This document shows positions 1 through 64,000 of a stretch of DNA of 64,000 nucleotides, piece by piece. Position numbers and translations under genes: made by a program. The stretch's first letter is position 1. The number at the start of each line of letters is the position of its first letter. Origin of the DNA: Acidimicrobiaceae bacterium (GTDB lineage: Bacteria; Actinomycetota; Acidimicrobiia; Acidimicrobiales; Poriferisodalaceae); NCBI GenBank assembly GCA_905182565.1, contig CAJJCB010000026.1, positions 124,001 to 188,000 of the forward strand, read 5' to 3'. A model generated the notes under the pieces. The model saw only the letters and a program-made list of their open reading frames with translations, was not told the origin of the DNA and ran no database searches.

Positions 1-507
1 TATTTAGCAGCGCATACTCTCATTTTAGTGTTTGCAGGTGTGCCTCTTCTCTATATCAACAGTTTGATGTGCCTTCCAAATAATAACGATGGAATGGAAA
101 AGAGGGGATTTAATCGGGCGATAAACCGACGATCGCTTAATCGTAAAGAGCTGTTACATGTCTTGGACGAGCAAAATATGGATCCAATAAATTTATTTGA
201 GGAGCTAAAACGAAGAGTGCAGATACGTCGTGCTCAACGAGCATTTCATCCTCAAGCGGGCCAAATTCATGTACATCTTGGAGATGAAGTATTTGGACTG
301 CTGCGGACCAGCGACGACGGGTTCCAAAAAATTTTATGCATAACAAATATTTGTTCCCGATTAGTCAATCTCGATGTGGAGAATATTCCGGCTTCGTTTC
401 GAGGAACCTTGATCGACCTATTGACGAACGTGCAAATAGATCTTGATAATGGGCTTCGGTTAGACCCTTATGGGACCTATTGGTTATCTCTTTCGACAGC
501 AGAATAA
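1..507 (+). CDS. Sucrose/glucosylglycerate phosphorylase (GH13_18), C-terminal part
   Basis: The reading frame is open from base 1, so the gene starts outside the window and only the last 168 residues are visible. The segment GVPLLYINSLMCLPNN, followed by GMEKRGFNRAINR, matches the end of the GH13_18 barrel (sucrose and glucosylglycerate phosphorylases). The remaining residues form the usual C-terminal beta domain (LLRTSDDGFQKILCITN). The family splits sugar glycosides with phosphate to give glucose 1-phosphate. Its neighbour is a convergent gpgS gene, which favours glucosylglycerate as the substrate; that is inference, because the specificity residues lie outside the window. The 3' end overlaps the 3' end of gpgS by 31 bases on the opposite strand. 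Confidence 0.85.
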   Translation, partial: YLAAHTLILVFAGVPLLYINSLMCLPNNNDGMEKRGFNRAINRRSLNRKELLHVLDEQNMDPINLFEELKRRVQIRRAQRAFHPQAGQIHVHLGDEVFGLLRTSDDGFQKILCITNICSRLVNLDVENIPASFRGTLIDLLTNVQIDLDNGLRLDPYGTYWLSLSTAE

Positions 508-1688
508 AGTTGAGCGAGTGTTCCAGGTAAATTATTTTCAATCTGCAACCAGCTAGGCATAGACCGAAAAGACCGATGGCCAGCCAGATGTTTTTCACCC
601 TCTTCGAGGAAACATTTTTCAAAGAGTCTGGCCGCTAATTGTTCTTCTTCTCTATTGTATTTAAAACCATTTATCTCAGAGTCATTGGCATAACGGTTAA
701 TGGCCTCTTGAGCATTCTGGCGGTAGGCAGTGCCTATAGAAGTTAGAGCCTCTCGTGTGATGAGAGCATTGTTATCAGCTAGCCCACTCAAAATTGTCTG
801 TAGAATATCTCTACTCATTTTGTGAAGGCCTAAATCAGAGTTATCTACGGAAAGAGATTGATGCTTATGGTCATAGCGAGAAGTAACAGCTATCTGGCAA
901 ATATTTTGGCGTTGATTAAGCCTATAAATCTCCGAAAGAACCCCAATCTCCAGCCCCCAATCACCAGGCATGCTAATTCTGTTAGCTAGCTCTTTACGCA
1001 TCGCAAATTCTCCTGCTAGAGGATACTTAAAGCTCCTGAGATAATTCAAATAATCAGAAGAACCGTAACACTGAGCGAGAGCATCTAACAAAGGGCTCGT
1101 GAGGAGTCGAACAAGTCGCCCACCGAAGTGAGATTCGGTAGCTCTGTAATAAAATCCTTTGGCGAAGGAATAATCGAAGGTCGGATGAGCTACCGGATAC
1201 AAGAGTCGAGTCAAAAGACTGGCATCATATGTAACTATGTCCGCATCATGCAAGGCAACTATCTCACCTTGAGCTGAACCCAAGAAATAGCCGAGGCAGT
1301 GCCAAACGTTGCGACCTTTGCCAGGTGCTGTGGCTGAAGAAAAATGATTACACAAAGATTCGCTCATAGAACTGACAGCAGGGCCGTCGTTCCAAATGAT
1401 TCTTATTTTTTGGGGCAGTACGGAGAAAAATTTTTTAGCCTCGTTGAACTGCTCAGGACTAGCTTGATCTAGACCTATTATTACTTCGCTTAAATAGTCT
1501 GCTCCTCGCAACTGAGTGACTATGTTTTTAAGTGCGGGTCGCTCCAGTTCTGAGATTAAACAAGGAATGATTATAGAAATAGGTCGACTCTTGCTCCATG
1601 AGCAAAGGTCCCGCTCAAGACTCTCTGAAGTTCTATTACTAAAATCGTGAAGAGTTGCGATTGATCCACTTTGAAGAAAATCTGTCAT
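477..1688 (-). CDS. gpgS: Glucosyl-3-phosphoglycerate synthase (GT81 family)
   Basis: A 403-residue GT-A glycosyltransferase. It has an N-terminal nucleotide-sugar fold (ISIIIPCLISE), a metal-binding DADIV motif in ALHDADIVTYD, the APGKGRNVWHCLGYF segment, and downstream GEFAMRKELA...PGDWGLEIGVLSEI and a DHKHQSLS element typical of glucosyl/mannosyl-3-phosphoglycerate synthases. The enzyme joins glucose from an NDP-glucose donor to 3-phosphoglycerate, the first step to the compatible solute glucosylglycerate or to methylglucose polysaccharide primers. It is longer than the mycobacterial enzyme (about 320 residues) and closer in length to the long bacterial form. ATG start with a GAGGT ribosome site just upstream. 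The phosphatase partner (GpgP) is not in the window. Confidence 0.85.
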   Translation of the reverse strand: MTDFLQSGSIATLHDFSNRTSESLERDLCSWSKSRPISIIIPCLISELERPALKNIVTQLRGADYLSEVIIGLDQASPEQFNEAKKFFSVLPQKIRIIWNDGPAVSSMSESLCNHFSSATAPGKGRNVWHCLGYFLGSAQGEIVALHDADIVTYDASLLTRLLYPVAHPTFDYSFAKGFYYRATESHFGGRLVRLLTSPLLDALAQCYGSSDYLNYLRSFKYPLAGEFAMRKELANRISMPGDWGLEIGVLSEIYRLNQRQNICQIAVTSRYDHKHQSLSVDNSDLGLHKMSRDILQTILSGLADNNALITREALTSIGTAYRQNAQEAINRYANDSEINGFKYNREEEQLAARLFEKCFLEEGEKHLAGHRSFRSMPSWLQIENNLPGTLAQLYSAVERDNQ

Positions 1689-1829
1689 AGTGACCTCGCA
1701 GATATTGAATACCTCTTGAATACAAACTTAGATGCTGAACGATGGCTTAAACGAATCTAATTGCGAAGTGGCATGAAATATTTCTCCCGGGCGGATTCGC
1801 TATAGAGGGCTCTGAGCGCGATAGATTGA

Positions 1830-3427
<1,598 letters not shown>

Positions 3428-3436
3428 CCGATATGT

Positions 3437-5956
3437 TTATTCAAGCTTCGCAACTGAAACAACTTGAAGTACTACCTCGCCGATCAACCTAGATGCCGCT
3501 AGATCTATTTCAGCCTGGACTCGCCATTCTTGGAAACCCTGAGGATCACAAATTATTTGTGTTACTAACCAACGGTCAATACTTCGTTCTCCAGACATAA
3601 ACCATTTAGCTGATCGTGCTTCAGGGTCCACGAGAATGACATCATGTTCTTGCCAATACGGTTCTAAAGCTAAAGATATTGACTCAGGATTACTGAGTTG
3701 AGCGCTAGTCAACTTAGCGCAATTGTCGTAGTCACGTTTCGAGAGCAACTGAAGCCACCTAAACAAGGCGTTTCTGACCATAACTAAAAAAGCCTGGTGC
3801 TGGAGCGTTATATCAAAGGGCGCTGTGGCTGCAGTCGGAGCGGTGACTATTTCGGGGTTCTTGAGCCTTTCCCACTCATCGATAAGGCTGCTATCGACTT
3901 GGCGAATTAATGTTCCTAGCCACTCTGTCAGCTCATAGACTTCCTCAGTTTTTGCTCTGATAGGTACCGTTTGATTGAGGGCTTTATAGCAATCCGTTAG
4001 GTATCTGAGGACAACCCCCTCACTACTTTTCAAACCATAATGGTTTATAAATTCTCGAAACGTCATTGCCCGTTCGAAAAGATCTCGAGCGACTGACTTC
4101 GGACGGATATTTTCGTGTGTAAGCCAAGGATGATGAATCGACCAGGCATCGAAGGTTGAGTAAAGAAAATCCTTAAGCGGCTTAGGATGTTCCACTTCAT
4201 CAAGCTTAGATATCCGGTCTTCGTACTCAACTCCTTCAGATTTCAACTCCCCGAGGAGCTCTGTACGTGCAAGGTCTATTTGTCGCGTGATAATGATCTT
4301 GGGATCTTCCAGTACCGATTCGACGACAGAAAGAAGATCTAAGCAATAAACAGGGTCATCAACGTTTAGAAACTCTAGAGCATCTAAGACGAACGGAGAT
4401 AGAGCTTGCGTCATGTTGAAATCCGATTGCAGCTCGATATTCAACCTTATGGATCGGCCTTTGCTATCGATGTCAGAAAGTTTTTCGACTACTGATGCTG
4501 CTAAAAGAGAGCGATAGATAGATATAGCGCGCCGAATGTGAGACCTGTTGGACACTCTGGTTTCGTGATTGTTTGTTAAGAGATTTTTCATCGCAGTAGC
4601 CCCATCGCCTGGTCTATCTAAAACATTAAGAAGCATTGAATGCGAAACTTCGAAACGTGATTGCATAGTTGCAGGTTGCCCGGTAATAAGTTTTTTAAAT
4701 GTGTCAGAATCCCAATGGACGTAACCGCGTTCCGGCGGTTTTTTACGCTGTATTTTTCGTTTCTTTTTAGTGTCATCACCAGCTTTTTTTAATGCTTTTT
4801 CGTTGTCGATAACGTGTTCCGGTGCTTGACACCATACGAATCCTTCATCATCGAATCCGCGTCTGCCGGCGCGCCCAGCTATCTGTTGGAAGTCGCGCAC
4901 CGTCAATATAGAAGTTTTACGACCGTCATATTTACAAAGTTGTGTGAAGAGAACAGTCCGAATGGGAATGTTGACACCGACTCCAAGAGTGTCGGTTCCA
5001 CAAATCAGTTTTAGTAAACCAGCCTGAGCGAGCCTTTCGACCAGTAGTCGATATTTAGGGAGTAGCCCAGCGTGATGGACTCCTATGCCATGCTTGATAT
5101 ATCTGCTGATTTCCTTCCCGAAAGGCGAATCAAACTTGAAATCTCCTATTTCTTGAATGATTTTCTGTTTCTCCTCTTTGTCAAGGATATTTATGCTCGT
5201 TAGCGCTTGAGCTCTTTCTGTGGCGGCTCTTTGAGTAAAGTGAACTACGTAAATTGGCGCACGGTTTAAAGCCAGTGACTCTTCGATCGACTCCAGAAGG
5301 GGAGTTTCTCTGTACTCCCAAGAAAGTGGAACAGGTCTAACAGTTCCCGAGACAGAAGCAACTGATCGAAAGGTTCTATCTTGTAAGTCATCTGCAAAAA
5401 AAGCAGAAGGGCCGAGCGTTGCGCTCATAAGGAGAAATTGAGTGTTCTTCAATTCAAGAAGTGGGACTTGCCAAGCCCACCCTCGGTCCCTATCTGAGTA
5501 ATAATGAAATTCATCAACTACTAGATTGTCAATGGGTGCATCTGCCCCATGTCTGAGAGCTAGATTTGCGACAATTTCTTGTGTGCAACAGATAATTGGT
5601 GCTGTTGCATTTACTGATGCATCACCAGTGATCATGCCAACGTTGTCTGGTCCAAACTCTTTACATAATGAGAAAAATTTTTCCGATACTAAGGCTTTTA
5701 TTGGTGCGCTATAGAAGCTCCGCTCTCCTTTTGAAAGTGCGTCAAAGTGGGCAGCTAACGCTACAAGTGATTTACCTGAACCTGTAGGTGTGCTCAAAAT
5801 GACATGGTTGCCTCCAAAAAATTCAAGGATGGCTTCCTCTTGGGCGGGGTAGAGCTCAAGTCCCTGATCAGTTGTGTAGCGCAGAAAATTATCTAGCAAG
5901 CTCTCAGGGGTGGGATCTCTAGGAACATAACTTGTAAGAGGCGTAAGTTGGTTCAT
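3437..5956 (-). CDS. Ski2-like DEAD/DEAH-box helicase with DUF3516 C-terminus
   Basis: An 839-residue superfamily 2 helicase. Walker A is STPTGSGKS near residue 60, motif II is VVDEFHYYS (a DEFH variant of DEVH), motif III is LLMSATLG, and motif VI is QIAGRAGRRGFDDEG. These place it among Ski2/Mtr4/HelY RNA helicases. A basic stretch (KKKRKIQRKK) precedes GYVHWDSDTFKKLITGQ, which starts the actinobacterial DUF3516-type C-terminal region. Probable role: ATP-driven unwinding of structured RNA in turnover or processing. Its ATG overlaps the stop of the upstream oxidase by 4 bases, so the two are probably translated from one message. Confidence 0.85.
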   Translation of the reverse strand: MNQLTPLTSYVPRDPTPESLLDNFLRYTTDQGLELYPAQEEAILEFFGGNHVILSTPTGSGKSLVALAAHFDALSKGERSFYSAPIKALVSEKFFSLCKEFGPDNVGMITGDASVNATAPIICCTQEIVANLALRHGADAPIDNLVVDEFHYYSDRDRGWAWQVPLLELKNTQFLLMSATLGPSAFFADDLQDRTFRSVASVSGTVRPVPLSWEYRETPLLESIEESLALNRAPIYVVHFTQRAATERAQALTSINILDKEEKQKIIQEIGDFKFDSPFGKEISRYIKHGIGVHHAGLLPKYRLLVERLAQAGLLKLICGTDTLGVGVNIPIRTVLFTQLCKYDGRKTSILTVRDFQQIAGRAGRRGFDDEGFVWCQAPEHVIDNEKALKKAGDDTKKKRKIQRKKPPERGYVHWDSDTFKKLITGQPATMQSRFEVSHSMLLNVLDRPGDGATAMKNLLTNNHETRVSNRSHIRRAISIYRSLLAASVVEKLSDIDSKGRSIRLNIELQSDFNMTQALSPFVLDALEFLNVDDPVYCLDLLSVVESVLEDPKIIITRQIDLARTELLGELKSEGVEYEDRISKLDEVEHPKPLKDFLYSTFDAWSIHHPWLTHENIRPKSVARDLFERAMTFREFINHYGLKSSEGVVLRYLTDCYKALNQTVPIRAKTEEVYELTEWLGTLIRQVDSSLIDEWERLKNPEIVTAPTAATAPFDITLQHQAFLVMVRNALFRWLQLLSKRDYDNCAKLTSAQLSNPESISLALEPYWQEHDVILVDPEARSAKWFMSGERSIDRWLVTQIICDPQGFQEWRVQAEIDLAASRLIGEVVLQVVSVAKLE

Positions 5957-7128
5957 TCGGGACGAAGGGCGCTTAGTTGCTCATTGATGAGCACTTTTTT
6001 AGGATCTACCAAATCTCGAATTTCCCACCAGTCGCTCCACCGGTCATAGTCCGCCATGAGGTCATTTCCTGACAAGTAGTGAACTTTACCCCAATGCGGT
6101 CGCCCTTCAAAACCTCGAAAGATTTCCTCGGCATCTCGGTAGTATTTTTCCTCATCTTTGTCGACCGCCTGGTGAATGGAGATCGTCACGGTCTTGCGGC
6201 CGCGAGCTGGCGAAATCCATAAATCATCTGCTTTAACCGTTCGGTACTCAACCGGCCACTTAATATCTTTGTGTTTATTCTTGATTAAGTCTCTTAAGGC
6301 ATGGATACAAGATGGTCCATGGTGTGAAGGAATTGCGTACTCCATCTCTGTATGGGGAGTAAGCCGTTGATTAGATAGGACTTCAAAGTTCCACCCTCGT
6401 CTATTCCCTTCCTCACCTATCGGATAGATAGGTAACTTTTCTGTCTCGTTAGTCGCCTTGCAGATGGCTTCGGTTCGGCCCGGATACCAAAAATATTCAA
6501 AATGTCGAGAAGCGGAGGTTAGATAATCGATGTTTTCCATGACATCATCGATAGGAGTTAAGGTTTTTTGCTCCTCAAGTCGATATGCCTCACGTACTTT
6601 TAAAGTTACTTCAGTTACGATCCCAACGGCTCCGAGTGAAAGTCGTGCTGCCTGGAACAAGTCTGGTTCTTTCGACGCGCTGCACTCTACTTCAGAACCA
6701 TCAACGAGAATAATTTTTAATGCTGTGACGTAACTTGTGATACTTCCGAGGTCTATACCGGTTCCATGGGTGCCTGTCGCAATCGAACCTGCGATCGTCT
6801 GATCATCTATGTCACCTTGATTTATAAGAGCTAGTCCGTGATCGTGAAGTGGCCGACCGCAGGCATGAATTTTGGTTCCTCCACGGAAAGTAGCGGTCAT
6901 TTCTTTCTTATTCACAGACACCAAACCTGATAAGGGTCGCGTGTCAAGGATGACGCCACTGGTGGGAATCAGCTGATAATGAGAGTGTCCTGTGCCAAGG
7001 GTTCTGACCGTGTAACCGGACTGCGAAGCCAAAATAAGTTCAGCCCGAATTGCTTCAGCGGTTGCTACTTGAACTATTCGTCTCGGAGACGAAGTAATTT
7101 TTCCTGACCAGTTGGACCATTGAGCCAT
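5953..7128 (-). CDS. FAD-linked aldonolactone oxidase (arabinono/gulono-1,4-lactone oxidase type)
   Basis: A 391-residue VAO-family flavoprotein. The N-terminal PCMH-type FAD domain contains TLGTGHSHY, whose histidine is the usual covalent 8-alpha attachment site in this family, followed by INQGDIDDQTIAGSIATGTHG. The C-terminal ALO domain has the HWGK signature (GRPHWGKVHYL) and ends with DPKKVLINEQL. The family oxidises sugar gamma-lactones or alditols with oxygen or another acceptor. The exact substrate cannot be read from the sequence. It is the first gene of a two-gene unit with the helicase (ATGA overlap). Confidence 0.8.
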   Translation of the reverse strand: MAQWSNWSGKITSSPRRIVQVATAEAIRAELILASQSGYTVRTLGTGHSHYQLIPTSGVILDTRPLSGLVSVNKKEMTATFRGGTKIHACGRPLHDHGLALINQGDIDDQTIAGSIATGTHGTGIDLGSITSYVTALKIILVDGSEVECSASKEPDLFQAARLSLGAVGIVTEVTLKVREAYRLEEQKTLTPIDDVMENIDYLTSASRHFEYFWYPGRTEAICKATNETEKLPIYPIGEEGNRRGWNFEVLSNQRLTPHTEMEYAIPSHHGPSCIHALRDLIKNKHKDIKWPVEYRTVKADDLWISPARGRKTVTISIHQAVDKDEEKYYRDAEEIFRGFEGRPHWGKVHYLSGNDLMADYDRWSDWWEIRDLVDPKKVLINEQLSALRPE

Positions 7129-7155
7129 GAAGAGGAGCCTAGGCTCACGAACGCT

Positions 7156-7440
7156 ATGCCATTGCTTCTTCTTCCAAGCCCACCGGTTTCAAATGTTGCT
7201 GGACGTCAAGGATTGTCGCTTGACGGGCAATAGGTGTTTGTGCCAGATCCAGAATCTGTCTTGGCGATATCAGATATAAACAATGGGACTTTTGATAGTT
7301 CGAATAAGTTTTCGGTTCCCGGAGATTGGAATTATCAACGACCAGAATGCTTTCATTATGAAGGGCCGGCCTGGTTCAGTAAAGTCTTTAGCTATGACCG
7401 GGTAGTTGGTAGGCGCGTTTTCGCGTACATTGCCGGTTAG
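7156..7440 (+). pseudogene. Decayed N-terminal domain of a glycoside hydrolase family 2 enzyme
   Basis: One frame reads PLLLLPSPPVSNVAGRQGL, SLDGQ, a TAG stop at 7231, then VFVPDPES, then VPGDWNYQRPECFHYEGPAW and FSKVFSYD...GRRVFAYIAG, then a second TAG at 7438. This follows the order of the sugar-binding domain of beta-glucuronidase/beta-galactosidase-like GH2 proteins, where a Trp codon (TGG) is expected at the first stop. Just after the second stop another frame briefly continues the family pattern (VSHHCKYNN). The jelly-roll and catalytic barrel are missing. Up to 7743 the frame stays open, but I cannot match it to GH2. A gene remnant, not a working enzyme. Confidence 0.65.
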
Positions 7441-7739
7441 CCATCACTGCAAATACAACAATTTGTTTTTGAGGGGACCCCAGCGTCTCTAGGCTCTCGG
7501 GGAACTGAAACAATTTTAGGAACTGAAGAGAGTCAGAGTCCTTTAGTGCGTTCCTTCCTGGAACTAGAATCAGAGCTTCAATCATCAGTTGGCGTAACAA
7601 TTGAAATCTTGAAAAACCTGGCCTCAAAAAGATATTTGCGTCCTGGTCTCGAAGATGGATATTGCAGGCGAGGCCTGCTTTCCGAAGATCACGTACCCAA
7701 AGATAGTTATCGGTGGCTGAGCAGATACAACGAGCGCAA

Positions 7740-8741
7740 TTAAGCGTTTCTGCCTGGCCATACGGAGGGGTTAAGAATGTTGCGAGGACGTTCTTTAGAT
7801 AAAGCTGTTAAGACCTCTTCAATGGCCATAGAGAAGATTCTTCTTCCGCCTGCTGATGTAGCTGACGCAACGTGAGGGGTGACGATTACGTCATCTCGAC
7901 TGAGCATAGGGTGGCCGGCTGGAAGCGGTTCAGGGTCCGTCACATCTACCGCAACTCCGCGAATTTTGCCGCTATCTAGCCCACGCAGCAATGCATTATC
8001 ATCAACTAGAGCTCCTCGAGCTGTGTTGATTATGTAAACCCCATTTTTCATCGAGCTAATTAGTTTGGTTCCCACTAGATGGTGGGTATCGGCGCTCAAA
8101 GGTGCATGAATAGATACTACATCGGCCTCTGCGACAGCTTGTTCGAGTGTGCTAGCTCGTTCTACTTGTATCTCCTGAAACCGTTCAGCTGGCGCAAATG
8201 GGTCGTAAGCTACCACGTGCATCCCTATGCTCTTAGCGATATTTGCGACACGACTAGCTATACGTCCTAGTCCAACCAGCGCAAGTCTGCTGTCGTGGAG
8301 CTCTAAGGCATTATGCGTAGCCCAATAGTTACCTTCTCCGCGATTTAGTTTGTTCTCGCTCGTTTTTAAACCTTTTGTAATAGCAAAAATCAGCGCCATA
8401 GCCTGTTCTGCTGTCGAAATTGTAGGACCGTCTGGAGTGTTGCAACAGGCAATTCCAAACTGCATGGCATCTTCAAGATCGAGATTATCGAAGCCGATGC
8501 CAGCCCGTGCTACTACTTTGAGGCTTGGGGTCTTCTCATAAATAGTTCGGTCATATCTTATAGAGGCCCCTGCGACGATTCCGTCAGCTTTGTCAATTCC
8601 CTCGAGCAAGTCTTGAGACATTGGCCATATCGCATGTGCTCTCTCATGCACTAAGTCCCGCATATTCTCGGCTAACGGCCGATCAAACCATATTGTGGGA
8701 AGTTTGTTCATGGCGTAAAGAATAGAACCCATTGAGCACAA
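7740..8741 (-). CDS. D-isomer-specific 2-hydroxyacid dehydrogenase
   Basis: A 333-residue NAD-dependent dehydrogenase of the phosphoglycerate dehydrogenase/glyoxylate reductase family. Visible signatures are VVARAGIGFDNLDLEDA in the catalytic domain, a Rossmann motif LALVGLGRIASRVA, VSIHAPLSADTHHLVG, IINTARGALVDDNALL with the substrate-binding Arg, and VTPHVASAT with the catalytic His. There is no C-terminal ACT domain, so it is not the regulated SerA form. The longest frame starts at a TTG; an ATG ten codons in (8711, MNKLPTIWFDRP) fits the family start better. It is divergent from the P450 gene, and its stop touches the end of the GH2 remnant region. Confidence 0.85.
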   Translation of the reverse strand: MCSMGSILYAMNKLPTIWFDRPLAENMRDLVHERAHAIWPMSQDLLEGIDKADGIVAGASIRYDRTIYEKTPSLKVVARAGIGFDNLDLEDAMQFGIACCNTPDGPTISTAEQAMALIFAITKGLKTSENKLNRGEGNYWATHNALELHDSRLALVGLGRIASRVANIAKSIGMHVVAYDPFAPAERFQEIQVERASTLEQAVAEADVVSIHAPLSADTHHLVGTKLISSMKNGVYIINTARGALVDDNALLRGLDSGKIRGVAVDVTDPEPLPAGHPMLSRDDVIVTPHVASATSAGGRRIFSMAIEEVLTALSKERPRNILNPSVWPGRNA

Positions 8742-8784
8742 GATGTTTAATCGGGCTAAAATTATCCTGGGGAGATGATTATCT

Positions 8785-10074
8785 ATGAATCTTGACGCAC
8801 TAGTAATCCATGATCTTGATCGCTACAAAAAAGAGGGTTATCCATGGAAAGAATGGGACATGTTCAGAGAGCAAGCTCCGGTTTACTGGTATGAACGGGA
8901 TGGAATTAAGCCATTTTGGTCAATTACGCGCTACGCGGATGTTAGACGAGTCTCAGGAGACAATGATAATTTTGTAAATGGTGGCGGAAGGCTCCGACTT
9001 GACCTTCAAGATCGTGATGAACGGTTTTGGCAGGGGTATCGCGAGCGTATGACAAATCGCGGGTGGGACCCTGAGGAACCACCTGATTTTATATATACAG
9101 ATAAGCCTGACCATTGGGATATGAGAAGACTCGTGTCTCCTGAGTTTACGCCAAAAGCAATGCGAGCACGTGAAGAATCGCTCCGCCTCCATGCTGGTTA
9201 TTTTGTCCAAGAGTTTAAAGATCGCCTGCGTACCGATGGGGAAGCTGATCTGGTTGAAGATCTTTCAGTGAAACTTCCTTTAGCTACGATTTGCGAGATG
9301 ATGGGTGCATCTCCAGATGATTGGTCTTCAGTTCATAAATGGACAGCTGTCATGTTCGATGATCCAAATCTTATGAACTTTGCTAAGCCTGATGAGACGA
9401 AGAAGCAAATGCGGCGACGAATGTTTCTCGAGTTTGAAGAATGGATATTTGATCAAATAAAAAACCGCCGAGCAGATGGAGCTAGTGGACCAGACTTGAT
9501 ATCGATTCTTCTAAGATCTGAAGTAAAAGGAGAGCCGTTAACTGCACAGCAACTACTTGGGTACATAAAAGTTTTAATTGCAGCTGGCAATGAAACAACT
9601 AGAAATGCTGCAACTGGGGGAATGATTGCTTTATTACATCATCAGGAGGAGCTCACATTTTTGGCACAAAATATTGATGATAAGAAAGTACTCGATAATG
9701 CTGTAGAAGAAATCCTTCGATGGAGCTCACCTGTAATTCAGTTTGCTCGCGTGTGTGCGACCGATACTGAAATAGGTGGGCAAATAATCAAGAAGGGTGA
9801 GCATGTGGGTATTTGGCATGCATCAGCTAATCGCGATAGTAGGCAGTTTCCAGATCCATACAAATTCGATGTGCAGCGGTTTCCAAATGACCATGTCGCA
9901 TTTGGTCACGGTGCTCATTTCTGTTTAGGAACTCATTTAGCTCGCTGGGAGCTTCGGTCATTTTTTAGCGCTGTAGTGCCGGTGCTATCGAATGTCGCAT
10001 TGTCTGGTGAAATGGAACGTATCGGCCATCTACACGTCGGACCTATCCAAAAACAGATGGTTGTTGCGAATTAA
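8785..10074 (+). CDS. Cytochrome P450 monooxygenase
   Basis: A complete 429-residue soluble bacterial P450. The I-helix oxygen-activation motif AAGNETT lies at 266-272, the ExxR pair is in EEILRW, and the heme-binding loop FGHGAHFCLG has its cysteine ligand at residue 380. The domain order and the N-terminal YWYERDGIKPFWSITRYADV resemble the actinobacterial CYP124/125/142-type group acting on sterol or terpenoid side chains; the substrate is inference. Ferredoxin and reductase partners are not adjacent. The ribosome site GGGGAGATGATT supports the ATG. The gene is divergent from the 2-hydroxyacid dehydrogenase. Confidence 0.95.
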   Translation: MNLDALVIHDLDRYKKEGYPWKEWDMFREQAPVYWYERDGIKPFWSITRYADVRRVSGDNDNFVNGGGRLRLDLQDRDERFWQGYRERMTNRGWDPEEPPDFIYTDKPDHWDMRRLVSPEFTPKAMRAREESLRLHAGYFVQEFKDRLRTDGEADLVEDLSVKLPLATICEMMGASPDDWSSVHKWTAVMFDDPNLMNFAKPDETKKQMRRRMFLEFEEWIFDQIKNRRADGASGPDLISILLRSEVKGEPLTAQQLLGYIKVLIAAGNETTRNAATGGMIALLHHQEELTFLAQNIDDKKVLDNAVEEILRWSSPVIQFARVCATDTEIGGQIIKKGEHVGIWHASANRDSRQFPDPYKFDVQRFPNDHVAFGHGAHFCLGTHLARWELRSFFSAVVPVLSNVALSGEMERIGHLHVGPIQKQMVVAN

Positions 10075-10085
10075 GATTTCTAACA

Positions 10086-10922
10086 CTAGTGACCCAAGGT
10101 TATTCCTGCCCATTGTTGTTGGTCATCAGAAATTAGTTTGGTGGTGAATAGTCGAAGAGGGTAGAACGCTTCGACTACCGACTTGATTTGGTGTTCTAGA
10201 AGTCCACACAATAGTAACTGTCCTTCGGGCTTAATTTTCAAAACCAGATGTTTTGCAATTTGAGTTAAAACATGTGGCAAAATATTTGCCACTACCACAT
10301 CAAATGTTTCTTGAATTTCTTCTATGGGAGATGAGGAAGAGGATACAAATTCGCTGACGCCGTTAGCTTCCGCATTCTGGTTGGTCAGAATGAGAGACTC
10401 CCGCTCAATGTCGACTCCGAGAACGCGAACGGCGCCTAAGCGCGCTGATGCGACTGCTAAAATTCCGCTTCCACAACCAACATCTAGAACTGATTCATTT
10501 CCTTCTAAGACTATTTCAAGATGCTCTAAAGCGAGTTGAGTCGATGGATGGCTGCCAGAGCCAAATGAATGGCCTGGTTCAATATGAATGACCAGCTCAT
10601 TGGCCTTAGCGTCGTAAGGCAACCAGGGAGGGCGAATGACTAATCGACTTCCAACATGGTAGACGATTGCATGATCTCGCCAAAGGTCTAGGTATTCTCG
10701 TGAAGAAAATTCTTCGAGAGTCGCAGGGTACACGAGTGCAGCAGCAGCTTTGGTGGCTTCATGGACTGATCTGAACCCTGCCAGAAGCAAGACCTCATTA
10801 ACACCATTTTGTTCCTCAATGCCAGTAGTTCCGAGCTCCCAAAGTTGTCCGCAGACATTGTCAATTTCAAGCTGTGGAACTTCAATTTTTAATCTTGCTT
10901 CCATATTGTTTAGCTCGGTCAC
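10086..10922 (-). CDS. prmA: Ribosomal protein L11 methyltransferase
   Basis: A class I SAM-dependent methyltransferase of up to 278 residues. It carries the PrmA segment IEPGHSFGSGSHPSTQLALE, the SAM-binding loop VLDVGCGSGILAVASARLG, the acidic VLGVDIE strand and the VVANILPHVL motif. PrmA trimethylates lysines and the N-terminus of ribosomal protein L11. The N-terminal domain is shorter than in E. coli. The longest frame begins with GTG at 10922, inside a perfect inverted repeat. The ATG at 10904 (MEARLKIEVPQ) is an equally plausible start and would leave the repeat in the leader. Confidence 0.85.
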   Translation of the reverse strand: MTELNNMEARLKIEVPQLEIDNVCGQLWELGTTGIEEQNGVNEVLLLAGFRSVHEATKAAAALVYPATLEEFSSREYLDLWRDHAIVYHVGSRLVIRPPWLPYDAKANELVIHIEPGHSFGSGSHPSTQLALEHLEIVLEGNESVLDVGCGSGILAVASARLGAVRVLGVDIERESLILTNQNAEANGVSEFVSSSSSPIEEIQETFDVVVANILPHVLTQIAKHLVLKIKPEGQLLLCGLLEHQIKSVVEAFYPLRLFTTKLISDDQQQWAGITLGH

Positions 10923-10948
10923 GGTAGTGACGCTAACGTCACTACCGT
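10921..10948. promoter_or_regulatory. Perfect 12-bp inverted repeat in a divergent promoter region
   Basis: The arms ACGGTAGTGACG (10921-10932) and CGTCACTACCGT (10937-10948) are exact complements around a 4-base CTAA spacer. The repeat lies between prmA (minus) and the SMP-30 gene (plus), 24 bases before the latter's start. There is no T-tract on either side, so it does not look like a terminator. A dimeric repressor operator or a leader hairpin is the likely role; the regulator is unknown. Confidence 0.5.
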
Positions 10949-10972
10949 CAAGTAGGTGAGGGAGTTAACGAA

Positions 10973-11809
10973 ATGAAAAGTGAAGTGCTTTTGAGAGGAC
11001 TAGCATTTGGAGAGGGTCCTCGGTGGCATGATGGGAAACTCTGGTTCTCTGACTTCTATCGCCACGGAATATTTACAGTTGATGTATCGGGCAAAGAAGA
11101 ACTAATTTTAGAAGTTCCTAGTCAGCCTTCTGGCTTGGGTTGGCTTCCAAGCGGTGACTTAATTTTCGTGTCGATGCTTGATCGAAGTTTGAAGCGGCTC
11201 TCATCTGATGGCCAAGTGCATCTCCATGCTGATCTTTCCGGTATAGCTACAGGACCATGTAACGATATGGTTGTTTCATCAGACGGTACTGCTTATGTAG
11301 GAAATTTTGGATTTGATGAAGGTGAAGATTACGCTCAAGCAAGCCTCGCGATTGTTTACGCTGATGGAAGAGTCTTAGCTGGACCAAGTGGCTTCGATTT
11401 CCCAAATGGGACTGTGATTGATCCAGCGGGCCGCCGGCTTATAGTAGCTGAATCTTATGGCAGGCGACTAACAGCTTTTAGTATTGAAGAAAATGGAGCT
11501 CTTACTGACCGTCGGGAATTTGCTGATCTCGGCAAGCGTGTTCCAGACGGAATCTGCCTCGATGCCCAAGGAGGCATATGGGTAGCTGACCCTCGTAACA
11601 GGTCCTGTTTCAGAGTGCTGGAAGGAGGAGAAGTGACTGAGGTAATAGAGCTAGAGTTCAATTGCTTTGCCTGCATGCTTGGTGGTTCAGATCGACGCAC
11701 TTTGTTTATGATGACAGCACCTGCTGCGGGAGGTAACGGACTTGCGGACGGTTTAGAGGGAAGAGTGGAGACCGTGCGTGTTGAAGTCGCTGGAGTTGGT
11801 TTGCCCTAG
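10973..11809 (+). CDS. SMP-30/gluconolactonase/LRE family beta-propeller
   Basis: A 278-residue protein with the repeated short beta-strand pattern of six-bladed propeller lactonases. Visible elements are GLAFGEGPRWHDGKLWFSDF (metal-ligand Glu and first blade), PSGLGWLPSGDLIF, GPCNDMVVSSDGTAYVGNFGFD with the conserved Asn-Asp pair, and PDGICLDAQGGIWVADP with the other Asp ligand. The family hydrolyses sugar lactones or related esters using one divalent metal. It could act on lactones made by an oxidase such as the one at 5953-7128, but that is speculative. GGGAG ribosome site before the ATG. It converges on the SDR at 11817. Confidence 0.85.
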   Translation: MKSEVLLRGLAFGEGPRWHDGKLWFSDFYRHGIFTVDVSGKEELILEVPSQPSGLGWLPSGDLIFVSMLDRSLKRLSSDGQVHLHADLSGIATGPCNDMVVSSDGTAYVGNFGFDEGEDYAQASLAIVYADGRVLAGPSGFDFPNGTVIDPAGRRLIVAESYGRRLTAFSIEENGALTDRREFADLGKRVPDGICLDAQGGIWVADPRNRSCFRVLEGGEVTEVIELEFNCFACMLGGSDRRTLFMMTAPAAGGNGLADGLEGRVETVRVEVAGVGLP

Positions 11810-11816
11810 TCTCGGT

Positions 11817-12788
11817 TTAGAATCGAAGCGGATTATCGCTACTCCATTCCATTGACTCTTCGACAAGATTAAATTTCACGTGCTTCCAGGTCAGATCTAT
11901 TGCCTGAGAATTACCTTTGGCTGCTTCCACCATTAATTCAAAGGTGCCATTATCTGTTTCGGTGATTGGACGACTGAGTAGAGCCATAAAGGCCTCTGCC
12001 ATTTCAGAAGTTTCCAACATTCTCGGTTGCCAGCGCCCAAATACTTTCTTGTTATTAGCAAATTCGTCGGTCATTGAAGTTCTAATGAATGGGAACATAA
12101 GAGAAAAACAATGAACTAAGTCAGCGTCTTTTCCAAGATTGACTTTAAGAACCTTTGGTAGCTGTAACACTGCCCAGTTGCTTATGGCATAGCCAGGTAC
12201 TGCTGCTCCAGGATCAATAGCTTGGCGCGACGAAACATAAACGAACTGGATAGGTTCGTTGTGATAGACCGCTTCACCCGCCCAGAGGTGAGTAGATGCC
12301 AAAAAACCATCTATTTTGGTGTCAAGAACCAACTTTGACTGCTCTAAATTTGCTAAGAAATCTTGACGCACTCGTGCTCTTCGGACTGAGGTAGGCTCTC
12401 CTTCTTTTTCTCGAAGTGCGCGACCGAAGCTGTAGCCGGATTCGGTCAAGCCAGAGTTGCAAATCACTAGATTCGGCGGAAGTCCACCCATTTGTTCGAT
12501 GACGTAGGAACGGCAAGCCCAAAGGTCTCTGAGGTTAGTTACATCTGCTTGTACCGGGAAAGCATTAACTCCCTGCGACCGAAGTTCGTTTACAAGTTCG
12601 AAGCCATCTTCGTAGCTTCTATGAAAGTGAACGCCAACCGAATCCGCCCCGTTGAGCCCAGTGCATAGAGCGAATGCTTGTCCGATGCCGCCATCTTTGC
12701 CCGCTCCGGTAATAAAAACCCGCTTGCCTTCAACAGCGGTGCGGTACTCATCGAACCGGAACTTGTCAGTGACCGCTGTGTAAGACAT
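11817..12788 (-). CDS. SDR-family protein with catalytic Lys replaced by Asn
   Basis: A 323-residue short-chain dehydrogenase/reductase. The cofactor loop is FITGAGKDGGIGQAFAL and the NAG-like motif is degenerate (LVICNSGLTESG). The active-site spacing Ser187-x12-Tyr200 is intact, but the third catalytic position of Y-x3-K is Asn204 (GYAISNW). There is an unusual insert around residues 125-150 and a long C-terminus. The altered triad suggests changed or lost redox chemistry unless another residue takes over the lysine role. It is the last gene of the minus-strand operon that holds MaoC, the UGSC pair and the LEH-like protein. Confidence 0.75.
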   Translation of the reverse strand: MSYTAVTDKFRFDEYRTAVEGKRVFITGAGKDGGIGQAFALCTGLNGADSVGVHFHRSYEDGFELVNELRSQGVNAFPVQADVTNLRDLWACRSYVIEQMGGLPPNLVICNSGLTESGYSFGRALREKEGEPTSVRRARVRQDFLANLEQSKLVLDTKIDGFLASTHLWAGEAVYHNEPIQFVYVSSRQAIDPGAAVPGYAISNWAVLQLPKVLKVNLGKDADLVHCFSLMFPFIRTSMTDEFANNKKVFGRWQPRMLETSEMAEAFMALLSRPITETDNGTFELMVEAAKGNSQAIDLTWKHVKFNLVEESMEWSSDNPLRF

Positions 12789-12877
12789 GTAACAAACTCC
12801 GAATCGTGGATTCTTAGCTACTCGAAAAAATGATAGAAGTTATTAGTTGTTTGCATTCTCGAATTATGAGAAAGCCC

Positions 12878-13354
12878 CTAATCTATGGGGCGTTTTAACA
12901 TTAAGGCGTTGCGTCTCATGATAGCTACGAGAATGCCATTTTGGTTATGTGCGCGATGCTCAAAAAGAACGATTCCTCGGTCGTTTTTACTACTTGATTC
13001 TCGAGATGAAATTACTTCGGTTTCAACATTAAGGGTGTCTCCATGGAATACTGGCGCCGGAAAATTCATGCTGTCGAACCCGAGATTAGCGACGGTTGTT
13101 CCATGAGTTGTTTCGTGTACCGAAATTCCGACTATGAGGGCTGCGGTAAACATCGAGTTGACTAAAGGTTTCCCAAACTGTGTTTCTTTTTCTGCGTAAT
13201 CAAAATCGAGATGAAGTGCAGCAGGGTTCATCGTCATAGTCGTAAACATAATGTTGTCGGTTTCGGTAACGGTTCGGCGTATCCGATGTCGGACTATGAG
13301 CCCTGGAGTCAGTTCTTCTAGCCACAATCCACCATGAGGTCGGTCATCAATCAT
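12878..13354 (-). CDS. MaoC-like (hotdog) enoyl-CoA hydratase
   Basis: A 158-residue single hotdog-fold protein. The segment TMTMNPAALHLDFDYAEKETQFG fits the MaoC hydratase-2 layout; the usual Asp/His dyad region is modified in this subgroup. It continues with KPLVNSMFTAALIVGISV and FPAPVFHGDTLNVETEVISSRES, typical of actinobacterial MaoC dehydratases. It is expected to hydrate or dehydrate a CoA thioester. It starts 4 bases after the upstream 365-residue gene ends, so the two are co-transcribed. The substrate is unknown, but the operon context points to catabolism of an unusual carboxylic acid. Confidence 0.8.
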   Translation of the reverse strand: MIDDRPHGGLWLEELTPGLIVRHRIRRTVTETDNIMFTTMTMNPAALHLDFDYAEKETQFGKPLVNSMFTAALIVGISVHETTHGTTVANLGFDSMNFPAPVFHGDTLNVETEVISSRESSSKNDRGIVLFEHRAHNQNGILVAIMRRNALMLKRPID

Positions 13355-13358
13355 GGAT

Positions 13359-14456
13359 TCATTGTAGGGTCATAGCCGGAATCTCACAGGCTTGATCGAG
13401 TTCGATCTCTGCATGAACAACAGCATTTTTGTGCGGCCCAGCACACCAAGATGGCATTACCATTGAGTAGAGACCACTACCACCCGCCTGAAACACAATA
13501 ATTTTACTAGGCTCTCGCAGCACCTGAATTAACTCGTCATCGTTCTGATCGTCTCGAACTGAAAATTTTGAGCCCACTTTTCTTAGAGTGCCAACTGAAA
13601 TGGTGGCCCTTTTCGTTAGCTCTGACTGTGTGTCTTCCCGAGTTAAGCCCGCCCGCTTTATTATTTCTGCGTGATCAGGATTAAGAATGATAGAAAATGA
13701 ACCATCGCGCAGGTGAACGTTGTTGCTCCCTGGATTTGCCATGACCATGGAGATCACATTTAGAAGGCAATCTATCGAAGCGGGATCATCTGCATCACCG
13801 CTAAACATTGTTGAATGTGGAGCTTCTGCGCCGGTAATGATTACAGCGCTTTGGTCCGCTTCGTACCCGAACGAGGTGTGTAGTCCAGGGAAAGGACTGT
13901 TTTCTTCATCTTCAGCGATGCAATAAGTAAATTTGCCTGGATGTCCGTGTAGCGACATATCAGAAGTACCAGGACGCGCTCCACCGATATTAAGCATTGC
14001 AAGCCGTAAGGCTCTCCCTATGGAGGCATTAGCACGATGTCCTGGGCCAAGTGCTCCGAAACCTGAAGCGACGCCACCGCATGAGTATCTGGCCGCTCCT
14101 GTGACAATAACTAATGGTGCCGTGCAATGAGTTGTACTTTGCACCTCGGTTAAATCAAATTCGGGTTTGCAGACAGCACGAACTGATGCGACGACAACGG
14201 GTGCGTGATCAGGTGTGCAACCAGCCATAACTGCTGCTACGGCTACTTTTTCAACGGTGGCAACACCGTGCATAGGCCCCATGACCCCTAAATTGAGATC
14301 GGAATCAAGTCCCGTAGCGAGAACCATTCTCGAGACTCGATCAGGTGTTGGCACGACTACAGGAAGGCCATCTGTGCATCCCATTTGGTGGAGATTTTCG
14401 AGGGCATCATTTTCTGATTTAGCATCGAACATGTGAGTTAATTTAGACCGTTTCAA
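13359..14456 (-). CDS. Conserved protein of unknown function paired with the UGSC protein
   Basis: A 365-residue cytoplasmic protein without TM segments. Visible conserved-looking blocks are MGCTDGLPVVVPTPDRV, VAAVMAGCTPDHAPVVVAS, EVQSTTHCTAPLVIVTG, GALGPGHRANASIGRALRL, NIGGARPGTSDM and HPGKFTYCIAEDEENSPF. I recognise this as a protein type found beside UGSC-family genes but know no established reaction for it. Several cysteines sit in conserved glycine-rich loops (MAGC, SCGG), compatible with thiol or selenol chemistry in a complex with its partner. Its start overlaps the UGSC stop by 4 bases, indicating translational coupling and probably a stoichiometric complex (inference). Confidence 0.65.
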   Translation of the reverse strand: MKRSKLTHMFDAKSENDALENLHQMGCTDGLPVVVPTPDRVSRMVLATGLDSDLNLGVMGPMHGVATVEKVAVAAVMAGCTPDHAPVVVASVRAVCKPEFDLTEVQSTTHCTAPLVIVTGAARYSCGGVASGFGALGPGHRANASIGRALRLAMLNIGGARPGTSDMSLHGHPGKFTYCIAEDEENSPFPGLHTSFGYEADQSAVIITGAEAPHSTMFSGDADDPASIDCLLNVISMVMANPGSNNVHLRDGSFSIILNPDHAEIIKRAGLTREDTQSELTKRATISVGTLRKVGSKFSVRDDQNDDELIQVLREPSKIIVFQAGGSGLYSMVMPSWCAGPHKNAVVHAEIELDQACEIPAMTLQ

Positions 14457-14983
14457 CTAGCCAATAACTGAATTATTTTTGGGGCAACATCTGTAGCAAC
14501 TTTACTCATATTATCTTCGCCGCTTCCGGCTATTGGATGTGGCAGCTTTACGCGCGGAATGTCTGGCATTCCTGTCGAGTTCGCAACAAAGTCGCCTTGA
14601 GGCCAAAAGGCTTCGGTAACCAATGCTACTGCCGGAATTCCGAGTCGAGCTGTAAGGATGCTGTCACGCACGGTGCCAGAAGTACAGCTACCTCAATGGC
14701 CGTAGGCAGCTACTATCGCTTGGCACTCAGCCTGAATATTCTCGAGCATTGAGGTGGAGAGAACACTCGAGGCATCGCCTTTGTCGTACCTCACAAACGA
14801 AGCCGAAGGAATCTCTTCGGCTAGTGCTTTTTCAATATGGTCTAGGAAGCGAACGCTTCCAGGAAACCCGTTAGCAACGAGACCAATTGTATGGGTGGTG
14901 TCAATATTGAGACTAAGATCGTATGGCTCTGGAATGGTTTCGGGTTCTCCCCGGGGATCTAGAAACTCGACTACTGCAACCAT
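14453..14983 (-). CDS. UGSC-family protein, predicted selenoprotein with in-frame UGA
   Basis: The frame is 177 codons (176 residues) long if the single internal TGA at 14693-14695 is read as selenocysteine. Upstream it reads ...QAIVAAYGH, then U97, then GSCTSGTVRDSILTARLGIP...AVALVTEAFWPQGDF. This fits the U-G-S-C motif that names the family, in which some members have Sec and others Cys at this place. Sequence on both sides of the TGA is in the same frame and family-like, which argues against random decay. An AAGGGGAA ribosome site precedes the ATG. A SECIS-like hairpin follows the UGA. If UGA is not recoded, the product would be a 96-residue fragment. Biochemical role unknown. Confidence 0.8.
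14661..14679 (-). promoter_or_regulatory. Candidate bacterial SECIS hairpin
   Basis: On the minus strand, 13 bases after the UGA, the RNA reads CUGGCACCGUGCGUGACAG. It folds as CUG/CAG, one G-A mismatch, CAC/GUG, and a five-base loop CGUGC with G in the second loop position. The stem start and the apical loop (about 20 nt from the UGA) fall in the range described for bacterial SECIS elements, which SelB reads next to selenocysteine codons. The stem is short and was folded by eye. Confidence 0.5.
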
Positions 14984-15048
14984 AGAATTTTCCCCTTACG
15001 TTCTATCGCGTCTAGTGCAGACACAAATTCAAGCTTAACCTAATAACT

Positions 15049-15423
15049 TCAGCCTTTGAGCTGTTTCATAAACATGCCATTGTCGAAGTAGTCGCGCCAG
15101 AACATGATTAAACCATTTTCCACTTCGAAGACACCCATGACCTGTAACTCTATTTTCTTTCCGCCGCCGGTGGTAAACCGGTCGATGCGCTCATTCATGA
15201 CCGTGTTGCCACTTGAGGCTTGTCGTATCACTTCAAACTCGACTGGGCCAGGGCCTTTCAAAAGGCCACTTAAAAATTCGGCCATTTTAGTCTTGCCAGT
15301 CATGGACCCGATGGGCACGTTGTCGTAGAAGCAATCTTCAGTCACGAAATCCATTGCTGTATCTAGTTCTCGTCTTTCGATAGCTTTGATAAACCTGTTT
15401 ACAACTTCTTCGGGATTTGCCAT
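15049..15423 (-). CDS. Limonene-1,2-epoxide hydrolase/SnoaL-like protein
   Basis: A 124-residue alpha+beta barrel (NTF2-like) protein. The start at the ATG giving MANPEEVVNRFIKAIERRE fits the family; an upstream TTG would add 13 residues. VTEDCFYDNVPIGSMTGK, VMNERIDRF and MFWRDYFDNGMF match the limonene-epoxide-hydrolase branch, whose active site uses an Asp-Arg-Asp set; NERIDRF and WRDYFD supply such residues. It could hydrolyse an epoxide or act as a cyclase-like enzyme. It is first in the minus-strand operon leading into the UGSC gene, 65 bases upstream, so it probably works in the same pathway. Confidence 0.75.
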   Translation of the reverse strand: MANPEEVVNRFIKAIERRELDTAMDFVTEDCFYDNVPIGSMTGKTKMAEFLSGLLKGPGPVEFEVIRQASSGNTVMNERIDRFTTGGGKKIELQVMGVFEVENGLIMFWRDYFDNGMFMKQLKG

Positions 15424-15482
15424 AAATAGATTCTTGCACTTGTAAAGCCACAATGCTTGCAAGATTGCGCGAAGCTTTGTTT

Positions 15483-16256
15483 ATGCGTTTCGAAAATAAA
15501 GTAGTGATCGTAACTGGAGCTGCGGCCGGCATCGGTCTTGCCACTTGTCGGCGTTTTGCCTCAGAGGGGGCCAGAGTCGTAGCGGTAGATTTACAAAGTT
15601 CAAATTTGAACGGTGTTACGTCTGAGCTAGCAGCCTATGGGCAAGATGTTCTTTTGTTCGAGGCCGACTGTAGCGACTCTGAACAAGTGCGAGCATACGT
15701 TGACGCGGCTGTTGAAGAATTTGGCCAAGTGGATTATTTATTTAATAATGCAGGGATTGAAGGAACCGTCGCAGACATTGTTGAATATCCGGAAGAAGTA
15801 TTCAATCGAGTGCTTGAAGTTAATGTTCGCGGTGTATGGCTCGGAATCAAACATGCTAGTCAAGCGATGATGCTGACAGGTGGCGGGGCGATTGTTAACA
15901 CGGCATCAAGCGCTGGCCTAAGAGGAGCGTCAGGAATGTCAGCGTATATTGCCAGCAAGCATGCTGTTCTAGGCTTAACTAAAACTGCTGCCTTGGAACT
16001 TGGTCCTAAAGCGATCCGAGTTAACGCAGTGTGTCCATCTCCCATCGAGACAAGAATGATGAGAAGTATTGAGTCGGGGTTTGGTGGCGAGCAAGCGGAA
16101 ATAGTTAGAAAAGAGTTGGCGTCTCGAAATCCGCTTAGCCGTTATGGCGAGCCATCCGAAGTCGCATCGTTAGTGGCTTTCTTGTGTTCGGAAGACGCAA
16201 GCTACATAAATGGGGGTATCTACACTGTTGATGGCGGAGCAACAGCAGGCCATTAA
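15483..16256 (+). CDS. SDR-family oxidoreductase
   Basis: A 257-residue classical short-chain dehydrogenase with an intact active site. The cofactor loop is VTGAAAGIGLA, followed by LFNNAGIEG, VNTASSAGLRGASGMSAYIASKH (Ser, Tyr and Lys in S-x12-Y-x3-K) and the C-terminal YINGGIYTVDGGATAG. The Asp in VVAVDLQ after the second strand suggests NAD rather than NADP. The start at the ATG of MRFENKVVIVTG is preferred over an upstream ATG that would add ten unlike residues. It faces away from the LEH/UGSC operon across about 60 bases and precedes the nitrile hydratase genes. Confidence 0.9.
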   Translation: MRFENKVVIVTGAAAGIGLATCRRFASEGARVVAVDLQSSNLNGVTSELAAYGQDVLLFEADCSDSEQVRAYVDAAVEEFGQVDYLFNNAGIEGTVADIVEYPEEVFNRVLEVNVRGVWLGIKHASQAMMLTGGGAIVNTASSAGLRGASGMSAYIASKHAVLGLTKTAALELGPKAIRVNAVCPSPIETRMMRSIESGFGGEQAEIVRKELASRNPLSRYGEPSEVASLVAFLCSEDASYINGGIYTVDGGATAGH

Positions 16257-16389
16257 AAACTGATCCGAAATAGCGCTTTCTTGTTAAGGCATTAGTGGTC
16301 TATTTGATAAACGCCAGGCATCTTTATACCGAAGAAAACTTACGGTTGGATACAATTTCGAAAATGTTGGTTAGGTAAAAAGGTTTGAT

Positions 16390-17097
16390 ATGAGCGAACG
16401 ACTAGTTCACGATATTGGTGGTGATTTAGGTTATGGGCCGATCTTGCATGATCCAGAAGAACCAGTTTTTCACTATGAATGGGAACGTCGCGTTTTTGGA
16501 GTCATGTTTCAAATCCTACGTATTACAGCCCAACGTCCTGGTGAAATGCGGTATGCAATCGAGCGGCTTGCCGAACAAGATTACTTTGAACATGGGGGTT
16601 ATTTTGGTCGGTGGGAAGCCGTGTGTGAGCTTCTTTTAGAGGAATATGGCCATCTGGAAATAGGCGAACTAGATCAGGTTCTTGGTGCGTTAGAAGGTAC
16701 TGGGCCAGCAAGTCGGGCTCGCCGAATAGAAAAAAAGATTTTAAATCTGTTACCAGATGATGTAGAAGTAAAAATCCCTAGGGCCAAAACGGTTCGGCGC
16801 GTATTGCCAAATTCGCCACGTTTTGAAGTGGGGGACCTAGTGCAAGCTCCGGAAACACTTCAAAAGGGGCACACGCGACTCCCAGCCTACGTTGCTGGGA
16901 AACAGGGTTATATTGTTGCGATTCATCCGGCAGAAGTTTTACCGGACTCCAGTGCGCATGGCCTAGGGGAGAGACCTCAACACGTGTATTGTGTGGGCTT
17001 TGACGGAGAAGTTCTTTGGGGCAGTCAAAGTGAAAAATCAATCAAAATCCATGTTGATTTATACGAAAATTATTTGTTACCAGTGAAACAGCATTAG
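16390..17097 (+). CDS. nthB: Nitrile hydratase beta subunit
   Basis: A 235-residue beta subunit. The N-terminus has the family start HDIGGDLGYGPI and EEPVFHYEWERRVFGVMF. The C-terminal SH3-like barrel has FEVGDLVQAPE, KGHTRLPAYVAGKQGYI and RPQHVYCVGFDGEVLWG, which lie against the alpha subunit's metal centre in known structures. The enzyme hydrates nitriles to amides in the cytoplasm. It is first in a beta-alpha-activator operon, the order usual for cobalt-type enzymes. Ribosome site AAAAAGG before the ATG; a TACAAT box at 16351-16356 could be the -10 element. Confidence 0.95.
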   Translation: MSERLVHDIGGDLGYGPILHDPEEPVFHYEWERRVFGVMFQILRITAQRPGEMRYAIERLAEQDYFEHGGYFGRWEAVCELLLEEYGHLEIGELDQVLGALEGTGPASRARRIEKKILNLLPDDVEVKIPRAKTVRRVLPNSPRFEVGDLVQAPETLQKGHTRLPAYVAGKQGYIVAIHPAEVLPDSSAHGLGERPQHVYCVGFDGEVLWGSQSEKSIKIHVDLYENYLLPVKQH

Positions 17098-17105
17098 GAG
17101 TCAGC

Positions 17106-17702
17106 ATGAGTCATGATCACAACCACAGTGCCCGCTCACCGAAAATTCGGATTGAGGCGTTAGAAGATTTGTTGGTGGAAAAAGGTCTAGTCGATCGTTC
17201 TCGAATAGATAATTTGATCCAAAAATTCGAAACAGATCTTGGCCCGATGATTGGTGCTCAATTGGTGGCTCGTGCGTGGACTGACCCTGAGTTTCGGAGC
17301 CGACTGCTAGATGACGCCGATGATGTTCTAGCAAAAGAAAATATTTCAGGGGCTGAAATTGAGCATGTTGAAGTGAAAGCAAATGAGCCGGGTGTGCACA
17401 ACGTAGTCGTATGCACCCTCTGCTCTTGCTACCCCTGGGCGTTATTAGGATTACCTCCGAGCTGGTACAAGAGTCCTGAATATAGGTCGAGAGTGGTTCG
17501 TGAACCGCGGACAGTTCTTGCTGAAATGGGGCTGGATCTCGATGAAGAAACAAAGCTACAGGTCTGGGACAGTAGTTCTGAGACTCGGTTCTTAGTTTTA
17601 CCCGAAAGGCCCAGCGGAACCGAGAATTTATCCGTTGTTGAGTTGGCAGCGTTGGTGACGCGCGATTCTATGATTGGTGTAGCGAAGGCTAAGACGCTAT
17701 GA
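17106..17702 (+). CDS. nthA: Nitrile hydratase alpha subunit, cobalt type
   Basis: A 198-residue alpha subunit carrying the metal claw CTLCSC at residues 103-108 (VVVCTLCSCYPWALLG). Threonine in the second position marks the non-corrin cobalt class; iron enzymes have serine there. The two inner cysteines become sulfinic and sulfenic acids in the mature enzyme. PPSWYKSPEYRSRVVREPR and the C-terminal beta strand are standard. The N-terminus is His-rich (MSHDHNHSARSP). An 8-base gap separates it from nthB, and the downstream activator gene starts within its last codons. Confidence 0.96.
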   Translation: MSHDHNHSARSPKIRIEALEDLLVEKGLVDRSRIDNLIQKFETDLGPMIGAQLVARAWTDPEFRSRLLDDADDVLAKENISGAEIEHVEVKANEPGVHNVVVCTLCSCYPWALLGLPPSWYKSPEYRSRVVREPRTVLAEMGLDLDEETKLQVWDSSSETRFLVLPERPSGTENLSVVELAALVTRDSMIGVAKAKTL

Positions 17703-18037
17703 ATTCGATTTCGTCATTGGAAGGATCTAACGTTGAACCTCCTCGCGAAAATGGTGAGCTTGTTTTTCGGGAACCTTGGGAAGCTCGAGCTTTTGGACTA
17801 GCGGTAGCTTTGGCTGAGACAGAGGCGCTATCTTGGGAATTTTTTCGAAAGAACCTGATAGTTGAAGTGGCCGCCAGAGAGCGCAGTTTGAGAGATGGCG
17901 GTGAGGCTTGGAGCTACTATGAGAGCTGGCTGAAAGCACTCGAAAGTTCAGTTGTTGACGGAGCTATAGTAAAAAAGTCATCGATTGCTGACCGCTGCGT
18001 ATCGTATGCGGCACGGCCGCACGGCCATGACCATTAA
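17699..18037 (+). CDS. Nitrile hydratase accessory (activator) protein
   Basis: A 112-residue protein similar to the N-terminal half of NHase beta (LVFREPWEARAFGLAVALAE, then EAWSYYESWLKALESSVVDG). Such activators deliver the oxidised, cobalt-loaded alpha subunit to the beta subunit by subunit exchange. It ends with ARPHGHDH, a histidine tail that could bind the metal. The ATG overlaps the nthA stop (ATGA), implying coupled synthesis. No amidase follows, so the fate of the amide product is not encoded here. Confidence 0.9.
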   Translation: MNSISSLEGSNVEPPRENGELVFREPWEARAFGLAVALAETEALSWEFFRKNLIVEVAARERSLRDGGEAWSYYESWLKALESSVVDGAIVKKSSIADRCVSYAARPHGHDH

Positions 18038-18046
18038 CCTGCCAGA

Positions 18047-18784
18047 CTAATTTAATTTAGGGGAGGGGCCATTGTTTTTGCCATCATGTTCTTCCCACCA
18101 CCATCTCGATTTCAACATGTAGCAGCGACGGCGCGGGCCATCTGCATCAGCATCTAGAGTTTCGTATGAAATATCCCCGGGGTAGAAAGCAATCATCCCT
18201 GGATCATCACCCTTGACTTCTTGGATATGAGTGTGAAAACAAATTGGATGAGTAATAGAGGCCATTGCTTCGTGGACGTTTTTGAATTTCTGCAACCAAT
18301 CGAGAGTTACAAAGGTAGGGGTAACTATTTCGATCTCATTTTCTGCTCGTTGTTGGAGAGCCTCTGCTGGAGTTATCCATTTATGCTCAGTGATCTCACC
18401 GTTATCGATAGATATTTCGCCAAGATCTACAGGCGCTTGAACTAAGAAAAAATGTGTTGAAAATCTTTTAGGGCGAACAGCAGGGGGAAGCCAGTGGGCA
18501 AAGTGATAAAGATTAACACCACTAAGATCTATGCCCGCTTCCTCATTCGCTTCTCGAACCGCAGCGATACGAAATCCATTAAGGGTTAGACCATCGCAGT
18601 CGATAATTCCGCTGTCTCCGGTTTCTCGATCCTCTGGATCTACTCGTCCGCCAGGGAAAACCCACATTCCCCCAAAGTAGATGCGAGAGTTCCGTCTTAG
18701 CATTAACACCTCGATGCCACCGTCGGTGTCACGGGCTACAACCACTGTTGCGGCATCAATCGGATCAGCTATATTTTCGCTCAT
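18047..18784 (-). CDS. NUDIX hydrolase (NUDT7/8/19-like)
   Basis: A 245-residue NUDIX protein. It begins with AATVVVARDTDGGIEVLMLRR and FGGMWVFPGGRVDPEDRE; the Nudix box core is AAVREANEEAGIDL (REXXEE). The long insert between GGR and the REANEEAG helix and the C-terminal helical part are typical of the NUDT19/RNA or CoA-diphosphatase-like branch. It hydrolyses a nucleoside diphosphate linked to some X; the substrate is not readable. Its start overlaps the stop of the upstream HAD nucleotidase by 4 bases. Confidence 0.85.
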   Translation of the reverse strand: MSENIADPIDAATVVVARDTDGGIEVLMLRRNSRIYFGGMWVFPGGRVDPEDRETGDSGIIDCDGLTLNGFRIAAVREANEEAGIDLSGVNLYHFAHWLPPAVRPKRFSTHFFLVQAPVDLGEISIDNGEITEHKWITPAEALQQRAENEIEIVTPTFVTLDWLQKFKNVHEAMASITHPICFHTHIQEVKGDDPGMIAFYPGDISYETLDADADGPRRRCYMLKSRWWWEEHDGKNNGPSPKLN

Positions 18785-19431
18785 AATTCATCCTTGGTTC
18801 GAAGCGGAAGACGCTGAGACCCGGCGTCAATGCCTGGGAATTGCTGCGGAACTGATCCACGAAATTTTGCAGCCAGATCAAGGACAAGCTCCTCAAGTTC
18901 TGCCCAATTTGCTGCCCTGGGTCCGTCGATATCACCATTGTAAGGTTGGTCAAACGTAATCACGTTATGCCCAGCAGAGCGAAGCGCAACTATGTTGTGC
19001 GGGCCATCATCTACATAAGCATGTGCTGCTACATCAGGCTTGTCGCCTAAGAAACAGATGTCCCTGTATGGAATTCGGTGACGATCAAGCCAGTCCGCTG
19101 TGTCGGCGATCGCAATAGCATGACCCCAATTGACGTACAGACGATGAGTAACGATGCGAATCCAGATGCCTGCGTCAGAGAGCCGCCATAAGACCTCGGC
19201 ACATCCTGGCATTACTTCCATGTCTCTAAACATTCTATGTTCTAGCACTGCTGCACGGTGGAGTCGCTCGAAATCTCCATCAGTGAAGTTCCATTCGCGG
19301 AAGTCCCAGCTCCGCTGAAGAGGGAGAGACTCCTCGTCAATTCCTAGTTCATGCGCTACTAGGTGGCGAAAAATTTCAGTATGTTGTCCACAAACTCCAT
19401 CAAGGTCAACTCCAAGAATAAATTCACTCAC
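18781..19431 (-). CDS. HAD-family 5'-nucleotidase-like phosphatase
   Basis: A 216-residue HAD protein. Motif I is GVDLDGVCG (nucleophile Asp and acid/base Asp), motif II is the Thr in IRIVTHRL, and motif IV is YVDDGPHNIVAL. Segments MPGCAEVLWRLSDAGIWIRIV and YRDICFLGDKPDV match the deoxyribonucleotidase (NT5C-type) group. Expected role: dephosphorylation of nucleotides or a small phosphate ester. It is translationally coupled to the NUDIX gene, suggesting a shared nucleotide clean-up task (inference). Confidence 0.8.
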   Translation of the reverse strand: MSEFILGVDLDGVCGQHTEIFRHLVAHELGIDEESLPLQRSWDFREWNFTDGDFERLHRAAVLEHRMFRDMEVMPGCAEVLWRLSDAGIWIRIVTHRLYVNWGHAIAIADTADWLDRHRIPYRDICFLGDKPDVAAHAYVDDGPHNIVALRSAGHNVITFDQPYNGDIDGPRAANWAELEELVLDLAAKFRGSVPQQFPGIDAGSQRLPLRTKDEL

Positions 19432-19482
19432 TTAATCACCATGTCACAAGTAGCTGAAAGTTGTTAGGTAGGAAGCTTTCTA

Positions 19483-20625
19483 TTAAGCGCGACGACGGAA
19501 AAATCCTTTTTTTGGGGCAACGGGTTCACTGTCATCTTGAGAAATGGAAGGCCAACTTTCGTTGAGTCTTTCTTGCCCTTCGCGTCTTACTGCCTCGAGC
19601 TCTTTCATGCTGTATCGATCCTCTTGCGGATCTAACGCTCGATACCGGGATTCGACACTAACGTAGTTGCTGGAATTCAAAAAGTTCTCTGTCAAGGTAG
19701 AGGGCTGCCAGTCCTCTACCTTTGCGAGATACACATAGCCGTTTGCCAGGTCTCGTAATCGAAAAGATGTTTCGACTCCGTCGTATGACCCCGTGAGTTC
19801 ATTCACGGCAACATTGCCAAGAGTGGAAGCATCGAGCTTAATACCAAAATTATCGGGCTTCTCGGGAGAGGTGGCGATTAGGTCTTCTACTCGCTTGTTC
19901 AATGCGCCTTCTGATATGGCGCCATGGAAAAGGACACGTTGAACTCCTTCGCCCATCCATCGATGTAGTAAATTCCCCAGCGTAGTTGTGGCAAGACCAT
20001 CTACCCATTGAATAAAGTTGGTCGTAGTTTGATCTGCGTTGGCATAAACGACCACCCGTTGCCCATGACGTAGCACCTCGTTGGTAAGAACATTAATCAT
20101 GTGGAAAGCGGTCATGTCTCGGTAATGTCCACCCATCCACCAGTTCCGAAGTTGGAGTTCGGCAGCGGATCTTCCATCTAGAAGATCAGGATCCTCTACA
20201 TAAGATGGTAAACCAAGAGCGATTACACGAAATGGAACGCCGTCGGTCAAAGATTTGTTAAACCGCCAGACAGCTTGTAAAACAGCAGCGTATTCGCTGT
20301 AGCTGAACCCGATTCCTAAGAGATCAGCAAAAATTTCAGAGCAAGTGTTCTGTTCCCACTCAGGGGCAGTTAACAATTCATCTAAGACACCTTGACAGCG
20401 GCTATTAGTGAATTCCCAAGCTAAATGTGTTACTCCGACCTCATAAAGAGATGGAATTAACGATGCTAAAAAATCTAGGTGTTGGGTTACGCCTATTTGA
20501 TCGCCTAGAAGGACAACTTGATGAGATTGACACAAATCAGAAATGTAGAGTGCAGGTTTTTTTAAAGCGACTGATTTAGAGGCCGATCTGCTGTTCGTTT
20601 GTTTCTCTTCGTTGTGGTCGCCCAT
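19483..20625 (-). CDS. Uncharacterised protein, tandem paralogue A
   Basis: A 380-residue cytoplasmic protein of unknown function. HQVVLLGDQIGVTQHLDFLA near residue 35 and VTHLAWEF recall the beta-strand/His and Glu pattern of erythromycin-esterase-like and ChaN-like folds, but the resemblance is weak. It shares the layout HQVVLLG...GVTHLAWEF...FSYSEYAAVLQAVWRFN...FRVIALG with the next gene upstream, so the pair is a tandem duplication. The C-terminus is basic (KKGFFRRRA). The start at 20625 is an ATG, 18 bases after the upstream stop. Confidence 0.6.
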   Translation of the reverse strand: MGDHNEEKQTNSRSASKSVALKKPALYISDLCQSHQVVLLGDQIGVTQHLDFLASLIPSLYEVGVTHLAWEFTNSRCQGVLDELLTAPEWEQNTCSEIFADLLGIGFSYSEYAAVLQAVWRFNKSLTDGVPFRVIALGLPSYVEDPDLLDGRSAAELQLRNWWMGGHYRDMTAFHMINVLTNEVLRHGQRVVVYANADQTTTNFIQWVDGLATTTLGNLLHRWMGEGVQRVLFHGAISEGALNKRVEDLIATSPEKPDNFGIKLDASTLGNVAVNELTGSYDGVETSFRLRDLANGYVYLAKVEDWQPSTLTENFLNSSNYVSVESRYRALDPQEDRYSMKELEAVRREGQERLNESWPSISQDDSEPVAPKKGFFRRRA

Positions 20626-20643
20626 GGCTAGCCAATCTGTTTA

Positions 20644-21876
20644 TTAAACAATTTGTGTCCATCCGAGTTCGGCCTCTGCAACAGCAGAAAACAAAGCAGC
20701 GGTGAAGTCTTTTTCGGTTGAGGAAGCTTGACGCAACGACGGTTCTAATGAATATAGGCGTGCCTCAGCGATATTGGACTCATTGATGCGATTGGGGAGA
20801 GGAGTTGGCGCTACGTGTTGGGAAGGAGCTTCCAAAAAAATCCACCCATGCGCCAGAGCAGCGAGATCACCACCGTCTAGGGATGTCGAGCAAGGTATTT
20901 TACTGATCGAGCCGAAGTTTACATTAAAAGCAATTGGAAACTTTGGTCTGTTAGACGCTGCGAAAACAGCATCCAAGTAACCGTCACCTGGAAGGGTGTA
21001 GTCGCCGTAAGTGCCATCAGCTGGCAACGGTTGATGGATTAGGATAGTGGCAGCACGATCTGCGATTACTGAATAGACGTGATTAGCTGCGCCTACGACC
21101 CGATCGTTGAGTCTTTCAGAATCGATGCTGTCTTCTAGATGATGTGGAATTCTGCGGAGTCGGCTAACTGCATGCGCAATTCGCGTGATGATTAAAGCTT
21201 TCTCTCCAGTATCCACGAATTCTCGAAGAATGATTTCGGCCATGTGTCGCCCTGAAGATCCTTTAGGGCGGAGGTGTTCCCACGCATACGGGGACGTTAA
21301 ATCTGCTTCAGATGTAACTGCTGTTACTTCAATGTCGTAATCCAAAGCAACTAGTCTGAAGATCTGACCATCATTTGAGCGATTCTGATTAATGGCCCAT
21401 ACAGCTCGAAAGAGATCAAGATATTCGATGTAGGCGAAATGGTGTCTAACTCCCCACCTAAAAAGCGCTGTTCGAGCTAAGTCTTCGTCAAAAAAATCTG
21501 CACGTACCAAAGCATCTAACAAGGTTTGATCCTCAACACATGCCCATTCGATACCAATATTTTGTACGCCAGCAGCTAATAATTTTGGCACCAACTCCTG
21601 AAAAAACAGACCAGTTTTTCTGCTGGGAGTCCCTTGGCCTACAAAAATTATTTGATGTCGACTAAAAAGTTCCCCCACGTACTGAACTGGCTCGGAACCG
21701 GTAGAAGCTATTTCTTCTGATAAAAGATCTAAATACTGCTGATCTAAAGGCGCTAAGAGGCGCCGTGCCCTAAAGCCCTTAACTTTTTCGAGCATTGCCT
21801 TATCGCCGTCTGCACTCACTAAAGGCGAGAGTACCGAATAGCTCGAACAGTTAACAGTCTGTAAACAATGTTTCAT
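20644..21876 (-). CDS. Uncharacterised protein, tandem paralogue B
   Basis: A 410-residue paralogue of the preceding protein with the same order of elements: HQIIFVGQGTPSRKTG, VQNIGIEWACVED, HHFAYIEYLDLFRAVWAIN and FRLVALDYD. The region corresponding to GDQIGVTQHLDF in its partner lacks the His and Asp, while WEF is replaced by IEW, so the two copies have diverged in the residues most likely to be functional. Either they form a heterodimer or one copy has become non-catalytic (inference). No signal peptide or TM helix is seen. Divergent from mshC. Confidence 0.6.
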   Translation of the reverse strand: MKHCLQTVNCSSYSVLSPLVSADGDKAMLEKVKGFRARRLLAPLDQQYLDLLSEEIASTGSEPVQYVGELFSRHQIIFVGQGTPSRKTGLFFQELVPKLLAAGVQNIGIEWACVEDQTLLDALVRADFFDEDLARTALFRWGVRHHFAYIEYLDLFRAVWAINQNRSNDGQIFRLVALDYDIEVTAVTSEADLTSPYAWEHLRPKGSSGRHMAEIILREFVDTGEKALIITRIAHAVSRLRRIPHHLEDSIDSERLNDRVVGAANHVYSVIADRAATILIHQPLPADGTYGDYTLPGDGYLDAVFAASNRPKFPIAFNVNFGSISKIPCSTSLDGGDLAALAHGWIFLEAPSQHVAPTPLPNRINESNIAEARLYSLEPSLRQASSTEKDFTAALFSAVAEAELGWTQIV

Positions 21877-21954
21877 CGACTTCGTGGCCCTATTGTGTTT
21901 TCGAAGTGAGCTGCTTTTAACAGCTGGCTCTGAACCTGAGAGAGTGACTGAATC

Positions 21955-23124
21955 TTGACTATGCGTCTTTACGACACGGCCAGCAAGGACGTGATCGACC
22001 TGAACTTAAATCAGAGAGTGAGAATGTATGTATGCGGTATAACTCCTTATGACTCGACACATCTTGGTCATGCAGCTACCTACTTGACTTATGACTTAAT
22101 AATTCGTCGTCTAGAAGATATTGGTCATGAAGTCGAACTAGTAAGAAATTATACCGATGTAGACGACAGTATTCTTCCGAAAGCGCGTGAACTTGGAATA
22201 GATTTTCTCGAACTCGCGGAGATGGAAATGAAACGATTCAAAGATGATATGAGGGCTTTGAACACGGTTGCTCCTGCACACGAACCACGAGCTACCGAGT
22301 CGATAGAAGCAATGCTGAGACTGATAAAAAAACTTCAGAGCGCTGGTCACACATATGAGGTAGAGGGGACTACTTATTTTGATGTATCTACATTCCCCGG
22401 GTATGGAAAACTTTCAGGTTATTCATCGAAAGAGATGGTTGCTCTAGCGCGAGAACGTGGTGGTAACCCTGATAGCAAGAACCAGAGAAATCCTTTGGAT
22501 TTTGTCCTTTGGCAGCCGAGTTCTGAAGATGAACCTAAGTGGGAATCAGCATTTGGTGCGGGAAGGCCAGGATGGCATATCGAATGCTCGGCCATGAGCA
22601 TGGAAGCATTAGGAGAGACAATAGACATTCATGGAGGAGGCGGGGATTTGGTATTTCCTCATCATGAGTGCGAAATAGCACAGAGCGAATCGATAACGGG
22701 GCAGCTTTGTTCGAAGTATTGGATTCATGCCGGATTAGTTGCGTACCAGGGGACAAAAATGTCTAAATCCTTAGGTAATTTAGTTTTTGTTTCTGAACTG
22801 CGCAAGGAAATTGATCCCCGCGCAATAAGACTTGCATTAATGGCGCACCATTACAGACAAGATTTCGAGTGGTTCGACGAGGAAGGCCCAACTGCTCAAT
22901 TCGATCTTGAATTACTCGTATCTGCATGTGATGACGCTGAGCCTGTGTGGTCGGGAAACCTAATCAACCAAGTTCGCCGATTTTTGGATGATGATCTAGA
23001 TGCCCCGGCAGTCAGAGCGATAATGCTTCGAGAAGCCTCAGGAAAAGGTGATGAACTTGGTGTAGTGCGAGCTGGTGAACTGAGAGCAGCTGGTTTGTTA
23101 TGCGGTTTAGACCTCGCTGGCTGA
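21955..23124 (+). CDS. mshC: Mycothiol cysteine ligase (cysteine:GlcN-Ins ligase)
   Basis: MshC joins cysteine to GlcN-Ins using ATP, the third step of mycothiol synthesis, and is a relative of cysteinyl-tRNA synthetase. The protein is 389 residues. MYVCGITPYDSTHLGHAATYL is the MshC version of the HIGH region, the zinc site is formed by that Cys and IECSAMSM...FPHHECE, and the KMSKSLGN loop is intact. It lacks the tRNA-binding C-terminal domains of CysS, supporting MshC. The N-terminus is short and starts almost at the catalytic fold. The TTG at 21955 lies at good distance from GAGAGAG; an ATG two codons later is possible. Confidence 0.92.
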   Translation: MTMRLYDTASKDVIDLNLNQRVRMYVCGITPYDSTHLGHAATYLTYDLIIRRLEDIGHEVELVRNYTDVDDSILPKARELGIDFLELAEMEMKRFKDDMRALNTVAPAHEPRATESIEAMLRLIKKLQSAGHTYEVEGTTYFDVSTFPGYGKLSGYSSKEMVALARERGGNPDSKNQRNPLDFVLWQPSSEDEPKWESAFGAGRPGWHIECSAMSMEALGETIDIHGGGGDLVFPHHECEIAQSESITGQLCSKYWIHAGLVAYQGTKMSKSLGNLVFVSELRKEIDPRAIRLALMAHHYRQDFEWFDEEGPTAQFDLELLVSACDDAEPVWSGNLINQVRRFLDDDLDAPAVRAIMLREASGKGDELGVVRAGELRAAGLLCGLDLAG

Positions 23125-23192
23125 TGAACTATTCTGCCCTACCAGCGTAAAATCAACTTGGTAGCGGTTGATTGGGAGTTAACCTGTAGAAG

Positions 23193-23996
23193 ATGACATC
23201 TGTTGCGGTTGTAAATCAAAAAGGCGGGGTCGGTAAAACAACGGTAACGCTTGGCCTGGCAGAAGCCGCTGCGGCTTTCGGGCTTAGAGTCCTGGTCGTA
23301 GACTTAGATCCACAAGCGAATGCATCAACTGGGCTTGGCGTATGGGGCGCTCATCCTACTATTGATGATGTTCTAAGTGAAGCTAGAGCAGGAGCTGCGC
23401 TTGAAGCAGTTACTAGCTCGAACTGGCCTGATGAAGGACTGCGACCAGATCTGATTCCAGGAAGTCACCTCTTGGCTGCCCGAGAACCACAGATGATAAG
23501 CGACCCGTTGGGCGCCCAAGACAGGCTAAAGTTGGCTCTTTCAGGCACTCGGTATGATTTGACACTTATTGATTGTCCTCCATCTCTGGGTCTTCTATGC
23601 GTAAATGGCTTATTTGCAGCCGATAAGGCCCTAATAGTGACTGAACCAGCTGCTTGGGCGGCCGATGGAGTTGATCTCATGGCAAGCACGATTCAGCGAG
23701 TAGCCAGTAGAATCGGAAGTCCGTTACTCGCAGGAGTTGTTGTTAACCGGCTTGGTCGAACTCGTGACAACAACTATTGGAAAAGCGAGTTAGCGGAAAG
23801 ATTCAGCGATTCTTGGTTACCACCTATATCCCTTAGGGCCGCGATAGCTGAAGCATCTGGCCAGTCCTTGCCGTTACGAGAACTTGGCACTCGGCCAGGA
23901 GCGAGCGAAGCTATTCTTCAGTTTGATGAGTTGTTAGGTGCTATGGGTCTAGCTAACACCCAGGGGCCACAAGCTGTTGAGTTAGATGAAATTTAA
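23193..23996 (+). CDS. ParA/Soj-family ATPase
   Basis: A 267-residue deviant Walker ATPase. Walker A is KGGVGKTT with the signature lysine (VAVVNQKGGVGKTTVTLG), followed by VLVVDLDPQANAST and Walker B LTLIDCPPSLG. Such proteins position plasmids, chromosomes or protein complexes. No ParB or parS candidate lies next to it, so it is an orphan of the Soj/MinD-like type, possibly for placing a cellular cargo. It is followed after 34 bases by a small TM protein that could be its membrane partner (inference). Confidence 0.85.
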   Translation: MTSVAVVNQKGGVGKTTVTLGLAEAAAAFGLRVLVVDLDPQANASTGLGVWGAHPTIDDVLSEARAGAALEAVTSSNWPDEGLRPDLIPGSHLLAAREPQMISDPLGAQDRLKLALSGTRYDLTLIDCPPSLGLLCVNGLFAADKALIVTEPAAWAADGVDLMASTIQRVASRIGSPLLAGVVVNRLGRTRDNNYWKSELAERFSDSWLPPISLRAAIAEASGQSLPLRELGTRPGASEAILQFDELLGAMGLANTQGPQAVELDEI

Positions 23997-24030
23997 GCGA
24001 GAGCCAAACTGATCGAGACAAGGAGAGAGC

Positions 24031-24345
24031 ATGGCGGGTTATGACGAAAAAAGGCCTCGACCAATAGTTGACCTCACAATGGAAGGGCTCCCAGGAGATA
24101 CCGCAGAACCAGAAATGAGGATAGACCAAGCTCCATCGACCGAAGAAACCTTAGATGATACATCTAGGTCAAACGAAAGCCCTTTAGATGAAGAAAGCAA
24201 TAGGGATCCTGCGGCCCTTAGGGGAACCTTACCTCGCGAAGCGCCGCCGCTAGATAGTCGATTTGGCCTCATCACCGTTATCGGAAGCACGATCGGGCTT
24301 CTGTTGGTATTTTGGGTCTGGCGACAAGTCAGAAAGCGGCCGTAA
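24031..24345 (+). CDS. Small tail-anchored-like membrane protein, unknown
   Basis: A 104-residue protein with a long, acidic, low-complexity N-terminal part (rich in E, D, P, S, T) and one C-terminal TM helix (LITVIGSTIGLLLVFWVW) followed by a basic tail (RQVRKRP). The positive tail suggests it stays inside, with the acidic part either outside or inside depending on topology. A strong AAGGAGAG ribosome site precedes the ATG. Located between parA and a PD-(D/E)XK nuclease on the same strand. No family recognised. Confidence 0.6.
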   Translation: MAGYDEKRPRPIVDLTMEGLPGDTAEPEMRIDQAPSTEETLDDTSRSNESPLDEESNRDPAALRGTLPREAPPLDSRFGLITVIGSTIGLLLVFWVWRQVRKRP

Positions 24346-24420
24346 CAACTCGTATGGCTATTGAAGCTGGACGGTTTGTTCTGTGAGTCCTAGATTTGTT
24401 TGGTTGGAGAGCGGTGCTTT

Positions 24421-25230
24421 ATGAATATTGCAGAAAGCTCGAACAATGAGCGAGTGATTAGACACTTAAGCCCATCATCGGCATCCACATTTCGTCAGTG
24501 CCCGCGCCGATGGAAATTTCGCTACATCGATCATTTACCTGATCCCAAGGGAGTCCCAGCCTTACTAGGAACCTTCGTCCACCGAATTTTAGAGGAGCTA
24601 ATGCTTGTGGGCGCTTCAGAACGAACTAACCAATTTGCGCGGAATACAGCGCGAGAAATATGGCCTGAGGTTGCCGACGACCCTGACTTTAAAGCTTTGT
24701 TGCTTGATGATGAGGGAACTCGAGCCTTTCGCTGGCAAGCATGGAACTTGGTGGAACGTTACTTCGAGATGGAGGACCCCCAGCAGGTAGAGGTAACAGC
24801 CGCTGAGCAACGTCTTGAAGTTGATCTTATGGGGGTGCCCTTTCTAGGAATTGTGGACCGAACTGAACGCATCGAAAGTGGTCTTCGAGTTACAGATTTT
24901 AAAACAGGTAAAGCGCCACAAAACCGTTACCTCGCTGACAAGCTAAGCCAAGTTTGGCTTTATGCTGCTGCGCTTGAAGCAGTCGATCAGCCTGTTAGCG
25001 AGGTACGACTGATGTACCTGACTGGTAAATTTATTGACCGTAAGCTAGATGATTCAGCTGTGGAAAACGCGGTTAACCAGCACTTCCTCACATGGAAATC
25101 AATTGGCAATTGTATTTCTGATAGCCGCTTTGATTATAAATTAGGACCACTTTGCAACTGGTGTCCTTATACAGATAGTTGCCCTGAAGGTCTCGCTGAG
25201 GCTGAGCGTAGGTACGGTCCACGTCTCTAA
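24421..25230 (+). CDS. PD-(D/E)XK nuclease, RecB/Cas4-like with Fe-S cluster
   Basis: A 269-residue nuclease domain protein. LSPSSASTFRQCPRRWKFRY supplies the first cluster cysteine, GTFVHRILEEL the conserved His, VTDFKTGKAP the D-x-K catalytic core, and the C-terminal CNWCPYTDSC the remaining three cysteines of a 4Fe-4S cluster, as in AddB, Cas4 and the RecB-like nuclease family. Likely acts on single-strand DNA ends in repair. No cas genes or CRISPR array are nearby, so a Cas4 adaptation role is unlikely. The ATG after GGAGAG is chosen; an upstream TTG would add seven residues. Confidence 0.85.
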   Translation: MNIAESSNNERVIRHLSPSSASTFRQCPRRWKFRYIDHLPDPKGVPALLGTFVHRILEELMLVGASERTNQFARNTAREIWPEVADDPDFKALLLDDEGTRAFRWQAWNLVERYFEMEDPQQVEVTAAEQRLEVDLMGVPFLGIVDRTERIESGLRVTDFKTGKAPQNRYLADKLSQVWLYAAALEAVDQPVSEVRLMYLTGKFIDRKLDDSAVENAVNQHFLTWKSIGNCISDSRFDYKLGPLCNWCPYTDSCPEGLAEAERRYGPRL

Positions 25231-25254
25231 TTTGAAAGTAGCAGTGACCTAGTA

Positions 25255-26064
25255 GTGCCAGAGCTTCCGGAAGTCGAAACTATTAAGAGGCAGTTAGAGC
25301 TTGAAGTAAAAGGACTAACAATAGTTGCTTCAGGTAGTCATTCTTCACATAAATTTCTCCCGGCTATCGAAACAGTTGGTGCAGAAATCGTTGGGCTAAA
25401 AAGGCGCGGAAAGTATCTCTTACTGGAACTCAGAGATGGTCGCGATCTCATTATTCACTTAGGGATGACAGGGCAGCTACAAATTAGTTCGTTAGTTAAT
25501 ATTGCTGAAGCGACAGATGCATATACCCGTGCTTGGTGGGCATTAGATGACGGCCGCCATCTAATATTTCGTGATGTAAGGCGTTTCGGCCGTCTGTTTG
25601 TTGTGTCTCGTGGCGACCATGCAAAAATTCCTACGCTTCGGGATATGGGTCCAGAACCCTTTGATCTAAATTTTGATGGTGAAAAATTCTGGGGGCTTAT
25701 GAAAGGCCGTTCGCAGAAAATAAAGACGCAACTTCTGAGTCAGCGCCCCATTGCGGGCGTAGGTAATATCTACGCAGATGAAGCACTATTTCTAGCAGGG
25801 ATAGATCCAGCGACTAGATCGATCTCACTAAACAGAGCAGTTGATCTCTTGGAATCAATTCGTTTCGTACTAAAAGGAGCGATCGAAAGAGGAGGTACGA
25901 CTTTTCGAGATTACAGAAATCTTGAGGGTATTGGTTCAAACCAGAAATTTCTTGTGTGTTATGGACGCTATGGGCAACCATGCGATAGTTGCGGGTCAAT
26001 CCTGCGCCGTAAGATAATTGATGCGCGATCGACGACATGGTGTTCGCGTTGTCAGAAACGCTGA
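25255..26064 (+). CDS. mutM: Formamidopyrimidine-DNA glycosylase
   Basis: MutM removes 8-oxoguanine and formamidopyrimidines and nicks the abasic site. The 269-residue protein begins with PELPEVETIKRQLE; the Pro after the GTG start is the catalytic residue. The beta-clamp lysine lies in GKYLLLELRDG, followed by FRDVRRFGRLF, IAGVGNIYADEALF and the zinc finger CDSC...CSRC. It follows the PD-(D/E)XK gene by 24 bases and converges on nei, giving two complementary base-excision enzymes side by side. Confidence 0.95.
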   Translation: MPELPEVETIKRQLELEVKGLTIVASGSHSSHKFLPAIETVGAEIVGLKRRGKYLLLELRDGRDLIIHLGMTGQLQISSLVNIAEATDAYTRAWWALDDGRHLIFRDVRRFGRLFVVSRGDHAKIPTLRDMGPEPFDLNFDGEKFWGLMKGRSQKIKTQLLSQRPIAGVGNIYADEALFLAGIDPATRSISLNRAVDLLESIRFVLKGAIERGGTTFRDYRNLEGIGSNQKFLVCYGRYGQPCDSCGSILRRKIIDARSTTWCSRCQKR

Positions 26065-26140
26065 TTGTATATTTAGCTATTGATGTTCGATCAACGCTGA
26101 GATAGCAACTTTTATCTTTTATCTTTGTGGAGCGCAATTT
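26064..26140. terminator. Possible shared terminator region between mutM and nei
   Basis: The gap between the convergent genes contains GCTAT...ATAGC enclosing TTGAT-GTTCG-ATCAA, followed on the plus strand by two short T-rich runs (CTTTTATCTTTTATC). It could end mutM transcription. The stem is short and imperfect. Confidence 0.3.
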
Positions 26141-26947
26141 TTAAATAGGCTGACAAACCGAGCACCACCAGCAGCTCCTACCCCCAATTTTTCCTATTGT
26201 TATTTCAGTAGAGCATCTCCGGCACGGCAATCCTTCACGTTTGTATACGTATAACGACCGTTTTCTTGGGAGTCTTCCTGAAGTTGCTCCGCCATCATCT
26301 TGAGACACAGTCACTATTCGGTTCAGTCGAACACCTATCCTGAGTAGTTTTTGGAATGTGAACCAAAGGTCCTCTGCCTCAGAGTTACTTACTTTGCGAG
26401 CCTCACGGTTTGGATTGATGCCATGAAGGAACAAAAACTCTGCTCTATAGACATTGCCGATACCAGCAACAATTGATTGATCTAACAGCGCAGCTCCGAT
26501 GGGAACTTTTTTTTGAATGAGCGAATCTTGAAAATCCTTAACGTTAGATCCGCGTCGTAATGGGTCTGGCCCTAGGCGCTCGATTAAATGGAAGTATTCT
26601 GATTTATCAATAAGACGACAATCTTGGGGGCCAGTTAGATCCCAAAGACTTTCATTGCCTTTGAGCCTCAGGCGAATGCTTTCTTTAGTTTCGGTATCAA
26701 AGGTTTTTGGCCGAAATTTACCGATTAGGCCAAGATGAATATGGATGAGTGCATCTACAGACTGTTGATGACCAAAACTTAAGAACAGGTGCTTGCCCCA
26801 TGCTTCGCTCCGAATAAGCTCTTTTCCATCGATTAGACGCGCTCCTTCTGCAAATCTGCCCTGTGGTGAGCTAGCAGCCACAAAAATATTTTTAAGGTCT
26901 TGCTTCAGATCTCGAGATAACCGGTGGATTGTATGGCCCTCTGGCAT
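26141..26947 (-). CDS. nei: Endonuclease VIII-like DNA glycosylase
   Basis: A 268-residue Fpg/Nei family member of the actinobacterial Nei type. It begins PEGHTIHRLSRDL with the catalytic Pro-Glu pair after Met. EAWGKHLFLSFG carries the conserved Lys, VAGIGNVYRAEFLFLHGI is the helix-two-turn-helix, and CRRC...CSVC is the zinc finger. Nei enzymes excise oxidised pyrimidines. It is convergent with mutM across 76 bases. Its start region is close to the start of the divergent P1 peptidase. Confidence 0.93.
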   Translation of the reverse strand: MPEGHTIHRLSRDLKQDLKNIFVAASSPQGRFAEGARLIDGKELIRSEAWGKHLFLSFGHQQSVDALIHIHLGLIGKFRPKTFDTETKESIRLRLKGNESLWDLTGPQDCRLIDKSEYFHLIERLGPDPLRRGSNVKDFQDSLIQKKVPIGAALLDQSIVAGIGNVYRAEFLFLHGINPNREARKVSNSEAEDLWFTFQKLLRIGVRLNRIVTVSQDDGGATSGRLPRKRSLYVYKREGLPCRRCSTEITIGKIGGRSCWWCSVCQPI

Positions 26948-27029
26948 AAGCGTTCCTAACTAGTTAATTGATCTTATTGGGTGCGATGCGTTGTCTCCAT
27001 CTTGTCTAATAGGAATAGGGTTCTTAGCT

Positions 27030-27935
27030 ATGGCTCTTGGCATTGATGGCGTTCTCGTAGGTTGTTGGACAGATGATGAAGTAGCGACTGGAGTAACGGT
27101 GGTTTTGCCCCCGCCGGGCTCTTTGGGAGCGATCGCAGTTAGAGGCGGCGCTCCAGGTACAAGAGAAGCTGCAGCATTGGGTCCGTCTGCTAGTGGCATC
27201 GAATGCCATGGTGTGGTGCTTTGCGGAAATAGCGTTTTCGGACTCGCTGCGGCCGATGGAGTTACCGATTGGTGTGTCGAGCATGGTCGCGGCCTGAAAC
27301 TTTCAGCAGCAACGGTGCCGGTAGTGGGTGCAGCGGTCGTATATGACTTGACGTCCAGTGATGCAAGACGACCGGGACCTAAGGCGGGACGTCTGGCTTG
27401 CGATGCAGCTATCGAAGACGACCCGCCGGTCGGCCTATATGGAGTAGGGCGAGGGTGCACCGTTGGTAAAACTTGTGGTCGAGAATTCGCATCATCCGGA
27501 GGGCAGGGTGTCGCAGTAGTAAAGTGGGGTGACGTTACCGTCGGAGTAGTTGTAGCAGTAAATGCTTTCGGAGATGTTATTGATTCTGATGGATCAATTC
27601 TTGCTGGGTCTAATGCCGGAAGTGAAGCTTTGCGATACCCCTACGCTTCACTTCAGGAAATTAATGCCTTCGAGACTGGAGAAGAAAGAACTAATACAAC
27701 TATTGGTTGCATAGTTACCAACGCAATTCTAAGTAAACCCGAGGCATGCAGGGTAAGCGATATGGCTCACACCGGGATTGCGAGAAGTATTGATCCTCCT
27801 CATACTTCAGTTGATGGAGACGCTCTTTTTGTTTTAGCTACCCAACAAGTGGAAGCTTCGGTGGATTTGGTGTCACACCTTGCGGCTCAAGCTGTTGCGG
27901 AGGCTGTCAGATCGCCTTTTGTGAATATGGCTTAA
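27030..27935 (+). CDS. P1-family self-processing peptidase/ornithine-acyltransferase-fold (DmpA-like)
   Basis: A 301-residue protein of the DmpA/L-aminopeptidase D-esterase family. GVTVVLPPPGSLGAIAVRGGAPGTREAA and CHGVVLCGNSVFGLAAADGV mark the alpha part; GVGRGCTVGKTCG and ERTNTTIGCIVTNAILSK surround the autocleavage and nucleophile region, followed by MAHTGIARSIDPPHTSVDGD. The precursor is expected to cleave itself before the nucleophilic Thr/Ser and form a heterodimer. The ATG at 27030 behind AGGAATAGGG is chosen over an upstream TTG that adds 13 hydrophobic residues. Its natural substrates are unknown. Confidence 0.85.
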   Translation: MALGIDGVLVGCWTDDEVATGVTVVLPPPGSLGAIAVRGGAPGTREAAALGPSASGIECHGVVLCGNSVFGLAAADGVTDWCVEHGRGLKLSAATVPVVGAAVVYDLTSSDARRPGPKAGRLACDAAIEDDPPVGLYGVGRGCTVGKTCGREFASSGGQGVAVVKWGDVTVGVVVAVNAFGDVIDSDGSILAGSNAGSEALRYPYASLQEINAFETGEERTNTTIGCIVTNAILSKPEACRVSDMAHTGIARSIDPPHTSVDGDALFVLATQQVEASVDLVSHLAAQAVAEAVRSPFVNMA

Positions 27936-27989
27936 TGGCGATTGCTCTGATTTCTGTTTTTCTTTGTGTCAAGATCTAAGCAACGCAGA

Positions 27990-28235
27990 GAGAGGAGGTG
28001 GTCCATACCAATGGCTAAAATAATTAGGACTCTGGAGGTGGTCGGGCGCTGAGGCGGCCTGCCAATAAGGAGGAAGCTTCGAATCTATTTTCATTGAATA
28101 GATCTAGGTAGCGACTCCAACCCGGACCACTGAACTCGATACTGTATGTGCCGGTCCTCACATATCAAATCGGATTAGTAGTCTTGAGCTTCTCAGGGCA
28201 ACTAACTACGATGGAAAATTATCGCGTGACAATCT
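27990..28235 (+). ncRNA. Candidate structured non-coding RNA
   Basis: A gene-free stretch of about 390 bases follows the P1 peptidase. Its sequence can form a long stem of GTGGTC-GGG-CGCT (28038-28050) with AGCG, CCC and GACCAC (28110-28130), enclosing a perfect hairpin ATCTATT/AATAGAT (28083-28103). A further hairpin TATGTG/CACATA lies at 28145-28164, and a strong terminator follows. An upstream copy of GGAGGTGGTC (27994-28003) could pair with the same 3' arm, allowing a switch. I find no tRNA, tmRNA, RNase P or SRP signatures. A 13-codon frame (28011-28052) lies inside. Plus-strand polarity is set by the terminator. Confidence 0.4.
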
Positions 28236-28236
28236 G

Positions 28237-28277
28237 ATGCCCCGGTTTCATATCTGAAACCGGGGCATGGTTTTTTT
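28237..28277 (+). terminator. Strong intrinsic terminator
   Basis: Perfect 14-bp arms ATGCCCCGGTTTCA (28237-28250) and TGAAACCGGGGCAT (28255-28268) with a TATC loop, followed by GG and seven T residues on the plus strand. It closes the candidate RNA or the peptidase transcript before the acyl-CoA dehydrogenase gene. Confidence 0.92.
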
Positions 28278-28327
28278 CTTAGAGTAAATCAAGTTCCTGA
28301 TATCGAAAGTTGCCGTATTGTCAGCGT

Positions 28328-29536
28328 ATGGACTTCGACTGGCCAGGTAGCAACGATTCTCGCAGATTAGAAATAAGAGAATGGCTAAGTTTGCACGATA
28401 ATGAACCAACCCAAGAGCAATTAGCGCGAGCTGGTTATGTGGCTCCACATTGGCCTAAACCTTATGGCATCGGAGCTGACCCGATTCACCAGCTGATTAT
28501 TGATGAAGAGCTCGCTGTTGCGGGTATAAAACGTGCGGCAGGAGGCATCGGGCTGGGCTGGGCTGGGCCCACTATTTTGTATGGCGGCACTATAGAACAG
28601 CAAGAGCGTTATTTATGGCCGATTCTGACAGGAGGGGAGATTTGGTGTCAACTATTTAGCGAGCCTGATAGTGGGTCGGACCTAGCTAATCTGGGCACTA
28701 GAGCGATCCGTGATGGGGATAGATACATTGTGAATGGTTCCAAAATCTGGTCATCGGGTGCTCATAGAAGTAAATTTGGCATTTTGATTGCTCGAACTGA
28801 TGCAGACGTGGCGAAGCATCGTGGAGTTTCTTACTTCATCTGCCCGATGGATGCTCCGGGTCTTGAATTACATCCAATTGTTGACATGACTACTGCTCAC
28901 TCGTTTAACCAAACATTTTTTACGGAGATGGAGCTGCCGGTAGAAAACCGGATTGGAGAAGAGAACGATGGTTGGCGGCTGGCAAAAGTGACCTTGGGAA
29001 ATGAAAGAGTTTCGCTTTCTGGGGAAGGTGCCTTATGGGGCAGCGGGCCGAGCGCTAATGATCTCATTGAAGTAATCAAAAATGCTGGTGGAATCGAAGA
29101 CACAATTCTTAGAGACAAGACGTCAAGATTGTATATAGAAGGTGAAATACTTCGGCTGATTAGACTTCGAACGCTGAGTGCTCGCCTGAAGGGACGGCAA
29201 CCGGGTCCAGAAGCTTCGGTCCGCAAGGCTCTGGCCGATGATCATGGAAAGAACATTATGGGTCTAGCAAAGGACTTGTCAGGAACCCATGGAGTCCTGA
29301 CAAACACGGGACCGCTTGGCCAGTCACCAGAATTCCCTGTTGGGCAAAGCGCCGTAGAAGGCTGGAACAATTGGCACGGTGGGTTTCTTTTTTCTCCCGC
29401 TTTGACTATCGGTGGTGGTACGTCTGAAGTCCAGCGAAACATTATCGCTGAACGTGTGCTTGGTTTACCACATGACATTGATGTTCAATCGGGTAAAAGT
29501 TGGCTAGAAAATCGAAAAGATGACCGTCGGCTTTGA
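28328..29536 (+). CDS. Acyl-CoA dehydrogenase
   Basis: A 402-residue flavoenzyme. CQLFSEPDSGSDLANLGTRA is the FAD/substrate signature, YIVNGSKIWSSGAHRSKFGI the middle domain, and GGGTSEVQRNIIAERVLGLP the C-terminal signature. It introduces a double bond into an acyl-CoA, passing electrons to ETF. The N-terminus is short and similar to FadE-type enzymes of actinobacteria, some of which work as heteromers in sterol side-chain degradation; no partner FadE lies next to it. The ATG at 28328 is 51 bases after the terminator and lacks a clear ribosome site, so the message may be nearly leaderless. Confidence 0.9.
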   Translation: MDFDWPGSNDSRRLEIREWLSLHDNEPTQEQLARAGYVAPHWPKPYGIGADPIHQLIIDEELAVAGIKRAAGGIGLGWAGPTILYGGTIEQQERYLWPILTGGEIWCQLFSEPDSGSDLANLGTRAIRDGDRYIVNGSKIWSSGAHRSKFGILIARTDADVAKHRGVSYFICPMDAPGLELHPIVDMTTAHSFNQTFFTEMELPVENRIGEENDGWRLAKVTLGNERVSLSGEGALWGSGPSANDLIEVIKNAGGIEDTILRDKTSRLYIEGEILRLIRLRTLSARLKGRQPGPEASVRKALADDHGKNIMGLAKDLSGTHGVLTNTGPLGQSPEFPVGQSAVEGWNNWHGGFLFSPALTIGGGTSEVQRNIIAERVLGLPHDIDVQSGKSWLENRKDDRRL

Positions 29537-29652
29537 ATTGCTGACTTGTGGGCAGAGCTCGGCGGACGTATTTTTATGAGACGCACTCCTATGATTTAGA
29601 TAAATAACTAGGACTCCTATGCGCAACTTGACATTTACCAGTTGAAAATGAT

Positions 29653-29686
29653 CCTCACAAATGAAATTTGTAAGACATTTGTGGGG
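29653..29686 (+). other. Hairpin in the gap after the acyl-CoA dehydrogenase
   Basis: CCTCACAAATG (29653-29663) pairs with CATTTGTGGGG (29676-29686) over 11 bp with one wobble. No T-run follows, so a weak or factor-dependent terminator, or an operator, is possible. The rest of the 235-base gap shows nothing I recognise. Confidence 0.3.
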
Positions 29687-29771
29687 TGACTCTTTGAAGT
29701 GTGGTGGGTAGAATTAATTGATTTCTTGAGCTCATTAGAGCTACCTCGTAACAGGAATTGAGTTTGCAAAA

Positions 29772-29960
29772 GTGACCGATCTTCTCGAATTTGAATGCCC
29801 TCGTTGCATGACTGTCTGTAAGGAAAATTTCTATGGTCCATGCGATACTTGCAGGACTGATCTACGAACATTACATGGCTCGGAATCAAGGGAAATAACA
29901 AATAATCTTTATGAACCGAAAATGAATGCCATACCGAACCAGGTAGCAACTAAAGATTAG
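29772..29960 (+). CDS. Small actinobacterial zinc-ribbon protein
   Basis: A 62-residue protein starting at GTG: LLEFECPRC, then NFYGPCDTCRTDL, giving two CxxC knuckles that should bind zinc, then YEPKMNAIPNQVATKD. I recall closely similar short proteins in many actinobacteria with the same FYGPC and EPKMN blocks, so this is a real gene in spite of its size. No function is established. It is followed on the opposite strand by the aminotransferase, 13 bases away. Confidence 0.75.
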   Translation: MTDLLEFECPRCMTVCKENFYGPCDTCRTDLRTLHGSESREITNNLYEPKMNAIPNQVATKD

Positions 29961-29973
29961 ATACTTCCCGTAT

Positions 29974-31131
29974 CTACAGTTGCTCTCGTTGTGCCCAAGT
30001 GTTGAGCCTCGTTAAGGTTTCCTCGATATCTTCGGCAGAACCGGCGAAAGAAAAACGGATATATTTGTGTCCATTTTGTAAGTCGAAGTCGATTCCAGGC
30101 GTGGTAGCGATGCCGAAGTCCTCGAGCCAGGAAGCAGCAAGCTCCTGACTGTCAGTGGTGAAGTCAGAGACATCTGCGTATACGTAAAAAGCTCCATCAG
30201 CTGGAGCGAGCTTAGTTATCCCTAGGAGAGGCAAGCCTTCAAGGAGCATCTTCCGATTTCTAGCGTAGCTAGCAATATTATTTTCAAGCTCATCGAGACT
30301 GTCGAACGCTCCAAGTGCAGCATATTGGGAAATACTAGGTGCAGCTATATAGGCGTTTTGTGCGAGTCTTTCAACTGGGGAAATAAGATCCTCGGGAAGT
30401 ATGAGCCAACCGAGACGCCATCCAGTCATTGAAAAATATTTTGAAAAGCTGTTGACAACAACAGCTTGATCCCATTGACTAACAGCGCTACCTGCGGATA
30501 AACCGAAAGTAATGCCATGATAGATTTCATCAGAAATCAGCCTTACATCATGGCTCCGACACCAACTAATTAACGATTGAAGCTCTTCGGGTAGCAGCAT
30601 TGTTCCAGTCGGATTAGATGGACTAGCTATTACCAAGCCATCGATGGAACCCAAGTCGTCCAGCATGGATGAGGATGGCTGGAACCTTGTCTCTGGTCCC
30701 ACCTGAAGGTCTACAACTTCTATTCCTAGAGCTTTGAGTGTATTTCGATAGCATGGATAGCCAGGAGAGGGAACCACGACTCTATCTCCCACTTCGAAGC
30801 AGGCGAGAAACGCCAGGGTAAATGCTCCGCTAGCCCCCATAGTTAAAACAACACGGTCCGGGTCTATGTCGGTTTTGTACCAAGCCAAATAATGCTTGCT
30901 TATGCGCTCCCTTAGTTCTCGAATCCCAACAGCTGATGTGTAGCCGAGTACATCATTCTCTATCGCTTGGATTGCGGCTATTCGCGCTTGCCTGGGAGCA
31001 GGAGATGAAGGCTGCCCCACTTCGAGGTGTAGGATTCTCTCTCCTTGTGCTTCTCGATCTGCGGCTGCTCGCATGACTTCCATCACGTGGAAAGGAGAAA
31101 TATCTGTTCTAGATGAAACCTTTATCGCCAT
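29974..31131 (-). CDS. Class I/II pyridoxal-phosphate aminotransferase
   Basis: A 385-residue fold-type I aminotransferase. Signatures are LEVGQPSSPAP, YTSAVGIRELRERI, MGASGAFTLAFLACFEVGDRV, ASPSNPTGTML and NSFSKYFSMTGWRLGW, with the Schiff-base Lys in SFSKYF; the C-terminal Arg that binds the carboxylate is in YIRFSFAG. It belongs to the aspartate/aromatic aminotransferase superfamily; amino acid specificity cannot be told. ATG start, divergent from pncB across 192 bases in which I see no clear structure. Confidence 0.9.
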   Translation of the reverse strand: MAIKVSSRTDISPFHVMEVMRAAADREAQGERILHLEVGQPSSPAPRQARIAAIQAIENDVLGYTSAVGIRELRERISKHYLAWYKTDIDPDRVVLTMGASGAFTLAFLACFEVGDRVVVPSPGYPCYRNTLKALGIEVVDLQVGPETRFQPSSSMLDDLGSIDGLVIASPSNPTGTMLLPEELQSLISWCRSHDVRLISDEIYHGITFGLSAGSAVSQWDQAVVVNSFSKYFSMTGWRLGWLILPEDLISPVERLAQNAYIAAPSISQYAALGAFDSLDELENNIASYARNRKMLLEGLPLLGITKLAPADGAFYVYADVSDFTTDSQELAASWLEDFGIATTPGIDFDLQNGHKYIRFSFAGSAEDIEETLTRLNTWAQREQL

Positions 31132-31323
31132 AACGCAATTGTGGTGGTTTTCAAACTAAATAAACTAATTTTTGAATACCAAAGTCATAAAGTTGAAAAT
31201 TAAATGAGGTTAACTTTAAAAGCAGAAATAGTAGGGGATTCGTTTCGAGAAGCATGTTGAGGCAGCTCCCGATCACAAATCGAATATAGGAAGATTGAAA
31301 TTAATTAGCCTTTAAGAGTAAAG

Positions 31324-32643
31324 ATGATCCATTATTGGGAGATGGGTACAGCCCTCCTAACGGACCTTTACGAATTGACAATGTTAGATGCCGCTCTTAG
31401 CTCTGAGGTCGCGCAACGAAGAGCTACTTTTGAAGTTTTCGCTAGGAGACTGCCGCCAGGTCGTGGCTATGGAGTTGTTTCCGGGCCAAATCGCCTGGCT
31501 GATCTACTCGCTGATTTTACTTTCTCCGGCGAGCAACTTGAGTACTTAGCGGGATTAGGCAGGTTCAGCGATGAACTGCTGTCACACGTTGAGAGCTTTC
31601 GGTTCGAAGGTGATGTGTGGAGCTATAGAGAGGGTGACCTATATGTGCCTGGAAGCCCAGTGCTCAGAGTTGACTGTCAATTCGGCGCTGGCCTGCTTTT
31701 GGAGACACTCGTTCTTTCGGTACTCAATCACGATTGTGCTGTCGCTTCAGCTGCTGCTCGTATGCATGATGTGGCAGATGGGCGGCACTTAATCGAGATG
31801 GGGGGGCGAAGGACTCATGAGCAAGCTGCCGTTGCAGCAGCTAGAGCTGCATGGCTCGTCGGGTTTGACACTACCTCTAATATGGAAGCTGGATTCAGGT
31901 ACAGCATCCCAACAGCTGGAACCTCGGCGCATGCATTCATTCTGGCTCACCTTGATGAAGAAGAAGCTTTCGAAGCTCAGATAAGAGCTCATGGTCTCGA
32001 CACGACTCTATTAGTAGATACCTATGAAATTGACACTGGAATTGATCGAGCCTTGGCCGCCGCAAAACGTCTTGGAGGAGTTCCAGGAGCTATTCGTATC
32101 GATTCAGGAGACCTTGCTCATGAGGCACTGCGAGCGCGAGAAAGACTTGATGAAGGCGGTGCTGAGACTACTCGGATCGTAGTTTCCGGAGATCTAGACG
32201 AATACCGAATCGCAGATCTTTCAAATAAGCCAATAGACGGATACGGAGTTGGTACACAACTCGTAGTTGGCTCTGGACACGCAACGGCTGGGATGGTTTA
32301 TAAATTGGTAGCTGTAGCCCGACTCTCTGGAACCTACGAGCCGGTAGTGCCAGTCGCAAAATCCTCTGAAGGTAAAGCAACTAGAGGTGGAGTAGTTCGT
32401 CCTTATAGGGTCTTGCAAAAAGGAGAGGCCTTTAAGGAAGTATTAGTAGAGGATAACCATCCTGGCCCGGCAGATGCCAGGTCACTGCATGTTCCCTTGA
32501 TTCGAAGGGGAATGAAAGTTTACCCGTATTCTCTTGACTCAGATCGTGCATTTCACCAACAAGCGCGCGATGAACTACCTTCAACAATGAGATCGTTAGA
32601 TGCTAATCCGTTGTTTGAAGCAGAGGTATTAGGATCTACCTAA
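31324..32643 (+). CDS. pncB: Nicotinate phosphoribosyltransferase
   Basis: PncB makes nicotinate mononucleotide from nicotinate and PRPP (Preiss-Handler salvage to NAD). The 439-residue protein has TDLYELTMLDAAL and FEVFARRLPPGRGYGV at the N-terminus, GGRRTHEQAAVAAARAAWLVG, GTSAHAFILAH with the conserved His, LVDTYEIDTG, and AIRIDSGDLAHEA, all standard. The family's phosphorylated His probably lies in the SAHAF segment. It is next to a convergent ATP-NAD-kinase-like gene, so two steps of NAD(P) supply sit together. The ATG at 31324 is used; one at 31342 is possible. Confidence 0.93.
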   Translation: MIHYWEMGTALLTDLYELTMLDAALSSEVAQRRATFEVFARRLPPGRGYGVVSGPNRLADLLADFTFSGEQLEYLAGLGRFSDELLSHVESFRFEGDVWSYREGDLYVPGSPVLRVDCQFGAGLLLETLVLSVLNHDCAVASAAARMHDVADGRHLIEMGGRRTHEQAAVAAARAAWLVGFDTTSNMEAGFRYSIPTAGTSAHAFILAHLDEEEAFEAQIRAHGLDTTLLVDTYEIDTGIDRALAAAKRLGGVPGAIRIDSGDLAHEALRARERLDEGGAETTRIVVSGDLDEYRIADLSNKPIDGYGVGTQLVVGSGHATAGMVYKLVAVARLSGTYEPVVPVAKSSEGKATRGGVVRPYRVLQKGEAFKEVLVEDNHPGPADARSLHVPLIRRGMKVYPYSLDSDRAFHQQARDELPSTMRSLDANPLFEAEVLGST

Positions 32644-32694
32644 TGGTGACAAAATTAAAGCACTAAAATTATCTTTGTTACATGCTCTCCATGA

Positions 32695-33672
32695 TTAACT
32701 AAACGCGCCCCGTTCAGCACCTTGAGCCAAAGCTGCGGAAACATTCACGACTCGAGGACCATCTCGTTCGACTCTTGCAGTCACTTGGTCTTCGAGACCA
32801 ATTAAGTGCTCACGGTCGCCATCAAAAGCCAGAACCGCACCTTTGAGCAAGGAGATAGGTTCGGATAAGTCCACTCTTTGAATATTTAAAACTGGAACGC
32901 TCTGATAAAGACCGGGAGCTATTGGAGCCTTAAGTAATTTTCCACCAGGGCCACAAGTCGCCACGAGAGCAAAGTCATCCTCGGTTTCACATCGCTGAAG
33001 CAAACCAACTATCGAAGAAACCCCGATTGTGTCAGGTCTAGCTTGTGACACTACAAGTTGCCTAAGGCTCAATGGTTTGACTGGCATCTTGTTCCCTACA
33101 AAATCATTCACCAAAGTGACAGCATCTATCAGGGCGATATCAGATCTATTCTCAGCTAATTGCACATGAATCATTTTAGATCTCGGAGCAACGGTTTCAA
33201 GATCAGCAATTCCAGAAGCCACTAAACCAGCGGCGGCACCAGCCACGGTAGGCTCTACGAGGCTGGGGAAAACGTTGTTTGTTCCTGTAGACATCGGAAC
33301 TAGTGTCACGTCAGGCCAGACTTTTGCAATGGTTCTGTTCGTACCATCACCGCCGAGTGTGATGAGTACTTTTACTCCACGATCACGCATCGCTTGAGCA
33401 GCCTTTGCTGTATCCAATGGGCTTACGTTTGCTCCAATATCAAGAATTTCGAGTTCCGCATCTACATTGAGATCAGCTAAAGCACCTGTAGCTATGTTAA
33501 ATGGTTCCTTCATAGCAATAATGTGGTTAGCTCCAGCAGTGACAGCGCCGATAACCGCTCTAGAGATTCGGTTACGTTTGTCTTCCGCAGTAGAAACGCC
33601 GCCTCGAGCTGCGACGCGCCTAACGTCGCGTCCTGACACTGGATTCGCTATGATACCGACGCTAATAGGCAT
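32695..33672 (-). CDS. ATP-NAD kinase/AcoX-like protein
   Basis: A 325-residue member of the NAD kinase superfamily. IIANPVSGRDVRRVAARGG opens the fold, LITLGGDGTNRTIAKVWPD contains the GGDGT motif, and LVPMSTGTNNVFPSLVE the NNxFP-like nucleotide-binding motif. C-terminal DGDREHLI provides the second domain. The long version with IANPVSG and an N-terminal extension resembles AcoX proteins of acetoin or related operons rather than NadK proper. Substrate may be NAD or a diacylglycerol-like or sugar lipid; unresolved. Convergent with pncB. Confidence 0.75.
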   Translation of the reverse strand: MPISVGIIANPVSGRDVRRVAARGGVSTAEDKRNRISRAVIGAVTAGANHIIAMKEPFNIATGALADLNVDAELEILDIGANVSPLDTAKAAQAMRDRGVKVLITLGGDGTNRTIAKVWPDVTLVPMSTGTNNVFPSLVEPTVAGAAAGLVASGIADLETVAPRSKMIHVQLAENRSDIALIDAVTLVNDFVGNKMPVKPLSLRQLVVSQARPDTIGVSSIVGLLQRCETEDDFALVATCGPGGKLLKAPIAPGLYQSVPVLNIQRVDLSEPISLLKGAVLAFDGDREHLIGLEDQVTARVERDGPRVVNVSAALAQGAERGAFS

Positions 33673-33744
33673 ACAGCTAATTTAGTCCCCTTGCCATGCT
33701 CTTGGAACGTAGCATGCTCACCCGCAGAATAATATGAGGAAACT

Positions 33745-34545
33745 TTGACCGAACCCCCTGCTGTTGTGTTAACTATTTCCGGATCTGATTCTGGAGGAGG
33801 AGCTGGTTTGCAGGCTGACCTTCGTACGTTTGCTGCTTGTGGGGTCCATGGAGTTTGTGCACTTACGGTTGTTTCGGCACAAAATACTCAAGAATTCAGG
33901 TCAGCGTTAGCGATGCCGCCGGAAATCGTTCTCGCTCAAATAGAAGCAGTGCTAGCGGATTTTTCGGTTCGGGCGACGAAAACTGGATTCCTGTATACAG
34001 AAGTGAATGTTAGGGCTATCGCAACTCTCGCTGGGCAGGGCAAATTACCCTTACTGGTGATGGATCCGGTCCTTGTCAATATGCATGGAGATGGGCTCTA
34101 TGAAGAGAAAACTGAGATGCTCATCAGTGAATTATTAGTGCCTAACGCGAAAGTAATAACGCCTAACCATCTGGAAGCTGGGAGATTGCTAGGGCGCGTG
34201 CTTGGAGATGATTTAAGAGCTATAGAAGATGCCGCCCACGAGCTAATAGACGCAGGTCCGGAGGCTGTCGTGATCACTGGGGGAAGGAGAAGCGGAGAGG
34301 CTGCTATTGACGTTGTGGTTTGTGCTGGAAAAACTACGATTTTGGAACGACCGAAGATCAGAACTACTAACGTTCGCGGTTCAGGCGATACGCTTTCAGC
34401 GGTAGTTGCTGCTGAGTTGGCGAAAGGCTCCTCGGTTCTGGATGCGATTCTTTTAGCTCATGAGTTCACAACTCATGCAATATCTCGTAGTGCAGAGTGG
34501 GAACTTGGATCTGGGCAGGGTCCGATAGGCCAAATGAGATGGTAA
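33745..34545 (+). CDS. thiD: Hydroxymethylpyrimidine/phosphomethylpyrimidine kinase
   Basis: ThiD phosphorylates HMP and then HMP-P for thiamine synthesis. The 266-residue ribokinase-fold protein has VVLTISGSDSGGGAGLQADL, TVVSAQNT, AVLADFSVRATKTGFL, DPVLVNMHGDGL (the family normally shows a Ser/Gly-rich version here), ITPNHLEAGRLLG, and the anion-hole RGSGDTLSA. The TTG start is chosen because GAGGA lies 7 bases upstream. No other thi genes are in the window. Confidence 0.92.
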   Translation: MTEPPAVVLTISGSDSGGGAGLQADLRTFAACGVHGVCALTVVSAQNTQEFRSALAMPPEIVLAQIEAVLADFSVRATKTGFLYTEVNVRAIATLAGQGKLPLLVMDPVLVNMHGDGLYEEKTEMLISELLVPNAKVITPNHLEAGRLLGRVLGDDLRAIEDAAHELIDAGPEAVVITGGRRSGEAAIDVVVCAGKTTILERPKIRTTNVRGSGDTLSAVVAAELAKGSSVLDAILLAHEFTTHAISRSAEWELGSGQGPIGQMRW

Positions 34546-34595
34546 ACATTTTAAACGACTAGAGTTAGTGAATCGTTGCAACGGGAGAGCTTGAA

Positions 34596-36239
34596 ATGAC
34601 ACGAGAGCAGTGGCAAGAAGAATTCGATTCTGGTCGAGTTCGCGACGTGGACTATGAGACCATGAGTGGGCTTCCTCTTGACCCGCTGTATGCCCCTGCT
34701 GCTGCTGATGTCAGCGAAACCGTAGGTTGGCCCGGCCAGTATCCGTACACGCGTGGTGTGCACCCGAGCGGATACCGTGGTCGGTTGTGGACGATGCGAA
34801 TGTTTGCTGGTTTTGGTACACCAGAAAGCACGAATCAGCGTTTCAAAGAAATTTTAGCTGCAGGCGGCGGCGGGCTTTCGACCGCATTTGACATGCCAAC
34901 GCTGATGGGACTCGATAGCGATGACGTGTTGTCAATTGGCGAAGTAGGTCGATGCGGAGTAGCCGTCGACACTTTGGCCGATATGGACGTTTTGTATAAC
35001 GGAATTGATCTCTCGGCTACCACTACATCAATGACCATTAACGCTCCTGCCGCTGCCATTTGGGCAATGTTTGTTGCGAACGCAGAGAATCAAGGCGTTG
35101 GACGTGAAAAACTTGGTGGAACGCTGCAGAATGACATCCTAAAAGAGTATCAAGCCCAAAAAGAATGGATGTTCCCTCCTCGGCCTTCAATGCGATTGGT
35201 AGCAGACACGATTGAGTTTGCTTCAAACGAAATGCCTAATTGGAACTCAGTTTCGATTAGCGGATACCACATTCGAGAAGCTGGATCGACGGCTGCTCAG
35301 GAACTCGCGTTTACCTTGGCAAATGGTTTTGCTTACATTGAAGCTGCCATAGAAAGAGGACTAGATGTTGATGAATTTGCTCCGCGACTCAGCTTCTTCT
35401 TTAATGCCCATATTGATTTCTTTGAAGAGATAGCCAAGTATCGGGCTGCCCGTCGTATCTGGGCAAAATGGTTAAAGGAACGTTATGGAGCTAAAGACCC
35501 AAAGTCGATGATGATGCGTTTCCACACACAAACTGCAGGTGTGTCATTAACAGCCCAGCAGCCAGAAGTTAATATTGCTAGAACTGCTATTGAAGCTTTA
35601 GCTGGGGTTCTCGGTGGTACTCAGAGCCTGCACACAAATTCGATGGATGAAGCGTTGGCCCTTCCAACCGAGAAAGCTGCTCGAATAGCACTTCGTACCC
35701 AACAGGTGATCGCGTATGAGACCGGGGCGACCAATGTCGTTGACCCACTAGGCGGTAGTTGGTTTGTGGAGGCTTTGACAGACAAATTAGAAGCGGAAGC
35801 TGAACAAATGTTCGCCCACATCGACTCTAATGGTGACGGATCAATGCTCGAGGGCGCTTTTAGGCTGATAGACGAAGGTTGGTATCAAGGCAATATTGCA
35901 GATGCCGCCTATGATTTTGAAAAGAAAATAAACTCAGGACGCAGAGTCGTCGTGGGCGTTAATGACTTTACGGAAGGCAATGACGAAGACCAAATTGATT
36001 TGCTGAAAATCAGTCGTGAGGATGAAGCTAAACAAATCAAAAGCCTTCATCAAGTAAAGGCGGATCGTGACCAAATGGCGGTAGATACATCGTTGATGTC
36101 CTTAGCTCGTGCAGCTGAAACTGATACAAATCTGATGCCATTCTTAATTGATAGTGCGAAGTCGATGGCGACTGTAGGCGAGATCATGCACTCCTTGGCT
36201 GAGGTTTTCGGAAGGTATCAAGAACGCCCATTCATTTGA
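34596..36239 (+). CDS. B12-dependent acyl-CoA mutase large subunit, isobutyryl-CoA-mutase type
   Basis: A 547-residue TIM-barrel subunit with no C-terminal B12-binding domain, which must come from a separate small subunit not in this window. Core signatures are GTLQNDILKEYQAQKEW, VSISGYHIREAGSTAAQELA and HTQTAGVSLTAQQPEVN. Two residues decide specificity in the family: the position of Tyr89 in methylmalonyl-CoA mutase is Phe70 here (RMFAGFG), and the position of Arg207 is Gln188 (EYQAQKEW). Phe/Gln is the isobutyryl-CoA mutase pair, so the reaction is probably isobutyryl-CoA to butyryl-CoA or a close relative. GGGAG ribosome site. Confidence 0.88.
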   Translation: MTREQWQEEFDSGRVRDVDYETMSGLPLDPLYAPAAADVSETVGWPGQYPYTRGVHPSGYRGRLWTMRMFAGFGTPESTNQRFKEILAAGGGGLSTAFDMPTLMGLDSDDVLSIGEVGRCGVAVDTLADMDVLYNGIDLSATTTSMTINAPAAAIWAMFVANAENQGVGREKLGGTLQNDILKEYQAQKEWMFPPRPSMRLVADTIEFASNEMPNWNSVSISGYHIREAGSTAAQELAFTLANGFAYIEAAIERGLDVDEFAPRLSFFFNAHIDFFEEIAKYRAARRIWAKWLKERYGAKDPKSMMMRFHTQTAGVSLTAQQPEVNIARTAIEALAGVLGGTQSLHTNSMDEALALPTEKAARIALRTQQVIAYETGATNVVDPLGGSWFVEALTDKLEAEAEQMFAHIDSNGDGSMLEGAFRLIDEGWYQGNIADAAYDFEKKINSGRRVVVGVNDFTEGNDEDQIDLLKISREDEAKQIKSLHQVKADRDQMAVDTSLMSLARAAETDTNLMPFLIDSAKSMATVGEIMHSLAEVFGRYQERPFI

Positions 36240-36316
36240 GAAAGTAAATAAATAAAATAGTTTATGGATCTGCCCATGGCCTCGATGGCGTGTGCCTTGC
36301 TATTGTCAGGACCGTA

Positions 36317-36844
36317 ATGACCCGCATCCTGAAACTTGGCCATTTGAACACTCCGCTGACCGTGTTAGTGGTTGCGTTGCTTCTGGCTAGCGCCTGCAGT
36401 GGAGGCTCTGACCAAACCACGATGGAACGCGAACTACAAGAGGCGGTCAGTAATGATCTGGTGCCCGTCAGGATTGGCGCTGTCGACTGTCCCAAGGATG
36501 TGTCAAAGAGTCCTGAGTCCGTTTTTGCCTGCCAAACTGAAGTCCAAGGTAATTATTTTGAGATCCAGGTTCGAATGCTGGATGCACAGGGCAGATATGA
36601 CTACAAGCTAAAACATGTTGCCTTGCAGGTCATAAGGACCGAAGCGGCTCTTGCCGATCAAATCAGCATCGATGTTGGGTTTGATGTTGCAGCTGACTGC
36701 GGAGACGAAGAGTACATAGTTGCTCTTGTAGGCGGCACATTCTATTGCAACGCAAAAACTATTGATGGTTCGGGTCAGCGGAAAGTCGAAGTCAAGGTGG
36801 AAGATGTCGACAAAACGTTAACTTGGTTTTTGTTAACTGATTAA
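36317..36844 (+). CDS. Lipoprotein with two DUF4333-like repeats
   Basis: A 175-residue exported lipoprotein. A positively charged start and hydrophobic stretch lead to the lipobox LLASAC, with the lipid-carrying Cys. After it two similar domains follow, each with a pair of cysteines about 15-20 residues apart (VDCPKDV...VFACQ and ADCGDEE...FYCNA), the pattern of DUF4333 domains in actinobacterial lipoproteins; disulfides are likely. AGGA ribosome site before the ATG. Function unknown; it would sit on the outer face of the membrane. Confidence 0.75.
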   Translation: MTRILKLGHLNTPLTVLVVALLLASACSGGSDQTTMERELQEAVSNDLVPVRIGAVDCPKDVSKSPESVFACQTEVQGNYFEIQVRMLDAQGRYDYKLKHVALQVIRTEAALADQISIDVGFDVAADCGDEEYIVALVGGTFYCNAKTIDGSGQRKVEVKVEDVDKTLTWFLLTD

Positions 36845-36889
36845 GGTTCGTTTCTTCTCGCTTCCGAGATCTCCAATCGATTGTTCTAT

Positions 36890-38608
36890 ATGACTCTCCT
36901 TGACATTGAATCTCTGGCTATGGCTTGGCCGAGTAAGCCTTTATTTAAGGACCTTTCTTTCACCGTTAAGAGCGGTGAAAGAATCGGTGTGCTCGGAATT
37001 AACGGCTCAGGTAAATCTACTCTTCTGAGGATCATTGCGGGATTAGAGACAGCAGACAGCGGTATCATCAGGAGACAGCGTGGCTTGCAAACGTCTTGCC
37101 TTTGGCAGCGTCCAGATATTGGAAACGTAACTGTTCAAGATGCAGTGGGACACGGCTGGCAAGCAGATGCTGCTTTAGACCGGCTCGGATTGTCTGCGAT
37201 TACTGATCGGAAAATTACAACCTTGTCTGGTGGGCAAGCAAAACGTGTGGCGCTGGCGATAACACTTTTAGATGATGATGCTGAGTTGCTAATTTTAGAT
37301 GAGCCAACTAACCACCTGGATATAGAAGGCATTGATTTTTTAGAACGAAGAATGTTGGACTTTCGGGGTGGAATAATTTTAGTTACCCACGATCGCCACC
37401 TTCTAGATCGAGTTGCCACTCGCACCGTCGCTCTTTCTCGAGACTGGACCTTAATCGTCGAAGGCGGCTACCAAAATTATCTCCACGCTCGAGCTGAGCG
37501 AGAGGAGACATTAGCAAAACATGAGTCAGCAAGACTTACCTTGGCTCGTCAAGAACTTGTTTGGTTGCAACGAGGAGCAAAAGCGCGTAGGCGAAAACCT
37601 AAAGCCCGGTTAACTGTGGCTCATAGAACTCTGACTCGCCCAGAAAAAAATGAGGACCGAGAGAACTCGTTAGGGTTAGGGGAGTATAAACAGAGTCGAC
37701 TGGGGCGAAAGGTAATAGAGCTTGAGAATGTGAGTGGCGGGCATGATGATGAGGTGCCCTTGTTCACTAATGTCAACATAAGCCTGGAAGCGGATGCTCG
37801 CCTTGGGGTGGTAGGCCCAAATGGTTCAGGCAAGTCAACATTCTTAGATATTCTTGCAGGGAGACGGGAACCTTTAGATGGGGAAGTGGATCGTGGCTCG
37901 ACAGTTAAGGTCGGGTATTTCGACCAAAAAGGTGATTCGTTAGACAGTGAGTTGACAGTAGAAGAGGTGATTGCTGGCAAAGGAAGTCGGTTGGACTATC
38001 GCCATATAGCGCTTTTGGGGAGATTCTGGTTTGAACCGGCTACCCACCGAGCGAAAGTAGGGAGTCTTTCGGGTGGTGAACAGCGCCGATTGCAACTCTT
38101 AGCATTGTTAGCAGGTGAACCAAATGTCCTTCTTCTAGACGAACCTACAAACGATTTGGATTTAGATACGTTGCGAGCGTTAGAAGACTGGTTGGATAAC
38201 TTTAAAGGCGCTTTGGTAGTGGTGACACATGATCGAGTGTTTCTTGAGCGAACTATTGATCATGTAGTTGCAATAAACGGTGGTGGTCTTCGTGTTCTGG
38301 GTGCCGGCGAAGCAGTTTGGGAGAACGCTGTAGCATTAAAAAAAGTATTAAATGAGAAAGATCGAAAAATTAAACGAAAGACCGCTAACCGGAGGTCTTC
38401 TTCCACATTGGAGCGTTTAATTGCAAAAATTGACAAAGAAATTGCAGAATTAACTGTTGAGAGAAAAAGTATTCAGACTGAGATGAATAAAGAAAAGACC
38501 GATTTTAGTCAGTTAGAAGAGTCGGCAAAAAAATACGCTGATGTTGATGCGGCGCTTAGGGCTAGAGAAGAAGAGTGGCTGCTACTATCTGAAGAGTTAG
38601 ATAGTTAG
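36890..38608 (+). CDS. ABC-F ATPase, Uup-like
   Basis: A 572-residue protein with two ABC domains and no membrane part. The first has GINGSGKSTLLRII, LSGGQAKRVALA and LLILDEPTNHLD; the second has GPNGSGKSTFLDIL, LSGGEQRRLQLLALL and LLLDEPTNDLD. The linker holds WLQRGAKARRRKPKAR, typical of the Uup branch, and the C-terminus is a basic coiled coil (LERLIAKIDKEIAELTVERK) as in Uup. ABC-F proteins act on the ribosome or, for Uup, on branched DNA and ribosome assembly. ATG at 36890. Confidence 0.93.
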   Translation: MTLLDIESLAMAWPSKPLFKDLSFTVKSGERIGVLGINGSGKSTLLRIIAGLETADSGIIRRQRGLQTSCLWQRPDIGNVTVQDAVGHGWQADAALDRLGLSAITDRKITTLSGGQAKRVALAITLLDDDAELLILDEPTNHLDIEGIDFLERRMLDFRGGIILVTHDRHLLDRVATRTVALSRDWTLIVEGGYQNYLHARAEREETLAKHESARLTLARQELVWLQRGAKARRRKPKARLTVAHRTLTRPEKNEDRENSLGLGEYKQSRLGRKVIELENVSGGHDDEVPLFTNVNISLEADARLGVVGPNGSGKSTFLDILAGRREPLDGEVDRGSTVKVGYFDQKGDSLDSELTVEEVIAGKGSRLDYRHIALLGRFWFEPATHRAKVGSLSGGEQRRLQLLALLAGEPNVLLLDEPTNDLDLDTLRALEDWLDNFKGALVVVTHDRVFLERTIDHVVAINGGGLRVLGAGEAVWENAVALKKVLNEKDRKIKRKTANRRSSSTLERLIAKIDKEIAELTVERKSIQTEMNKEKTDFSQLEESAKKYADVDAALRAREEEWLLLSEELDS

Positions 38609-38641
38609 AAACGCTGTGGCGCAAGCAGGTATCCTTGAGAT

Positions 38642-38779
38642 ATGTCCCGTGACTATTATGACCGCAGCGGAGAAATTCTTTCGCTAAGACACCGAAAACC
38701 AATCGTGTATTGGACTTGTGTTTTGGTGGTGTTTGCAATGCTCATGGCGGGTTTCTCAGCCTTGGCTTCGTTATTGTGA
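38642..38779 (+). CDS. Predicted 45-residue single-TM membrane protein
   Basis: A frame of 45 codons plus stop between the ABC-F gene and the acetyltransferase. The product starts MSRDYYDRSGEILSLRHRKP, then one TM helix (IVYWTCVLVVFAMLMAGFSAL). Its TGA overlaps the GTG start of the acetyltransferase (GTGA), implying translational coupling. The layout (charged 20-residue cytosolic start plus one helix) is like a real small membrane protein. Not assigned to a family. Confidence 0.5.
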   Translation: MSRDYYDRSGEILSLRHRKPIVYWTCVLVVFAMLMAGFSALASLL

Positions 38780-39210
38780 ATGAAGCAACTAGGGAGATTC
38801 ACGTAGCTACCTTTGATGATCTTAACCCATCAAAGTTGTATGAAATATTGGCTCTAAGAGTGAGTATTTTTGTCGTTGAACAGAATTGCGCTTATCAAGA
38901 CTTAGATGATCTAGATCAGGCCGCCATGTACTATTGGATTGATGACTCAGACGGCTTGGCTTCATGCCTTCGGGTGATCGATGAGGGTGCAATTCGACGA
39001 ATTGGCCGAGTTGTGACGCGACAAGATTCAAGGTCTAAAGGCCTTGCGGGCAAACTAATTGATAAAGCATTAGGAAGCAGCGTTGGACCCTGGGCACTGT
39101 CTGCTCAAGCCCACTTAGAAAAATGGTACGGAAATTATGGGTTCGAAAGATCAGGTGTTGATTACTTGGAAGATGACATATTGCATCTTCCGATGTTGCG
39201 AAGAGCATAG
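38776..39210 (+). CDS. GNAT acetyltransferase, ElaA-like
   Basis: A 144-residue GNAT-fold protein of the ElaA type: LYEILALRVSIFVVEQNCAYQDLDDLDQ, then ASCLRVID, then RIGRVVTRQDSRSKGLAGKLI (acetyl-CoA loop) and LSAQAHLEKWYGNYGFERSG. The GTG start overlapping the preceding small ORF's stop is chosen because family members begin about here; a longer frame would extend through unrelated sequence. Substrate unknown. Confidence 0.85.
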   Translation: MNEATREIHVATFDDLNPSKLYEILALRVSIFVVEQNCAYQDLDDLDQAAMYYWIDDSDGLASCLRVIDEGAIRRIGRVVTRQDSRSKGLAGKLIDKALGSSVGPWALSAQAHLEKWYGNYGFERSGVDYLEDDILHLPMLRRA

Positions 39211-39216
39211 AAATTA

Positions 39217-39242
39217 CTAGCTTCGACCTAGTCGATAGCTAG
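39217..39242. terminator. Hairpin between convergent genes
   Basis: CTAGCTTCGAC (39217-39227) pairs with GTCGA and AGCTAG (39231-39242) with one bulged T and a CTA loop. It fills the 28-base gap between the acetyltransferase and the convergent acuI gene. No T-run is present, so termination is only a guess. Confidence 0.35.
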
Positions 39243-40222
39243 GCCTTTACATCAACAACGACTCGCCCTTGCACTTGTCCTTGGATGATTTGAGATCCCA
39301 TCTTTGAAGCATCTAATAGGCTTACTACCGTAGTCATGGTCTTTAAAGTGTCGCGATCGAGAAGTTCGTCTAAGCGAGCCCATGCTCGAACTCTCGAATC
39401 GAATGGAGCTACTACAGAATCAATTCCGAGCAGGTTCACTGCTCTGAGTAGAAAGGGAATGACAGTAGTGTTCAGAGCGTTGCCGCCAGCAAGTCCACAA
39501 GCTGCGATACTAGATCCGTACTGCATTTCAGTTAACACGTGAGCCAAAGTGACATCTCCTACTGCATCGATGCAGCCTCCCCACCTTTCACTCGCTAGAG
39601 GACCGGTAGGTTGTTCAGCTAGTTCACTTCTTTGAATGATGCTCGTTGCCCCTAAAGATCTTAAGTATTGCTCTGTTTCTGGTCTTCCAGTAGAAGCAGC
39701 GACTTCGTAGCCAGCGCGAGCAAGGAGATGGATAGCAACACTTCCAACTCCGCCAGCCGCTCCGGTAACTAGAACTGGGCCTTGTTGGATACCATGCTCT
39801 TCTAGGGCCTGCATTGCTAACATCGATGTGAGGCCTGCTGTCCCAATCGCCATAGCATCTAGGTTCGAAAGATTCTCCGGCAGCTTGACCAGCCAATCGG
39901 CATTTACCCTTGCTTTTTCAGCGAAGCCGCCCCAGTGAAGTTCACCGACTTTCCAACCTGTCAGAACGACACGATCTCCAGATGCGAAGCGAGGATCATG
40001 CGAGGCTTCGACTATTCCAGAAAAATCGATTCCAGGGATGTGCGGGTAGTTACGCACCAAGCGTCCGATTCCACTAAGAACCATGCCGTCTTTGTAGTTG
40101 AGGGTGCTGTAGTCCACTGATACTAAGACGTCGCCTTGAGGAAGATCGGCATCCTCGAGATCGACCATTGAACTACTTACTTGTCGGTCTTTTTCAGAAA
40201 GCATAACGGCACGAAAACTCAT
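39239..40222 (-). CDS. Acrylyl-CoA reductase AcuI/YhdH family
   Basis: A 327-residue medium-chain dehydrogenase without zinc ligands. VDYSTLNYKDGMVLSGIGRL, IPGIDFSGIVEASHDPRF and VGELHWGGFAEKARVNADWL are hallmarks of the YhdH/AcuI branch; VLVTGAAGGVGSVAIHLLARAG is the NADPH loop. AcuI reduces toxic acryloyl-CoA to propionyl-CoA, for example downstream of DMSP breakdown in marine bacteria, but the family also occurs generally. No dmd or ddd genes are visible here. ATG start. Confidence 0.85.
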   Translation of the reverse strand: MSFRAVMLSEKDRQVSSSMVDLEDADLPQGDVLVSVDYSTLNYKDGMVLSGIGRLVRNYPHIPGIDFSGIVEASHDPRFASGDRVVLTGWKVGELHWGGFAEKARVNADWLVKLPENLSNLDAMAIGTAGLTSMLAMQALEEHGIQQGPVLVTGAAGGVGSVAIHLLARAGYEVAASTGRPETEQYLRSLGATSIIQRSELAEQPTGPLASERWGGCIDAVGDVTLAHVLTEMQYGSSIAACGLAGGNALNTTVIPFLLRAVNLLGIDSVVAPFDSRVRAWARLDELLDRDTLKTMTTVVSLLDASKMGSQIIQGQVQGRVVVDVKA

Positions 40223-40362
40223 AAGATCTCCATAGGAAGCGACATAATATTTCTTAATCTGCCACGCTACCTGAATACTAAGAGCTCCACCCTGCTGCTT
40301 TTATGCAAGTACCTACATAAGATTCGTGGGGGCCGAGAGCTGAGGTTGGATAGAGTGAGACT

Positions 40363-40980
40363 ATGTCGGAACGTAATGCCATTGCCGTAACTGAATCTGC
40401 ACTTGAAAAAGTAATTGAGTTGCGTGCAGGCGAACAAGATGCAGACCAACTTGCGCTGCGTATTGAAGTAACAGGGGTGCAAGGTGTTGATTACACCTAT
40501 GACTTAGCTTTTGAGCTTTTGAGCGAAGCGGATCCAGGCGATATCCCTTCTCACGTAGGTTCTGGGCTCACGGTTCTGGTACCTGAACAAGACATATCTA
40601 AACTCGAAGGCGCCACTCTTGATCTGCCGACTAACGGCCATCAGGCGGGTCTAGTTCTGAGAAATCCAAACCGTCCAGATTTAGGACCTAATTCTGTCCT
40701 GGACCTGTCTGGGACTAAGGAAGATCAAATCCAAGAAGTTTTAGTAAAGCGAATTAACCCTTCGATCGCTGCGCATGGTGGATTTGCAGAGTTAGTGCGA
40801 GTAGAAGGAACTACCGTGCTTGTAAGGCTAGGCGGGGGCTGCCAGGGCTGCGGAATGGCCAATTCGACCGTCACTGCTGGTATAGAAAAAACTCTAGTTG
40901 AGCTAGTGGACGGAGTTGAGCACGTTCTGGATATCACAGATCATGCCTCAGGCGAGAGTCCATATTTTGCAGATGCATAA
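40363..40980 (+). CDS. nfuA: Fe-S biogenesis protein NfuA
   Basis: A 205-residue two-domain protein. The N-terminal half is a degenerate A-type (HesB/IscA) domain without its cysteines (VTESALEKVIELRAGEQD), and the C-terminal NifU domain has INPSIAAHGGFAELVRVEG and the CxxC motif GGGCQGCGMANSTVTAG that holds a 4Fe-4S cluster at the dimer interface. NfuA passes clusters to target proteins, especially under oxidative stress. The architecture equals E. coli NfuA. It is a stand-alone gene; no suf genes adjoin it. Confidence 0.9.
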   Translation: MSERNAIAVTESALEKVIELRAGEQDADQLALRIEVTGVQGVDYTYDLAFELLSEADPGDIPSHVGSGLTVLVPEQDISKLEGATLDLPTNGHQAGLVLRNPNRPDLGPNSVLDLSGTKEDQIQEVLVKRINPSIAAHGGFAELVRVEGTTVLVRLGGGCQGCGMANSTVTAGIEKTLVELVDGVEHVLDITDHASGESPYFADA

Positions 40981-41067
40981 GTGAGAATTTCATTCTTTGT
41001 GCTTTTTGAATAGCGGCTGGCAAATATGTCAGACTAAACTTATTACATATCTAAGCATGGGGGATCT

Positions 41068-42465
41068 GTGAGAGGCATTATCGGCTACGGGGCATATGTT
41101 CCTTACTACCGTTTAGACCGTTCCAAAATAGCTGCAGCGATGAGTGCTGGCGGAGGACGCGGTCAACGCTCCGTTGCTAGCTTCGATGAGGACACAACGA
41201 CCATGGGTGTCGAGGCTGCCAGAAATGCTTTGCGAAACGCCCAGGTCACGCCTACGTCGATTCTGTTCGCGACAGCTAATCCTGCTTATCTAGATAAAAC
41301 GAATGCCACTGCAATCCAAGCGGCTCTTGACCTGCCTCAAGAGACATGGGCGGTTGACACCGGAGGTTCTGCTCGATCTGCTGAAGCCGCTATGCGCGGC
41401 GCTAGAAGTAGCGAAGGAATCGCTATGGCCATTTTGTCGGACCTTCGAACTGGAAGGCCAACAAGTGCAGACGAATCGAATGGTGGGGATGCTGCGGTTG
41501 CTTTTTTGTTCGGAGATGAAGATGATTCCCCGGTAATAGCCCGTTCGCTAGGTAGCGCATCAGCTACCGGTGAATTTCTTGATCGTTACCGCCAGCCAGG
41601 TGATTCTTTCAGTCGTATTTGGGAAGAACGATTCGGTGAACAGGCCTATTTGGCGCTAGCTAATGATGCGATTGAACGTGCGCTAAAAGCCGCAAATGTG
41701 GGTTTAGAAGATCTAGACAAAGTTGTTATTGCCGGGCTTCATACCCGGGCCGTGAATAGCCTTTCTCGGGTAGCTGGAGAGAAACTTATTGATGGGCTTG
41801 AATCAGTTGTAGGTAACACCGGCACTGCTCATCTCGGGCTTTTGCTTGCTTCCGCTTTGGATAACGCTGGAGCTAATGAAAAAATTATGGTTGTGCATCT
41901 AGCCGATGGTGCAACTGCGCAGATATTGGAAACAACAGAAGCCATAAAGAGCTACGCTCGGTTCAAGACTGTGGAATCACAGATAGCCCGGGGAAATAAC
42001 TCACTGGATTACAATCTTTATCTTACTTGGAGAGGATTTCTAGATCGTGAGCCACCTAGGAGACCTGACCCAGACCGGCCGGGTGCTCCACCAGCTTTTC
42101 GCTCACAGGACTGGAAATACGCTTTCGTAGGCTCTCGAGACCGCTCGTCTGGAGCAATTCACTTGCCTCCGATGAGAGTTTCAATGTCTGGTGGTGCTGT
42201 TGACGACATGGAACGGATACGAATGGCGGATGTTCCTGCAACTGTTGCCACCTTTACAATAGACCGCCTCGCTTACTCACTATCACCGCCGGTTGTAGCA
42301 GTAGTCATTGACTACGACGGGGGAGGCAGATTTCAGGCTGAGATGACGGATGTAGATCCGGCAGCGGTTGAGATAGGTGGTCGCGTTGAAATGACTTTTA
42401 GAAGGCTCTTTACAGCCGATGGAATTCATAATTACTTTTGGAAAGCTCGCCCACTCAGCTCATGA
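41068..42465 (+). CDS. Cysteine-free HMG-CoA-synthase-like/OB-fold (DUF35) fusion
   Basis: A 465-residue fusion. The first 330 or so residues follow the archaeal-type HMG-CoA synthase/thiolase fold (MRGIIGYGAYVPYYRLDR, DTTTMGVEAARNALRNA, VVGNTGTAHLGLLLASALD). The C-terminal part is a DUF35-like OB-fold (WKYAFVGSRDRSSGAIHLPP...). The whole protein contains no cysteine, so both the nucleophile (expected near DTGGSARSAEAA, residues 97-108) and the zinc ribbon of DUF35 are lost. It probably is a non-catalytic or scaffolding subunit for the thiolase that starts 51 bases downstream. GTG start behind GGGGGA. Confidence 0.8.
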   Translation: MRGIIGYGAYVPYYRLDRSKIAAAMSAGGGRGQRSVASFDEDTTTMGVEAARNALRNAQVTPTSILFATANPAYLDKTNATAIQAALDLPQETWAVDTGGSARSAEAAMRGARSSEGIAMAILSDLRTGRPTSADESNGGDAAVAFLFGDEDDSPVIARSLGSASATGEFLDRYRQPGDSFSRIWEERFGEQAYLALANDAIERALKAANVGLEDLDKVVIAGLHTRAVNSLSRVAGEKLIDGLESVVGNTGTAHLGLLLASALDNAGANEKIMVVHLADGATAQILETTEAIKSYARFKTVESQIARGNNSLDYNLYLTWRGFLDREPPRRPDPDRPGAPPAFRSQDWKYAFVGSRDRSSGAIHLPPMRVSMSGGAVDDMERIRMADVPATVATFTIDRLAYSLSPPVVAVVIDYDGGGRFQAEMTDVDPAAVEIGGRVEMTFRRLFTADGIHNYFWKARPLSS

Positions 42466-42516
42466 GTGGAACATTACAAGTCCGCTTAATAGCGGCAAAC
42501 ACAGGGGATAAATGAC

Positions 42517-43707
42517 ATGGCCTCACATGGCATTAAAGACCAGGTTGCCATCATTGGAATGGGTTGCACCAATTTCGGCGAGCACTGGGATAAAAGCGTT
42601 GATGACATGCTTATCGATGCTGCGCACGAAGCATATGAATCGGCTGGCGTCGTACAGGATGATATCGACGCGTTCTGGTTAGGAACGATGGCATCCGGTG
42701 TTTCCGGACTGACTCTGTCTAAACCGTTACAAATCGATTACAAGCCGGTAAGCCGCCTTGAAAATATGTGTGCGACAGGTTCTGAGGCATTTCGAAATGC
42801 CTGCTATGCCGTTGCATCTGGTGCCTATGACACCGTTATGGCTATAGGAGTTGAAAAACTTAAAGACAGCGGATACTCGGGTCTTACAGGTTCAGCTCCG
42901 CCGAGCGATGGGACCAGTTCAACTATTACTGCTCCTGCGACGTTTAGTCTCTTAGCCCCTGCCTACGCTAAGAAACACGGGCTTGACGAAGACACCATGA
43001 AAGAAGTACTTACGCGAATCGCGTGGAAAAATCATAAAAATGGTGCCTTAAATCCAAGGGCGCAGTTCCGTAAAGAAGTTGCGAAAGAAACAATTTCTGG
43101 TTCACCATTGATCGCTGGACCGCTAGGGATATTTGATTGCTCAGGCGTTTCAGATGGGTCAGCTGCTGCGATTATTGTGAGGGTTGAAGATGCCCATAAG
43201 TACACCGACAAACCGTTGTACGTAAAAGCATTGAGTTTCGCATCCGGTCCCGCAACGGGAGCTTTGGATAGTACTTATGACTACACGACCTTTAGAGAAG
43301 TTCGAGCATCTGCGGAGGAAGCCTACAAGCAGGCAGGAATTGTAGATCCCCGTAGCGAAATAGCTATGGCAGAAGTACATGATTGCTTTACGCCGACTGA
43401 GTTAGTTCTTATGGAAGATTTGGGGTTCGCGTCCGAAGGTACTGGATGGAAAGAAGCACTTAACGGCACGTTCGACCTCGATGGCGATTTACCGGTCAAT
43501 CCAGATGGCGGACTGAAGAGCTTTGGTCATCCGATTGGTGCATCAGGCCTAAGAATGCTTTTCGAATGTTGGCTGCAACTCCGCGGTGAAGCTCCACCGG
43601 AACGACAAATTGATTCAGATAAGACTCTTGGATTAACGCACAATCTCGGTGGTCAGCCGGGAGCATGTGTCTCATTTGTTTCTGTTGTTGGGTCACAACT
43701 GGGTTAA
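42517..43707 (+). CDS. SCP2-type thiolase
   Basis: A 396-residue thiolase of the SCP-x/Ltp2 branch. The nucleophile is Cys85 in RLENMCATGSEAF; the C-terminal HDCFTPTELVLMEDLG and GGLKSFGHPIGASGLRM bring the catalytic His residues. Such thiolases work with DUF35/OB-fold partners in archaeal mevalonate assembly and in actinobacterial sterol side-chain retro-aldol or thiolysis. It is the second gene of a pair with the cysteine-free HMGS/DUF35 protein. Because dxs (MEP pathway) lies next to it, a role in acyl-CoA or steroid degradation is more likely than isoprenoid synthesis (inference). Confidence 0.9.
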   Translation: MASHGIKDQVAIIGMGCTNFGEHWDKSVDDMLIDAAHEAYESAGVVQDDIDAFWLGTMASGVSGLTLSKPLQIDYKPVSRLENMCATGSEAFRNACYAVASGAYDTVMAIGVEKLKDSGYSGLTGSAPPSDGTSSTITAPATFSLLAPAYAKKHGLDEDTMKEVLTRIAWKNHKNGALNPRAQFRKEVAKETISGSPLIAGPLGIFDCSGVSDGSAAAIIVRVEDAHKYTDKPLYVKALSFASGPATGALDSTYDYTTFREVRASAEEAYKQAGIVDPRSEIAMAEVHDCFTPTELVLMEDLGFASEGTGWKEALNGTFDLDGDLPVNPDGGLKSFGHPIGASGLRMLFECWLQLRGEAPPERQIDSDKTLGLTHNLGGQPGACVSFVSVVGSQLG

Positions 43708-43751
43708 GCGCTTGACGGTTAGGACTACGTTTAGTAAATATTTTGACTTAA

Positions 43752-43817
43752 CAAAGTAGCTGTTTGGCTTACTCCGCTAAGGAACTTAGCCGAGCAGCTA
43801 CTTTGCTAACACTTTTT
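43752..43817. terminator. Terminator between convergent thiolase and dxs
   Basis: CAAAGTAGCTG (43752-43762) pairs with CAGCTACTTTG (43795-43805) without mismatch, and the stem continues inward through GGCT/AGCC with two wobbles. TTTTT follows on the plus strand (43813-43817). It lies in the 130-base gap between the two converging genes. Confidence 0.7.
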
Positions 43818-43837
43818 CCAGAGATAAGAATTTATGG

Positions 43838-45697
43838 CTAAAGTTCTAATGCATTGCGAATAGTTGAAGCTATCCCTACCCCGTCAAGACCTAGCTCTGC
43901 GTGAATCTCATCTACATTTCCATGACCAATGTAGGCATCAGGGACACCCAATTGAAGAAGCCTTGGAGGCAATCCAGGGATGTCTTGTAGAGCATCTGAC
44001 ATGAGACTGCCAAAGCCTCCAATACGAACACCATCTTCTACCGTTACGACTATTGGATACTCATGTGCGTTAGCGATTAGCGTTGGATCTAGAGGCTTTA
44101 GTACGCGTGCATCCCATATCGATACTTTAATGCCCTCATCAGCAAGGATTGTTGCCGCTTCTATGCATGGAGTTAACATGTTGCCAGCTGATATAAGACA
44201 CGCATCTTTGCCTTTAGATACTGAACGTGCGGCGAGACCAGAACCAGTTGAGTCAGACTCCGGAGCAGTTCCTTTTGGCCAACGAATTGCAACTGGACCG
44301 GCTGTTATCTTGAGTGCTTCACTAAACATTATTTCAAGTTCTTGGATAGACGAGGGTGCAAATATTGTCATTCCTGGAATCCTTGCGTACATGGAAATAT
44401 CGAATACCCCATGGTGTGAGGCACCATCAGCTCCCGTGATGCCAGCCCGATCAATACAAAAAATAACCGGCAAGCGATGAAGCCCTACGTCGTACAGTGC
44501 CTGGTCAAAAGCTCGTGCCAAAAATGTTGAATAGATGGCTACCACTGGTCTCAAGCCAGCTCTAGCCATGCCGGCGGCTGAAGTTAAGGCATGCTGCTCA
44601 GCTATGCCGACGTCAAAAAAACGATCAGGGAAACGTTTTTGGAATGGTATAAGACCAGTAGATCCTGGCATGGCTGCTGTTATAGCCACTATCCTTGGGT
44701 CATTTTCGGCTGACTCTAATAGTATTTTTGTGAAAGTTTTGGTGTATGACGCGCCTTTGTAATTTGCAGATTCGCTACCAGTTGCCGGATCAAATATAGC
44801 AATGTCATGAAAATGTTTTTCATCGTCGTCTTCTGCTGGAGCATACCCTCTCCCTTTTTCTGTTAAGACATGGACGACTATAGGTCCATCCTCATATGCA
44901 GCGGCAGAACGGAGTGCAGATTCTAACTCTTCGAAGTCGTGGCCATCGATTGGACCGAGATACCGAACTCCCAAAGTCTCAAAGAATGCTGGCGGTTCCC
45001 ACATATCTCGCATTGCTGCTGCAGCACCGGAAAGCCCTCGTTTCACTTCGCCCCCGAGCGGCATTTTGTCAAGGATGCTCGTGACCGCTTGGCGTCCTTT
45101 CCAGTAGTTAGGAGATTGGCGAAGTTTTGACATTGCAGTGGATAGGCGGCTGACAGTTGGAGCGTAAGAGCGCCCATTGTCATTTAGAATAATTATGGCC
45201 TTTTGGCCATAATGGCCAAGGTTATTTAGGGCTTCGAAAGCCATACCTCCGGTCATTGACCCATCGCCGATTACTGCGATTGCTCGGCGAGACTCTTGGC
45301 CCGTTAGCTCAAATCCGGTAACCAGACCAGAGGCCCAACTCAATGATGTTGATGCGTGACTGTTCTCAACGAAGTCATGCTCAGATTCTGAAGAGCTCGG
45401 GTAACCGGAAAGGCCGTTCCGTTTCCTAAGCTGCGAAAAGTCAGCCTGACGGCCAGTAATCATTTTGTGGACGTAGGTTTGATGGCCTGTGTCCCAAATA
45501 ATTACGTCTTGTGGAGATTTGAAAATTCGATGAAGAGCTATCGTCAATTCTACCGCGCCTAGATTAGAACCGAGATGGCCGCCTGTCTTAGCGACTGCTT
45601 GAACTATAAATTCTCTCATCTCTGCAGCGAGCTCAACGAGTTCTTTATAATTCAGTGGATTCAGATCAGCTGGACTTTTAATTTTCTCGAGGTGCAT
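43838..45697 (-). CDS. dxs: 1-deoxy-D-xylulose-5-phosphate synthase
   Basis: DXS condenses pyruvate and glyceraldehyde 3-phosphate with ThDP, the entry to the MEP isoprenoid pathway. The 619-residue protein has HLGSNLGAVELTIALH, IWDTGHQTYVHKMITGR, the ThDP motif AVIGDGSMTGGMAFEALNN, DIGH-like DGHDFEELESAL, and in the transketolase part DVGIAEQHALTSAAGMA and HHGVFDISMYARIPGMTIFAP. ATG start. A TTGACA box lies about 65 bases upstream. PAP2 is upstream on the same strand. Confidence 0.97.
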   Translation of the reverse strand: MHLEKIKSPADLNPLNYKELVELAAEMREFIVQAVAKTGGHLGSNLGAVELTIALHRIFKSPQDVIIWDTGHQTYVHKMITGRQADFSQLRKRNGLSGYPSSSESEHDFVENSHASTSLSWASGLVTGFELTGQESRRAIAVIGDGSMTGGMAFEALNNLGHYGQKAIIILNDNGRSYAPTVSRLSTAMSKLRQSPNYWKGRQAVTSILDKMPLGGEVKRGLSGAAAAMRDMWEPPAFFETLGVRYLGPIDGHDFEELESALRSAAAYEDGPIVVHVLTEKGRGYAPAEDDDEKHFHDIAIFDPATGSESANYKGASYTKTFTKILLESAENDPRIVAITAAMPGSTGLIPFQKRFPDRFFDVGIAEQHALTSAAGMARAGLRPVVAIYSTFLARAFDQALYDVGLHRLPVIFCIDRAGITGADGASHHGVFDISMYARIPGMTIFAPSSIQELEIMFSEALKITAGPVAIRWPKGTAPESDSTGSGLAARSVSKGKDACLISAGNMLTPCIEAATILADEGIKVSIWDARVLKPLDPTLIANAHEYPIVVTVEDGVRIGGFGSLMSDALQDIPGLPPRLLQLGVPDAYIGHGNVDEIHAELGLDGVGIASTIRNALEL

Positions 45698-45735
45698 GGG
45701 TCAGCTTCACCAAATTCTAGACGAGGAAAGAAACT

Positions 45736-45764
45736 ATTTGTGTCTGACCTTGAAGCTATGTCAA
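45736..45764 (-). promoter_or_regulatory. Possible promoter for dxs
   Basis: On the minus strand a perfect TTGACA (45764-45759) is followed after 17 bases by ACAAAT (45741-45736), a weak -10 match, 38 bases before the dxs ATG. The spacing is ideal; the -10 matches three of six positions. Confidence 0.4.
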
Positions 45765-45798
45765 ACATTTAAAAAAAGGACAGTTATCTACAAGGATC

Positions 45799-46599
45799 CT
45801 AGAGCTTGAGAGAAGTCATGAGACGGCGTCTTCCCCAATAACCGCTTAACCTATTACTAATTATTGCTCCTAAGCCAAGAGTAATTAGCCCGGCTATACC
45901 GTCTATCCAATAGTGATTTCCGGTAACTACGATAGTGAAAAGAGTGAGTAGAGGGTAAGTAAGTAGGATCGTGCGCGATATTTTGCGTCGAAGAATTGGG
46001 TGCAAAGCGTAAACACACCAAGCTGCCCATGCTAAATGAAGACTCGGCATTGCTGCCCATTGGTTTGAAATTGCTTGCATGGTTCCTGAGTCGAAAGACC
46101 AAAGTCCTCCAAACTCTGAAAGGCTATCAACGAATTTGTATCCGATTAAATTGGCTCCATACGGAGCTTCAGCTGATAAAAGACGGGGCGGCATCAGCGG
46201 AAAAAGAGCGAAACCAGTTAGTGCTATTGCAGTTGTAGCTCCTAACGTGCTTCTGTAACGGCGAAAACGAAAAGGAAATTTCCAGTAAAGATAGACGCCT
46301 GTTCCGATCGTGACTAGGAAATGGAAACTCCCATAAAAAACGTTAGAAGCCCACATTAACCAAGTGAAATTGAGAAAGGTTGTTTGGACAGCCTCCTCAA
46401 AGTACAGGCCTAAAGCACGTTCAAACTTTATTACCAGTTCAGCGTTGCTGGCGGCTGTGCTCGAAGCAGCGGCAAAAAAACCGTTTGAACCAAATTGATT
46501 TCGTATCTGGCTATACACAAAATAGAAGCCAGCTATATACAGAAGCTCCTTCCACCAAGACAGGGCGTGATTATTTTCAGTTGTCTGATGTTTCATCAA
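45799..46599 (-). CDS. PAP2-superfamily membrane phosphatase/phosphotransferase
   Basis: A 266-residue membrane protein with about six TM helices. AAMPSLHLAWAAW and GNHYWIDGIAGL are the C2/C3 motifs of the PAP2 (Aur1-like) family, with the catalytic His residues in SLH and NHYWID. The N-terminal KFERALGLYFEEAVQ loop is typical of the actinobacterial inositol-phosphoryl-transferase-like group. Likely acts on a lipid phosphate at the outer face of the membrane. Upstream of dxs on the same strand. Confidence 0.8.
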   Translation of the reverse strand: MMKHQTTENNHALSWWKELLYIAGFYFVYSQIRNQFGSNGFFAAASSTAASNAELVIKFERALGLYFEEAVQTTFLNFTWLMWASNVFYGSFHFLVTIGTGVYLYWKFPFRFRRYRSTLGATTAIALTGFALFPLMPPRLLSAEAPYGANLIGYKFVDSLSEFGGLWSFDSGTMQAISNQWAAMPSLHLAWAAWCVYALHPILRRKISRTILLTYPLLTLFTIVVTGNHYWIDGIAGLITLGLGAIISNRLSGYWGRRRLMTSLKL

Positions 46600-46814
46600 T
46601 GGAGCTTGCTTTTGGAACCCATAAGAAAATTGTGAAAGTTGAATGTTGGCCAGGAATAACTAAAAGCTCGATAGAGCTAAACTACAACATAAACGCTAGC
46701 AAATTGTTGCCTTATCTGCTGTTGTAGCCTCATTGTCGCAATGTTGGAACCCACTGAAGGGGTTCTAATCGATTATCCCGGGTAATCTATATAAATTCTG
46801 CAGAAAGAGAGTCA

Positions 46815-48227
46815 ATGTCAGAAGACTTAGCTCCTGGACCTTTGTTAGATCCCTCCCTTGTCGAGACAACTTTACGAGTCGCCCTGTCAAAGGGTGGCGA
46901 GTGGGCAGAACTGTTCGCTGAAGATCGTCAGAGTGCGAGCTCTAGCTTCGACGAAGGCCGTGTAGACTCAATGTCCTCGAGTAGGGATCGCGGAGTGGGT
47001 ATCCGAGTCACTGTCGGAGAAATTACGGGTTTTGCCCATACTTCAGATCTCAGCTTACAGGGACTCAAAGAAGCAGCTGAAGTAGCTGCTTCTGCCGCTA
47101 CTAGCTCATCCAGGACGACCGCAGTTGCTCTTAATGGAGATGGCCTTGCCTCTACTCGTGTGAAGACGCTTCCAAATCTCGTGTCGAAAGAATCTAAAGT
47201 AGCACTGCTGCGCAGAGCCAATGAAGCAGCGCGTTCAGCAGGGAGCGCGATCTCCCAAGTTACGGTTGGATACTCCGAAGGGCGGCGGCGTATCTTAGTA
47301 GCTAACACTGCAGGGATCTTCCGGGCAGATGATCAAGTTAGAACTCTTTTTTCAGTTAATTGCGTAGCGACAGGTGATCAAGGCCTCCAGACGGGCCGAG
47401 AAACAGTCGGATACACAGTTGGCTATGAACTGTTTGAAGAAAATGATGTAGAGGCACTCGCGGAACGAGCTGCAAACAGAGCTATAACAAAACTTCGAGC
47501 GCGCCCCGCACCAAGCGGTGAATTACCTGTGGTTATCAAAAATGGTGGCGGAGGAGTGCTCTTCCATGAGGCATGCGGCCACGGGCTTGAAGCTGATTTA
47601 GTCAAAAAAGGTGCTTCTGTGTTCAAAGACAGAATTGGGCAGCAAGTGGCTTCTTCGCTTGTAACTCTCATTGACGATGGAACAATGGGCGTGGAGTGGG
47701 GAGCCCTTAGGATTGATGATGAAGGAGCCTTTACTCAAAGCAACACGCTAATAGAGAATGGTGTATTGACGGATTACATGTGGGATCACCTGCGCTCTAA
47801 AGATGCTGGCCGTGTTCCCTCAGGAAATGGCAGACGGCAAAGCTACCAACACTTACCGATGGTGCGGATGACCAACACTTTTGTTACAAACGGTGAAACT
47901 GAGCCAGCTGACATTATTGCTGATACAACTCGCGGCGTTTATGTTGCCCAGCTAGGAGGGGGCCAAGTAAACACGGCTACCGGTGATTTTGTATTTGGAA
48001 TGACTGAGGCATATTTAATTGAGAATGGTGAAATTACTGAGCCCCTCCGAGAAGGTAATTTGATCGGCAACGGTCCCGAAGTTTTAAAAAACATTGACGT
48101 GATCGCGAATGATTTCGCTATGGGAAGCCCCGGCACTTGCGGGAAAGATGGACAAGGCGTTCCGGTTGGCGATGGTCAGCCAACTTTGCGAGTTAGCGCC
48201 CTCACAGTCGGCGGAACCGCAGCATGA
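46815..48227 (+). CDS. tldD: TldD metalloprotease subunit
   Basis: A 470-residue TldD protein. The metal-binding motif is GGGVLFHEACGHGLEAD (HExxxH), followed by GVEWGALRIDDEGAFTQSNTLIENG and NGRRQSYQHLPMVRMTNTFV. TldD forms a heterodimer with TldE and cleaves unfolded or modified peptides through a narrow channel; in several bacteria the pair matures ribosomally made peptides. The ATG has a GAAAGAGAG ribosome site. Its stop overlaps the tldE start by 4 bases. Confidence 0.95.
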   Translation: MSEDLAPGPLLDPSLVETTLRVALSKGGEWAELFAEDRQSASSSFDEGRVDSMSSSRDRGVGIRVTVGEITGFAHTSDLSLQGLKEAAEVAASAATSSSRTTAVALNGDGLASTRVKTLPNLVSKESKVALLRRANEAARSAGSAISQVTVGYSEGRRRILVANTAGIFRADDQVRTLFSVNCVATGDQGLQTGRETVGYTVGYELFEENDVEALAERAANRAITKLRARPAPSGELPVVIKNGGGGVLFHEACGHGLEADLVKKGASVFKDRIGQQVASSLVTLIDDGTMGVEWGALRIDDEGAFTQSNTLIENGVLTDYMWDHLRSKDAGRVPSGNGRRQSYQHLPMVRMTNTFVTNGETEPADIIADTTRGVYVAQLGGGQVNTATGDFVFGMTEAYLIENGEITEPLREGNLIGNGPEVLKNIDVIANDFAMGSPGTCGKDGQGVPVGDGQPTLRVSALTVGGTAA

Positions 48228-49570
48228 CTATACGCGAGCTACCAGACATAGCAAAAGAAATTATAGATTCAGCAAAAGCTGGCGAAGAAATAGAGGTAGC
48301 ACTTTCGCGTGGCCGATCGACGACTGTGAACGCGTACCGTGGAGAAGTTGAGTCTCTAAAATCTGGATCAAGCCAGGGAGTAGGTGTCCGAATTATCATC
48401 GATGGTTGTGAAGGATTTGCCTCAGCTGGTTCGTTAGATCCGGAGATTGTGTTGGAGGTCGTCAACGAAGCTCGGCAAAATCTGACTTTCGCCGAGAAAG
48501 ATCCCCATCAGGCTATCGCTACACCGGATGGCGTAGAACCTCCGGGATTAGATCTATTTGATAGATCAGTGTTAGAAGTATCCGAGAAAGAGAAGATTGC
48601 GATAGCAATTGATTTGGAACGTCGCTGCCTAGATAGAGACAAACGGATTACAGGTGTACGGGCTTCAACTTGGGCTGATGGTTGGGCTGAATTCGCGTTG
48701 GCATCAACTGCGGGTATCGCTATTCATGAAGAGGGCGGTAGCTGTAGTGTGGGAGTTCAACCATTAGCTGAAGAATCGGGCGAGACACAAATAGGGTATT
48801 ACGGAGACGTGGCCAGGCGACTTGAAAACCTTGATCTTGAAAAAGTTGTAGCAGAAGCGGTGGATGGGGCCACCAGTTTGCTTGGTGCCACAAAGCCGGC
48901 CAGTCAGCGCGTTACTGTTATTTTTGAACCATCAGTGGCCGCTGCCTTCCTAGGAGTAGTGGCCGGATCTTTGACGGGGGATCGGGTGGCAAAGGGCCGC
49001 TCGCCTTTTGCTGAACGAATGGGAGAAACAATAGCTGTAGCTGATTTGACGCTTTTTGATGACCCAACTGACGAACGATCACTAGGAGCTGAAAACTACG
49101 ATGGTGAAGGTCTTGCTACACGAAGAAATGATTTAATAGTGAGTGGTTCTCTGAACACTTTTTTGCACAATAGCTACACTGCTCGGCGCCTTGGCGTCAT
49201 TTCAACAGGTTCAGCAGTCAGAGGAGTTAGGTCGAGACCGGGGGTTGGCATGCATGCAATGCAAATTCTTCCTGGAGATCGGACAAGAGAAGAATTAATT
49301 CGTAACGTACGAAATGGTATTTTTGTCCGTGGTGTTAATGGTCTTCATAGTGGAGTGAATCCAGTAAGCGGAGATTTCTCTGTGGGAGCGTATGGGCATA
49401 GAATCGTTGATGGTTCTTTAGGGGAACCCTTCCGTGAGGCCACTATTGCTTCGACGGTGCAACGCATGTTGCTAGACATCGTTGAAGTTGGAGGCGACTT
49501 TGAATTTCTGCCGGGAGGCACAGGAATGTCTTCCTTGGTTATCGCTGAAATTGCGCTATCAGGCTCATAA
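48224..49570 (+). CDS. tldE: TldE/PmbA metalloprotease subunit
   Basis: A 448-residue PmbA/TldE protein: TTVNAYRGEVESLKSGSSQGVGVRI at the start, PSVAAAFLGVVAGSLTGDRVAKG in the middle and FVRGVNGLHSGVNPVSGDFSVGA near the end, which are the family blocks; it lacks the HExxxH motif, as expected for the non-metal subunit. ATGA overlap with tldD ensures equal synthesis. No precursor peptide gene is visible nearby. Confidence 0.95.
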   Translation: MTIRELPDIAKEIIDSAKAGEEIEVALSRGRSTTVNAYRGEVESLKSGSSQGVGVRIIIDGCEGFASAGSLDPEIVLEVVNEARQNLTFAEKDPHQAIATPDGVEPPGLDLFDRSVLEVSEKEKIAIAIDLERRCLDRDKRITGVRASTWADGWAEFALASTAGIAIHEEGGSCSVGVQPLAEESGETQIGYYGDVARRLENLDLEKVVAEAVDGATSLLGATKPASQRVTVIFEPSVAAAFLGVVAGSLTGDRVAKGRSPFAERMGETIAVADLTLFDDPTDERSLGAENYDGEGLATRRNDLIVSGSLNTFLHNSYTARRLGVISTGSAVRGVRSRPGVGMHAMQILPGDRTREELIRNVRNGIFVRGVNGLHSGVNPVSGDFSVGAYGHRIVDGSLGEPFREATIASTVQRMLLDIVEVGGDFEFLPGGTGMSSLVIAEIALSGS

Positions 49571-49610
49571 CGAGCAGCGAGACGGCGATAGTCTTGCTAC
49601 CCTGCGCCTC

Positions 49611-50324
49611 GTGCCTTCTACCCCGACTCAAGAAGCGATTGACCGCCATCCACATTTAGCGGAGGAGTGTCCTGATGGTTGGGTCCGCGTGGATTTCCAT
49701 TCACACACGATGTGGTCAGGAGATTCAACTACGACACCAGATGAGATTCTGCGCTGTGTAGTCGAGAGTGGAATAGATGTTCTTTGTGTAACTGACCATC
49801 ACGCCGTAAAGGGTGCTTTTGAACTGAAAAAAGATCTTCCCTGCCGCGTCATCATTGGAGAAGAACTCAAAACTTACGCTGGAGAAATAATTGGTTTATT
49901 TCTTAATGAAAGGGTTCCACAGGGAATTCCACCTCGAGAAGCAGCTGAGTTAATTCGCTCGCAAGGCGGACTGGTTTATATCCCGCATCCATTTGACCCT
50001 TTGAGAAATAATTTGCGACCGGAAGTCCTTGATGAACTCGTATCGGCCGGTTTAGTAGATGGAATAGAAGTGATGAATGGTAAAACGAGTCTAAGTAGTC
50101 TCAACCGCAAGGCTTCAGATTATGCGAAAGAACATGGCTTAGCTATCGGAGCTGGTAGCGACGCGCACATAGCGGAGGCTCTGGGATCTGCTTACCTGGA
50201 GATGCCAGATTTTCAAACTGTTTCCCAATTCTTAGATGGAATGCGTCAGGGGGTTCCAGTCGGTCACTATTATGACCCACCAAGGCAGTGGAGACCGCGT
50301 ATTGTTCCGTCTACGGTTGAATAG
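49611..50324 (+). CDS. PHP-domain metal-dependent phosphoesterase
   Basis: A 237-residue PHP protein. The four motifs are DFHSHTMWSGDSTTTPDE, CVTDHHAVKGAFEL, LVYIPHPFDPLR and IGAGSDAHIAEALG, giving the histidine/aspartate trinuclear metal site. It matches small stand-alone PHP phosphatases (3',5'-nucleotide bisphosphate or RNA-end processing types). The GTG at 49611 is chosen because a longer frame would overlap tldE by about 90 bases. Confidence 0.85.
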   Translation: MPSTPTQEAIDRHPHLAEECPDGWVRVDFHSHTMWSGDSTTTPDEILRCVVESGIDVLCVTDHHAVKGAFELKKDLPCRVIIGEELKTYAGEIIGLFLNERVPQGIPPREAAELIRSQGGLVYIPHPFDPLRNNLRPEVLDELVSAGLVDGIEVMNGKTSLSSLNRKASDYAKEHGLAIGAGSDAHIAEALGSAYLEMPDFQTVSQFLDGMRQGVPVGHYYDPPRQWRPRIVPSTVE

Positions 50325-50356
50325 CTCAGACTGATAACGTCTCGAAAAGATCGACA

Positions 50357-51193
50357 ATGTCCATTTTTCACGCAATATTTCTAGGGATAACACAAGGGCT
50401 CTCTGAATTTTTTCCGATTTCGTCGAGTGGCCACCTAGAACTGGTTCCTAGAGTTTTGGGGTGGAACGACTTCAGTAGTGACACCAGATTAGAAAATACT
50501 TTTGACGTGGCGCTCCATGTCGGAACACTCGCAGGGGCTATAACTTTTTTGTGGGCAGACGTGAAGCGGTATGGCATGGCTTTCATAAGAGCATCCGCTA
50601 GAAAAACAAAGTGGACCCAAGATGGAAAAATAGGTTTGTGCCTACTTTTATCGGCGGCCCCAGCTGCCTTGTGCGCCCTGGCTATGGAGTCTGTGCTTTT
50701 AGGTTTAGCCGAAAGTTTACGTTTGATAGCGCTTTTGCTGGTTCTATTTGGATTTTTTATGGGCTTAGCTGACTGGAAGAGAAGACAAGAACGCCAAATA
50801 GAGGATGCTTCTGTCAGTCATATCGCAATTTTAGCCGTAGCTCAAGCTACGGCACTGTTGCCAGGAGTGAGTAGATCTGGGGTCATTTTGACAGTGGCGC
50901 GAATCTTAAAATTTGAAAGGACTGCAGCTGCGCGCTTAGCCTTTTTGATGGCATTGCCGGTCATATTCGGGGCGGGGCTCTACCGGGGTACGGAAATTGC
51001 TCTTACTGGTATTCCAGATGGATTTTTGTTACCACTCGCTGTTGGAATGATTTCTGCTGGAGTTACCGGTTGGATCGCTGTATGGGTTGTTTTTCGTTTG
51101 CTCAGATTCGGCTCGCTGATGCCGTTTGTTATTTACAGAATAGTTCTGGGGCTAAGCATTTTCTTGATTCTTGCACTCGGCTTTGGAGCCTAA
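50357..51193 (+). CDS. uppP: Undecaprenyl-diphosphatase
   Basis: A 278-residue integral membrane phosphatase of the BacA/UppP type, with some eight TM helices. GITQGLSEFFPISSSGHLELVP is motif 1 (Glu and Ser-rich active site), and LPGVSRSGVILTVARIL is motif 2 with the catalytic Arg. It dephosphorylates undecaprenyl diphosphate to recycle the cell-wall lipid carrier. Together with the PAP2 gene and dxs it adds to an isoprenoid-lipid theme in this part. Confidence 0.95.
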   Translation: MSIFHAIFLGITQGLSEFFPISSSGHLELVPRVLGWNDFSSDTRLENTFDVALHVGTLAGAITFLWADVKRYGMAFIRASARKTKWTQDGKIGLCLLLSAAPAALCALAMESVLLGLAESLRLIALLLVLFGFFMGLADWKRRQERQIEDASVSHIAILAVAQATALLPGVSRSGVILTVARILKFERTAAARLAFLMALPVIFGAGLYRGTEIALTGIPDGFLLPLAVGMISAGVTGWIAVWVVFRLLRFGSLMPFVIYRIVLGLSIFLILALGFGA

Positions 51194-51233
51194 CAACTGG
51201 GACCCGAAAGCATCTCGAGAGTTGCGAGGGACA

Positions 51234-51578
51234 TTACTTACTGGAGCTATCGCTTTTAGAATCACCGCTACTGGACTTAGATTCATTTGTAGAAGGTTTA
51301 GCTGAATCCGATGTACTTTTCGATTCGCCCGAAGCTTCTTTTTGCCCGGCAGTTGTTTGAGATGCTGAAGAGCCTGAATCAGAGGTACTAGTTTTTGAGC
51401 GACTGTCGGTTTTGTAAAATCCACTTCCTTTGAAAGCAATTCCGACGTTGCCAAAGACTTTCTTTACATGCCCCATACATTTTGTATCGAGGCAGTCAAC
51501 AATGGGATCATCCGTAAAGGACTGTCGAAGCTCGAAGTATTTGTCACATGTTTCGCAGTGATATTCATAAGTTGGCAT
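51234..51578 (-). CDS. FmdB-family zinc-ribbon protein with Ser-rich tail
   Basis: A 114-residue protein. MPTYEYHCETCDKYFELRQS and the second cysteine pair (DCLDTKCMG) form the zinc ribbon of the FmdB regulatory family; FGNVGIAFKGSGFYKTDSR is also typical. The last 55 residues are low-complexity Ser/Lys/Thr/Asp. Role in vivo is unknown. It is convergent with uppP. Confidence 0.9.
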   Translation of the reverse strand: MPTYEYHCETCDKYFELRQSFTDDPIVDCLDTKCMGHVKKVFGNVGIAFKGSGFYKTDSRSKTSTSDSGSSASQTTAGQKEASGESKSTSDSAKPSTNESKSSSGDSKSDSSSK

Positions 51579-51702
51579 AGCCGTTGGTGCTCCTCGGTCT
51601 GCTAGGAAAAGACCGCAACGGAATCTTATCTCGCTCTGCTCGGGACAACACTTGGTAGATTAAGACATCTTAACGATTTAATTCAAATAGCTTGATTATG
51701 TG

Positions 51703-52857
51703 ATGGTTAATTCCTTATCGATAGCAGACCTGAGAGCCAAGTATGAGCTTGATCAGGCGACAGCATTAATCCTTGAAAAATACCTTTTCGATCCTGCAAA
51801 TTTTGATTTGCACGCGAACCGAATCAAGCTGGATGGATTCGACCAGGCGAAGAACTACTTAAAAAGAGTTACTTACGTTCCAGAAAAAAAAGACTTGGAG
51901 CAGATGCCATCACGAGACTCACATGAGTATGCGCAGTTAAAAAAGATCGGGGAGGAGGCGTTTCTCGATGGAGAAGTGCTGGTGGTTGTCCTTGCTGGTG
52001 GAATGGCTACTCGATTCGGAGGTGGCATCAAAGCCCTGGCGCCTATTCTCTCAGGTTTGAGTTTTGCAAAAGTGAAACAACTCGATCTTGAAAAATATGC
52101 GCTGAAACATAATGTGACCTGCAAATTATTGTTTATGACGAGCTTTTTGTCCGACGAAAGTATGAGTAGGTGGGCTGCGTCGAATTCAAATGATTATGTA
52201 AAAATCGGAACTTGCCCGCAGTCAATTTCGTTGAGATTAAGGACTGATGGTCAGATATTTCGAGAAGATAATGGAGATGTCTCGTTCTACTCACCAGGCC
52301 ATGGAGATCTCTTAGAAGTTTTGAGTCGAAGTAAGGACTTTGAACAATTTTATGGGGGGGGCGGTAAGTACGTGCTTGTGAACAATGTCGACAATGCAGC
52401 AGCGACTTTCGATCCTGCTGTTTTAGGAGCTCACATATCGATAGGAAAGCAGATGACTTGTGAGATCGCCAAAAATAACTCGTTTGGAGGAGCGCCACGT
52501 ATTGTTGGGGGACGCCTAGAAATTATTGAAGATTTCTGTTTAAGAACTAAAGACAAAATTGAAACTAACCCGTTTCTTAATACAAATACGTTGGTGATTA
52601 ATGCAGAAATTTTCAAAACTCCTGTGGCGCTCAACTATTTTGACGTTGAAAAAAATGTAAATGGGATCCCATTGATCCAATTCGAACTTCTGATCGGAGA
52701 GCTTTCAAGATTTGTTGAAGCAACCATGTTGTTAGTAGAAGATGAGGGTTTGAGTTCAAGATTCGAACCTATGAAATCGCTGTCAGATATAGAGCAGAGA
52801 CGAGAAGCAGTCCTACGAATATTGGCAGACAGAGAAATATTCGATGCCGGGCACTAG
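51703..52857 (+). CDS. UDPGP-family UTP:sugar-1-phosphate uridylyltransferase
   Basis: A 384-residue nucleotidyltransferase with the eukaryote-like UDPGP motif VVVLAGGMATRFGGGIKAL and the later NNVDNAAATFDPAVLG metal/uridine region. The protein makes a UDP-sugar from UTP and a sugar 1-phosphate, most probably UDP-glucose; UDP-GlcNAc is possible. It is the first gene of a run ending in a GLPR-like membrane protein, in the place taken by galU in mycobacteria. The ATG follows a GTG by one codon; no clear ribosome site. Confidence 0.8.
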   Translation: MVNSLSIADLRAKYELDQATALILEKYLFDPANFDLHANRIKLDGFDQAKNYLKRVTYVPEKKDLEQMPSRDSHEYAQLKKIGEEAFLDGEVLVVVLAGGMATRFGGGIKALAPILSGLSFAKVKQLDLEKYALKHNVTCKLLFMTSFLSDESMSRWAASNSNDYVKIGTCPQSISLRLRTDGQIFREDNGDVSFYSPGHGDLLEVLSRSKDFEQFYGGGGKYVLVNNVDNAAATFDPAVLGAHISIGKQMTCEIAKNNSFGGAPRIVGGRLEIIEDFCLRTKDKIETNPFLNTNTLVINAEIFKTPVALNYFDVEKNVNGIPLIQFELLIGELSRFVEATMLLVEDEGLSSRFEPMKSLSDIEQRREAVLRILADREIFDAGH

Positions 52858-52867
52858 ATTTTAAAAT

Positions 52868-54061
52868 ATGCTTCCATTTCAAGACGCTTTATCTTACGTC
52901 CTTCAAAATTGTCGACAGTTGAAGCCGGCCTTAAGTCCAGTAGCGAAAGCTCGAGGGCTCGTTCTCGCTCAGGATGTCGTGGCCTTAGAGGCTATTCCAC
53001 CGTTTGCTAATACCGCCATGGACGGATTTGCTCTTCGCTCTAGTGACGTAAGGGAGCCCCCGGCTACTCTTCGGATAATTGAGACTATAGCGGCGGGCCA
53101 TTCGCCAAAAATGTTGGTTAACGAAGGAGAAGCTAGCAGGATTATGACGGGCGCTCCGATACCTGATGGAGCAAATGCAATAGTTATGGTTGAGCAGACT
53201 GAAGTTGATGGTGATGAATTAACTGTAAATATTTCAGTTCCGGTCGGTAACCATATCCGTCCGATTGGTGATGATATTTCAAAGGGAGAGTTAGTGTTTG
53301 AAGAGGGAACGATCCTGACTCCCGGCCACCTTGGGGTTCTGTCGAGTCTTGGCTTCCTAGAGGTAATAGTTTTCCCTCGGCCACGAGTTGGAGTTATCTC
53401 AACTGGAGATGAGTTGGTGGCAGATGGCTCTGCTCTCAAGCCAGGTCAGATTCGGGACTCTAATCGCCGCACGCTGTTAGCGCTTCTTGAAGAAAACGAC
53501 ATGTCGCCGGTTGACCTTGGTCTCCTGCCGGACAATGAGGATGCCATTGAAAACGGGTTAGTCGAAGGTGCTGCTGTTTGCGATGCATTGATTACGTCTG
53601 GTGGCGTGAGCATGGGAGATTTTGACTACGTTAAGTCTGTCTTGCAGCGAATCGGTGATATGAGGTGGATGCAGATCGATATAAAGCCAGCGAAGCCGCT
53701 TGCTTTTGGTTTGATCGGCGATACCCCAATATTTGGGCTCCCAGGAAACCCAGTTTCATCGATGGTTTCTTTCGAGCTCTTTGCCAGACCAGGTTTGAGG
53801 GCAATGATGGGCCGTGCTGATCCATTACGAAAACGAGTTGTGGCAACCGCGGTAGAAAGTCTAGGACGACGACCTGATGGTAAAACGCATTTCGTGAGAG
53901 CTATCGTCGATTACGCAGATGGTAAGGTGTTCGTTCGATCTGGCGGAGGTCAAGGTTCGCACATGCTTGCAGCAATGGCTCGATCGAACTCCTTAGCTAT
54001 TTTGCCAGATGGAAGTGGTTATTCAAAAGGGGATAGTTTGGAAGTGCTCATCCTTGACTGA
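52868..54061 (+). CDS. moeA: Molybdopterin molybdotransferase (MoeA/Glp)
   Basis: A 397-residue MoeA. PFANTAMDGFALRSSDV and RIMTGAPIPDGANAIVMVEQTE give domains I-II, ISTGDELV...GQIRDSNRRTL the catalytic domain, and TSGGVSMGDFDYV and FGLPGNPVSSMVSFELF the MPT-AMP and molybdate sites. It inserts molybdate into molybdopterin. Corynebacteria and mycobacteria have a MoeA-like protein (Glp) that took on a cell-division role; neighbouring moaA and moaC here favour the cofactor job, although synteny also fits Glp. Starts 10 bases after the UDPGP gene. Confidence 0.93.
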   Translation: MLPFQDALSYVLQNCRQLKPALSPVAKARGLVLAQDVVALEAIPPFANTAMDGFALRSSDVREPPATLRIIETIAAGHSPKMLVNEGEASRIMTGAPIPDGANAIVMVEQTEVDGDELTVNISVPVGNHIRPIGDDISKGELVFEEGTILTPGHLGVLSSLGFLEVIVFPRPRVGVISTGDELVADGSALKPGQIRDSNRRTLLALLEENDMSPVDLGLLPDNEDAIENGLVEGAAVCDALITSGGVSMGDFDYVKSVLQRIGDMRWMQIDIKPAKPLAFGLIGDTPIFGLPGNPVSSMVSFELFARPGLRAMMGRADPLRKRVVATAVESLGRRPDGKTHFVRAIVDYADGKVFVRSGGGQGSHMLAAMARSNSLAILPDGSGYSKGDSLEVLILD

Positions 54062-54134
54062 CGTAGTCTGAGTCGAACCTTCCTTTCGTTTATCCTCAGC
54101 ACCAGAGCGTTTGGGTCTGTATCCTAAGGTTACA

Positions 54135-55133
54135 ATGAATCCTGCAGCAGAAAAACACGATTTGATTGACCCGTATGGTCGAGTCGTGCGTGATCTTCGT
54201 ATTTCTGTTACCGACCGTTGCAATTTCCGATGCCAGTACTGTATGCCTGCAGAAGGAATGAAGTGGTTACCGCGAAGTGAGCTTCTTACTTTCGAAGAAA
54301 TAGAGCGATTTGCCCGTGTGTGTGTAGACCATTTCGGGTTCGATGGAATTCGTCTTACTGGCGGCGAACCGTTGGTTCGTGCGCATCTGCCGAAATTAGT
54401 TGAGCGTTTAAGTTCACTTGGGGTAAACGTCGCTCTAACAACAAACGGCGCAACTTTGCGATTGCATGCGCAGTCCCTTGCAGACGCTGGGCTGAGCCGA
54501 ATAAATATTAGTTTGGACTCTCTGCAGCGGGAACGTTTTCTCGAACTAACAAGGCGAGATGAGCTAGATCGTGTCCTCGATGGAATTGATGCTGCGCTAG
54601 AGGCTGGACTTGCTCCAGTGAAAATTAATGCGGTGATGATGAGAGGCATTAACGATGATGAGATTCTTGACTTTGCACGTTTTGGGCGAGAACGAAATGT
54701 TTTCGTGCGGTTCATAGAATTTATGCCGCTCGAAGCCGGAGATGTCTGGAATGACAAAGTCGTTGTTCCGGCTGATGAAATTATCGAAACACTCCAAGCA
54801 GAATTTGACCTTGAGCCGATCGTGCGCGGAAGCGAACCGGCTGAGAGATGGAAATATTCGGATAATAGCGCTGAAATAGGTGTGATCGCTTCAGTAACTA
54901 AACCGTTTTGTGCAACTTGTGACAGAGTCCGCTTAACAGCTGAAGGTCAATTCAGGACGTGTCTTTTCGCTATAGATGAGTTTGATATGAGAGCCGTTTT
55001 GAGAGGAGAACTGAATGACACTGCCCTCATCGAAGAGATAGAACGAGCCGTCGGTACCAAATGGGCAGGACATTCGATAGGTCAAGTCAACTTCATTAGA
55101 CCTAAAAGAACCATGAGTCAGATTGGTGGTTAG
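54135..55133 (+). CDS. moaA: GTP 3',8-cyclase
   Basis: MoaA, a radical-SAM enzyme, makes the first molybdopterin intermediate from GTP. The 332-residue protein has RISVTDRCNFRCQYCMPAEG (CxxxCxxC cluster), GIRLTGGEPLVRAHL, and the C-terminal cluster CATCDRVRLTAEGQFRTCLF (CxxC-x13-C). The C-terminal GG tail is present (SQIGG). The ATG after CTAAGG is preferred over an upstream TTG. Works with MoaC next door. Confidence 0.95.
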   Translation: MNPAAEKHDLIDPYGRVVRDLRISVTDRCNFRCQYCMPAEGMKWLPRSELLTFEEIERFARVCVDHFGFDGIRLTGGEPLVRAHLPKLVERLSSLGVNVALTTNGATLRLHAQSLADAGLSRINISLDSLQRERFLELTRRDELDRVLDGIDAALEAGLAPVKINAVMMRGINDDEILDFARFGRERNVFVRFIEFMPLEAGDVWNDKVVVPADEIIETLQAEFDLEPIVRGSEPAERWKYSDNSAEIGVIASVTKPFCATCDRVRLTAEGQFRTCLFAIDEFDMRAVLRGELNDTALIEEIERAVGTKWAGHSIGQVNFIRPKRTMSQIGG

Positions 55134-55183
55134 CGAAACCTTGAATACGACAATTGGAATTTCCGTGTATAAAGACTTTTTGC

Positions 55184-55675
55184 GTGACTGATTCAACTGG
55201 ACCCGAGCTGACTCATTTGGACTCAGAGGGCCAGGCTCGAATGGTTGATGTTACACAGAAAGACCGCTCAAGAAGGTACGCAGTTGCCAGATGTAATGTT
55301 TTGATGAAGGCGGAAACCGTTGCGTTGATCTCTTCAGCAGCACTAGCAAAGGGGGATGTGCTTGCGGTCGCCCGGATAGCAGGGATACAAGCTTCGAAAA
55401 GAACGTCAGAGCTGATTCCTTTATGCCACCCACTAATGATTGGATCAGCATCCGTTGACTTTGAAATAGGTGAAGACAAAGTTGCTGTCGAAGCCAGGGT
55501 AGAAACAGTGGACCGAACCGGAGTCGAGATGGAAGCATTAACAGCATGCTCGGTAGCGGCTTTGACTATTTACGACATGTGTAAATCTGTTGACAAAGCT
55601 ATGGTGATTTCGGATCTAACGCTGTGGGAAAAAATGGGTGGAAAATCAGGGGATTATCTGCGCTTGGAGTCATAA
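55184..55675 (+). CDS. moaC: Cyclic pyranopterin monophosphate synthase
   Basis: MoaC turns the MoaA product into cPMP. The 163-residue protein has [19 protein letters not shown], the active-site [19 protein letters not shown], and [21 protein letters not shown] with [19 protein letters not shown]. The GTG start (VTDSTGPEL) is chosen from length; the frame is open for ten codons further upstream. Forms a hexamer in other bacteria. Confidence 0.95.
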
Positions 55676-55826
55676 GTTTGTCTGGATTTGCATATAGCCT
55701 TTCCGGGTGAATAAATAGTAGCTACGCAACTTTGTTAGAAGCCAGGGGTATATTTTTGGTTACCCATCTTTTCTAGCTACCCTGTAGCAGCGTGAATGAG
55801 AACGAGAGGGTGAGGAAAATTAAAAT

Positions 55827-56339
55827 ATGACCCAACTAGTTCTCCTTGGCTTGTTTCTCCTCTGGGCTATGGTGCTTGTTCCCGGCTGGATCAGATCAGC
55901 CAGAGCCGGGCGTGGCAACCGGCTAGCTATGAACGTATGGCGGAGGCAGTTAAGTGTTATGTCTGTGGCAGAGCCACGACAAAGTAGGCCGCTTAATAAT
56001 ACTCGCCAACTTAAATCTAAAAATATCTACGGTATTTACGCTCGACCTAAAAGTGTGTTCCCACAAACGGCTGCCGAAGCTGCCATTCGTCGTCGAGATA
56101 TTGCTCTGTTACTAATTCTGGGTTCATTAGTTTCTCTATTCGGATGGTTTGCCGGAGGTGAGATCATAGTCGCTCTGTCACATCTAATGTTTGACTTAGT
56201 GTTGGGATGTTTCGCCATGCTCGTGTTAAAACGAAAACGAGATGCAGCAGAAAAACTTGATGATGTTTATTACTTTGAGCCTCGCATAGTTGTTGCAGGC
56301 GAAGAAAGCCAGATATCGTCGAATTTCAGAAGCAAGTAG
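55827..56339 (+). CDS. Three-TM membrane protein, candidate GLPR-like
   Basis: A 170-residue membrane protein with one N-terminal TM helix (LVLLGLFLLWAMVLVPGWI), an arginine-rich cytoplasmic loop of about 70 residues (RSARAGRGNRLAMNVWRRQL), two further TM helices (roughly 92-108 and 112-132) and a short acidic tail. Topology and position after UDPGP-moeA resemble GLPR, the membrane receptor of Glp in Corynebacteriales (galU-glp-...-glpR order). It is much shorter than the mycobacterial protein and I see no sequence motif that proves it. Confidence 0.5.
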   Translation: MTQLVLLGLFLLWAMVLVPGWIRSARAGRGNRLAMNVWRRQLSVMSVAEPRQSRPLNNTRQLKSKNIYGIYARPKSVFPQTAAEAAIRRRDIALLLILGSLVSLFGWFAGGEIIVALSHLMFDLVLGCFAMLVLKRKRDAAEKLDDVYYFEPRIVVAGEESQISSNFRSK

Positions 56340-56426
56340 GCCTGCGAGTTGTAGAAGCGTCATCTGATTATTGATGGCCCGTCTGAGTTAATGCGTCGGC
56401 CGGTATATTTCACAAGATCCCATACA

Positions 56427-56499
56427 GGGGGTGTAGCTCAGTTGGTAGAGCGCTTCGGTCGCATCGAAGAGGCCAGGGGTTCAATTCCCCTCACCTCCA
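56427..56499 (+). tRNA. tRNA-Ala (anticodon CGC)
   Basis: A 73-base cloverleaf: acceptor GGGGGTG/CACCTCC with the G3-U70 wobble that marks alanine tRNAs, D arm GCTC-AGTTGGTA-GAGC, anticodon arm CTTCG-GTCGCAT-CGAAG with anticodon CGC at 56459-56461, T arm AGGGG-TTCAATT-CCCCT, discriminator A. CCA is not encoded. The 32-38 pair is G-T rather than the commoner pyrimidine start of the loop. Confidence 0.95.
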
Positions 56500-56531
56500 C
56501 ACATGGTTCTTGTTTTCGTCACTTGTTCAGT

Positions 56532-57146
56532 ATGACAAATCAAAAATGGCAGATTTTCGCCTCCTTAATGGTCTTGAGTCTTCTGCTTGTTTCCTGTGAA
56601 AACCAGAAAAGTAACCAAAAATTTGAAGGTCTTGAGATAGACCTACCTAGCGCTATGCCAGAGTTAGAATTGACCGATACAAACGGTAGAGCCTTTAACT
56701 TAAGAGCTGACACAACGGGGATGGTTCGACTTGTTTACTTCGGGTTTACTGAGTGTCCTGATATATGCCCGATTCATCTTGCTCAGCTGAGGGATGTTTT
56801 GGAGTTGCCACAGTCGCCAAAGAACGTTGTAGTGCTATTTATTACGGTTGACCCTGAGCGAGACACCCCTCAAGTTTTGCGTAGTTACCTAGACCGATTT
56901 GATTCTGAGTTCGTAGGTCTGTCAGGTTCAAAGGTTGATCTTGAGGCAGCTCAGTTAGCTTTCGGAGCGCTTGTTGCAGCTCCTGAATACCCGATAGAGG
57001 GCAAATACACATACGGACACGATGGCAGAGTCTTTGCGTTTGCCCCCGACGATATGGGATATACCCAATATCCGCACCCGACTCGTCAAACCAGTTGGGC
57101 TCATGATCTACCATTGCTAGCTCAATATCGAAAAACTAAATTGTGA
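56532..57146 (+). CDS. SCO1/SenC-type copper chaperone lipoprotein
   Basis: A 204-residue lipoprotein. LMVLSLLLVSC is the signal and lipobox. The thioredoxin-fold domain has VYFGFTECPDICPIHL with the Cu-binding CxxxC, VVVLFITVDPERDTPQVLRSYL, and YTYGHDGRVFAF with the third ligand His. Sco proteins load the CuA site of cytochrome c oxidase. It starts 32 bases after the tRNA. The next gene, ctaG, works in the same assembly. Confidence 0.92.
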   Translation: MTNQKWQIFASLMVLSLLLVSCENQKSNQKFEGLEIDLPSAMPELELTDTNGRAFNLRADTTGMVRLVYFGFTECPDICPIHLAQLRDVLELPQSPKNVVVLFITVDPERDTPQVLRSYLDRFDSEFVGLSGSKVDLEAAQLAFGALVAAPEYPIEGKYTYGHDGRVFAFAPDDMGYTQYPHPTRQTSWAHDLPLLAQYRKTKL

Positions 57147-57219
57147 AGTCAAGAGAATGACTCTCACCTTCCGATAGCTTCAGAAATAGTTCTAGCTTCC
57201 CAACTAAGAGGTAATCTCC

Positions 57220-58068
57220 TTGCGATTCTGGTGTTCGACACTCGAAGATCCATGGTCTTGGTCTTTCCGTGCCTATCCGGGTGTTTGGCTAGCGACCTTA
57301 CTCTTGGTAGTACCGTACTTAATTAGTCAGTTTCGAAAACAGGGCCAAGAGCCTGGGCACAAGAAAAAGTTGACCCAATTCCTGCTTGGCTCTTTGGCCT
57401 TTTGGGTTGCTTCTGACTGGCCACTAGGACTCCTTGGAGCAAGTTACCTAGCATTTGCTCACATGATTCAGTTCATGTTGTACACGCTTGTCGCTGCGCC
57501 GTTGCTACTGCTGGGAACGCCCGAATGGATGGCAACGCGCGCACTTCAGAAAATTCGGTTGCACAGACTTAGCTGCACCTTATCGAAGCCTGTGACCGCT
57601 GGATTGATATTTAATTTAATGCTTGTTTTGACTCACTCTCCGTGGGCCGTGGACACATTAAGATCTAACCAGTTCGGCTCATTCGCCATGGACTTCCTAT
57701 GGCTTTTATGCGGTCTGTTGGTATGGCTTCCTATCATTTCTCCGCTGCCTGAACATAGAATGCGCAGTTACCCGGGCAAAATAGTTTACTTATTTCTTGC
57801 TATGGGAGTTGTTCCCGCGATTCCGGCTGGTTTCATGACGTTTGCTAGTTTCCCGTTGTATGCAATTTATGAGCTAGCGCCACGGGTGCACAACATTGGG
57901 GCGACCACAGATCAACAGTTGGCTGGTCTTATTATGAAGCTTGGTGGAATTCCAATTATTTGGGGTTCGATCGTTGTCATCATGATGCGCTGGTCAGAAC
58001 AAAGTGGAAAAGATGAAATTAATGCAGATTCTTGTGATCCTCAACTGAGAGTCGAAAGCGACCAGTAG
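57220..58068 (+). CDS. ctaG: Cytochrome c oxidase assembly factor CtaG (caa3 type)
   Basis: A 282-residue membrane protein with about seven TM helices. ASYLAFAHMIQFMLYTLVAA and PLLLLGTPEWM, and later NLMLVLTHSPWAVDTL with His residues in TM helices, are the PF09678 caa3_CtaG signature. Such proteins help copper insertion into terminal oxidases, in line with the preceding SCO1 gene. TTG start with AGAGG 10 bases upstream. The last codons overlap a small frame on the other strand. Confidence 0.88.
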   Translation: MRFWCSTLEDPWSWSFRAYPGVWLATLLLVVPYLISQFRKQGQEPGHKKKLTQFLLGSLAFWVASDWPLGLLGASYLAFAHMIQFMLYTLVAAPLLLLGTPEWMATRALQKIRLHRLSCTLSKPVTAGLIFNLMLVLTHSPWAVDTLRSNQFGSFAMDFLWLLCGLLVWLPIISPLPEHRMRSYPGKIVYLFLAMGVVPAIPAGFMTFASFPLYAIYELAPRVHNIGATTDQQLAGLIMKLGGIPIIWGSIVVIMMRWSEQSGKDEINADSCDPQLRVESDQ

Positions 58069-58169
58069 AAAACTAACGCGAAAACTGTTGCTGCCGCAAG
58101 CAATGCGGCTGCCGACGCCCAAACCGTATATCTGGGTCCGAGAGAGCGGCGAGGAGGTCTACCAAACAT
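58041..58169 (-). CDS. Predicted 42-residue single-TM membrane protein after pepN
   Basis: A 43-codon frame 5 bases after the pepN stop on the same strand. The product has a basic start (MFGRPPRRSLGPRYTVW) followed by one TM helix (ASAAALLAAATVFALVFYW). The 3' end overlaps the convergent ctaG end by 28 bases. Basic start and closeness to pepN suggest a real coupled small membrane protein; no ribosome site or family is visible, so confidence is modest. Confidence 0.4.
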   Translation of the reverse strand: MFGRPPRRSLGPRYTVWASAAALLAAATVFALVFYWSLSTLS

Positions 58170-58174
58170 TGAAG

Positions 58175-60712
58175 CTAGTTTTGTGTGACTCCAAGGGAGG
58201 AGCCTTCTCTTGATCTAAGTGAGACATTTATTTCCATTTTTTCTAAGTGTTGGGCGATAGTTAACACTCCCTGCGGAACTGGATGATGAGCAAAAAACTC
58301 TTTAATTTCAGCTGCTAATGCAGGATCAGAAATTGCTCGGATTCCTCCAGCCATTCGAGGAATGGAGTTTTGTGGAAACTTTTCACACAATAAGTCCCAA
58401 TTAGTTTTTAAGAACGTCCACGCACGTGCGCCATGGTCTAGATGAGTCATCGCTGAGGCAAGCATAAACGGAGCATTTTGGGTTCGTAACTCAGTTAAGA
58501 GTAGTTCTAAGGTGGCATCAAACAAGTTAACTTGTCGAAATTCTAATAGAGCTGCAAAATAACGGAGCTCTTCTTGAGGTGTTACTGAATCTCTGAAAAG
58601 TTGCAGTATGCAGTCATATGTCTCAGTATCCCCGTTCGTCGCGACGATAGTGACAGCGGCAGCGGCAAGGTTCGGTTCGATTTCTTTCCCACTGTTCTGA
58701 GCATCAAAAAACTCGTTAGCTTGAGTTATAGCCAATGCATCGTTGCCTATAGTTCCTGCCGCTCGAAAGAGCAGGGAACGCAGTTCTCGATCAAGTGCTG
58801 GCTCATCATCGACTGCTTCGAAACCGAGAATCCCAAGAGCGGTTGTGCTCAAGTCCCGAACGAGAATCGACAGGCGTGTTCTTCCTGCCGAGTCAGCTAT
58901 CGAGTGCAAGTGGCCCAAGGCCGCTAACATCTTTTGCCAGACTCCAAGGTCTGTTTCAGAAGCTAGGTTCGTAACAAGTGCGATGAAATCGGTAGCCGAT
59001 ACCTCTCCCGCAAGAACAGATGCAAACGTATCGTTAACTAGGCCATAGCGCTCGCTTGCGGAAGCTACATCTAAGGCTCGAGTAGAAAGGTCAGCTAGAA
59101 GCGCGTTGTCGTAGCTGACTCGATAGAAACCATGCCCACCTGCATTCACAATAACCCAGGTTGGGCTAGCGTCAAAGCTTACTTCGATTGTCTCTTCTGC
59201 AAGTAATAGCCTTTGCTCAACCAACGAGCCATTTACGAGCGCTCTAATAATAATGGGAACATGCCAAAGTTTGTTACTTGGCTCTTGGGCATATGAAAAT
59301 TGACGTTGATGGAGTCGGATGCCGTCAGTAGTACTATCTACTGATACTACTGGATGGCCACCTTGGAAGATCCAGCTGTCCATAGCAGCTCGTACTGGCG
59401 TGTTTGTCGACTCCTCGAGAGCATCCCAAAGGTCGGTAGTCGTAGTGTTTTTGTATGAATGTGTTGTCAGGTAATTGTTAACACCCTTACGGAAATTGCT
59501 TTCACCTAAAAACTGTTCGAGCATTCGGACTACCGATGCCCCCTTCTCATAAGTCAAAATGTCGTACATCCCTTCCGCATCTTCGGGAGAAACAACTTCG
59601 AACTCAATCGGCCTTGTTGAGCTGAGAGCGTCGGTGTCGAATGCAGCTCCTTTTTCAAGACTGAAGCTATCCCAACGACGCCATTCTGGTTTGAACGCAT
59701 TTGTAGTTGCGACTTGCATAAATGTGGCGAAAGCTTCCTTTAACCAAATTCCATTCCACCAGTCCATAGTCACGAGGTTGCCAAACCACATGTGGGCAAT
59801 CTCATGAGCTACCACATCGACTATCCTTGTGAGCTCTGCTTGTGTTGATCTGCTCGGATCTGCAAGCAAGAGTGTTTCGCGAAATGTGACACAACCGAGA
59901 TTTTCCATTGCTCCGAAAGCAAAATCTGGGACAGCGACAAGGTCTAGTTTCCCTGCGGGGTAATCGATCCCATAGTAGTCAACTAGCCACCGAAGCGAAA
60001 ATGCGCCGGCCTCTAAGCCGAATCCTGTTAGTTCAGCCTTTCCTGGTACATGAATTATTCGCAGCGGAACTCCATCAACATCGATTGGTTCTGTTGCTTC
60101 TAAATGGCCGATAATGAAGGCGACAAGATAGGTAGACATTGACATCGTCGGTGCAAAACTATCTCGACGTCTTCCGTCGCCAAGGTCAACGGAATTAGTT
60201 AACTCGCCGCAACTAATCGCCATAAGATCGGAATTGACGATAAGTTCAACTTCAAAGGTAGCTTTAAAGTCAGGTTCATCGAAGCACGGGAAAGCTCTTC
60301 GAGCATTAGTCGATTCAAATTGAGTTGTAGCTATAGTGTGTTCTTTGCCATCTTGATCAGAGTATGTAGAACGGTAGAATCCTCGAAGTTTGTCATTCAA
60401 AATGCCGTCGAAGTTGCAATTTATTGATGCCGTGCCGCTTGTCAGACTTTCGGGGAACTCAATTGTTACTCTCTCGGTTTCAGAGTCAAAACTAAGAGTT
60501 GAAGCTTCTATTCGGTTCTCTTGGACGAAGAAACATTGAGTGATGTCCAATTCAGCAGCATTTAAGACGACAGTGTTAGTTGGTTCTTCCACCTCAATGT
60601 GAATGATCACTGAACCTGAAAAAGATGCGGACTGAAGATCTGGTTCAAGAGACAATTCATAACGATAAGGTCGAATATTGCGGGGCAATCGATATTGGTT
60701 TTGCTGAGTCAC
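58175..60712 (-). CDS. pepN: Aminopeptidase N (M1 family)
   Basis: An 845-residue zinc exopeptidase. GAMENLGCVTFRE (GAMEN substrate motif), then the zinc site HEIAH at residues 303-307 with the third ligand Glu326 in WLKEAFATF, as HExxH-x18-E. The N-terminal beta domain and the long ERAP1-like C-terminal helical domain are complete. Cleaves N-terminal residues from peptides in the cytosol. GTG start, divergent from the kinase gene. Confidence 0.95.
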   Translation of the reverse strand: MTQQNQYRLPRNIRPYRYELSLEPDLQSASFSGSVIIHIEVEEPTNTVVLNAAELDITQCFFVQENRIEASTLSFDSETERVTIEFPESLTSGTASINCNFDGILNDKLRGFYRSTYSDQDGKEHTIATTQFESTNARRAFPCFDEPDFKATFEVELIVNSDLMAISCGELTNSVDLGDGRRRDSFAPTMSMSTYLVAFIIGHLEATEPIDVDGVPLRIIHVPGKAELTGFGLEAGAFSLRWLVDYYGIDYPAGKLDLVAVPDFAFGAMENLGCVTFRETLLLADPSRSTQAELTRIVDVVAHEIAHMWFGNLVTMDWWNGIWLKEAFATFMQVATTNAFKPEWRRWDSFSLEKGAAFDTDALSSTRPIEFEVVSPEDAEGMYDILTYEKGASVVRMLEQFLGESNFRKGVNNYLTTHSYKNTTTTDLWDALEESTNTPVRAAMDSWIFQGGHPVVSVDSTTDGIRLHQRQFSYAQEPSNKLWHVPIIIRALVNGSLVEQRLLLAEETIEVSFDASPTWVIVNAGGHGFYRVSYDNALLADLSTRALDVASASERYGLVNDTFASVLAGEVSATDFIALVTNLASETDLGVWQKMLAALGHLHSIADSAGRTRLSILVRDLSTTALGILGFEAVDDEPALDRELRSLLFRAAGTIGNDALAITQANEFFDAQNSGKEIEPNLAAAAVTIVATNGDTETYDCILQLFRDSVTPQEELRYFAALLEFRQVNLFDATLELLLTELRTQNAPFMLASAMTHLDHGARAWTFLKTNWDLLCEKFPQNSIPRMAGGIRAISDPALAAEIKEFFAHHPVPQGVLTIAQHLEKMEINVSLRSREGSSLGVTQN

Positions 60713-60800
60713 CTGCTCGACACTAGCGGGCTATCATTTAATGTCTCGTTAAGGTGGAGCACGGATATGGATTTTATTTTTTGAATTGGAAGTGAGTTCG

Positions 60801-61814
60801 GTGAGTAATAGCGTTGTCGATACGGATAAGTCAGACAAACAGTTAGACGTCGTAGGTTTTGGTAACGCACTCGTCGACGTATTATCTCATCAAAATGATG
60901 AATTTCTTGAACGCATCAACGTCACAAAAGGAGCTATGCACCTTATAGATAATGAGAGGTCGGAAGAGCTGTACTCTTTGATAGCGGAGCGTAAAACTGT
61001 TTCAGGAGGATCTGCTGCCAACACTGTTATAGGAGTTGGCTCTCTGGGTGGTTCGGCCGGGTATATCGGGCGTGTCGCTGATGACGATCTTGGAGATATT
61101 TTTGCCAAGGATATGGCTGAGCTCAAAATTTTCCACAACACGCCGCGTGCACCGAGAAACGACTCGACAGGTAGATGCTTAATATTCGTGACTCCCGATG
61201 GTGAGCGGACCTTAAACACTTTTCTGGGGGCTTCGAACGGTTTAACCACCAGTGATGTTGATCTAGCATTGGTGCAACGAGCTAAGATTCTCTTTTTAGA
61301 GGGGTACTTGTGGGATCTACCTGGGGCGAAAAAAGCTATGGAAACAGCAGCTTCTGCTGCTGACTTGAATACCAAAGTCGCCTTGACCCTTTCTGATTCA
61401 TTTTGCGTAGATCGCCATCGTGATTCGTTTCTTAATTTGATAAGTGACCATGTCGATGTTCTACTGGCAAATGACCACGAAATCCTGTCGCTTTTTGAAA
61501 CTGAGAATCTAAATCTAGCTATACAAAGAGCGACAAGTATTGTTTCTCTAGCATCAGTTACTAAAGGCCCAACAGGATCTGTTATAGCGAGCAACTCAGA
61601 GACTGTATCCTTAGAGGCCGCGAATGTGCGTGAAGTGGTCGACAAGACTGGTGCGGGTGATTTGTATGCAGCAGGGTTGCTGTATGGGCTCGCTCAAGGA
61701 TATGAGCTTGAGAGGTGCGGCAAGCTTGGAGCTATTGCAGCAGGCGAAGTAATATCACATATGGGCCCTCGTCCTGAAACGAATTTGAGGCAGCTAGCAG
61801 GAGACTTAGCTTGA
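60801..61814 (+). CDS. PfkB-family kinase, adenosine-kinase-like
   Basis: A 337-residue sugar/nucleoside kinase. VVGFGNALVDVLSH opens, KTVSGGSAANTVIGVGSLGG is the first PfkB signature with the substrate loop, and VVDKTGAGDLYAAGLLYGL the second with the anion hole and catalytic Asp. NEXT-like VDVLLANDHEILSLF is also seen. This arrangement is found in bacterial adenosine kinases and related enzymes; substrate not certain. The GTG at 60801 is chosen because GGAAG lies 8 bases upstream; a TTG would add five residues. Confidence 0.85.
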   Translation: MSNSVVDTDKSDKQLDVVGFGNALVDVLSHQNDEFLERINVTKGAMHLIDNERSEELYSLIAERKTVSGGSAANTVIGVGSLGGSAGYIGRVADDDLGDIFAKDMAELKIFHNTPRAPRNDSTGRCLIFVTPDGERTLNTFLGASNGLTTSDVDLALVQRAKILFLEGYLWDLPGAKKAMETAASAADLNTKVALTLSDSFCVDRHRDSFLNLISDHVDVLLANDHEILSLFETENLNLAIQRATSIVSLASVTKGPTGSVIASNSETVSLEAANVREVVDKTGAGDLYAAGLLYGLAQGYELERCGKLGAIAAGEVISHMGPRPETNLRQLAGDLA

Positions 61815-61817
61815 GAA

Positions 61818-63473
61818 CTAGCTAAACCAAGAAGAAATATCATTGGCAATAGCAGTTAGTCTCTTTCTGCATCGAAGTCGAGTTTTTGAGAGGTCTCTAG
61901 TCGTTGAAACATTTAGATCCTGTGCCTCAATATAGATCTTAATTTTGGGTTCTGTGCCGCTGGGTCGAACGCAGATACGAGAACCTAAGTCAGTAGAAAA
62001 TACCAAAAGATCTGATTTGCCTAAACCTTCGCGGTTCAGGTAGTCATCCACAAAAGTAACAGTTTCTGAACCGATTGATTCAGGCAAATTAGAGCGTAAG
62101 TTAATCATTTTACTCTCCGACTGATTTGTTTGCAGTCTTACGTTTACCTGTGTGCTCTCGAAAACTCCGATTTCTAACGCTAGTTCGTCCATTCGTTGAA
62201 TAAGTCCCGAATCGTTTGCCTTTAAGCCGGCTGCCATTCGGACAAATTCAACGGCTGCTGCAATGCCATCTTTGTCAAGAACTAAATCATTGACTGAATA
62301 CCCTAACGCTTCCTCGTAACCAAAAATCCATTGTTTGTTGGGCTCTTCAACTACAGGCAGCATTATCCACTTGAAGCCCGTCAAAGTTCTTTTGTGTTCT
62401 ATGCCTCGTGTTTTACACAGAACGGCGACGGCATCAGAAGAAACGATACTGCTTGCAGCAATTCGGTTTGCACCGCTGGTTTCACTGGAGCGAAAATCGC
62501 AAAGCAATAAACCTATTTCATCTCCGGTTAGTTGACGCCACTTATTCTTATCTCGAATAGCGACGCCGAGCCGATCGGCATCGGGGTCATTTGCTAAAAT
62601 CAAGTCGAGATTATGATGGTTTGCAGTAATGAAAGCTTCGTCGAGCGTTCCGGGTTCTTCAGGATTTGGAAAGGGAAGATTAGGAAATGTCCCATCGGGT
62701 TCTCGTTGAGATGCAACCATAATTGGTGGTGCAAGACCAGCTACAGCAAACGCAAGCTCAAAAGTCTCAGCTCCGACACCACACAGCGGTGTATAAACGA
62801 ATTCTAAGGGTTCTGTTGCGTGAGCTGTCCTTTCTATTACTCCTCCTAAATATTCTGAAATCGCTACTCTTGCTTCGATCTTCTTCACTAGCTCTGGAAT
62901 CGCAAGTTCGTTCGACCTAGGTAAATTGCGAAAGTCCATTAGTCGTTGGATTTTTTGGTCTAAGGGCGGCCGAATTTGTAAGCCATCAGACCAGTACAGT
63001 TTGCATCCATTATCAGATCTCGGGTTGTGGCTCGCTGTAACCATCAGCCCTGCTCCAGCTTCGCGACTTATGACTAGCCGAGCTAGAACTGGAGTGGGTA
63101 TCGGCCCCTCTACTAACAAGCACTCAATACTCATTGATCGGAAAATTCTGGCGGCATCTAAGGCGTATAAATCTGACTCGATTCGAGCATCGTAGCCAAT
63201 AACTATGCCTTTTTGAGTAAGGCCGTCGGCTACAAGTTGATTAGCAATTGCTTTTGCGGCGACTCTCATGACTACTCGATTCATAGAACCGGGTCCTGGG
63301 CCCATTTCCCCTCGTAAACCAGCGGTTCCAAATCTTAGTGGTTGCCCGAATGCTCTATCAAAACTCTCGCTATCAGAACGCAGCGTTTCGATGCGATTGG
63401 CTGCTAATGGGTCTGGGTCAGCGTCAATCCAACGGTCTATGACCTCTGAGGTTGTAGCGGAAAGTTCAGTCAT
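61818..63473 (-). CDS. Alpha-D-phosphohexomutase (phosphoglucomutase/PgcA-like)
   Basis: A 551-residue phosphosugar mutase. RFGTAGLRGEMGPGPGSMNR at the N-terminus, the phosphoserine loop LMVTASHNPRSDNGCKLY, the metal loop LANDPDADRLGVAIRD, the sugar loop GYEEALGYSV and the phosphate loop RPSGTEPKIKIY are all present. The long form with these loops is the PgcA/PGM2 type, making glucose 1-phosphate (or ribose 1-phosphate). It would feed the UDPGP enzyme and glucosylglycerate pathway. The ATG at 63473 (MTELSATTSEV) is used; the frame is open 23 codons further. Confidence 0.93.
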   Translation of the reverse strand: MTELSATTSEVIDRWIDADPDPLAANRIETLRSDSESFDRAFGQPLRFGTAGLRGEMGPGPGSMNRVVMRVAAKAIANQLVADGLTQKGIVIGYDARIESDLYALDAARIFRSMSIECLLVEGPIPTPVLARLVISREAGAGLMVTASHNPRSDNGCKLYWSDGLQIRPPLDQKIQRLMDFRNLPRSNELAIPELVKKIEARVAISEYLGGVIERTAHATEPLEFVYTPLCGVGAETFELAFAVAGLAPPIMVASQREPDGTFPNLPFPNPEEPGTLDEAFITANHHNLDLILANDPDADRLGVAIRDKNKWRQLTGDEIGLLLCDFRSSETSGANRIAASSIVSSDAVAVLCKTRGIEHKRTLTGFKWIMLPVVEEPNKQWIFGYEEALGYSVNDLVLDKDGIAAAVEFVRMAAGLKANDSGLIQRMDELALEIGVFESTQVNVRLQTNQSESKMINLRSNLPESIGSETVTFVDDYLNREGLGKSDLLVFSTDLGSRICVRPSGTEPKIKIYIEAQDLNVSTTRDLSKTRLRCRKRLTAIANDISSWFS

Positions 63474-63540
63474 ATTAATATGGTGCCTGATTTTCGTTGA
63501 TTGACAGGTAACTTTGCCTGCGAGTACCTGAAATTCCACC

Positions 63541-64000
63541 ATGCTGTTCCCAACTTTTGCCTTCCTGATATTTTTTGTGATCGTGTTCGTCCTAAATTGG
63601 ATGACTCGTCAAAAGCCATTTTTGTGGAAAATAGTTATCCTCGCTGCCAGCCTTGTCTTCTATGGCTGGTGGAACTGGCGATTTGTTTTCTTACTTGGTA
63701 CCTCGATCATAATCAACTGGTTGAGTGCTAAGAAAATACGTGATGAAAGTGAAAAACTTGAAAAGCTCTTAGCTCGGCGTTGGATGCAAACTGCTGTAAT
63801 AGCCAACTTAAGCCTTCTTGGTGTCTATAAGTACTACGATTTTTTTGTTCTAGAAATTTCTAATCGCTTGAAACAAGTTGGTTTTGATACAGGGCTGCCT
63901 TTATTAGACCTGACATTACCAATTGGTATTTCTTTCTTTACTTTTCAAGCGATCAGCTACGTAATTGACGTAGGCAGAGAGGATATAGAACCGCTGCCGT
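63541..64000 (+). CDS. MBOAT-family O-acyltransferase (AlgI-like), N-terminal part
   Basis: The frame from the ATG at 63541 is open to the end of the window (153 codons). It begins MLFPTFAFLIFFVIVFVLNW, then VFYGWWNWRFVFLL, SIIINWLSAK, LLGVYKYYDFF and LPIGISFFTFQAISYVIDV, the N-terminal pattern of AlgI/DltB-type MBOAT proteins. Such proteins move acetyl or other acyl groups to extracellular polysaccharides. The catalytic His lies beyond the window. Divergent from the phosphohexomutase. Confidence 0.9.
   Translation, partial: MLFPTFAFLIFFVIVFVLNWMTRQKPFLWKIVILAASLVFYGWWNWRFVFLLGTSIIINWLSAKKIRDESEKLEKLLARRWMQTAVIANLSLLGVYKYYDFFVLEISNRLKQVGFDTGLPLLDLTLPIGISFFTFQAISYVIDVGREDIEPLP

Follow-up and report, generated by a model that had tools for sequence, protein, structure and literature searches.

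The window analysed here, a stretch of DNA of 64,000 nucleotides, carries a gene of the UGSC family in which codon 97 is an in-frame UGA; comparison of the gene with its relatives and the Sec machinery of the genome make it nearly certain that this UGA is decoded as selenocysteine (Sec). Leaving the chemistry aside, it is also very probable, to judge from the loci compared, that the gene encodes a UGSC selenoprotein forming a two-gene module with the partner gene downstream. The features of the locus are collected in Table 1.

Table 1. Features of the selenoprotein locus, in positions of the window
Feature	Position	Strand	Remarks
UGSC-family selenoprotein gene (predicted)	14453..14983	minus	176 codons and distal TGA; PF24696 E=4.3e-43; 18 orthologues
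In-frame UGA, putative Sec codon 97	14693..14695	minus	TGA in 19/19 of the subfamily
SECIS-like hairpin	14661..14679	minus	3+3 bp around one mismatch; loop CGUGC, G second
Cys100 codon	14684..14686	minus	likely resolving partner of Sec97 (UxxC); same in all 38 sequences
AAGGGG, likely Shine-Dalgarno	14992..14997	minus	8 bases upstream of the ATG; judged from the sequence
Partner gene, 365 aa	13359..14456	minus	TTG start; 4-base overlap with the selenoprotein gene
MaoC-like dehydratase gene	12878..13354	minus	PF01575 E=6e-21; next on the same strand
Short-chain dehydrogenase-like gene	11817..12788	minus	PF00106 E=1.4e-10
Limonene-epoxide-hydrolase/SnoaL-like gene	15049..15462	minus	PF07858 E=1.9e-26; upstream, same strand

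The original prediction had proposed one reading frame broken by a single TGA, and this is what the minus strand holds: from the ATG at 14983 to the distal TGA ending at 14453, the sole interruption is the TGA at 14695-14693, in the context AYGH-*-GSCTSGTVRDS (minus-strand translation), where Sec97 and Cys100 would form U-G-S-C; the plus strand of 14453-14983 contains several stops and is not open. The match to the UGSC profile PF24696 runs through the TGA, from residue 8 to 174 (147.8 bits against a gathering threshold of 25; profile positions 3-170 of 172). The equivalog model NF041046 ('UGSC family (seleno)protein') gives 112.7 bits (E=1.5e-32), under its curated cut-off of 125, and orthologues likewise stay under it with 104.6 and 111.6 bits; by profile score, the window gene and its orthologues are thus placed as a divergent UGSC subfamily outside the equivalog. 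Both the MaoC-like and the short-chain dehydrogenase-like gene are possible members of the operon; the former is not among the genes common to most orthologous loci. Near the module, on the opposite (plus) strand at 16390-18037, lie genes for nitrile hydratase beta and alpha and a second one resembling the N-terminal part of beta (PF02211, PF02979, PF21006).

Eighteen further loci of the subfamily (AYGHUGSCT[ST]GTVRD) were found, in Acidimicrobiia and Gammaproteobacteria, and all have TGA at the site. Identity to the window protein is 48–57%; the nearest relative (92%) comes from an uncultured Acidimicrobiales metagenome-assembled genome (MAG), which fits the actinobacterial host originally proposed. 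Pairs of a window-type UGSC gene and a partner gene (L103, L104, L105; 53–54% identical) are found in MAGs named Gammaproteobacteria or Pseudomonadales, which suggests horizontal transfer or old spread, the hosts being those given by the MAG names, with bin contamination possible. In the comparison with the nearest relative, dN/dS by the NG86 method comes to 0.045/0.585 before the TGA and 0.028/0.429 after it; purifying selection is as strong downstream of the TGA as upstream, and the conservation of both halves, which had been claimed at the outset, is thereby borne out. A misread TGC or TGT codon is excluded by the same TGA in 18 orthologues. A nonsense mutation, with the protein ending at residue 96 and the remainder a relic, would agree with the use of TGA as a stop elsewhere in the window, but the identical TGA in 18 orthologues from two phyla, the equal selection on either side and the span of PF24696 over both halves leave this reading with a negligible probability; since dN/dS is low on both sides and the TGA is kept in the orthologues, a pseudogene is excluded.

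A search for selA, selB, selC and selD had been suggested as a check, and all four were found in the genome to which the window belongs (2.65 Mb, 95.6% complete). The tRNA-Sec scores 65.5 bits (gathering score 47) and is typed by ARAGORN as SeC with the anticodon TCA; selA scores 392 bits, selB, which adjoins it, 271 bits, and selD 348 bits. The selD gene (L018 / L025, G000 C12:21547-22488) has one in-frame TGA, in SHGAG-U-ACKLGPDDLA, and is itself predicted to encode a selenoprotein. Two UGSC genes are present in addition to that of the window, each of the three with one in-frame TGA. The same genome contains three short PrdB-like genes (L138, L139 and L140; G000 C26:104900-107000, 241000-243200 and 483400-485800); in every one the frame contains a TGA, at U-P-[VL]-C, and TIGR04483 is matched with E values of 2e-28 to 3e-46, under the cut-off of the model. 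With selD, the three UGSC and the three PrdB-like genes, the predicted selenoproteome comprises at least seven genes. In other genes of the window and at the distal end of the UGSC gene itself TGA is an ordinary stop, and UGA is therefore not simply reassigned.

The region following the UGA appears constrained beyond its coding function. The codons GGC, ACC, GTG and GAC of residues 103, 104, 105 and 107 are invariant in 19 sequences (codon entropy 0 bits, while 32 further invariant residues average 1.27 bits). A hairpin can be drawn here, starting 13 nt after the UGA; with the U of that codon numbered 1, it spans positions 17-35. Its outer stem of 3 bp is followed by a G/A mismatch, the inner stem CAC/GUG and a CGUGC loop whose second base is G. 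Over the 19 sequences 99.1% of the cells are paired, and in two of the six pairs both bases are exchanged (C-G/G-C and C-G/U-A); the covariation score is reached by none of 500 shuffles, slid registers fail, and RNAalifold returns the same hairpin unprompted. The window hairpin sequence alone has a stability like that of its shuffles (z -0.37), so the SECIS assignment rests on comparison: the two marks by which a SECIS element is judged here, a hairpin closely following the UGA and a G in its apical loop, are both seen across the 19 sequences. In other UGSC subfamilies and paralogues the hairpin is longer and strong; there, Trp (TGG) instead of Cys (TGC) at residue 103 goes along with GTC instead of GTG for Val105, which restores the pair, and in two of the three homologues with Cys97, TGG stands with GTG and the pair is broken. 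That the UGA is read as a residue other than Sec, by general reassignment or plain readthrough, is very improbable: an open frame across a TGA names no residue by itself, but TGA serves as an ordinary stop, the genome has the full set of sel genes and a tRNA-Sec whose anticodon is TCA, a hairpin appears to be maintained after the UGA, and the alignment of homologues, also proposed beforehand, showed only Sec (TGA) or Cys at the site in those examined.

Within the class, UGSC is found in 139 of 395 genomes, most copies having exactly one TGA and some none, and an in-frame TGA is frequent among the UGSC genes of Acidimicrobiia. The stop-free copies L034, L036 and L048 have the Cys codon TGC at the Sec site. 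Among the matches listed, a strong tRNA-Sec is present in 98 of the 106 genomes with a TGA copy and was not detected in the other 8, some of which are incomplete or fragmented; of the 21 genomes whose match is stop-free, 11 are without it (again among the matches listed, and approximate, a few matches being partial). While position 97 is Sec or Cys, G98, S99 and C100 are invariant in 38 sequences; the UxxC pair formed by residues 97 and 100 is invariant together with K68, D107, H149 and P150. Viral contigs scanned with UGSC and the partner gave no relatives.

The partner belongs to a family of about 360 aa that matched nothing in Pfam or NCBIfam and had no convincing relative in the PDB, and a homologue lies immediately downstream of the UGSC gene in 19/19 loci of the subfamily. 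Residues C80 and C179 of the partner are invariant. The 4-base overlap of the two genes that had been noted at the distal stop holds in the window if the partner starts at the TTG at 14456, start and distal TGA then sharing TTGA, and such overlaps are seen in most orthologues; it may be absent should translation begin at an internal ATG, which is the start in L100, the nearest relative. Both genes occur together in 133 of the 142 genomes that have either, with the partner alone in 3 and UGSC alone in 6 (Fisher p about 2e-93, a descriptive value which ignores the shared ancestry of the genomes). Among the matches listed, 116 of 140 partner matches adjoin a UGSC match, all on the same strand, the partner coming first in 107 pairs and UGSC in 9; partner matches lacking an adjoining UGSC gene partly reflect UGSC matches outside those listed. 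The genome of the window has four partner copies, two of them with an N-terminal thioredoxin-like domain carrying CPTC. The fourth copy (L029, G000 C24:173334-174389), which has the CPTC domain, is without a UGSC gene within 1.5 kb and is located beside triosephosphate-isomerase-like and SecG-like genes. Kinship of the partner with GrdE/PrdA was rejected (hhalign probability 0.1 against PF09338 proteins), and the complex is therefore not simply protein B of glycine reductase; comparison of the partner with the N-terminal half of GrdB was negative as well.

For the UGSC protein, the best AlphaFold2 (AF2) model (pLDDT 88.8, pTM 0.84) was built from 7 sequences only, the five models varying from 88.8 to 64.5. 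In the predicted structure beta and alpha elements alternate through five units, and Sec97 comes after strand 89-95, where helix 98-113 begins; the model matches Rossmann- and flavodoxin-like folds (flavodiiron proteins, azoreductases, PurE, LarB), matches which are usual for such a fold and carry no functional information. A relation to the reductase selenoproteins GrdB and PrdB is probable, not proven. PF07355 (GRDB) stops one residue before Sec, leaving the Sec part of GrdB outside the model (L116-L122), and actinobacterial GrdB genes were therefore read through the TGA (...ILTST-U-GTGTRCGSTLAKELERAGIPT...). Aligned with the Sec domain of GrdB/PrdB by hhalign, the UGSC profile gives a probability of 89.5% and a score of 46.9 over 132 columns, Sec falling on Sec, and still 70.2% and 38.8 with Sec masked; 200 column shuffles stay at or below 19.5, and the controls with the reversed profile and with the profile of the unrelated partner score 12.0 and 12.7, respectively. 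As the signal is weak with the short PrdB-like genes alone (9.5%) and reaches 32% when only the long GrdB rows are used, and as the alignments are small, the link is put no higher than probable. A UGSC paralogue from the genome of the window (L021) matches TIGR01917 (glycine reductase selenoprotein B) around Sec with E=1.6e-4, far under the cut-off; a Pfam/NCBIfam profile search gave no match of PF07355 or TIGR01917 to the window protein at E<=1, and neither UGSC nor the GrdB-like domain had a relative by sequence in the PDB.

Two other views of the chemistry have to be weighed. A hydratase- or isomerase-like enzyme formed by UGSC and its partner, with Sec as a nucleophile and no net redox change, is quite improbable. 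It could be argued from a weak Foldseek match (E=2e-4) between the partner and class I fumarate hydratase, weak matches of UGSC to PurE/LarB-like folds and the MaoC gene among the neighbours; but the AF2 model of the partner is poor (pLDDT 69.3), the fumarate hydratase match, with a TM of 0.26 and an rmsd of 15–17 A, is too weak to build on, and some partner paralogues have a thioredoxin-like domain. Sec is, moreover, mostly found in redox sites. Somewhat better placed, and still unlikely, is the view that UGSC has a thioredoxin fold and acts as a peroxidase or thiol-disulfide oxidoreductase whose substrate protein is the partner. The UxxC motif and the CPTC domain of some partner paralogues are in its favour, as is the published view of UGSC, to which a 'likely Trx-like fold' has been given (PMC2398784, PMC13188914). 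Against it stand the resemblance to GrdB/PrdB and the five beta-alpha units with their Rossmann/flavodoxin-like matches, although predicted from a shallow alignment; the UGSC fold is on this prediction Rossmann-like, and a Pfam search found no thioredoxin family match for the protein.

The reading we prefer, plausible if on balance doubtful, is that of a two-subunit Sec-dependent reductase working, by analogy, like glycine or D-proline reductase. Apart from this chemistry, UGA 97 is in all likelihood decoded as Sec by the SelA, SelB, SelC and SelD of the cell, steered by the short SECIS hairpin, and the UGSC product is very probably one subunit of the two-protein module, the partner probably being translationally coupled to it through the 4-base overlap. 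Sec97, at the N-terminus of its helix, may attack an electrophilic substrate bound together with the partner, Cys100 may resolve the Se-adduct as a selenenylsulfide, and a thioredoxin-type protein may re-reduce the latter, a step proposed because some paralogous partners carry an N-terminal CxxC thioredoxin-like domain. By analogy, the pair would thus reduce a polarised bond of its substrate; attack on a polarised carbon has been discussed for the Sec of glycine reductase and of a fluoroacetate-cleaving relative (PMC10838667). The neighbouring genes, encoding P450, MaoC, short-chain dehydrogenases and an epoxide-hydrolase-like protein, suggest a catabolic role. Taken in all its parts, the proposal would be that UGSC and partner are a new class of Sec-dependent two-subunit reductase, common in Acidimicrobiia, akin to the Sec domain of the anaerobic glycine and proline reductases, having an unrelated second subunit and fed by thioredoxin, with translation of the partner tied, in the window subfamily, to UGA decoding via the overlap; so complete a scheme is rather unlikely to hold throughout. 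If it did, selenium supply would set the output of both subunits in that subfamily.

The gene very probably encodes the actinobacterial selenoprotein that it was first taken to encode; its novelty was overstated, because UGSC selenoproteins have been described since 2008, actinobacterial ones included (PMC2398784, PMC5029168, PMC5330540, PMC13188914), and UGSC-motif selenoproteins are cited in Geodermatophilaceae (PMC5330540). They rank among environmental selenoprotein families of the highest abundance, with a large environmental set (PMC2398784), and the papers searched list the family without going into its function. According to PMC2398784, UGSC also occurs fused to an unnamed domain, Unknown_1, which might be the partner family. 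New here are the linkage of UGSC with the partner and the partner family itself, which is without a Pfam or NCBIfam model and is a clear annotation gap; new, too, are the resemblance of the UGSC profile to GrdB/PrdB and the predicted Rossmann-like fold of UGSC. Neither the linkage nor the relation to GrdB/PrdB was found in the literature searched, most subscription journals lying outside the search. Together they give a concrete, testable idea of the role of UGSC, and they suggest that Acidimicrobiia and Gammaproteobacteria possess a counterpart to the Sec-dependent reductase chemistry known from anaerobes.

Among known systems, the window protein is closest to the UGSC selenoproteins (PF24696; NF041046; PMC2398784), with which it shares the U/C-G-S-C motif, the length, the full-length profile match and apparently the encoding of Sec by in-frame UGA; it differs in that its subfamily has His, not Asp, before Sec, and that the partner gene is located downstream, not upstream, and is without the thioredoxin-like domain. 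The UGSC proteins of Geodermatophilaceae are likewise actinobacterial selenoproteins, but employ UAG and a tRNA-Sec with a CUA anticodon, whereas the window gene has UGA and the anticodon TCA. With the thioredoxin-fold UxxC selenoproteins (Prx-like, Trx-like) UGSC has the UxxC motif in common and differs from them by its predicted Rossmann-like fold. From GrdB and PrdB, the Sec subunits of glycine, sarcosine, betaine and D-proline reductases (PF07355, TIGR01917, TIGR01918, TIGR04483), it is set apart by the missing N-terminal half of GrdB and the lack of a direct PF07355 match, by a partner unrelated to GrdE/PrdA in profile comparison and by a host genome that carries catabolic genes of the oxygen type, P450 among them; what the two probably share is the C-terminal Sec domain, over 132 columns, with the common motif U-G-x-x-T...GIP...P.G/A.
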